24,249 nt of DNA. Source: a virus. Positions 1 through 24,249 of this stretch are shown here, piece after piece. The notes under the pieces were generated by a model. The model did no database searches, was not told where the DNA came from, and worked only from the letters and a program-made list of their open reading frames with translations. Position 1 is the first letter of the stretch. The number at the start of each line of letters is the position of its first letter. The DNA is taken from positions 1 to 24,249 of the IMG/VR virus record IMGVR_UViG_3300031521_000346; one strand, written 5' to 3'. Position numbers and translations under genes: made by a program.

Positions 1-321
1 CTTATACCCAAGCAATTTAGATTTAATATCTCTCATAATAGAGAAAATACCCTTTTCACCACGTCTGGAATTAGTCCTTATCTGTACCTCTATGTTTATC
101 GTTTCTTTTTGATTTACGACATTTAGATTGTCCGGGTTGTCAAAATCGGAATTAGTACAAATAACACATACATTAGCTTTTGAAAAATTACGCTGATTTT
201 CCGACTCATTATCCGGTAATGGCTGTGCTGTGTAAACGGTATTGAGTTTCACAGCTTCTTCATCAACCGGACAAAGAATTGTACAAATAATATTTTCTAT
301 TTCTTCGTAATTAATCGGCAT
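1..321 (-). CDS. Tail-terminator / Gp37-like protein, partial
   Basis: This reading frame starts at an ATG (321-319) and is open to the window edge, giving 107 residues without a stop. The protein begins MPINYEEIENIICTIL and the visible end reads GIFSIMRDIKSKLLGYK. Short phage proteins of the Gp37 / tail-terminator group share this layout: an N-terminal helix, a central beta region and a late G-I-F-x-I-x-x-x-I-x-x-x-L-x-G motif. They cap the tail tube or join it to the head. The start lies inside the end of the upstream gpFII-like gene (11-base overlap), as expected for successive head-tail joining genes. The family assignment comes from motif layout and gene order only. The C-terminus lies outside the window. 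Confidence 0.55.
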   Translation of the reverse strand, partial: MPINYEEIENIICTILCPVDEEAVKLNTVYTAQPLPDNESENQRNFSKANVCVICTNSDFDNPDNLNVVNQKETINIEVQIRTNSRRGEKGIFSIMRDIKSKLLGYK

Positions 322-664
322 CGTCTAGTTCCCCGTAAGCAATATAAGTTTGTCCATCGTTCTTGCGCCTAACTTCTCTTATCACAAGATTATCACCTTT
401 TACCGCTACTCTTTGAACTGCACCGCTATCTACCAATGTTTTTAAAGTTGGAAATTGTCCGGTAGTATATTCAAAGAAATAATTGTATGGCCGATACTCG
501 TATCTGTCACCGCTACCAATAGAAATAGGTTGATCGGGTGAATTGTACAGCACATTTTCAGTAAGTGCAATTTCTGAGTCTGATGGCGTCCAAACGGCTG
601 CATCACCAAACACGGTTTCCGCAGCAGTAAATACAACCTTTTGGATGCTATCAAAAATACTCAT
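311..664 (-). CDS. Head-tail joining protein, lambda gpFII-like
   Basis: The product has 117 residues, which is the length of lambda gpFII. It has a short N-terminal helix (MSIFDSIQKVVFTAAETVF), a beta-rich middle, and a C-terminal strand pair around VKGDNLVIREVRRKNDGQTY, the usual gpFII layout. Proteins of this family sit at the head-tail interface and provide the surface to which the tail attaches. The gene follows the decoration-protein gene with a 1-base gap and overlaps the tail-terminator gene by 11 bases. This order (capsid, connector, tail terminator) supports the role. The identification is by length, fold pattern and position; no catalytic residues are expected. Confidence 0.6.
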   Translation of the reverse strand: MSIFDSIQKVVFTAAETVFGDAAVWTPSDSEIALTENVLYNSPDQPISIGSGDRYEYRPYNYFFEYTTGQFPTLKTLVDSGAVQRVAVKGDNLVIREVRRKNDGQTYIAYGELDDAD

Positions 665-665
665 C

Positions 666-1109
666 TTATGCAGTAGCTATAATTCCGGCAGCACGTAAAC
701 TAACCAACAATGCATTCACCGTAGTGATAGCATCTGAAGCAGCAGTTCCACCAACATTAGCAACCGCAGCACCTGTACCAGGTCCGCAATCACCACAAAG
801 CAAAAGTTTACCTGTAGCATCACCACTAGCAGCAGCTTCGTAAGCAAACCCAACAAACTTATTACCGGATGCTGTTGCTGTAATAGTACCTGTACTGGTT
901 ACATACAAAGCTTGTCCAATAGTAATAGCACCTGTTTCTTTCGCAATTTCAAAAACTCCTTCCACCATAGCCGTGTAAACTTCGGTTTCAGCAGCACTTG
1001 TAATAGCTACGGCTCTGATATTACCAATGAATACAATACTACCGGAAGTTACACCACCCGAACCGGCTACTGCCTGAATTCGTTCTCCTGGGCAAATATA
1101 ATTTGTCAT
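666..1109 (-). CDS. Capsid decoration protein, DUF2190-like
   Basis: The product has 147 residues rich in Ala, Gly, Thr and Val. It begins with a typical DUF2190 opening (MTNYICPGERIQAVAGSGG) followed by SGSIVFIGNIRAVAI and a repeated beta pattern (TGAITIGQALYVTSTGTITAT, then KFVGFAYEAAASGDATGKLLL). DUF2190 proteins are small beta-sandwich proteins encoded next to the major capsid gene and are thought to decorate or stabilise the capsid surface. The C-terminal 30 residues are an Ala-rich helix, perhaps a trimerisation segment. The gene lies directly after the protease/capsid fusion, separated by a 90-base gap that contains a dispersed-type repeat. The ATG start at 1109 is the first in frame. 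Confidence 0.7.
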   Translation of the reverse strand: MTNYICPGERIQAVAGSGGVTSGSIVFIGNIRAVAITSAAETEVYTAMVEGVFEIAKETGAITIGQALYVTSTGTITATASGNKFVGFAYEAAASGDATGKLLLCGDCGPGTGAAVANVGGTAASDAITTVNALLVSLRAAGIIATA

Positions 1110-1150
1110 GTTTTGTATTTTTATGTGAGTAGGCTTTCACATACTCACTA

Positions 1151-1200
1151 ATTATTATTCTGTAAATTCTAAAATTCTGTGAATTCTGATTCCGACAGTT
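1151..1200. repeat. Copy A of a ~50-bp repeat flanking the capsid gene
   Basis: This segment matches 3251-3299 with about four substitutions and a small length change. Both copies carry two TTCTGTRAAT units about 16 bases apart, then CTGATTC and GACAGTT. Copy A fills the gap between the capsid fusion and the decoration gene. Confidence 0.75.
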
Positions 1201-3250
1201 ACTCGCCTGGGTTTTTGTACCAACCGCGATAATCAATTGCCTGTACTCCAAATTCACCGCGTACTGCCAATTTCACACTATCAGTGCTGAAATCATCTTC
1301 ACGGTTCGAACGCAAACCACCATTGCCATCTAAGTATGCATGATACAAACTTTCTGTTGCATTTGGATCGGCACATAAATACCATGCTTTACCTGATAAA
1401 CGAGGCTCAACGATAAGCGTTAATCCTAAGGTTGCATAAATATTAACGTCTGTTGCAGCAGTAGCAATTACAGCAGTCAATAATTGCAATGCTTCAATTT
1501 CGTAATCAGGAGAAACAATAAGATAACGAGGCATTACGCGAATTTTGGTAACTCCGTCAATATCCTTTTGGTTTTTGATCGCTACCAAAGCAGGTTTCAA
1601 TGTAGTTCCCGAAATAATACCTTTGGTTGTTGCTTCCAGGTTCTTATGATCGGCATGGAATAACTCTTTCCCATCACCCATTTTTATGTTTCCTGTTATC
1701 ATTCCCCAAACCAAATCACCGCGCAATAAATTCCAGTCGCGAATAAACTTTTGTGGTATCAATTGGAATGCTCCCAAATCATCATTAATGATCATTTGGC
1801 GAGTGAACAACAAACCTTCACCGTAGCTTTTTACTTTGATAGTTTGTTTTGCTTCAACCAACGCTCCATATTTAAGTTCACTACCTTCTGGAAGTTCACT
1901 CATTTTGTTTTTACCACCAATTTGATACAATGATTTTGCACGAAAATCACTAACAGATGTTTCACGAGAAATAAGATTCCAAAATTCAGGAGATTGAACA
2001 TATTCTCCACGCAATGCTTTGTTGGCTACATTTTCGAGCAACAGCGGAAAGTCAGATGTTGACATGGAACGATCACCGGCAATCATCAATTTGGCAATTT
2101 GCGTTTTATCTTTACCTCGCACATTTACACCTGCTTCTGTAAGAATTTCTTTGCCCATTTCAATAAGACTCATACCACGATAGTCAACACCAAATGCAGC
2201 TTCTTTCGCAAATACTTTTGGGTCAATTCTTCCAAGCAATACACCTTCAACGGCACGTACTTTCTTGTCAATAGGCTCTTCACCCAAATGCGGTGCAGGT
2301 TTAGGATTTCCGCGTACAAATTCTTCGAGCACAGTTTGTCTGATATCTTCAAGTGGTTTATCGCTATTGAAGAACTCAATAGCTCTTGAATCTTCAATTC
2401 CTGCCGGACGGGTACTCTTCAGAATAGAGTCTAAGCGAATCTTACGATCACCTACGGTTTGACTTCTGATTTCTTCTACATTCACTGGAGTGTCAATCAC
2501 TTTTACCGGATTTTCTGACCGGATAGCATCCAGTGTTTTCTCCGATCCAAATAGCTCCATAGCACGTACATCGTCTAGCTGAGCCGAACGGCAGATGCTC
2601 ACAATACCTTCAATACGGCTTTTTTCTTCAGCAGTACCACCGGCCCTGATTTCTTCAATGGTTTTGAACATGTTTTTTTCGTTTTTTAAATTATTTTCAA
2701 TGAAAAAAGTATTTTTTTGATCGTTACTACGCATGGTAGAATTAATATCAGCGGGAATAGGAGCAATAGCCACATGGTTTGGCTCCCAGTCTGTCATTTT
2801 ATAGGTTACTGTATTAGTAACTGTATCTTCTTCGCGAATTCCTTTGTAAATGCAGTAACCTACCGAAAACATGTCAAGTATTCCGCTTTCTAAATCTGCA
2901 CGTGTAGCATCGCTACATTGTGCGCCAAGCGTTACCGTACCAATCATGGTTTTATTCTCAAATCTTACATTTGAAATTTTACCCATTACGTTTTCGGGCT
3001 TAACTACTGGGTTATATAAGTCAGGGTGACTATCCAATAATGAAATTCCTGCGTCAATTCTTCCCATACGGACATTTTTCTTTTCGCAAAGCAAAACTTC
3101 CTGATAATTTTCATCCCAATTGCGACGAAGTACAGGAGTTTCAGTAGCAAAAGTTATATCAAATGTGCCCGCTTCAGTATTAAAGCTATTTTTCACAACT
3201 TCAGCACGTGAAAATTGTAATCCTACTTGTAATTCTTTTGTTTTTGGCAT
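1199..3250 (-). CDS. Prohead protease / major capsid protein fusion
   Basis: This 683-residue protein combines two head-maturation functions. Residues 1 to about 160 resemble HK97-type prohead proteases: His75 in LLDSHPD and Ser129 in MFSVGY sit where the family has its catalytic His and Ser, and WEPNHVAIAPIPAD follows. Residues of about 195-340 are charged and helical and could be the scaffold that is cleaved off. Residues from about 350 to 683 have the features of a gpT/HK97-like major capsid protein (for example KSYGEGLLFTRQMIINDDLGAF and FHADHKNL). Natural protease/capsid fusions are known in phages. The linker at residues 178-194 is encoded by runs of A and T holding four in-frame slippery heptamers and an internal ATG (2671-2669), which could allow separate products. 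Start is ATG at 3250. A ~50-bp repeat lies at each end of the gene. Confidence 0.88.
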   Translation of the reverse strand: MPKTKELQVGLQFSRAEVVKNSFNTEAGTFDITFATETPVLRRNWDENYQEVLLCEKKNVRMGRIDAGISLLDSHPDLYNPVVKPENVMGKISNVRFENKTMIGTVTLGAQCSDATRADLESGILDMFSVGYCIYKGIREEDTVTNTVTYKMTDWEPNHVAIAPIPADINSTMRSNDQKNTFFIENNLKNEKNMFKTIEEIRAGGTAEEKSRIEGIVSICRSAQLDDVRAMELFGSEKTLDAIRSENPVKVIDTPVNVEEIRSQTVGDRKIRLDSILKSTRPAGIEDSRAIEFFNSDKPLEDIRQTVLEEFVRGNPKPAPHLGEEPIDKKVRAVEGVLLGRIDPKVFAKEAAFGVDYRGMSLIEMGKEILTEAGVNVRGKDKTQIAKLMIAGDRSMSTSDFPLLLENVANKALRGEYVQSPEFWNLISRETSVSDFRAKSLYQIGGKNKMSELPEGSELKYGALVEAKQTIKVKSYGEGLLFTRQMIINDDLGAFQLIPQKFIRDWNLLRGDLVWGMITGNIKMGDGKELFHADHKNLEATTKGIISGTTLKPALVAIKNQKDIDGVTKIRVMPRYLIVSPDYEIEALQLLTAVIATAATDVNIYATLGLTLIVEPRLSGKAWYLCADPNATESLYHAYLDGNGGLRSNREDDFSTDSVKLAVRGEFGVQAIDYRGWYKNPGE
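2669..2719 (-). other. Possible recoding / internal start region in capsid fusion
   Basis: In reading frame, the linker between protease and capsid domains contains A-AAA-AAT (2717-2711), T-TTT-TTC (2708-2702) and A-AAA-AAC twice (2687-2681 and 2678-2672). All fit the X-XXY-YYZ pattern of -1 frameshift sites, and an ATG follows at once. A -1 shift at the last one would reach a TGA at 2657-2655 and release a protease-only product of about 198 residues. The sequence pattern is seen directly; function is inference and could be chance in AT-rich DNA. Confidence 0.25.
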
Positions 3251-3299
3251 ATTATATTCTGTAAATTATAAAATTCTGTAAATCCTGATTCAGACAGTT
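3251..3299. repeat. Copy B of a ~50-bp repeat flanking the capsid gene
   Basis: This is the partner of 1151-1200. It fills the gap between the portal stop and the capsid-fusion start. It holds two TTCTGTAAAT units, then CTGATTC and GACAGTT. The pair flanks the capsid gene as direct repeats about 2.1 kb apart. Confidence 0.75.
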
Positions 3300-3301
3300 T
3301 T

Positions 3302-4744
3302 TTAGTTTTGAACCGACTCCACCGGAGCCAATACTACACTTGTAAAATTTATTCCTGCTTCAGCCATTTTTAAACGCTCCTGTTTCACTTCTTCCATTAG
3401 CTCTTCAGGATCACGTCCACGCTCACGGGCAACTTCGCTCCAGGTAGTTAGTCCGGCTGAAATTTGTGCTATGATAGCATTTGTTTCTTTTACCGGGTCA
3501 AGCATTTGTGTGGGTGGTGCCGTCCAATCACTTGCATCGCAATCGATAAATACACCCATTGCACCTACCATCATCAACGAATCCATAAACCACCGCCATA
3601 TAGGTACGCAAACTTGTGGAACCATCATATTGTATTGAAGCTTTCTAAAACGTCCGCTAACGTCAATTTTAGCCATACGCCCACTGGTGAAGTTTACATT
3701 GCTGTAATCCATTGTCAGCATCTCGTATGTAATTTCGTAACCGGCTGCAATTCCTTGCAGTATTTTTTTTGAATATTCCGAATATCCATCCGCAGCAGGA
3801 GGATTTCCGAAATTTACTTGTTCACCTTCCGGTAAATATTGAATTAAGCCTGGTTCAATTCGTTCAGTTAGCTCTGTATCTTCATTCGCTTTAAATTCAT
3901 GCCCTGTAACAAACATGGCAAATGCAGAAGCAATTTTTTGACGCATAAGCTGGGCATCTTCGTAATCGTTGAAATCGCTCATCTTCATAAAGGCAGCTAC
4001 CCCGCTTGGTACACCTCTTACTTGTCCTGCTCTTAGTACTTCGAAAGGTTGAAGAACATCGTCAATAGAAATTAATTCCGATTGAATACCTGTCCAGTTC
4101 GTTGCCATATCATTTGGGTTCGAAGTCCAAACCCAGTAGCCTGTTTTCAAACCTTCTTTGTTGAACTGCACACCTAACCGGCAATAACCTTCTTCGTTTA
4201 CAAAATTTCGTTGGTGGTCGAGTTGGTCGCCTTCCAAGACTTGTATTTTTATTGGTATTGGGTTAAACCTGGTAGGCTTAACCCGCCTGCGGATAATTAA
4301 GCAATCACCACCCTCTGAGATTTCGGACATGATCAATTGTTGCAATCCGTAGAAAGTATTATTTCCATCCCAGTCGCATTCGGTACTCTCTGCCCAATGC
4401 TTCCAAAATTGTTTTATCTTTTTTATCTGTGGACGGGTACCGGTGGTTGGTGCCGGGCGAATACCTTCTCCCACTGTATTCGTTACTATCACTCCTAAGG
4501 CTCGCTTAGCCCAACCATTGTTCCGTACAAAACTTCTACTTCTATTCCGCAACGTTGTAAGTGCTACGCCTATTTCAGCATTAGGACCGTTGGAAGTAGC
4601 ACCTTTCATGCTCTTGTTTCTACGGCCATACTGTGCAGCTTCGTAACTTCTACGTGCATTAGCGCGCTTCAACCCCGCTTTTGGATTTATGTACGCTATT
4701 GTTCGGTCGAGTATGTTCACTATTTTTTTAGAATCCCCTGTCAT
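3302..4744 (-). CDS. Phage portal protein, lambda gpB family
   Basis: The 480-residue product forms the dodecameric ring at the capsid vertex through which DNA enters and leaves. It looks like the lambda-type portal family (Phage_portal_2): an Arg-rich N-terminus (KRANARRSYEAA), RSFVRNNGWAKRALGVIVTNTVGEGI, GGDCLIIRR, then AMFVTGHEF and QGIAAGYEITYEMLTMDYSNVNFTSGR with CVPIWRWFMD. These are the conserved wing and crown segments. The length is near the family norm. The gene overlaps the gpW-like gene upstream by 17 bases and is followed by the capsid fusion, as in lambda (W, B, C/E). Start is ATG at 4744. Confidence 0.9.
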   Translation of the reverse strand: MTGDSKKIVNILDRTIAYINPKAGLKRANARRSYEAAQYGRRNKSMKGATSNGPNAEIGVALTTLRNRSRSFVRNNGWAKRALGVIVTNTVGEGIRPAPTTGTRPQIKKIKQFWKHWAESTECDWDGNNTFYGLQQLIMSEISEGGDCLIIRRRVKPTRFNPIPIKIQVLEGDQLDHQRNFVNEEGYCRLGVQFNKEGLKTGYWVWTSNPNDMATNWTGIQSELISIDDVLQPFEVLRAGQVRGVPSGVAAFMKMSDFNDYEDAQLMRQKIASAFAMFVTGHEFKANEDTELTERIEPGLIQYLPEGEQVNFGNPPAADGYSEYSKKILQGIAAGYEITYEMLTMDYSNVNFTSGRMAKIDVSGRFRKLQYNMMVPQVCVPIWRWFMDSLMMVGAMGVFIDCDASDWTAPPTQMLDPVKETNAIIAQISAGLTTWSEVARERGRDPEELMEEVKQERLKMAEAGINFTSVVLAPVESVQN

Positions 4745-4928
4745 ACTCGCAAGTCTTTCGACGTATTATTTTAGAATTTGATCCTAACTCAGACTCCATA
4801 TCTTGCTTAATTCGCTTCATTTCCGTAAGAGAGCGATAAGTAATTTTCTTATCTCCATATTCCACGGTAGTAGCACCGAGCGCAATTGCTTCGGTTATCT
4901 TATCAAGTTGTGATTGTGTATAGGCCAT
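4728..4928 (-). CDS. Head-tail connector, gpW-like
   Basis: The product is a 66-residue protein beginning MAYTQSQLDKITEAIALG, followed by VEYGDKKITYRSLTEMKRIKQDME. This helix, beta-hairpin (about VEYGDKKITYRS), helix layout is that of lambda gpW, which joins head to tail beneath the portal. The frame extends upstream to an ATG at 4970, but the 14 extra residues (MQLTISIQIDLLKL) do not fit the family, so ATG 4928 is chosen. It overlaps the portal gene by 17 bases. In lambda, W sits between the large terminase A and the portal B. Here the DGR cassette and the PcfJ/PcfK genes have come between terminase and gpW. Confidence 0.75.
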   Translation of the reverse strand: MAYTQSQLDKITEAIALGATTVEYGDKKITYRSLTEMKRIKQDMESELGSNSKIIRRKTCEYDRGF

Positions 4929-5033
4929 GAGTTTTAGTAAATCAATTTGAATTGAAATCGTCAGTTGCAAAAATAAACTTCTTAATCTTCAACGTTTAAA
5001 ATTATATACGTCAAACCCGTTTCAATTTCACAC

Positions 5034-5066
5034 AAAAAAAGCCTTGCAGAGATTGCAAGGCTTTTT
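5034..5066. terminator. Rho-independent terminator, usable both ways
   Basis: A perfect 8-bp stem GCCTTGCA / TGCAAGGC (5041-5048 with 5054-5061) has a 5-base loop. It is flanked by seven A on the left and five T on the right, so it can end transcripts in either direction. On the minus strand it separates the DGR/PcfJ section from the gpW-portal-capsid section, so the head genes may need readthrough, antitermination or their own promoter. Confidence 0.85.
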
Positions 5067-5089
5067 GGATAAATTTTAATCGTGAAATA

Positions 5090-5485
5090 TTATTCTAAAA
5101 TAAATCGGAAGTGCGTAACATCTTCTTGTGGTATTTTTTCTCCTAATTTTGAATAAATGAAATCGAAAAACTGATCATCATTAGCATTTATGTAATAGCC
5201 TATAACTGGATGTTCATATCCTTTCACTTTTATTTCTAAGTATTCTGAATATAAAATTCCTTCCGCTTCAATTGTACATTCAGGTTCTTTTTCGTCAACT
5301 GGAATCCAACGAAGTTTTTCTTCGTATTGCTTAATAGTTTCTGAAAGAAGTTCGTCATAAAGTTCAAGTTGAAATTTAGTTCTGTGTGTTACTTGCATTG
5401 CCAAATTCCACGCATTTCCAAGAACTCCATTTTTGAACCCATGTTTTTCTGCAACAATATTTTTTAATTCTTCGGTAGCTTTCAT
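5090..5485 (-). CDS. Hypothetical protein, DUF551-like C-terminal part
   Basis: The product has 131 residues. The N-terminal half is helical (KATEELKNIVAEKHGFKNG, then a helix around LELYDELLSETIKQYEEK). The C-terminal half starts RWIPVDEKEPE, which resembles the opening of the DUF551 domain found in small phage proteins, and ends in beta strands with HPVIGYYI and DVTHFRFILE. Function is unknown. The gene is the last one before the terminator at 5034-5066 and follows PcfJ with a 48-base gap. It may be an accessory cargo gene. The domain match is tentative. Confidence 0.6.
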   Translation of the reverse strand: MKATEELKNIVAEKHGFKNGVLGNAWNLAMQVTHRTKFQLELYDELLSETIKQYEEKLRWIPVDEKEPECTIEAEGILYSEYLEIKVKGYEHPVIGYYINANDDQFFDFIYSKLGEKIPQEDVTHFRFILE

Positions 5486-5533
5486 AAATATGATAGTTTT
5501 TTATTTGACGAAAATTTGATAATGGGACGAAAA

Positions 5534-6826
5534 TTATGCTGTTTGCTTTTGTTTAGTGAGTTCTTTTATCTTCCTGATATTTTTATTCATCAGTTGGATA
5601 ATCCGATCGTGATGTTTGGAACTTTGATTGTACTTTCCACGGCATTGAAGTATTTTGAAATTCTTAAGGCAAATCTCAATTGTTTCAACCGGTTCGTTTT
5701 CAATACTTGCACTCAATACCAATGAATCAGGCTTACTGAAATAATTATTGGTAAATACACAATGGTGAAGCTTGTCGCCCTCTTCCACATACTCCTGAAC
5801 ACTTTCAAGTACTTTGATTAATATAAATCCATCGGAGAAGCTAAGACCTATAAATTTTTCTTTGAGTGTTTTGAATGCCGCTTCATTTTCAATTGCCCGG
5901 GCTTTTCTTCGCTCTTCATCTTGTTTTTTCTGAATGGCTCGTTTCTTTTCCATTAGCTTATCATGTACTTTCTTCAAATCCTTTGGGCAAACATAATGGG
6001 CATTTCGTAAATCTTTGTGGAAGTAGTTGAGTAAGTCAAGATAATCAAACCAAATATCTGCATCTTTCACAGTATATTTATTTCTCATACATATTTTTAT
6101 TGATGGCCAATATACGTTAAATTTTCCTTTCTTATCAATACGAAAAGAGAATAAAGAGTACTGTTTGGCTTTTAACAGTGTTTCAGCATAAGAATCGTTA
6201 GGAACTGTTTTTATTGCTTCCAGTACTGTTGCTCCTCGTAAATTATGATTGATTCCAATTTTCAAATATTCCGGCTTGTAAATAGATTCCGGATGAAATT
6301 TGAAAGGATATACATCGTATTTGTCAGATGCATAATAGTTTCTACCGTAATCTTTTCTTATTTCCATATTTCCATTCCATGAATCGCAGTAATAATTAAC
6401 GGTGTGATTTCGGGCGACCACCTCATGTTTTTTATCGTTCAAAATCCAATGCTGAAGTATTTCACTAATGTAATATTTCACCTGATTATCTGCTTTGTGA
6501 TATGAGTACACTTCAAAGTTTCGTATAACCTGAAAATCATTGACAATTTCAGCAGAAGCTATAAATAAATGTTGCTTTAATGTTCGTTCACGGGTTTGAA
6601 TAATATTCAGTTTTGTACTACAATGAGGACAAACAGCTCGTTTCCGACTTACTAATTCAGTAGAAAATTTTTTTCCGCATTCAAGACATATAACTCGGTT
6701 CTTTGTTGCGTAACCTTTATGATCCAAACATTTAATCTTTGCCCATGAAAGCATTTTACTTTCAATATCTGTTAGGTGTTGACTCAGGTCAATTACGGCA
6801 AATTGCAGTTTTGTTTTTGGCTTCAT
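5534..6826 (-). CDS. PcfJ-like protein
   Basis: The 430-residue product has the hallmarks of the PcfJ family, named after an Enterococcus conjugative-plasmid protein and common in Bacteroidota phages and mobile elements. Near the N-terminus is a zinc-ribbon-like set of cysteines (Cys47, Cys50 in CLECGKKF; Cys66, Cys69 in CPHCSTKL). The middle is long and helical, with a strongly charged stretch (KKRAIQKKQDEERRKARAIE). The C-terminal signature is VEEGDKLHHCVFTNNYF followed by ETIEICLKNFKILQCRGKYN. The biochemical role is not established. The gene starts 3 bases after the PcfK stop, so the two are very likely made together. Start is ATG at 6826. Confidence 0.8.
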   Translation of the reverse strand: MKPKTKLQFAVIDLSQHLTDIESKMLSWAKIKCLDHKGYATKNRVICLECGKKFSTELVSRKRAVCPHCSTKLNIIQTRERTLKQHLFIASAEIVNDFQVIRNFEVYSYHKADNQVKYYISEILQHWILNDKKHEVVARNHTVNYYCDSWNGNMEIRKDYGRNYYASDKYDVYPFKFHPESIYKPEYLKIGINHNLRGATVLEAIKTVPNDSYAETLLKAKQYSLFSFRIDKKGKFNVYWPSIKICMRNKYTVKDADIWFDYLDLLNYFHKDLRNAHYVCPKDLKKVHDKLMEKKRAIQKKQDEERRKARAIENEAAFKTLKEKFIGLSFSDGFILIKVLESVQEYVEEGDKLHHCVFTNNYFSKPDSLVLSASIENEPVETIEICLKNFKILQCRGKYNQSSKHHDRIIQLMNKNIRKIKELTKQKQTA

Positions 6827-6829
6827 AAC

Positions 6830-7243
6830 TTACTCATCGAATAGTGAGAATGATTGTTCTAGTTTCTTTGGTTTCTTTGTTTCAACTGGCTTATTTTGCA
6901 TTCTTTCCATTTCTTTGGCAATGACAGTTTCGATAGCCTTTTCTTTGGCTTGTTTGAGTTCGTCAGTTGATAGTTCTACCGTATGGTTGACAACTACCTT
7001 TGCATTCACTGGCTTACCAACTTCGATATTTTCCTCATCATAGTAGTGAATGGCCATTCCAAATATTTCAAAATCAGAGAATCCATTACAACCGCTTTTT
7101 TGAACCTGATTAAGAATATAGGTACAGCAGTCATCAATGTTCTTTTTATCATTCGAATATGTTACAGCAAAAAGACTATCTGTTTCAGCCTTATTATCTA
7201 AATAAGACTTTATTGTTTCCTTGAAAGAGTCTGTTGATTTCAT
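6830..7243 (-). CDS. PcfK-like protein
   Basis: The product has 137 residues matching the layout of the PcfK family: an N-terminal helix with MKSTDSFKETIKSYLDNKAETD, a Cys-Cys segment (KNIDDCCTYILNQVQKSG), then FEIFGMAIHYYDEENIEVG, and a Lys/Glu-rich tail ending QSFSLFDE. The tail resembles partner-binding peptides such as clamp-binding motifs (Q-S-x-S-L-F), an inference worth testing. PcfK usually travels with PcfJ, which follows 3 bases downstream here. Function is unknown. The gene sits 19 bases after the DGR-associated 105-residue protein, so it probably shares its transcript. Confidence 0.75.
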   Translation of the reverse strand: MKSTDSFKETIKSYLDNKAETDSLFAVTYSNDKKNIDDCCTYILNQVQKSGCNGFSDFEIFGMAIHYYDEENIEVGKPVNAKVVVNHTVELSTDELKQAKEKAIETVIAKEMERMQNKPVETKKPKKLEQSFSLFDE

Positions 7244-7262
7244 TCTTTAAATTTTATTAGAG

Positions 7263-7580
7263 TTATGTAAATTGAAAAGTTCTATTATTTCCAGTCCCAA
7301 ATTTCTGTGGTTTAATAACCGTTTTAAAAGGGAAGTCCACTTTATTTATTTTGTCCAAAGCCTCTTTTATCGGAGTGGCATTTGTAAAGAACTTTCGTTC
7401 CTCATTTTCATATCGAATTCGTACTACATATCTACCATCTCCATACTTTGTTTTTACGTCAGTGGCAAAATCCAATACTTCAATTTCGCAATTCGTCACA
7501 TCTGTAATTGATATTTGTTGCACCTGGAATATATTTTTATCTTCATTAAGCTTTATCCCCAGATCAGAGAAATTTTTCAT
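7263..7580 (-). CDS. Uncharacterised protein coupled to the DGR RT
   Basis: The product has 105 residues and is predicted to be mostly beta: ISITDVTNCEIEVLDFATDV, KYGDGRYVVRIRYENEERKFF, then a helix (PIKEALDKI) and a last strand pair ending FGTGNNRTFQFT. The pattern could be a small OB-like or other nucleic-acid-binding barrel, but I do not recognise the family with certainty. Its ATG lies inside the 3' end of the reverse transcriptase gene (17-base overlap), so translation is probably coupled. It does not look like Avd, which is a four-helix bundle. It occupies a place where a DGR accessory factor could be encoded. Confidence 0.6.
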   Translation of the reverse strand: MKNFSDLGIKLNEDKNIFQVQQISITDVTNCEIEVLDFATDVKTKYGDGRYVVRIRYENEERKFFTNATPIKEALDKINKVDFPFKTVIKPQKFGTGNNRTFQFT

Positions 7581-8550
7581 CCTTTAGTATGGTTTTTAGT
7601 AAGTGTTTAGAGTCGCAATGTTTTGCCCATCCCATGTGCGATGCAATTGCCATTCTATACGCTTTCGGTTCTAAGTCTTTTTTATTTAGTTTTGCTACCT
7701 TTCGGCAAAACCGTACTTTAATTGTTTTCCGCATTAATGTATGCGTATGGTAGAACTTATATCCTACAAAGTCAATCCCGCGAGTTGCTATAGGGAATAC
7801 CTGATAGTTGCCTTTTAGTTGTAGGTTTAATCTATCCGTCAGATAGTCGTTTATATCAACCAGTAATCCATGCAAATAGGGTTTATCCGGTGCGAGTATC
7901 ACTATATCATCCGCGTATCGGTAGTAATACTTAATCCTCTTATCCTCCTTAATCCAATGGTCAAAATACGTCAGATATAAATTCGCCAGGAACTGAGAGA
8001 GATAATTTCCAATTGGAACTCCGGGAGCCGAATCAATAATTTCATCAAGTAGTTTCAAAAGTCGAACGTCCTTTATTTTCTTTCGAATAATTCCCTTCAG
8101 AATGGCGTGGTCAACGCTTGGGTAAAATTTCCTAATATCCATTTTCAAGCAATACTGTGTGTTTTCAATATCTTTTAAATCATGTTTGATGTGTTTTAAA
8201 ACACCATTTATGCCACGGCCTTTAATACAGGCGTATGTATGTGAAATAAACGTTGACACCCATATTTCACCCACTACGTTCATAATGGCATGGTGAACGA
8301 CTCGATCACGGAACGGTAATCGGTATACGTCTCGTTCCTTTGGGTCATAAATCTTGAAAACACTGTATTCCGAAGTGCGGTAGCATCCGCTTATTAATTC
8401 GGCTTGTATCGCCTCCATATTGCTTTCAAAATTCTTATCAAATAGCACCAATCCGTATGATTTAGCCTTTCCGTGTTTTGCCTTCATATATGCTTCGTAC
8501 AAATTTTCAGTACTGCAAATTGTATCGTATAGGTTTGATATTCTTTTCAT
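7564..8550 (-). CDS. Diversity-generating retroelement reverse transcriptase
   Basis: This 328-residue reverse transcriptase copies the template-repeat RNA with errors at adenines and feeds the cDNA into target genes. Visible motifs are LPFRDRVVHHAIM (residues 78-90), the first catalytic Asp in DIRKFYPS (138-145), the motif-4 sequence GVPIGNYLSQ (177-186), and the active-site box YADD (212-215). G-x-x-x-SQ in motif 4 is characteristic of DGR enzymes. The length is close to other DGR RTs, and there is no endonuclease or maturase domain. The adjacent template repeat and three adenine-diverged variable repeats confirm the class. It starts at ATG 8550, 103 bases after the template repeat, and overlaps the next gene by 17 bases. 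Confidence 0.95.
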   Translation of the reverse strand: MKRISNLYDTICSTENLYEAYMKAKHGKAKSYGLVLFDKNFESNMEAIQAELISGCYRTSEYSVFKIYDPKERDVYRLPFRDRVVHHAIMNVVGEIWVSTFISHTYACIKGRGINGVLKHIKHDLKDIENTQYCLKMDIRKFYPSVDHAILKGIIRKKIKDVRLLKLLDEIIDSAPGVPIGNYLSQFLANLYLTYFDHWIKEDKRIKYYYRYADDIVILAPDKPYLHGLLVDINDYLTDRLNLQLKGNYQVFPIATRGIDFVGYKFYHTHTLMRKTIKVRFCRKVAKLNKKDLEPKAYRMAIASHMGWAKHCDSKHLLKTILKDEKFL

Positions 8551-8653
8551 CGCTTTGCTTTTCTTATCAGAGCGTTCAGTTTCCCTACTAACACCTTTTG
8601 AGTTTGTTATTTTTTGGCAAGAGCCAGGGCCTATGTTTTTGTAATATTTTTAG
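8551..8653 (-). ncRNA. 3' part of the DGR template RNA (TR-RT spacer)
   Basis: No gene lies between the template repeat and the RT start. In known DGRs the template RNA extends past the repeat into this spacer, which folds and recruits the RT complex. The 103 bases hold a short GGC-TCTT-GCC hairpin (8625-8616) followed by a run of A on the minus strand, and a purine-rich end just before the RT ATG. The role is inferred from DGR architecture; ends are approximate. Confidence 0.5.
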
Positions 8654-8734
8654 CAATGCTGAGACCTGTTCCCCGCATTCGCATTCGAGTAGTTGTAATT
8701 CGTATTGTTGAAAACAAAACCACCTGAGGACAGC
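8654..8734 (-). repeat. DGR template repeat (TR)
   Basis: This ~81-bp sequence is the donor for three variable repeats. Read on the minus strand in the target frame, it would encode LSSGGFVF followed by an Asn-rich stretch (NNTNYNYSNANAGN) made of AAC/AAT codons, then a TAA just past its end. Aligned to the variable repeats, the invariant parts (GGTGGTTTTGTTTTC and the GCGGGG core) are identical. Nearly all differences fall at template adenines, the signature of adenine-specific DGR mutagenesis. It lies between the last target gene and the RT, the usual DGR order. Bases 8654-8670 hold the IMH*-like end. Confidence 0.95.
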
Positions 8735-8761
8735 TCACAAAAACATACAGCCTTTTAATAT

Positions 8762-9148
8762 TTACCCCTGTAAAAATTTAGCGTAGATTTCAGGGAATTT
8801 CCGACCTGCATCAGCTGCTGTTTTCTCTTTTAAGAAACAAAGCCGAGACCCGCTCCCCGCATTCGCAGGCGAGCAGTAGTAAGACGTAATGTAGAAAACA
8901 AAACCACCCGAGGACATACGAAACCAAGGAAGCCATTTTTCTTGATTACCATTTTCCCAATCTACTTGTTCACCTTCGTTATAAGCTTTTGCAAGAACGG
9001 TACCCATGTACTGAGCTTTGAAATATTCTCGCAACTCTTCCGGTGCATCTGAAAACTCAGGAACAGCAGGACTACCTGACAATTTAAGAGCATCTTCGAA
9101 TGAATTAATTAATTCAGTAACATCTTGTTTTTTTTCTACATTTTCCAT
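8762..9148 (-). CDS. DGR target protein, C-type lectin-like fold (target 3)
   Basis: The 128-residue product is the shortest of three tandem DGR targets. Residues 1-70 are helical and acidic and differ from the other two. Residues of about 65-75 (GNQEKWLPWFRM) lead into the variable segment at about 78-104, which begins SSGGFVFYITSYY and ends GSRLCF. The SSGGFVF...GSRLCF frame is typical of the small C-type-lectin-like proteins common in Bacteroidota phages. In known DGRs such folds display variable residues for ligand binding. All 13 changes relative to the template within the repeat are at template adenines. The gene is closest to the template repeat (27-base gap). Start is ATG at 9148, preceded by a GCC-4-GGC hairpin. 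Confidence 0.85.
   Translation of the reverse strand: MENVEKKQDVTELINSFEDALKLSGSPAVPEFSDAPEELREYFKAQYMGTVLAKAYNEGEQVDWENGNQEKWLPWFRMSSGGFVFYITSYYCSPANAGSGSRLCFLKEKTAADAGRKFPEIYAKFLQG
8838..8916 (-). repeat. DGR variable repeat in target 3
   Basis: Aligned on the minus strand with the template, it shows 13 substitutions, all at the 21 adenines of the template, and none elsewhere. Variable codons include TAC, ATT, TCT, TGC, CCT and AGC where the template has AAC, AAT or TAC. The 3' end reads GGGTCTCGGCTTTG, where the template has AGGTCTCAGCATTG (IMH versus IMH*). Confidence 0.93.
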
Positions 9149-9164
9149 ATGTTTGAGTTTTTAT

Positions 9165-9174
9165 GCCGTTTGGC
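9165..9174 (-). other. Small leader hairpin GCC-4-GGC before target 3
   Basis: On the minus strand GCC-AAAC-GGCATAAAA lies 17 bases before the ATG at 9148. A very similar element (GCC-ATAA-GGCATAAAA) precedes the gene starting at 20401. It could affect translation or mark mobile gene insertion. The stem is only 3 bp, so function is uncertain. Confidence 0.3.
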
Positions 9175-9185
9175 GATTTTAATTA

Positions 9186-9662
9186 TTAATTTTCTGCTAA
9201 AATCTTGTAATATTCTACAAACTGTTTCGCTGCATATTCTGCATATTCCGGTTTTTCGAAACAAAGCCGAGACCCGAGCCCCGCAATCGCAGTCGAGTCG
9301 TAGTAATACGTATCGTAGAAAACAAAACCACCCGAGGACAGATTGTAATATGCATAGTATTTCTTTTGATTACCGTTGAAAATATCAGCAACCCAATCGC
9401 CATTGAATGCTTTTGTTATCTCTACCAATTTTCTACGTACAATTTCAAACTCGGTTAAACCGGCTGACAATAATAAATTTTCATTCATTGGAGTTGTACC
9501 GTTCTCCAGACAAGCATCCTCATATCTTTTTATCCGATCAGTAATTTTCTTAGAGAAAAAATCTTTCCCAAAATTCTTTTCAAAAACTTTCTTCCATGCA
9601 GGAGTTGCAGTTTTATACAATTCACGAGCTTCTAGCTCATCGACAACTATTGCTTTTTCCAT
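9186..9662 (-). CDS. DGR target protein, C-type lectin-like fold (target 2)
   Basis: The product has 158 residues. The N-terminal half is helical and shares clear blocks with target 1: FGKDFFSKKITDRIKRYEDAC (about residues 31-51), then a helix with LTEFEIVRRKLVEIT. GNQKKYYAYYNL leads to the variable segment (about 108-133), which begins SSGGFVFYDTYYYD and ends GSRLCF. The C-terminal helix AEYAAKQFVEYYKILAEN follows. There are no signal peptide, membrane or tail-fibre repeat domains, so the protein is little more than a helical base plus a variable lectin-like head. It ends 37 bases before target 3 starts and its ATG follows the stop of target 1 by 1 base. Confidence 0.87.
   Translation of the reverse strand: MEKAIVVDELEARELYKTATPAWKKVFEKNFGKDFFSKKITDRIKRYEDACLENGTTPMNENLLLSAGLTEFEIVRRKLVEITKAFNGDWVADIFNGNQKKYYAYYNLSSGGFVFYDTYYYDSTAIAGLGSRLCFEKPEYAEYAAKQFVEYYKILAEN
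9262..9341 (-). repeat. DGR variable repeat in target 2
   Basis: Compared with the template, 12 of 21 adenines are changed. There is one exception outside adenine: the seventh codon of the variable core is GAC where the template has TAC (T to G). The 3' end has GGGTCTCGGCTTTG as in the other targets. Confidence 0.93.
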
Positions 9663-9663
9663 A

Positions 9664-10143
9664 TTAGTTTTTTGTTAGAATTATGTAATAATCACTGAAT
9701 TTATCCCATGCATCTTTTGCACATTCTTCACTTTTAAACCAAAGCCGAGACCCGTTCCCCGCACCCGCAGACGAGTAGCCGTAACACGTCGTATCGTAGA
9801 AAACAAAACCACCCGAGGACAGCCCTTTAATCCATACACGCCATTTCTTTTGATCTGGGTTGCAAAAATCAGCTTCCCAACCTTCATTGTAAGCACGTGT
9901 TATTGTTTCAATTTTACGTCTTGTGATTTCTACTTCTGTAAATCCATGTTCTTTAAGCGTTTTTTCGTCGAGTGGAATTTCTCCAAGTTCTGCGCATGCA
10001 TCCTCATAGCTGTTTATACGATCGGTAATTTTCGTACTGAAAAAATCTTTACCGAAGGCATTTTCTAAAATGTTTTTAAACTCTGTAGAAACCTCTTTAT
10101 AGAGGCTTCTAAACTTTTGATCTCCTAATTGTAGCTGTTTCAT
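9664..10143 (-). CDS. DGR target protein, C-type lectin-like fold (target 1)
   Basis: The 159-residue product is a paralogue of target 2, sharing FGKDFFS-KITDRI--YEDAC near residues 30-50 and the SSGGFVFYDT...GSRLWF frame near 107-134. The variable segment contains one extra codon. The chosen start is ATG 10143 (MKQLQLGDQKFRSLYK), which matches the paralogue in length. An upstream in-frame GTG (10188) would overlap the terminase gene and add 15 unrelated residues. The gene begins 25 bases after the large terminase stop, so it is probably expressed late with packaging and head genes. A leader box (10151-10166) also found before three early genes lies just upstream. Virion location is likely from context but not shown. 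Confidence 0.87.
   Translation of the reverse strand: MKQLQLGDQKFRSLYKEVSTEFKNILENAFGKDFFSTKITDRINSYEDACAELGEIPLDEKTLKEHGFTEVEITRRKIETITRAYNEGWEADFCNPDQKKWRVWIKGLSSGGFVFYDTTCYGYSSAGAGNGSRLWFKSEECAKDAWDKFSDYYIILTKN
9740..9823 (-). repeat. DGR variable repeat in target 1, with a 3-base insertion
   Basis: This 84-bp repeat matches the template apart from adenine sites and one added triplet: where the template has a single ACG, this copy has ACG-ACG. The insertion keeps the frame and lengthens the variable loop by one residue. The match to the template runs a little further at the 5' end (CAG, GC) than in the other two. Confidence 0.92.
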
Positions 10144-10150
10144 TTTTATT

Positions 10151-10166
10151 ATTTTAGTGTTTAATT
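10151..10166 (-). promoter_or_regulatory. Leader box before DGR target 1
   Basis: Minus-strand AATTAAACACTAAAAT lies 7 bases upstream of the ATG. It differs by one base from identical 16-bp boxes at 16269-16284 and 16688-16703. No -7 consensus is visible in it, so a role in translation initiation is as likely as promoter function. Confidence 0.4.
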
Positions 10167-10168
10167 TA

Positions 10169-12022
10169 TCACCAAAAACTTTCACCACGCTTCTTCTTTG
10201 AAGTTACGCGCTCAGTTGTATTTTCTTCTGATGTAGTATTAACTTTTTTCCTTTCGGTTACACCACCCATTGTTTTTAGTTGATCAGGCTTCAATCTATC
10301 CAATCCAACAATGGAAGCTGCTGCCCTGGCATACACCCGGCAATCGAGTGGTTCATTTCTTGCATATCTTTTTATCCACTTATGCTTTTTCTCTAACCAG
10401 TCCTCACCGGTCAACCCTTCGAAATAGCGGTTATCATATTGTGGAAAATGGCAGTAACAAGGTGGATAACTACCATCAACGTAATCAGGTTCTATTTTAA
10501 ACCACTCGTATAACTGAGTTTTCAAAAAGGAAACTCCTATATTCCATTGCTTCAACTTGCCTATTTTCTTTCCATTTTTACTATAATCAATTTGCTTCGG
10601 AGTACTGAATGCTATTTGCATTTTATCCTGTCCCTTTGTTGCAATTACACGCTTATTTCCAAATGCCCGAACAAAATCATATACTTCACTCGTTGCATAA
10701 CCGCTATCAATTGCCACCCTGACTAACTGTAATTCTCGGCCATCATCCGAAATCCATGTTTCATTTACAACTTTTTTCAACTCATCCCACACAGCGGGTA
10801 GAAATGGACTTCCGAGTATTGATCTATAATCAATCGAATAACTGCTTTTATCAGCACACCACCCAACTATTTCAAGTTCTACCCGGTCCTTTTGAACATC
10901 AACGCCTGATGTCAGAAAACAAACATCTGAGTTTACCGAATTCGGAGAATAATTTTCTCTTCGGTTGTAAATCATTTCCCACGAAGGAGCTTCCCCGTTT
11001 TCTTTTACCGTCTCGCCTAAAATTGTATTGACAAAAACGGTCATCTTCTCAGGATTCTTTTTTGCTTTTTCGTATTTTTGCGCTATCTCCTTCCAACTAA
11101 ACCACCCGAAAGGAGAATAAAAACTACTCAAATGAAATCCTATTTTTTCGGGGTTAGACTTTTCAGGCATTGAAGGAATCCATTCTCCGGCTTCCCACAT
11201 TTGATTTTTAAATCTTTCCTCAATTAAAGCTCCACATTCGATACATGCCATTTTAGCATCCTGTATGTAATTTGTTTCTGAATCATAGATAAGATTTTCA
11301 AGTTTCAAAACTTGTTTGGTTCCACAATGCGGACATGGAACATGAAAGTAATGCTGATCTGTTTCTTCGAAAGCCGACTCTATCGCACTATGTCCGTCAA
11401 CCGTTGGAGTAGAAATGATAAATATCTTTTTCTTTGCAAACGTGCGTGTACGTGCTTCGGCAAGCTCTATCGGTGACCCCTCACCGTTCAAATCCTCAGG
11501 ATAACCATCCACCTCATCAAGAAAAACATTTCGTATGGGTATGGACCGTAACCCCACCGGGCTGTTGGCACCTGCCATAAGTAATACTCCACTCGGAAAG
11601 TTTTTTTGTGTAATCGTGTTTTCACCGCTACGGCTTTTTGCCTTCGAAACTTTCTTTTTCAATGATGGGCAACTTTCTATCATTGGCTCAATTCGCATTT
11701 TACTGTTACGCTTAACTGTATCATCCGTTGGCTGAACCATTAGAGTAGGAGCGGGTGAATTATCAATGATATACCCAATCCAGTTGTTACCCGCTTCTGT
11801 AAATCCAAGCTGTGCCCCCTTCATTACCACTACCCACATGTACGAAGAATAAACCGAAAGGCAATCCATTATCTTTTTCAAGTAAGGCGTTCTACTTGTA
11901 CGCCATCGCCCAGGTTCTGAAGCAGCTTCAGCAGATAAATACCTATTTTCGTCTGCCCATTCCGATACTGTCATCTTCGGTATAGGCTTTAATCCGTCTA
12001 AAAATCCGCGTATTAGTTCCAT
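10169..12022 (-). CDS. Terminase large subunit, lambda GpA family
   Basis: The 617-residue product is the motor and nuclease that packages phage DNA into proheads. The N-terminus (TVSEWADENRYLSAEAASEPGRW) is typical of GpA-type terminases. The ATPase has a Walker-A-like KGAQLGFTE (residues 68-76) and Walker B NVFLDEVD (165-172). A zinc-binding insertion has Cys230, Cys233, Cys260 and Cys263. The RNase-H-like nuclease begins at SGVDVQKDR, with Asp375 a likely metal ligand and AIDSGYATSEV later. Length fits the family. Its ATG overlaps the ASCH stop as TAATG. In lambda the next genes are W and B; here the DGR targets follow directly. GpA relatives usually cut at cos sites. Confidence 0.95.
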   Translation of the reverse strand: MELIRGFLDGLKPIPKMTVSEWADENRYLSAEAASEPGRWRTSRTPYLKKIMDCLSVYSSYMWVVVMKGAQLGFTEAGNNWIGYIIDNSPAPTLMVQPTDDTVKRNSKMRIEPMIESCPSLKKKVSKAKSRSGENTITQKNFPSGVLLMAGANSPVGLRSIPIRNVFLDEVDGYPEDLNGEGSPIELAEARTRTFAKKKIFIISTPTVDGHSAIESAFEETDQHYFHVPCPHCGTKQVLKLENLIYDSETNYIQDAKMACIECGALIEERFKNQMWEAGEWIPSMPEKSNPEKIGFHLSSFYSPFGWFSWKEIAQKYEKAKKNPEKMTVFVNTILGETVKENGEAPSWEMIYNRRENYSPNSVNSDVCFLTSGVDVQKDRVELEIVGWCADKSSYSIDYRSILGSPFLPAVWDELKKVVNETWISDDGRELQLVRVAIDSGYATSEVYDFVRAFGNKRVIATKGQDKMQIAFSTPKQIDYSKNGKKIGKLKQWNIGVSFLKTQLYEWFKIEPDYVDGSYPPCYCHFPQYDNRYFEGLTGEDWLEKKHKWIKRYARNEPLDCRVYARAAASIVGLDRLKPDQLKTMGGVTERKKVNTTSEENTTERVTSKKKRGESFW

Positions 12023-12597
12023 TACTTATACCATTTACCGCCACAATAACGACATCTATAATCGTCTGAATATCCTGTAACCTGATTGATTTCTTTTACT
12101 GGAAGTTGACAATGGCAAAACAGTTCACCTCCATTTTCTTCAGGTTCTGCCAATATGCCTGGATAATCCCAAAATGAAAGCTTTCCTTTAGCCGCTATTG
12201 GTTCTAGAAACATGATAGGATTTGCAAGTACCCAGTTATAAGTTGTTTTGAACTCATAATTTTCAGAATCAGATTTAGTATTTTGATTTATTGTAGTTTT
12301 TTCAGCCCAAATGCTTGGATGATTAATCACACAATCTACTATTTCAACAGAACCTATTATTGCTCCTGTTTTCAAACTTTTAAGCCAACTACCTGTAAAT
12401 TTTTTACAGGTAAATAAATCATATACAAGTGGAAGCCCATATATATAATTGATAACTTTATTCCATATCCATGAGTTGCATGATGCATGAATTAGAACTC
12501 TGCCTCTAAATTTAGTATTCCATGTTCTATTTTCAACATCTTTTATTCCTTCACAAATAAGTGAAGCCCACGGCTGTTTGATTGTAATTGTTTTCAT
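12022..12597 (-). CDS. ASCH-domain protein with C-terminal zinc ribbon
   Basis: The product has 191 residues. It begins MKTITIKQPWASLICEGIKDVENRTW and continues FRGRVLIHAS, the signature of the ASCH fold, a beta-barrel related to PUA domains that binds RNA or modified nucleotides. The middle (GAIIGSVEIVDCV) completes the barrel. The C-terminus carries a separate Cys cluster (FCHCQLPV and CRYCGGKWY), probably a zinc ribbon. A TTG at 12612 could add five residues and overlap the small terminase gene; the ATG at 12597 fits the family start. The gene lies between the small and large terminase genes, an odd place. Its role in the phage is not known. Confidence 0.8.
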   Translation of the reverse strand: MKTITIKQPWASLICEGIKDVENRTWNTKFRGRVLIHASCNSWIWNKVINYIYGLPLVYDLFTCKKFTGSWLKSLKTGAIIGSVEIVDCVINHPSIWAEKTTINQNTKSDSENYEFKTTYNWVLANPIMFLEPIAAKGKLSFWDYPGILAEPEENGGELFCHCQLPVKEINQVTGYSDDYRCRYCGGKWYK

Positions 12598-12598
12598 A

Positions 12599-13159
12599 TT
12601 ATTTTTCTTCAAAATTTGATAATTGTTCTAAAACTTCTGTTAGTGAATCAACTAGCATCGTATGAAATGCATTTCTATCGTGTGCTAATGCTATGAGATT
12701 ATCCGTTATTCGGTCAGGTAAAGAAAGAAATGAGTTTCGCATCTCAGTTCCATATTGGAATAATTCACGGTAACACTCATCCTTATTGATTAAATTACCT
12801 ATTCGCTCCTCCAGTTCCAGTTGTGCCAGTTTAGCCTTTGCTATCTTCTCAGCCTTCTGAGCCGTGGCCATTGAAGAGGAATCATTCAGTTCAATGTTTT
12901 CTGATGATACAGGATTACTTTCTTTCGGTTTTTCCTTCTTAGTTTGTTTCGGAAGCTGATCAGGTTCTTTACCATATTGCGCTTTGGCTCCTATGTTGAA
13001 TTCTTCAGCTTGCTTCTTTGCCGTTTTGAAATTGATTTTCTTTTTTCCATTCTCATCGAGTACGGTAGTAATTTTATTAAGGCCTACCGCATCCCTAATG
13101 GTTTTTTCTCCAACCCCTAAACGCCTTGCGCATTCCCTAAAACTGATTAATTCACTCAT
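12599..13159 (-). CDS. Terminase small subunit, Nu1-like
   Basis: The product has 186 residues. Residues 1-45 form a winged HTH (MSELISFRECARRLGVGEKTIRDAVGL), which in Nu1-type small terminases binds the packaging site. A Lys/Pro/Ser-rich linker (about 60-95) is followed by a long helix (KAKLAQLELEERIGNLINKDE) and a helical region typical of the oligomerisation part (FLSLPDRITDNLIAL). It recognises phage DNA and hands it to the large subunit. Start is ATG at 13159. Upstream lie direct repeats ending in TACGCAC, which could be its binding sites. It ends 1 base before the ATG of the ASCH gene. Confidence 0.85.
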   Translation of the reverse strand: MSELISFRECARRLGVGEKTIRDAVGLNKITTVLDENGKKKINFKTAKKQAEEFNIGAKAQYGKEPDQLPKQTKKEKPKESNPVSSENIELNDSSSMATAQKAEKIAKAKLAQLELEERIGNLINKDECYRELFQYGTEMRNSFLSLPDRITDNLIALAHDRNAFHTMLVDSLTEVLEQLSNFEEK

Positions 13160-13160
13160 T

Positions 13161-13300
13161 GTGCGTATATGCGTATATAAATTTTAAAAGTGCGTACATG
13201 TACGCAAATTTTACCTCGCGCGTTATATTGTATAAAAAAATGCTATTTCAGAAAGTGCGTACATAAATAAAAAAATGTATCTAGCGTGAAAACGGGGGTG
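13161..13300 (-). other. Repeat-rich gap, candidate cos / packaging site
   Basis: Read towards the terminase, this gap holds a GC-rich core (GCAGGCAGCTGCACCCCCG, about 13309-13291) and then direct repeats of TACGCAC at about 13261-13255, 13196-13190 and 13167-13161, with a shorter TACGCA in between. One repeat sits in a perfect 14-bp palindrome GCGTACATGTACGC (13192-13205). Lambda has a similar order: cosN, then binding sites in cosB, then the small terminase gene. Repeats are seen; the cos role is inferred. Repressor binding is an alternative. Confidence 0.4.
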
Positions 13301-13357
13301 CAGCTGCCTGCATTCAATTCCTCCGCACAGTACCTTTTTATTAACACTCCATGTTGA

Positions 13358-13996
13358 CTACTTCGTTAACTTGTTAACTTTGTTCTGAAGCAATGCTCTC
13401 AACCGTGATGGTAGGTTCGATTCAATGTATGCAATGGTTCGCTTCTGAATGTTCTTATTACTTATCATTGTCATTGGTGAACTGGTTCTCATTTCAGTTA
13501 TTCGTTGCTTACCCGATTGTGATCTTGCTTTATCGAATACAAAGTTCTTTCCTTTGTAACTACCCACTGCATAGATTCCTTTGTGACCACTTGCCATTGT
13601 AGCAATGAATGCATGTTTTAGTAGTTGATTCTTACCCCGCTTAATTTCAACGGTAACACCACCGGTGCGCTTCTTTGGTGATTTGCTTTTGTTGTTATCT
13701 TTACTCTTGAAGCCAATCATTGGTACCGGCTTGTATGAATAACTAACTGCTGCATATAGACCTTCAATCGTTCCACTGGCTGGCTTTGAAAGATTAGCCA
13801 TTCGATCTAAGTATTTGTTATTAACCGTATATTCTTTCTTTACTTCCTTACGAGACAAAGCGATAACTCTACGTGCAGTTGTATTCAGTGCAAATGCAGT
13901 TGTTTTACGTATTTCTTTTGGTGAAAGCTTATCAGCAAATTCATGCTGTATTGACTGAAGAGATTTCTTTCCTTCGAATGTGATACTAAATTTCAT
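13358..13996 (-). CDS. Minor tail protein Z-like (GpZ)
   Basis: The 212-residue product has the layout of lambda GpZ: AFALNTTARRVIALSRKEVKKEYTV near residues 33-58 (compare A-x-A-I-N-R in lambda), a basic middle (KSKSPKKRTGGVTVEIKRG), AFIATMASGHKGIYAV, and SPMTMISN with a final basic helix. GpZ acts at the head-proximal end of the tail and is needed for DNA injection in lambda. It would normally sit between connector and tail-tube genes, but here it is the last gene of the early-replication string, just before the candidate cos site. It overlaps the upstream gene by 11 bases. Start is ATG at 13996. Confidence 0.7.
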   Translation of the reverse strand: MKFSITFEGKKSLQSIQHEFADKLSPKEIRKTTAFALNTTARRVIALSRKEVKKEYTVNNKYLDRMANLSKPASGTIEGLYAAVSYSYKPVPMIGFKSKDNNKSKSPKKRTGGVTVEIKRGKNQLLKHAFIATMASGHKGIYAVGSYKGKNFVFDKARSQSGKQRITEMRTSSPMTMISNKNIQKRTIAYIESNLPSRLRALLQNKVNKLTK

Positions 13997-14276
13997 TGAT
14001 CCTCCTTTCTACTCGTTCCGCAATTCTTCGGTAATTGCTATCGGTTAATAAATTATGATGTTTTCGCATGTATTCATCAATCTTTTTAGTATCAGTAGCT
14101 CCTACACAGTCTTTAACTACAATTTTGTTTAACGTTGAAGAGAAAGCGAAGAAGGAAAACATATACTTAGCGAACATGATATGATTTCGGAGCGATTTAT
14201 TAAGAAGGTCAGGCTCTTCAATACAAAATTCATTGCAAACTATTTTCCTAATTTTTGTGATTTGTTCATTTTCCAT
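13986..14276 (-). CDS. Small protein resembling DnaA domain IV
   Basis: The 96-residue product is helical throughout. IRKIVCNEFCIEEPDLLNKSLRNHIMFAKYMFSFFAF resembles the start of the DnaA DNA-binding domain, where a long helix carries conserved Arg and aromatic residues. DCVGATDTKKIDEYMRKHHNLLTDSNYRR takes the place of the HTH and following helix. Such stand-alone domains occur in Bacteroidota mobile elements. The characteristic D-H-x-T-V motif is not present, so DNA binding is uncertain. It overlaps both neighbours by 11 bases, so it is translated with them. Role unknown, possibly replication control. Confidence 0.55.
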   Translation of the reverse strand: MENEQITKIRKIVCNEFCIEEPDLLNKSLRNHIMFAKYMFSFFAFSSTLNKIVVKDCVGATDTKKIDEYMRKHHNLLTDSNYRRIAERVERRINEI

Positions 14277-14460
14277 AATTAACGTACTGTTTATCTGCTA
14301 ATTTATTTTTATGTTCTTTCCAAAGCTGCAATAAATGCCATCGTTCACCTGGTGAATAGTCCTTCATATCTAACTTTCGCCTTTCTAATTCTTCATTGGT
14401 CATTTCATCGATAGACTTGTAATTCATTCGATATATTGGTAGTAGAATTATCTTTGCCAT
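14266..14460 (-). CDS. Hypothetical protein, 64 residues
   Basis: A small charged protein (MAKIILLPIYRMNYKSIDEMTNEELERRKLDMKD and so on) with a short hydrophobic start and a helical rest with Trp pairs (GERWHLLQLWKEHK). I do not recognise a family. It starts at ATG 14460, 3 bases after the preceding stop, and its end overlaps the DnaA-IV-like gene by 11 bases. The tight packing argues that it is real. Confidence 0.6.
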   Translation of the reverse strand: MAKIILLPIYRMNYKSIDEMTNEELERRKLDMKDYSPGERWHLLQLWKEHKNKLADKQYVNYGK

Positions 14461-14463
14461 ACG

Positions 14464-14847
14464 CTAATTAGTAAATTGAGTTTCACACTTCTTGCACTTT
14501 GAGTGGACCAACGTTGCCGAGAAAACTTCTTTCGATTTACAGATTGGACATTTTTTTTTGCTGACTACATCGAATAATAGTTCTTTAAGATCATCGGAAG
14601 TAATGCCGAACAATTCATTCTGATCTGCTTTTTTACTGAAAGTCTTGTTTACAAAGGCTCTTAACTCACCAGTTACCCGCTTAATCGTTCCGACTTTATG
14701 CTTTAAATTGAACTGGTAACTGTTCAAACTCATTGCATGGCTTTCGATGTCGACAATCAAACCTTCCTGAATATCTGCCAGTGCAAAGAGAAGATTTGTT
14801 TTTACGTTAATTTCGTTCTCAATGCGCTCTATTTCTTCTTTACTCAT
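14464..14847 (-). CDS. Coiled-coil protein with C-terminal zinc ribbon
   Basis: The product has 127 residues. The first 85 are mostly helical (KEEIERIENEINVKTNLLFALAD, then KHKVGTIKRVTGELRAFVNK). The C-terminus holds four Cys in two pairs, CPICKSKEVF and CKKCETQF, the pattern of a zinc ribbon. This could bind DNA or another protein. The family is not recognised. It lies between the DnaD-like gene and the 64-residue gene with gaps of 6 and 3 bases, so a link with replication is possible but unproven. Confidence 0.65.
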   Translation of the reverse strand: MSKEEIERIENEINVKTNLLFALADIQEGLIVDIESHAMSLNSYQFNLKHKVGTIKRVTGELRAFVNKTFSKKADQNELFGITSDDLKELLFDVVSKKKCPICKSKEVFSATLVHSKCKKCETQFTN

Positions 14848-14853
14848 ATTCTC

Positions 14854-15768
14854 CTAATTTTTTAATACATTCCATTTGAAATTGTAACCCGGAAGATTCT
14901 TTTTTATCAGTCCGCAAATCAAATTACTCAACTGAGGTTCTGAGTTCTCTACAAATTCCCAAAGCTCCTTTTTGGCCGTAAGCGTAATGGTTGAATTTTC
15001 TTTCACAACTCCTTTCAAACCCTGGTACATTATCCGGCACGCATCGGGGTATTGTTTCGCCCCCTCGTAGTAGATTATCTTCCATCGGTTCATAAAGTCG
15101 GAATATGATCCGGTAACTTCTTTTGTGGACCAGTTGAGCGCGCAAGCCGTTTTACTAACTATTGCATTTCCGTTGGCATCTTTCCACCCCGTTTTTTCGT
15201 AATGAGCAATGAAGCGTTGAATTTCTTTTTCGGGGTTTATTATTCCTTTTTCGAAAAAGAATATTTGAAAAATTTTCTCTCTCTCTTCGTCCGAAATTTT
15301 CAGAGAAATAGATTCATCTATTTCTTCTTTATCATTCTTCTTCTTCTTCTTTACATTCTTGTTAGTGTCCGTTTGCTTTGCTGTTTGGTGTCCGTCTGCT
15401 TTGTCATTTGCTTTACTGTTAACATTACTCTTTGCTTTACTGTCAGTCTGATACTTTCCATAATTACATATTGATATTAATGTAGTTACGTTGCTTTTTT
15501 GCCTTATTATCTGCCCGTCGTTTTCGAGCATGCAAAAGAACCGTTCCACTTTACCGCGCGACCACTTCCAACGTTTCGCCAAATTTTCCAAATCCCACCC
15601 GATTTGACCTACTCCAACATCGACTCTTATTCCTCTTTTTATGAACCAACCTGGCTTATGATTTGCTATTATGCACATGTCCATCCATGCTTGCCAACGG
15701 GTGAAAGGTTCGGAGAAATAAAGCTGATTTTCGATAGATTTTCGATATAACCTTATCCAACCTTCCAT
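14854..15768 (-). CDS. Phage replication protein, DnaD-like
   Basis: The 304-residue product begins MEGWIRLYRKSIENQLYF and continues with WQAWMDMCIIANHKPGWFIKRG and LAKRWKWSRGKVERFFCMLENDGQI, a winged-helix N-terminal domain typical of phage replication-organiser proteins. A Lys-rich low-complexity linker follows (TDTNKNVKKKKKNDKEEIDE, about residues 133-152). The C-terminal part (IFQIFFFEKG, FIAHYEKTGW, SDFMNRWKI) resembles DnaD-type domains. Such proteins bind the phage origin and load the host helicase. An origin may lie in or near this gene, but I see no clear iterons. Start is ATG at 15768; the HD-protein gene ends 2 bases upstream. Confidence 0.7.
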   Translation of the reverse strand: MEGWIRLYRKSIENQLYFSEPFTRWQAWMDMCIIANHKPGWFIKRGIRVDVGVGQIGWDLENLAKRWKWSRGKVERFFCMLENDGQIIRQKSNVTTLISICNYGKYQTDSKAKSNVNSKANDKADGHQTAKQTDTNKNVKKKKKNDKEEIDESISLKISDEEREKIFQIFFFEKGIINPEKEIQRFIAHYEKTGWKDANGNAIVSKTACALNWSTKEVTGSYSDFMNRWKIIYYEGAKQYPDACRIMYQGLKGVVKENSTITLTAKKELWEFVENSEPQLSNLICGLIKKNLPGYNFKWNVLKN

Positions 15769-15770
15769 GG

Positions 15771-16265
15771 CTATTCAGTAAGCTTTCTAAACTCTTCTAA
15801 AAACCGTTTTTCGGCTTCTAATGAAGGTATGCCACGAGTATTGTTTAATACATGGTTAAGCCATTCATAACTTAATACATCTTTGTCAATGTTAGCAGTC
15901 ATTTCATGCATTGGCCATTCAAAACAAAACTTTTTAGCAATTATACACATTAGCTTGTGTTCTATAGCTTTATACTCCGGCATGTGGTTTTTAATAGGAG
16001 TAGGAATATCAACAAAATAGGCTTCACTAGCATCATGTAGTAATGCTTGCAGTTTTAAGCTGTGAACAGATGAAAAAGAACATAATAGAGAATGTTCCGC
16101 AACTGAATGAAAACTCTGTGTATGACCTGCAAACCGACATTGGTTAGATAGCGCGTGTGCTATATCTTCTATGCAAATCATATCTTCTGTAGGTTCGAAT
16201 ACATTCACGTATTTACCTGTATAGGTACGAATGCAATCTTTTTTGTATAAATCTTCTGTTTCCAT
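15771..16265 (-). CDS. HD-domain phosphohydrolase
   Basis: The 164-residue product has the HD metal-binding pattern: His in FHSVAEHSLL (about residue 53), His-Asp in LLHDASEAYFVDIP (about 77-78), and a late Asp in NIDKDVLSYEW. This layout fits YfbR-type 5'-deoxynucleotidases, which cleave dNMPs. Phages use such enzymes to reshape the nucleotide pool for replication. The neighbouring DnaD-like and RuvC-like genes fit a DNA-metabolism group. Start is ATG at 16265, preceded 3 bases away by the leader box at 16269-16284. Confidence 0.8.
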   Translation of the reverse strand: METEDLYKKDCIRTYTGKYVNVFEPTEDMICIEDIAHALSNQCRFAGHTQSFHSVAEHSLLCSFSSVHSLKLQALLHDASEAYFVDIPTPIKNHMPEYKAIEHKLMCIIAKKFCFEWPMHEMTANIDKDVLSYEWLNHVLNNTRGIPSLEAEKRFLEEFRKLTE

Positions 16266-16268
16266 TCT

Positions 16269-16284
16269 ATTTTAGAGTTTAATT
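16269..16284 (-). promoter_or_regulatory. Leader box before the HD gene
   Basis: Minus-strand AATTAAACTCTAAAAT ends 3 bases before the start codon. An identical copy occurs at 16688-16703 and near copies at 10151-10166 and 20701-20733. Conservation among otherwise unrelated leaders suggests a function in expression. Confidence 0.45.
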
Positions 16285-16325
16285 ATTGAAATACGATTTT
16301 AACCGCAACGCGTAATGGGAAATTA

Positions 16326-16676
16326 TCAACACTTTCTAGATTCAAGACCACCAAGCAAAATGTGTTCAAGCATTGCTTCATTTTTTCTCATTTTTAGAAC
16401 TTTCTTTAAGGTTGGTCTATACCATTCAAATGTTGGTTGCTGATCGGGGGCAATATCTTTAAAAAAAGTACTTGTTGCAGTTCCACCACATTTTTCACAT
16501 GAAAACATAAATGGTGTTACACCAGAATCAACATCTTTTGTTTTTGTTACATGACCACATTTACAAACATAACAGTTAACTCTATTTGACAAATCCACTT
16601 TTGTATAAAAATCATTTGTTTGAACTTCATTCAACAGTTTTGAATATCTTCGTTCGACTTTTCTTTGACTAATCAT
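16326..16676 (-). CDS. Zinc-ribbon protein
   Basis: The product has 116 residues. The middle contains CYVCKCGHVTKTKDV and, 21 residues later, CEKCGGTATSTFF, two knuckles of a zinc ribbon. The N-terminus is a short basic helix (QRKVERRYSKLLNEVQ), and the C-terminus is helical (LKKVLKMRKNEAMLEHILLGG). Function unknown; nucleic-acid binding is plausible. It sits between the RuvC-like and HD genes, with a 60-base gap on the downstream side. Start is ATG at 16676, with a leader box upstream. Confidence 0.65.
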   Translation of the reverse strand: MISQRKVERRYSKLLNEVQTNDFYTKVDLSNRVNCYVCKCGHVTKTKDVDSGVTPFMFSCEKCGGTATSTFFKDIAPDQQPTFEWYRPTLKKVLKMRKNEAMLEHILLGGLESRKC

Positions 16677-16687
16677 ATTTATTGTTT

Positions 16688-16703
16688 ATTTTAGAGTTTA
16701 ATT
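16688..16703 (-). promoter_or_regulatory. Leader box before the zinc-ribbon gene
   Basis: This is an exact 16-bp copy of the box at 16269-16284, placed 11 bases before the ATG at 16676 and filling the gap after the RuvC-like gene. Confidence 0.45.
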
Positions 16704-16704
16704 T

Positions 16705-17187
16705 TTATATTGGTTTCACTCTTACTGGAAAATTAGCCTTATCCCATGCTATTAATATAGCATCTCTTGTTTCGGGGTTTGTTGGGAAATCTATCTCAGT
16801 GAAGTATTTTAGCTCTTCGTGTGTTATCTTGCCTTCCTTGCCTTTCCAGTGCTTAATGAGCGGTCGTTTTAATTCAACTTCAAAGCCGAAGTATTCTGCC
16901 ATTTCGGCAATGTGTTTTCCAGTTTGATGATTTGAACCAACATTTTTTGAAATATGTTGTCCAATTTTGGAAACTCCGGTATGAAAATTACTTATTTTGT
17001 TCAACCAGCCCGCTTCTACAACTACTATATAATCAGGCGAAAACGGTTTTCGGTCTTTCAAAAAGTCAACCAATTGTGGAAACGTTAGATTGAACGTAAC
17101 TATTTTTTTTGTTTTTCGTTCCAAAACCGCAACACCCGACTTCACTGTATCAGGATCAATCCCGATAATTATATCATGCTTCTTCAT
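16705..17187 (-). CDS. RuvC-like Holliday junction resolvase
   Basis: The 160-residue product has an RNase-H-like fold: GIDPDTVKSGVAVLE (first catalytic Asp at residue 11), VVVEAGW (Glu), KHIAEMAEYFGFEV, and a C-terminal acidic motif ETRDAILIAWDKANF. This matches the Asp-Glu-Asp-Asp set of RuvC enzymes, which cut branched DNA. In phages they resolve recombination or replication intermediates before packaging. An in-frame TTG at 17238 would add 17 residues (MIRLTHSRS and so on) and overlap the upstream gene deeply. ATG 17187 is preferred because it starts just before the first beta strand, as in the family, leaving a 14-base overlap. Confidence 0.75.
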   Translation of the reverse strand: MKKHDIIIGIDPDTVKSGVAVLERKTKKIVTFNLTFPQLVDFLKDRKPFSPDYIVVVEAGWLNKISNFHTGVSKIGQHISKNVGSNHQTGKHIAEMAEYFGFEVELKRPLIKHWKGKEGKITHEELKYFTEIDFPTNPETRDAILIAWDKANFPVRVKPI

Positions 17188-17512
17188 GTATGCGCTTTTC
17201 TCTGTTTTTTCTGATCGTGAATGCGTTAGTCTTATCAAAATCAGTTTCGTTGTGAATTACTTCACATACAAGGAATATGGTATCTTCAGTACTTCGTTTC
17301 TCTACTATCTGTACACCGTGTACCGTGGTATTGATAGCGGGTATTTTGCCCGTTGATTGATATTGAAGCGTGAGTAACTCTGCGAGTTCCGGCTTATACT
17401 CCGGCATAGGTATTATTACCCGATTTGGTACCGGTATTTTGCGATATTGGTCTATTACCATTATGCAGTTCAACTTTGCAAACTGGATGGTGCAGCTAAA
17501 TAATTTATTCAT
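17174..17512 (-). CDS. Hypothetical protein, 112 residues
   Basis: The first 35 residues are beta-prone and hydrophobic (MNKLFSCTIQFAKLNCIMVIDQYRKIPVPNRVIIP). They are followed by a helix (PELAELLTLQYQ) and strands (IPAINTTVHGVQIVEKR, DTIFLVCEVIHNE), and a basic tail. I do not recognise a family. It overlaps the coiled-coil gene by 8 bases and the RuvC-like gene by 14 bases, so it belongs to the same translated string. Confidence 0.6.
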   Translation of the reverse strand: MNKLFSCTIQFAKLNCIMVIDQYRKIPVPNRVIIPMPEYKPELAELLTLQYQSTGKIPAINTTVHGVQIVEKRSTEDTIFLVCEVIHNETDFDKTNAFTIRKNREKRIHEEA

Positions 17513-17825
17513 TCTTTTCGCCTTTTAATTTTTTCAATTCATTTTGAAGGAGTACACATGTTTCCTTCAACTGTATTTTGTTATGCTCACTGGTAATAAA
17601 TCTAATTTCCAAGTCCTTTAGCTTCTCTTTAAGCTCTTTATTCTCCGATTGAACGGTTTCTATGTCTTGCGAGAAAATATTCACCACCGCAGCCTTATAG
17701 TACTTATACATGCGTTTATAAAACGATAGCTGAACATTCATTAAAGTATCCCACCGACCCTCCTGGTTCTTATGTTGACTCATCAGCAGCTTTGCTTGTT
17801 CTTCGATAGTAGTATTCAGACTCAT
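17505..17825 (-). CDS. Coiled-coil protein
   Basis: The product has 106 residues with a strong coiled-coil pattern from about 52 to the end (DIETVQSENKELKEKLKDLEI, then LKETCVLLQNELKKLKG). The N-terminal half is also helical with aromatic residues (LSFYKRMYKYYKAAVV). It probably forms dimers or binds a partner; no known family. It shares an ATGA overlap (4 bases) with the gene before it and overlaps the next by 8 bases, so translation is coupled on both sides. Confidence 0.6.
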   Translation of the reverse strand: MSLNTTIEEQAKLLMSQHKNQEGRWDTLMNVQLSFYKRMYKYYKAAVVNIFSQDIETVQSENKELKEKLKDLEIRFITSEHNKIQLKETCVLLQNELKKLKGEKNE

Positions 17826-18088
17826 GATATTTGGTAGTTAGATTCATTAATTGCATTTACCTTCAATAGTTTTCGTTCCGCAACGAGCTGATCAATGGTA
17901 GTTAGAATTTGCTCTTTTGTTTTCTGAGATAACTTAGCCATGGCAATAGGTGGAAAATCGAACCCAACCATTGATAACCGCAACACTTCATCTACTAATT
18001 GAATATGTGTAGCGCATGCAGGGGCTATTTTAAGCCGTTTTTTCGATTCTGCTATCGTTTCTACTGTTGTGAGTATCAATTCTTCCAT
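17822..18088 (-). CDS. Hypothetical protein, possible winged helix
   Basis: The product has 88 residues. A first helix pair (ILTTVETIAESKKRL and CATHIQLVDEVLRL) is followed by FDFPPIAMAKLSQKTKEQILTTIDQLVAERKLLKV. That stretch has the helix-helix-strand pattern of a small winged HTH, with LSQKTKEQILTTIDQLVAE as recognition region. It may regulate genes or bind phage DNA. The prediction rests on pattern only. Start is ATG at 18088; stop overlaps the next ATG as ATGA. Confidence 0.55.
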   Translation of the reverse strand: MEELILTTVETIAESKKRLKIAPACATHIQLVDEVLRLSMVGFDFPPIAMAKLSQKTKEQILTTIDQLVAERKLLKVNAINESNYQIS

Positions 18089-18120
18089 GGTGGAGCTAAT
18101 TAGGATTAAGAAATAAGTAT

Positions 18121-18417
18121 TTAACGTTTGTATCGAATCCAGTCTGAATAATTTCCATTAAACCAGTCAGCATTTAAATAAGCTTGATAACGAGCTTGGC
18201 TTTGTGTCATACGTCTAACTTTTACTAATCCGAGGTATTCTACTTCCCACGTTGGATGTAAACTCTCAATTATTCCAGGCTTTTTATCATCGAAATTTAC
18301 ACCAATGTAATTTCCGTTATCTTGTATAATTGTGCCTTTTCTTTCAGATTTAAAAATGATTTGACGACCATACTCAGCATTTACATTATAAGTCTTATTA
18401 ATATATTCAAAAGCCAT
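18121..18417 (-). CDS. Hypothetical protein, KOW/SH3-like core
   Basis: The product has 98 residues. The centre (GTIIQDNGNYIGVNFDDKKPGIIESLHPTW split by a turn) has the look of a small SH3-like beta barrel that binds nucleic acid or protein. The C-terminal part (SQARYQAYLNADWFNGNYSDW) is a motif seen in many small phage proteins of unknown role. No catalytic residues are visible. The gene is 32 bases upstream of the next one and starts at ATG 18417. Confidence 0.55.
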   Translation of the reverse strand: MAFEYINKTYNVNAEYGRQIIFKSERKGTIIQDNGNYIGVNFDDKKPGIIESLHPTWEVEYLGLVKVRRMTQSQARYQAYLNADWFNGNYSDWIRYKR

Positions 18418-18454
18418 AATGTTGAATTTAAGTTATTTATAATAGTAGAATATA

Positions 18455-18778
18455 TTATTTGCCAATCTCGTATGGCTTATGTTGGTTATCGTTTATTTCT
18501 TTCAACGATTCGTCCAATTCAGCATCTCTGTCAATCAAAGTACCGGCAATGGCTTTTACTTCGTTCAGAGTCATTTTTTCACTAATGTGCTTTGGAATAA
18601 CCTGTATATACGATACTTGTACCTTAGCAACATCAATTACCGTATTGCATAAGTTTTTGATCTCTTGTGCTGTTTTTACGTCAATTTCTTTATTCTTTAG
18701 CATCCGTATGGCATCCATTGCTTCTTTGCGCACGTCAACCAGTGTAATGCCGGTGTTTATTGTGGGTGAATTATTCAT
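18455..18778 (-). CDS. Hypothetical helical protein
   Basis: The product has 107 residues. It has a Thr-rich start (MNNSPTINTGITLVDV) and then helices (RKEAMDAIRMLKNKEIDVKTAQEIKNLCNTVIDVAKVQVSYIQ, in two segments). The pattern KNKEIDVKTAQEIKNLCNTVID is common in short phage proteins encoded near HNH or replication genes. Function is unknown. It overlaps the HNH gene by 8 bases. Confidence 0.6.
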   Translation of the reverse strand: MNNSPTINTGITLVDVRKEAMDAIRMLKNKEIDVKTAQEIKNLCNTVIDVAKVQVSYIQVIPKHISEKMTLNEVKAIAGTLIDRDAELDESLKEINDNQHKPYEIGK

Positions 18779-19436
18779 CTTGAGTATTTTTTGTTAGTTC
18801 GTTAATCTTACGGGTTAATGCTCCGCGTGCTTGTATCGCTAATTGTATTTCTTTTGGATAAAGTGCATACATGGAGTTTTCATGCTTCATTTGGTCCTTA
18901 CGACTTATCATATACAGATTATCAGGTTCGCAATTCAATGGGTCTTTATCCTTAAATTGAATATTATGCCCCTTCGGTATCGGTCCGTGCCGTTGCTCCC
19001 ACACGTGCCGTTGTTTTAGCTTGAAAACGTTAGGCTCCGCAATCTTTACTTCCACATAACCATCAGCATTTAAGCGCTCGTAACCTACTTCTTTATGATT
19101 CCAAACAGCCTGACCTTTTTTGAACCGTGTAGACTTTGTTCGCTCTATAGATTCAGCAGACATATACTCAGCTTGTTTCTTTCCTTTATTGTGGGAAACA
19201 TCACCTTTCTTTATCCAATGCTTTCTTGCCGGGTGATCAGGTCGTGCTATCGATTCTCGTGATAATTGCCGTAAAAACTCCTTGTCTTTTTTCAATCCCA
19301 AGTCAAAGGCTTTGTTATGTATAGCCCTGACTGGGAAATTGAATTTTTTAGCTATATCGCTTGCTTTTGTCGTAGCGTACGTTTCGGTAAGCTCCTTAAG
19401 CATTTCGGGAGTGAAATAATATAGCAACCGGCTCAT
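18771..19436 (-). CDS. HNH endonuclease
   Basis: The product has 221 residues. The N-terminus is an HTH-like segment (ELTETYATTKASDIAKKFNFPVRAIHNKAFDLGL) that may read DNA. A basic stretch with KKGDVSHNKGKK and RFKKGQAVWNHKEVGYERLNADGYVEVKI follows. The nuclease core is HVWEQRHGPIPKGHNIQFKDKDPLNCEPDNL, the HNH pattern with a His early, Asn in the middle and Asn late. Related enzymes nick or cut DNA; in tailed phages they can be free-standing homing enzymes or help packaging. Here the gene is inside the early operon, not next to the terminase. It follows the DUF4494 gene by 2 bases. Confidence 0.85.
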   Translation of the reverse strand: MSRLLYYFTPEMLKELTETYATTKASDIAKKFNFPVRAIHNKAFDLGLKKDKEFLRQLSRESIARPDHPARKHWIKKGDVSHNKGKKQAEYMSAESIERTKSTRFKKGQAVWNHKEVGYERLNADGYVEVKIAEPNVFKLKQRHVWEQRHGPIPKGHNIQFKDKDPLNCEPDNLYMISRKDQMKHENSMYALYPKEIQLAIQARGALTRKINELTKNTQDE

Positions 19437-19438
19437 TC

Positions 19439-20164
19439 CTAATCTTCGAATAGGGTAGATAATACAACTACACCAGGAGTGCCAATATTCGACTTATAGA
19501 ATTCAAGCAATGTTGTTGCCTTAATGTCCTCTTCACCTTCAGGAGCCGTAACAGTTATTTCTTTCATTTCCGCAGCAGTGAGTTGAATGCATTTATAATC
19601 TTCAGCCACTGTATTTACTTTGTAACCGTCCTCCTCAATGCTATCAATTAAATCAATAGCCTTTTCTTCGGTAATGGCAATAACATAGGACAATTCGCCA
19701 TCTTCAATAATCTTGAAGCATTTGTTTTGTTTTTCGGAAGCTTCGAAGTAGAATACATCTTCAATAGCAGTTTCCACAATCGAAGCTACTCTGTAATCGG
19801 CCATAGTGCCCTTCATTCCTTCTGTCAAACCGTCCCAAGCTTCTTTTACGTTGTTGGCTTGTACCATCATGGTGCAGGCAGTACGTTTCTCAATTCCTTT
19901 TTCTTCGTCAAGAGAGATAAACCAAACTTTGCTCTTATACCAGGTATCACCATTTGCATTTGCAAATAATTCATTGATACGTGCCCTACGAATAGTGGTG
20001 GTGAAAAACTCACCACTAATAAATGGCTGCATTTCTTTGTTTAGTCGTGCTTCAGCTTCCGTGAAGCTCAGAGCGTCTATTAAGTACGCCTCAGTTACTT
20101 TTACGATCTTGCCTTCTTCGGCAGTTTTCTCGTATTTAATCTTACCTTCGAACCAATTTTGCAT
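19439..20164 (-). CDS. DUF4494 protein
   Basis: The 241-residue product starts MQNWFEGKIKYEKTAEEGKIVKVTEAYLIDALSFTEAEAR split at the Glu-rich turn, followed by FISGEFFTTTIRRARINELF and a beta-rich part (KVWFISLDEEKGIEKRTACTMMVQA and GTMADYRVASIVETAIEDVF). These are the features of DUF4494, a family almost confined to Bacteroidota and their phages. The second half (YVIAITEEKAIDLID, LTAAEMKEITVTAPEGEEDI) extends beyond the usual domain and is acidic. Function unknown. It is the largest protein of the upstream half of the early operon. Confidence 0.8.
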   Translation of the reverse strand: MQNWFEGKIKYEKTAEEGKIVKVTEAYLIDALSFTEAEARLNKEMQPFISGEFFTTTIRRARINELFANANGDTWYKSKVWFISLDEEKGIEKRTACTMMVQANNVKEAWDGLTEGMKGTMADYRVASIVETAIEDVFYFEASEKQNKCFKIIEDGELSYVIAITEEKAIDLIDSIEEDGYKVNTVAEDYKCIQLTAAEMKEITVTAPEGEEDIKATTLLEFYKSNIGTPGVVVLSTLFED

Positions 20165-20176
20165 AATGCTTTGTTT

Positions 20177-20401
20177 TTAAATTGTTTTTGTTCTTTCTTT
20201 GTTAATTGTAATACTGTCGTTTTCATCTTGTTTGTAGCAAGATGGACAATAATGTTTTCCTTCATGCTCTATCCAGTGGTGATTAGTCGCTTCGTCTAAA
20301 GCATAATTTTCATCATTCCAACACGAATATTCAGAGTCTTGACCTCTTGTTGATTTACAATTATCACATTCAACAGTGTACATTATTACTTCTACTATCA
20401 T
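20177..20401 (-). CDS. Small Cys-rich protein
   Basis: The product has 74 residues with two Cys pairs, CDNCKSTRG near the N-terminus and CPSCYKQDE near the C-terminus, and a His-rich middle (NHHWIEHEGKHYC). This can form one zinc site. Function unknown. A small hairpin GCC-ATAA-GGC lies 14 bases upstream of the ATG at 20401, like the one before DGR target 3. Confidence 0.6.
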   Translation of the reverse strand: MIVEVIMYTVECDNCKSTRGQDSEYSCWNDENYALDEATNHHWIEHEGKHYCPSCYKQDENDSITINKERTKTI

Positions 20402-20415
20402 GCTTTTTGTTTTAT

Positions 20416-20425
20416 GCCTTATGGC
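20416..20425 (-). other. Small leader hairpin GCC-4-GGC
   Basis: Minus-strand GCC-ATAA-GGCATAAAA precedes the ATG at 20401. It nearly matches the leader at 9174-9165 including the following CATAAAA. The stem is short, so meaning is uncertain. Confidence 0.3.
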
Positions 20426-20432
20426 TGATTAA

Positions 20433-20696
20433 TTATTCTTGTGTTATTAATACGGCACTTTTTAAATTGCTTGAACCTTCCAAAAACATTTCGTAATTGA
20501 AATATAGATTATTCTTTTTCTGAAGTATAATTTCAGAATATGGAATATGCTTTACTTCTGGAATTTCAAAAACTTTAAATCGAAATGATTTTCGGGGATA
20601 ATCGTGAACATCTCTGTGAAATTCACATGCGATAACATCACCTTTTTTAAGTAATTCAAAGTCCTCTTTTGTTTCTAATTCTTTAATTTTTATCAT
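20433..20696 (-). CDS. Hypothetical protein, 87 residues
   Basis: The product begins MIKIKELETKEDFELLKKGDVIACEF and continues with beta strands (SFRFKVFEIPEVKHI, SEIILQKKNNLYFNYEMF) and ends SAVLITQE. This layout suggests a small beta barrel; related short phage proteins exist but have no known role. Start is ATG at 20696; two copies of the leader-box core lie upstream at 20701-20733. Confidence 0.6.
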   Translation of the reverse strand: MIKIKELETKEDFELLKKGDVIACEFHRDVHDYPRKSFRFKVFEIPEVKHIPYSEIILQKKNNLYFNYEMFLEGSSNLKSAVLITQE

Positions 20697-20700
20697 ATTA

Positions 20701-20733
20701 ATTTAGAGTGTTAGTATTTAGAGTGTTTTAATT
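20701..20733 (-). promoter_or_regulatory. Double leader box
   Basis: Two copies of the minus-strand core CACTCTAAAT are present, within 20701-20710 and 20716-20725, and the second continues upstream into AATTAAAA. They sit between the 87-residue gene and the end of the gene before it. They resemble the boxes at 16269-16284 and 16688-16703. Confidence 0.4.
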
Positions 20734-21044
20734 GCAAGTAATATTGAAGTTGCATTTTGTATGCTCGACTTATCAGCCCATTGCGACCAAAGCGATTCAT
20801 TTTCTGTACACCTACCGGTTATCTTACCAAGTTCACACAGTGTACATCCTTGAAATGGGTAAGTCTCTGCTATCCGCCACCGTTGACAAAAACCGCAACG
20901 GCTTTTTAATTTCTGAACTGCAACTGGTAAATCCTTGTGTTCGCAAAACCCGCCTGATTGTACGTGTGATTCCCATTTCAGTATGCTAAGTCGTTTGGCT
21001 TCTTCCAGTGATAATTGTCCGGGGTAATCCTTATAGTTTTCCAT
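20718..21044 (-). CDS. Cys-rich hypothetical protein, 108 residues
   Basis: The N-terminus (MENYKDYPGQLSLEEAKRLSILKWESHVQSGG) is a helix seen in other small phage proteins. It is followed by CEH, RCGFCQRW, GCTLCELG and RCTEN, giving six Cys likely to bind zinc. The remainder is helical (SIQNATSILLAIKTL). Role unknown. Its start overlaps the end of the 38-residue membrane-protein gene by 14 bases. Confidence 0.6.
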   Translation of the reverse strand: MENYKDYPGQLSLEEAKRLSILKWESHVQSGGFCEHKDLPVAVQKLKSRCGFCQRWRIAETYPFQGCTLCELGKITGRCTENESLWSQWADKSSIQNATSILLAIKTL

Positions 21045-21147
21045 GACGTTGCTTATATACCAGGATTAGTTTTGTGATAACTATAGCTGCCAATACCGAC
21101 AGAGAAAGAATAAGCGGGATGTAATCTTTTAATGTATAATCTTCCAT
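21031..21147 (-). CDS. Single-span membrane protein, 38 residues
   Basis: A very small gene with ATG at 21147 and TAA at 21033-21031. The product starts MEDYTLKDY, has a hydrophobic segment IPLILSLSVLAAIVITKLI (residues 10-28) and ends in a basic tail LVYKQRHGKL. This is a typical one-helix membrane protein with the C-terminus inside. It starts 3 bases after the stop of the acidic 74-residue gene and overlaps the next gene by 14 bases, as neighbours in this operon do. Function unknown; holin-like, anti-host or exclusion roles are all possible. Confidence 0.6.
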   Translation of the reverse strand: MEDYTLKDYIPLILSLSVLAAIVITKLILVYKQRHGKL

Positions 21148-21150
21148 TCT

Positions 21151-21375
21151 TCAGTAATTTATAAATTTGTTGTAATCACTCATGTTTTTAAAACCGTGTC
21201 GCTCATAAACTCCTAGTCCTTCATCGTCACTCGGTTCAGGCTCTTCTTCCTCTATTTGCGACTTAATAATCTCAATAGCTTCTTCCACCGTCCAAACTTT
21301 GTACTCTTCGTATATCTCTTCTGTAGAGAATGTACGTATATACTCCATATCAAATTCAGCTTCTTCTCGTGTCAT
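21151..21375 (-). CDS. Acidic hypothetical protein, 74 residues
   Basis: The product is strongly acidic (AEFDMEYIRTFSTEEIYEEY, then IIKSQIEEEEPEPSDDEGLG) and ends in a basic and aromatic segment (VYERHGFKNMSDYNKFINY). Acidic small phage proteins can mimic DNA and block host DNA-binding proteins, but this is inference. The ATG overlaps the stop of the preceding 47-residue gene as ATGA. Confidence 0.55.
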   Translation of the reverse strand: MTREEAEFDMEYIRTFSTEEIYEEYKVWTVEEAIEIIKSQIEEEEPEPSDDEGLGVYERHGFKNMSDYNKFINY

Positions 21376-21515
21376 TTCAATCTACTCATTACTATTTCGA
21401 ATACGATATAGGCTACTGTAGGAACTAAGAATTTGTAGCAAGTGTTTTTATTGAAAGGGTCAGTAAAAAGCTTCACAAAGAAGTCCTCCAGTCTGATTTT
21501 TAGTATTTGTTTCAT
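21372..21515 (-). CDS. Small predicted membrane protein, 47 residues
   Basis: A short gene with ATG at 21515 and TGA at 21374-21372. The product starts MKQILKIRLEDFFVKLFTDPF and has a hydrophobic segment CYKFLVPTVAYIVFEIVM (about residues 26-43). It overlaps its upstream and downstream neighbours by 4 bases each as ATGA. Two exact ATGA junctions around an open frame of this size are strong evidence that it is translated. Function unknown. Confidence 0.6.
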   Translation of the reverse strand: MKQILKIRLEDFFVKLFTDPFNKNTCYKFLVPTVAYIVFEIVMSRLK

Positions 21516-21811
21516 GGGTTCTCTCTTTTGTATTCTTCGCGAATCATTCTACCTGTCATTTCATTAATCTCTTCATTGCTATAAGTATCTTCGCGAAGTA
21601 TGCGAAGTGGATCAATTGCTTTTTGGGGCTGTGCGGTAATTGGAGGTTCTTTTTCAGGATCGGGTCCTATTTGATAAGGATCGTCTCTTTCAGTAGATGG
21701 GGATAAAATAACGACTATAAATATTCCAATAACTAAAACGATAAGACATAATATGAAAATATTTAAGAATAAATCTACTGTAGTGGGTAAAACTAATAAT
21801 GTTGATTTCAT
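21512..21811 (-). CDS. Membrane-anchored protein, 99 residues
   Basis: Residues 10-36 (TTVDLFLNIFILCLIVLVIGIFIVVI) form one membrane span, with little before it, so the C-terminal part most likely lies on one side of the membrane as a soluble tail. The tail is Pro/Glu/Asp-rich (STERDDPYQIGPDPEKEPPITAQPQ) and ends in a charged helix (NEEINEMTGRMIREEYKRENP). No lipobox is visible. Function unknown. The gene is coupled to the 47-residue gene by ATGA. Confidence 0.6.
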   Translation of the reverse strand: MKSTLLVLPTTVDLFLNIFILCLIVLVIGIFIVVILSPSTERDDPYQIGPDPEKEPPITAQPQKAIDPLRILREDTYSNEEINEMTGRMIREEYKRENP

Positions 21812-21834
21812 GCAGTTTATTTTTAAGATAAATA

Positions 21835-22116
21835 CTATTTTTGTTTTTTAATTTTCCAAAAAGGATATTGAATGTAGGCAGCAGCAGTATCACACTCCAT
21901 AACTTTGTATTCTCGTACAGTTTGTTTACCGTTCCACCGCTCATACACGTTTATCAGGCCATCTTTCGCCCACTGAGTTATGTTTCGCTGTCGGTAATGC
22001 TCAAAAGCTGCATTCTCCGATATAAAAAGCGTTTTAGGCCTGTTTTGCAGTTGGTCAATATAAAGTGCTGTTTTGCGGGCTATAATATCGGCTTCACGTG
22101 CTAGTAATCCGTCCAT
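21835..22116 (-). CDS. Small DNA-binding-like protein, 93 residues
   Basis: The product starts MDGLLAREADIIARKTALYIDQL and contains KTLFISENAAFEHYRQRNITQWAKDGLINVYE. That stretch has the helix-turn-helix and wing of excisionase-like (MerR-like) proteins, where a phrase such as R-x-x-I-x-x-W-x-x-x-G-L-I is typical. It could be an excisionase or early regulator. An upstream in-frame TTG at 22161 would overlap the previous gene; ATG 22116 leaves a 7-base gap and is preferred. Confidence 0.55.
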   Translation of the reverse strand: MDGLLAREADIIARKTALYIDQLQNRPKTLFISENAAFEHYRQRNITQWAKDGLINVYERWNGKQTVREYKVMECDTAAAYIQYPFWKIKKQK

Positions 22117-22123
22117 GGTATGC

Positions 22124-22357
22124 TTATTTGTTGAGTTTGGAGTTCTGTTGGATTGTATCAAAAGTTGGATTGTATGGAGTAATTATTCCAAATATCATAC
22201 GCGCTTCAGTAAAACTTTTTAATCCATTTGCGCGCTTCAGTTCAGCAAGCTTTCGTTTATATTCTACTTCATTGATAGCTACTATGTGGAAACTGGGCTG
22301 AAAGTCGAAACCTACATTTACCTCTTCCTTGCGAATGTTATTGTCTATATGTGCCAT
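22124..22357 (-). CDS. Hypothetical protein, 77 residues
   Basis: A charged protein with NIRKEEVNVGFDFQPSFHIVAINEVEY followed by a basic helix (KRKLAELKRANGLKSFTEARMIFG). No family recognised. It is the second gene after the early promoter, 9 bases after the first one. Its place suggests an early function, such as control of the lysis-lysogeny choice, but the sequence does not show this. Confidence 0.55.
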   Translation of the reverse strand: MAHIDNNIRKEEVNVGFDFQPSFHIVAINEVEYKRKLAELKRANGLKSFTEARMIFGIITPYNPTFDTIQQNSKLNK

Positions 22358-22366
22358 AATCCCATT

Positions 22367-22561
22367 TTATGATAAGCGAGTTATTTTTGTGCTGTCTACT
22401 AATCCAGCCTCAGTGACTTTAAATGTCATTGTTTTATGTCTACTTATGGTCGTGCGAATTGCACCGGGCTTTGCCTCCTTAAACTTTAATTCAATTGTAT
22501 CGCCAATTTGCATTCCGTTTAATGTTGCCGTTATCGAAACCTTTCTAATTATTTTTATCAT
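22367..22561 (-). CDS. Hypothetical protein, 64 residues (first early gene)
   Basis: The product is beta-rich (MIKIIRKVSITATLNGMQIGDTIELKFKE and KTMTFKVTEAGLVDSTKITRL in two parts). The segment IRTTISRHKTMTFKV is basic and could contact nucleic acid. It is the first gene of the leftward early operon, about 80 bases from the putative promoter at 22655-22648. Genes in this place often antagonise the repressor (Cro-like), but this one does not have an HTH. Start is ATG at 22561. Confidence 0.55.
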   Translation of the reverse strand: MIKIIRKVSITATLNGMQIGDTIELKFKEAKPGAIRTTISRHKTMTFKVTEAGLVDSTKITRLS

Positions 22562-22588
22562 GATTAATTGTTATTTATACAATAGTTG

Positions 22589-22596
22589 TATCTTTG
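22589..22596 (+). promoter_or_regulatory. Putative rightward promoter (-7 TATCTTTG)
   Basis: This matches the Bacteroidota -7 consensus TAnnTTTG, with TTG at 22568-22570 as a -33 element 18 bases upstream. It would drive the repressor gene with a leader of about 150 bases that passes through the operators. Transcription is not shown. Confidence 0.4.
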
Positions 22597-22647
22597 CAGA
22601 ATTATTGAATTTTATTACATTGTGTGTTGTTATTTTGTTACACAGTG

Positions 22648-22655
22648 CAAATATA
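22648..22655 (-). promoter_or_regulatory. Putative leftward early promoter (-7 TATATTTG)
   Basis: Minus-strand TATATTTG fits TAnnTTTG, and the adjacent operator boxes (22656-22707) cover the place of the -33 element, where no good TTTG is present. Repressor bound there would block the early operon. This is the expected arrangement for lysogeny control. Confidence 0.5.
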
Positions 22656-22707
22656 TACGTATTTCCGTAAATAAATACGTATGTGCGTATTTATTTTTAC
22701 GTATTTA
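22656..22707. promoter_or_regulatory. Repressor operator array
   Basis: Four copies of an ACGTATTT-like box are present in both orientations: TACGTATTT (22656-22664), AAATACGTA (22673-22681), TGCGTATTTA (22684-22693) and TACGTATTTA (22698-22707). The middle pair forms a perfect inverted repeat AAATAAATACG / CGTATTTATTT (22669-22679 and 22686-22696) with a 6-base spacer. This lies between the divergent repressor and early genes. Confidence 0.7.
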
Positions 22708-22750
22708 AGTATTATTAACTATTATATAAATAAGCTAAAGAATTAATTTT

Positions 22751-23158
22751 ATGGATGACACTATAAATCAAAGGATTAATATAATAATAAAAGACAATCA
22801 TATGAATCCTCATTCATTTGCTAAAAGTATTGGTGTTACTCCAAGCACAATAAATTCAATGATTGAGAAAGGTACTAAACCGAGTTATGATTTAATTGTA
22901 AAAATAAAAGAGGTGTATGATGAATATTCATTAGATTGGTTGCTAATGAGAGATGGAGAAAAATTAAAAAAATTATACACTGATAATCTTCAATTAAGCA
23001 CATTAAATGAGAAACAAGAAGTTTATGCTAAAATTGATCCATTGGCTATAATAAAAAGCCAACAGGAAACAATAAATAGACTTACAGATATGCTTTATGA
23101 GCAAAATAAAAAAGTACAGGATGCAAACATGGGTGCAGGGGTTGCCGCTGTAGGGTAA
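22751..23158 (+). CDS. HTH-type phage repressor
   Basis: The product has 135 residues. Residues 1-65 are an XRE-type HTH domain: NQRINIIIKDNHMNPHSFAKSIGVTPSTINSMIEKGTKPS split at the turn, followed by YDLIVKIKEVYDEYSLDWLLMRDGEKL. The rest holds a helix suited to oligomerisation (IIKSQQETINRLTDMLYEQNKK) and a short Gly/Ala tail. There is no S24 peptidase domain, so inactivation by RecA-type self-cleavage is unlikely; induction must use another route, such as an antirepressor. This is the common repressor form in Bacteroidota prophages. The gene is divergent from the early operon, with the operator array 44 bases before its ATG. Confidence 0.85.
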   Translation: MDDTINQRINIIIKDNHMNPHSFAKSIGVTPSTINSMIEKGTKPSYDLIVKIKEVYDEYSLDWLLMRDGEKLKKLYTDNLQLSTLNEKQEVYAKIDPLAIIKSQQETINRLTDMLYEQNKKVQDANMGAGVAAVG

Positions 23159-23212
23159 GAAATGGAGAGTATAAACTAATATATTAATATATAAACTTTA
23201 AAATTAAAATGT

Positions 23213-24010
23213 ATGGATGCTTTAGATTTTATTTTTGATAATTTTTTCACTATATTTATTGGTATGATAGTACTTGGAGTTATTATCGGTATTGGTAAAT
23301 CTGTAAAGAACAATAAAAACAGTAAAAGGGCTATTCAGACCTTTAATGATTTTATTGATTTTAAATTTGTAGACAGATATATTTCCGATAACTCGGGATT
23401 ATCCATTTCTTTTGATATTGATAAAAAGAAGATATGTTTTCTAGAAAAGAAAATGGAAATTAAAGAGTCAGTAAACAATAATGGGAAACTAGTTAGAATA
23501 GCATCTAATGATTTTAAATCATACATTTATGATTTTGATAAAATACTTCAATGCGAATTGTCTATTGATGGTAATTCGGTTCTTAAACAGTCTACGGCTA
23601 GTACTTTAGGTAGAAGTTTATTAGGGGGAGCACTATTTGGAGGTATAGGAGGTGTAGTTGGAGGAGTTACTACCAGTAAATCTATGAATGAGAAAATAAA
23701 AAATATAGACTTGAAAATTATAATAAACGATACCGAGACCCCAGTATTTAGAATAAATTTCTTGAATATAGAGACAAAAAAAGGATCATTAATATATAAA
23801 AATGCTTATAAAAATGCAGAAATATGGCATGGAAAGATAGTTGGATTAATGAAAAATGTTGATGATAAAATTATAGATGAAAAACAGAATCCATCAACAG
23901 ATAATACTGAAAAATTAAAAAGATTGTTTGAACTTAAAAATATAGGTGCATTATCTGACGAAGAATTTCAAGAAGAAAAGAAAAAGATATTATCTAGTCC
24001 TATTTTATAA
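23213..24010 (+). CDS. Membrane-anchored SHOCT-domain protein (putative moron)
   Basis: The product has 265 residues. Residues 8-27 form a membrane span (FDNFFTIFIGMIVLGVIIGI) followed by basic residues. A middle domain is mixed alpha/beta (SISFDIDKKKICFLEKK, SYIYDFDKILQCELSIDG). A Gly-rich stretch GRSLLGGALFGGIGGVVGGV (about 133-152) could be a second membrane-associated segment. The C-terminal 35 residues (EKLKRLFELKNIGALSDEEFQEEKKKIL split by the turn) are a SHOCT domain, a short module found at the end of many membrane proteins. The gene is expressed on the repressor side and lies beside the attachment site, as expected for a lysogenic-conversion gene. A role in superinfection exclusion is inference. 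Confidence 0.65.
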   Translation: MDALDFIFDNFFTIFIGMIVLGVIIGIGKSVKNNKNSKRAIQTFNDFIDFKFVDRYISDNSGLSISFDIDKKKICFLEKKMEIKESVNNNGKLVRIASNDFKSYIYDFDKILQCELSIDGNSVLKQSTASTLGRSLLGGALFGGIGGVVGGVTTSKSMNEKIKNIDLKIIINDTETPVFRINFLNIETKKGSLIYKNAYKNAEIWHGKIVGLMKNVDDKIIDEKQNPSTDNTEKLKRLFELKNIGALSDEEFQEEKKKILSSPIL

Positions 24011-24077
24011 AAACAGTTGTATTATTAACGCAGATTTCACAGAAAATATGATAAATCAGGAGTAAAAAACCGCCAAA

Positions 24078-24098
24078 ACTTACAAATTTGCTGTAAGT
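24078..24098. other. Inverted repeat near the attachment site
   Basis: ACTTACA / TGTAAGT (7 bp, 7-base spacer) lies about 25 bases left of the tRNA fragment. No T-run follows, so it is not a good terminator. It could be an arm-type site for the integrase. The rest of 24011-24120 shows no gene. Confidence 0.35.
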
Positions 24099-24120
24099 AT
24101 TTGAATAACAATGTTTATAA

Positions 24121-24183
24121 TTAGTTTGCTAAACTGACGTACGGGCAACCGTACCACGAGTTCGAATCTCGTAGCTTCCGCCA
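24121..24183 (+). tRNA. tRNA-Ser(GCT) 3' fragment, attachment-site end
   Basis: This is the 3' two-thirds of a class II tRNA. It has an anticodon stem TTAGT / ACTGA with loop TTGCTAA (anticodon GCT), a long variable arm GTACGG-GCAA-CCGTAC, a T arm ACGAG-TTCGAAT-CTCGT, the 3' acceptor strand AGCTTCC, discriminator G and CCA. The 5' acceptor strand (GGAAGCT) and D arm are absent. The break near the anticodon stem fits phage integration into the tRNA gene: the intact copy should be at the other prophage end. Everything right of 24183 is probably host DNA. Confidence 0.8.
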
Positions 24184-24191
24184 AAAGTGAA

Positions 24192-24221
24192 AAAGAGACC
24201 TAAACGGGTCTCTTTTTTTTT
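24192..24221 (+). terminator. Rho-independent terminator after the tRNA
   Basis: Stem AAAGAGACC / GGTCTCTTT (24192-24200 with 24207-24215), 6-base loop, then T to 24221. It is the original terminator of the host tRNA-Ser gene, just outside the prophage. Confidence 0.85.
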
Positions 24222-24249
24222 GCCCAAAAGTCAAGCTTTTGTCTCAGGT

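Follow-up and report, generated by a model that had tools for sequence, protein, structure and literature searches.

A complete diversity-generating retroelement with three small tandem targets and a candidate OB-fold-like accessory protein in a tailed phage contig

The diversity-generating retroelement (DGR) of Bordetella phage BPP-1, organised as mtd-avd-TR-brt, combines adenine mutagenesis between a template repeat (TR) and a variable repeat (VR) with a single tail-fibre target and the accessory protein Avd. The structured spacer of this element recruits RT-Avd (PMC12875486). DGRs with multiple targets and Avd-less lineages are already known (PMC6642488, PMC7290462), and about one DGR in four lacks any recognised accessory gene (PMC7290462). 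The DGRs of crAss-like phages, which PMC7290462 cites as lineage 3 of Wu et al., follow the order target-TR-RT without avd and have one large tail protein as target. In Treponema denticola, an HRDC accessory ORF overlaps the reverse transcriptase (RT) gene in every cassette, and the multiple targets are cellular lipoproteins (PMC4891356). Finally, PMC10743442 describes phage DGRs that have two targets and carry tentaclins, proteins of 313–649 aa with an N-terminal C-lec VR and Ig domains.

Here we describe the DGR of IMGVR_UViG_3300031521_000346, where the window analysed is the whole IMG/VR record, a linear viral contig of 24,249 b. This cassette shares with BPP-1 the TR/VR adenine mutagenesis, a related RT and a structured RNA between TR and RT that parallels the BPP-1 spacer, but it has three small targets, no Avd and an OB-fold-like protein at the 3' end of the RT gene. 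With the crAss-like phage DGRs it has in common the gene order, the absence of avd, an RT about 57% identical and the same spacer RNA, whereas several small targets replace the large tail protein and the OB-like ORF was detected only on our side of the comparison. It resembles the T. denticola DGR in its multiple targets and in the ORF that overlaps the RT gene, which encodes an OB-like protein instead of HRDC. As in the tentaclin phages, there is more than one target per cassette; however, the targets are paralogues of only 128–159 aa with the VR near the C-terminus, and they were therefore not taken to be tentaclins.

Cassette anatomy and adenine-specific variation

The record encodes the head module of a tailed phage, with both the small and the large terminase subunit as well as portal, capsid, cement and head-tail genes. 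The DGR lies on the minus strand, flanked by terminase and PcfK/PcfJ-like genes, in the order target 1, target 2, target 3, TR, spacer, RT and a 105-aa ORF (Table 1). The PcfJ-/PcfK-like genes, at 5534–7243, have the DGR on one side and the portal gene on the other, and PcfJ/PcfK-like pairs were also observed about 6 kb past the RT in two related loci (L073 and L078). The preliminary description had placed the cassette in a prophage. A prophage is only suggested, by a CI-like repressor: the record holds phage genes and no host DNA, and no integrase was found among its scanned ORFs.

Table 1. Features of the DGR and of its surroundings in the window.
Feature	Position	Strand	Evidence
OB-fold-like protein, 105 aa, candidate DGR accessory factor, overlaps RT gene 3' end	7263–7580	-	phrog_19665; homologues adjoin RT in nearly all relatives
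DGR reverse transcriptase, 328 aa, YADD, IGNYLSQ	7564–8550	-	Pfam RVT_1 1.2e-14; phrog_1423 2.6e-124; PDB 8ub7_A
TR-to-RT spacer RNA, two helices	8551–8644	-	Covariation
Template repeat TR, non-coding, 21 adenines in core	8654–8734	-	TR/VR comparison
Target 3, "short" type, 128 aa	8762–9148	-	Open frame
Variable repeat VR3	8838–8916	-	13/13 mismatches at TR adenines
Target 2, "long" type, 158 aa	9186–9662	-	Open frame; AF2 model
Variable repeat VR2	9262–9341	-	12/13 mismatches at TR adenines
Target 1, "long" type, 159 aa	9664–10143	-	Open frame
Variable repeat VR1, 3-nt in-frame insertion	9740–9822	-	13/13 mismatches at TR adenines
Terminase large subunit (upstream neighbour)	10169–12022	-	Pfam GpA_ATPase 5e-88
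CI-like HTH repressor, the record's only lysogeny hint	22751–23158	+	Pfam HTH_3 2e-6

In this cassette the DGR is complete, with a single TR and three tandem targets, as had been proposed from the first inspection: RT, TR, VRs and open target genes are all present, each VR lies within the 3' part of its gene, and the TR lies outside the target genes. Each of the three VRs showed 13 differences from the TR over 79–80 aligned core bases, and 38 of these 39 substitutions fall at TR adenines, the sole exception being a T to G change in VR2 (hypergeometric P of 8e-10 for VR3, 6e-8 for VR2 and 6e-10 for VR1). This agrees with the preliminary description, both in the adenine-only mismatches with one exception and in the 13 and 12 of 21 template adenines changed in targets 3 and 2. 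When a VR was taken as the template, the adenine bias disappeared, which fixes the direction from TR to VR.

Two details of the repeats had escaped the preliminary description, although its adenine pattern holds. One is the insertion in VR1, which consists of one extra ACG codon, and the other is that four of the adenine differences (TCA to TCG, AGG to GGG, CAG to CGG and CAT to CTT) are common to all three VRs. Because of these, free variation is seen at only 9, 8 and 9 of the 17 core adenines in VR3, VR2 and VR1, respectively. As they are identical in all targets, we take the fixed differences to delimit the segment that is rewritten and to set IMH apart from IMH*, the 3' end being CAGCAT in the TR and CGGCTT in every VR. 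Like differences are fixed in the relatives, where they occur at both ends of the repeats.

Enumeration of all changes from A to any base confirmed that none can create a stop codon, but the mutable codons are not just AAY, TAC and ACG as had been stated, since TCA, AGG, CAG and CAT also bear adenines. The earlier figure of 4^17 sequences per target is arithmetically right, and at the protein level it corresponds to about 15^7 × 4^3 variants per target, i.e., about 1e10. Among relatives, 213 TR/VR pairs differed at 3491 of 5124 TR adenines and at 49–230 of 3890–4870 positions for each other base, a contrast that is biased upward by a repeat finder that allowed few non-A mismatches.

Reverse transcriptase clade, spacer RNA and OB-fold-like protein

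The RT carries the DGR-type GxxxSQ and YxDD motifs, read as IGNYLSQ and YADD in the translation, in line with the initial reading. Its best PDB match was 8ub7_A "Reverse transcriptase", which we take to be the BPP-1 enzyme (E 2e-60 vs 6e-16 for a group II intron RT). A group II intron, retron or DRT defence RT was rejected, given weaker matches only and the presence of TR and VRs. Most relatives of this RT belong to cassettes with the order long target, short target, TR and RT at nearly constant spacing. Two targets are present in most of them, and three local ones in about ten of those fetched, so that the arrangement of one template and three targets, correctly seen before, is not unusual here. 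Genes next to the cassette vary from relative to relative, which indicates that it moves as a unit.

RT matches in genomes came mostly from Bacteroidota. In a quick tree with long deep branches, the window RT fell inside a large clade, and nine more distant RTs formed a separate group, where Pfam detected HRDC among the ORFs of five loci and bAvd among those of three. No Pfam match to Avd or HRDC was obtained for the ORFs of the window cassette. A hidden Avd was also considered and rejected, as the coding strand offers no further 60-aa ORF in the interval from target 3 to the RT. The cassette thus appears to belong to an Avd-less, mainly Bacteroidota-associated clade, the Avd/HRDC scan having covered the window cassette and the nine-RT outside group rather than every clade member.

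Two parts that are distinctive for this clade had been overlooked in a parts list that otherwise stands for RT, TR, VRs and targets. The first is the structured RNA of the TR-to-RT spacer, of about 95 nt, in which positions 8626–8623 pair with 8618–8615 (helix 1), and 8595–8594 plus 8592–8591 pair with 8573–8572 plus 8570–8569 (helix 2). In an alignment of 25 sequences, 100% of the cells were paired, with 27 changed on both sides vs 5.5 in shuffles, and slid controls brought pairing down to 30–49%. The resulting RNA model scored 102 bits on the window and detected the RNA in 64 of 75 related loci, as a rule immediately upstream of the RT; in two loci with extra sequence before the RT (L016, L067), the RNA stays beside the TR. 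Two crAss-like phages also carry it, and a search of four distant loci (L157, L159, L160, L163) was negative. The structure is visible only in the alignment, since folding of the single sequence was no better than shuffles (z of 0.1 for the window); Rfam gave no match in the window.

The second part is the 105-aa ORF. Of 81 viral loci, window included, 77 carry a homologue beside the RT, the other four being one cut-off locus, one nearly so, one with a divergent copy and one without the ORF (L059). The same was true of 65 of 80 genome loci, and of 37 genomes with the DGR, 35 had exactly one copy of the gene and the remaining two had two copies each. When 395 Bacteroidota genomes were sampled, the gene occurred in six, always beside an RT of at least 45% identity, and these were the genomes with the six closest RTs (E ≤ 1e-89); it was absent from the sampled genomes with RTs of at most 41% identity. 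A search with the single protein returned close relatives only, every one of them beside an RT. The gene is located behind the RT or, in some cassettes of the C-lec type, between target and TR; this place, that of Avd, is the one it takes in several relatives (L112–L114, L127). In three cassettes with small-type targets (L065, L068, L069), it was likewise observed before the RT, between targets and TR.

The AF2 model of this protein (pLDDT 85) presents the order E-E-E-H-E-E after two short helices, with the strand order of an OB fold, and its structural neighbours were mostly OB folds, with Z of at most 5.9 over 67 residues. Foldseek against the PDB gave no confident match (best E 0.11), and a sequence profile against the PDB yielded chance-level matches only. 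In the literature searched, outside which Wu et al. 2018 lies, no OB-fold or SSB accessory protein of DGRs was found. That work lists, according to PMC10053308, one more accessory protein without a Pfam entry, which may be this ORF. From its association with the RT, we infer that the 105-aa protein is part of the DGR machinery; most likely, it would bind TR RNA or single-stranded cDNA and take over some of the work of Avd or HRDC.

Target proteins and variation among relatives

The three targets are tandem paralogues that match phrog_11581, a family without annotated function, and no Pfam or NCBIfam family; target 2 had no match in annotated phage records. Its AF2 model is mainly helical, with a hairpin in the VR and a C-terminal helix, the VR being weakly modelled (pLDDT about 65). 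Structural searches returned nothing, with no C-lec among the rows, which does not by itself show a new fold, and a sequence profile against the PDB gave chance-level matches only. However, the last 29 VR columns alone matched targets of sister cassettes (profile, probability 90%, E 1.7e-6), large proteins that are called C-lec by their likeness to described targets and not by a Pfam name. In genome G388 (L218, L230), the TR near the RT (C1:81275) matches the local large C-lec-type target over about 120 nt, and its last 77 nt, i.e., the 3' part only, match a small target 38 kb away (C1:42829), so the variable module is common to both target types. In G343 (L229), another target, 10 kb away, matches the TR as well. 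A survey found annotated VR regions to be systematically C-lec and expected uncharacterised ones to be C-lec variants (PMC8144416). We propose that the targets are probably paralogous, adhesin-like binding tips with a C-lec variable hairpin on a mainly helical body.

The comparison of related copies, suggested in the preliminary description as a check, showed that near-identical relatives vary only or mainly in the VRs at TR adenines. L044 and L046 presented six differences, all at TR adenines of one VR, and none in 8810 other aligned bases; L042 and L049 differed at nine VR positions, all at TR adenines, and at three elsewhere in 7682, and L042 and L047 at 11 VR positions, again all at TR adenines, and at 14 elsewhere in 7865. 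Such VR-confined differences point to DGR activity. In addition, L004 corresponds to L005 plus a tandem duplication that ends inside VRs (L004:4459–5785) and thereby raises the number of targets to three, the middle one being a chimera of the N-part of a short target and the tail of a long one. Taken together, these patterns suggest that sequence variation would come from retrohoming and copy-number variation, probably, from recombination between VRs.

Other relatives have departed from the usual organization. In L037–L039, a single target ends near the RT and no TR is recognisable, and in L045, the target ORF extends to 14 nt before the RT; these four are possibly TR/VR fusions by deletion. 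The RT frame is interrupted in L171, L172 and G343:C20:145208–146164 (apparent frameshift; one TGA); part of the relatives may therefore lack activity.

Proposed mechanism and alternatives

Building on the observed anatomy, adenine specificity, boundary differences, spacer covariation and VR-confined differences of relatives, we propose with good confidence that this DGR of the Avd-less clade works with a spacer-TR RNA, an OB accessory protein and three binding-tip targets. By analogy with the BPP-1 model, the TR and its structured 3' spacer would be transcribed as a single RNA, which the RT would copy with random bases opposite adenines, and the cDNA would then substitute for the rewritten VR segment of any one of the three targets. 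The fixed 3' differences would keep the TR from being a recipient, the OB-fold-like protein would join in by binding the TR RNA or single-stranded cDNA, and each target would present its variable hairpin as a binding tip.

Of the three ways in which this proposal could fail, the one that we regard as possible, though clearly the weaker reading, concerns the targets, which could be other small phage proteins, such as those that decorate the capsid or act in intracellular counter-defence, whose diversification is aimed at a different partner. They are tiny, with a helical N-part and no recognised tail domain, and they lie between the terminase and portal genes in this phage, as the genes of relatives lie near primase, methyltransferase or head protease genes and not near recognised tail fibres; yet the homology of their VR hairpin with that of the C-lec targets argues for binding tips, as does the statement of PMC10743442 that phage DGR targets are usually receptor-binding tail proteins. 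It is rather unlikely, in our view, that the OB-like protein is a hitchhiking phage single-strand-binding protein without a role in retrohoming, the RT needing only its RNA and host factors. The ORF was not detected in crAss-like phages and L152, though both have the spacer RNA, and with L059 also lacking it, it is not needed by every relative; the crAssphage LMMB DGR has been described as without avd altogether (PMC7290462), and the position of the gene within the cassette varies. Against this reading, the gene tracks the RT across unrelated neighbourhoods and both target types, and it occurs nowhere else in the 395 Bacteroidota genomes.

We give still less weight to an intact but silent cassette, in which the adenine differences are a relic of past diversification and the targets are by now ordinary fixed paralogues. 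The VRs of the other two contigs of the same phage (L002, L003) are identical to those of the window, so activity of this copy was not seen, and damaged-looking cassettes exist among the relatives, both those with one target and no TR found and those with broken RT frames. Against a silent element stand the RT, TR, spacer and fixed boundary differences, all intact in the window, the three open target frames, and the close relatives that vary only or mainly in their VRs at TR adenines.

The working cassette that we favour bears on the question of how Avd-less DGRs make and deliver their cDNA. When the BPP-1 system was recently reconstituted, retrohoming proved to be limited by ExoI, a single-strand exonuclease of the host (PMC12875486); a dedicated partner that binds single strands would thus matter for such an element, and a clade-wide companion gene together with a covarying RNA allows a small direct test. 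In addition, the minimal targets, of 120–160 aa, would be convenient scaffolds for studies of targeted protein variation.
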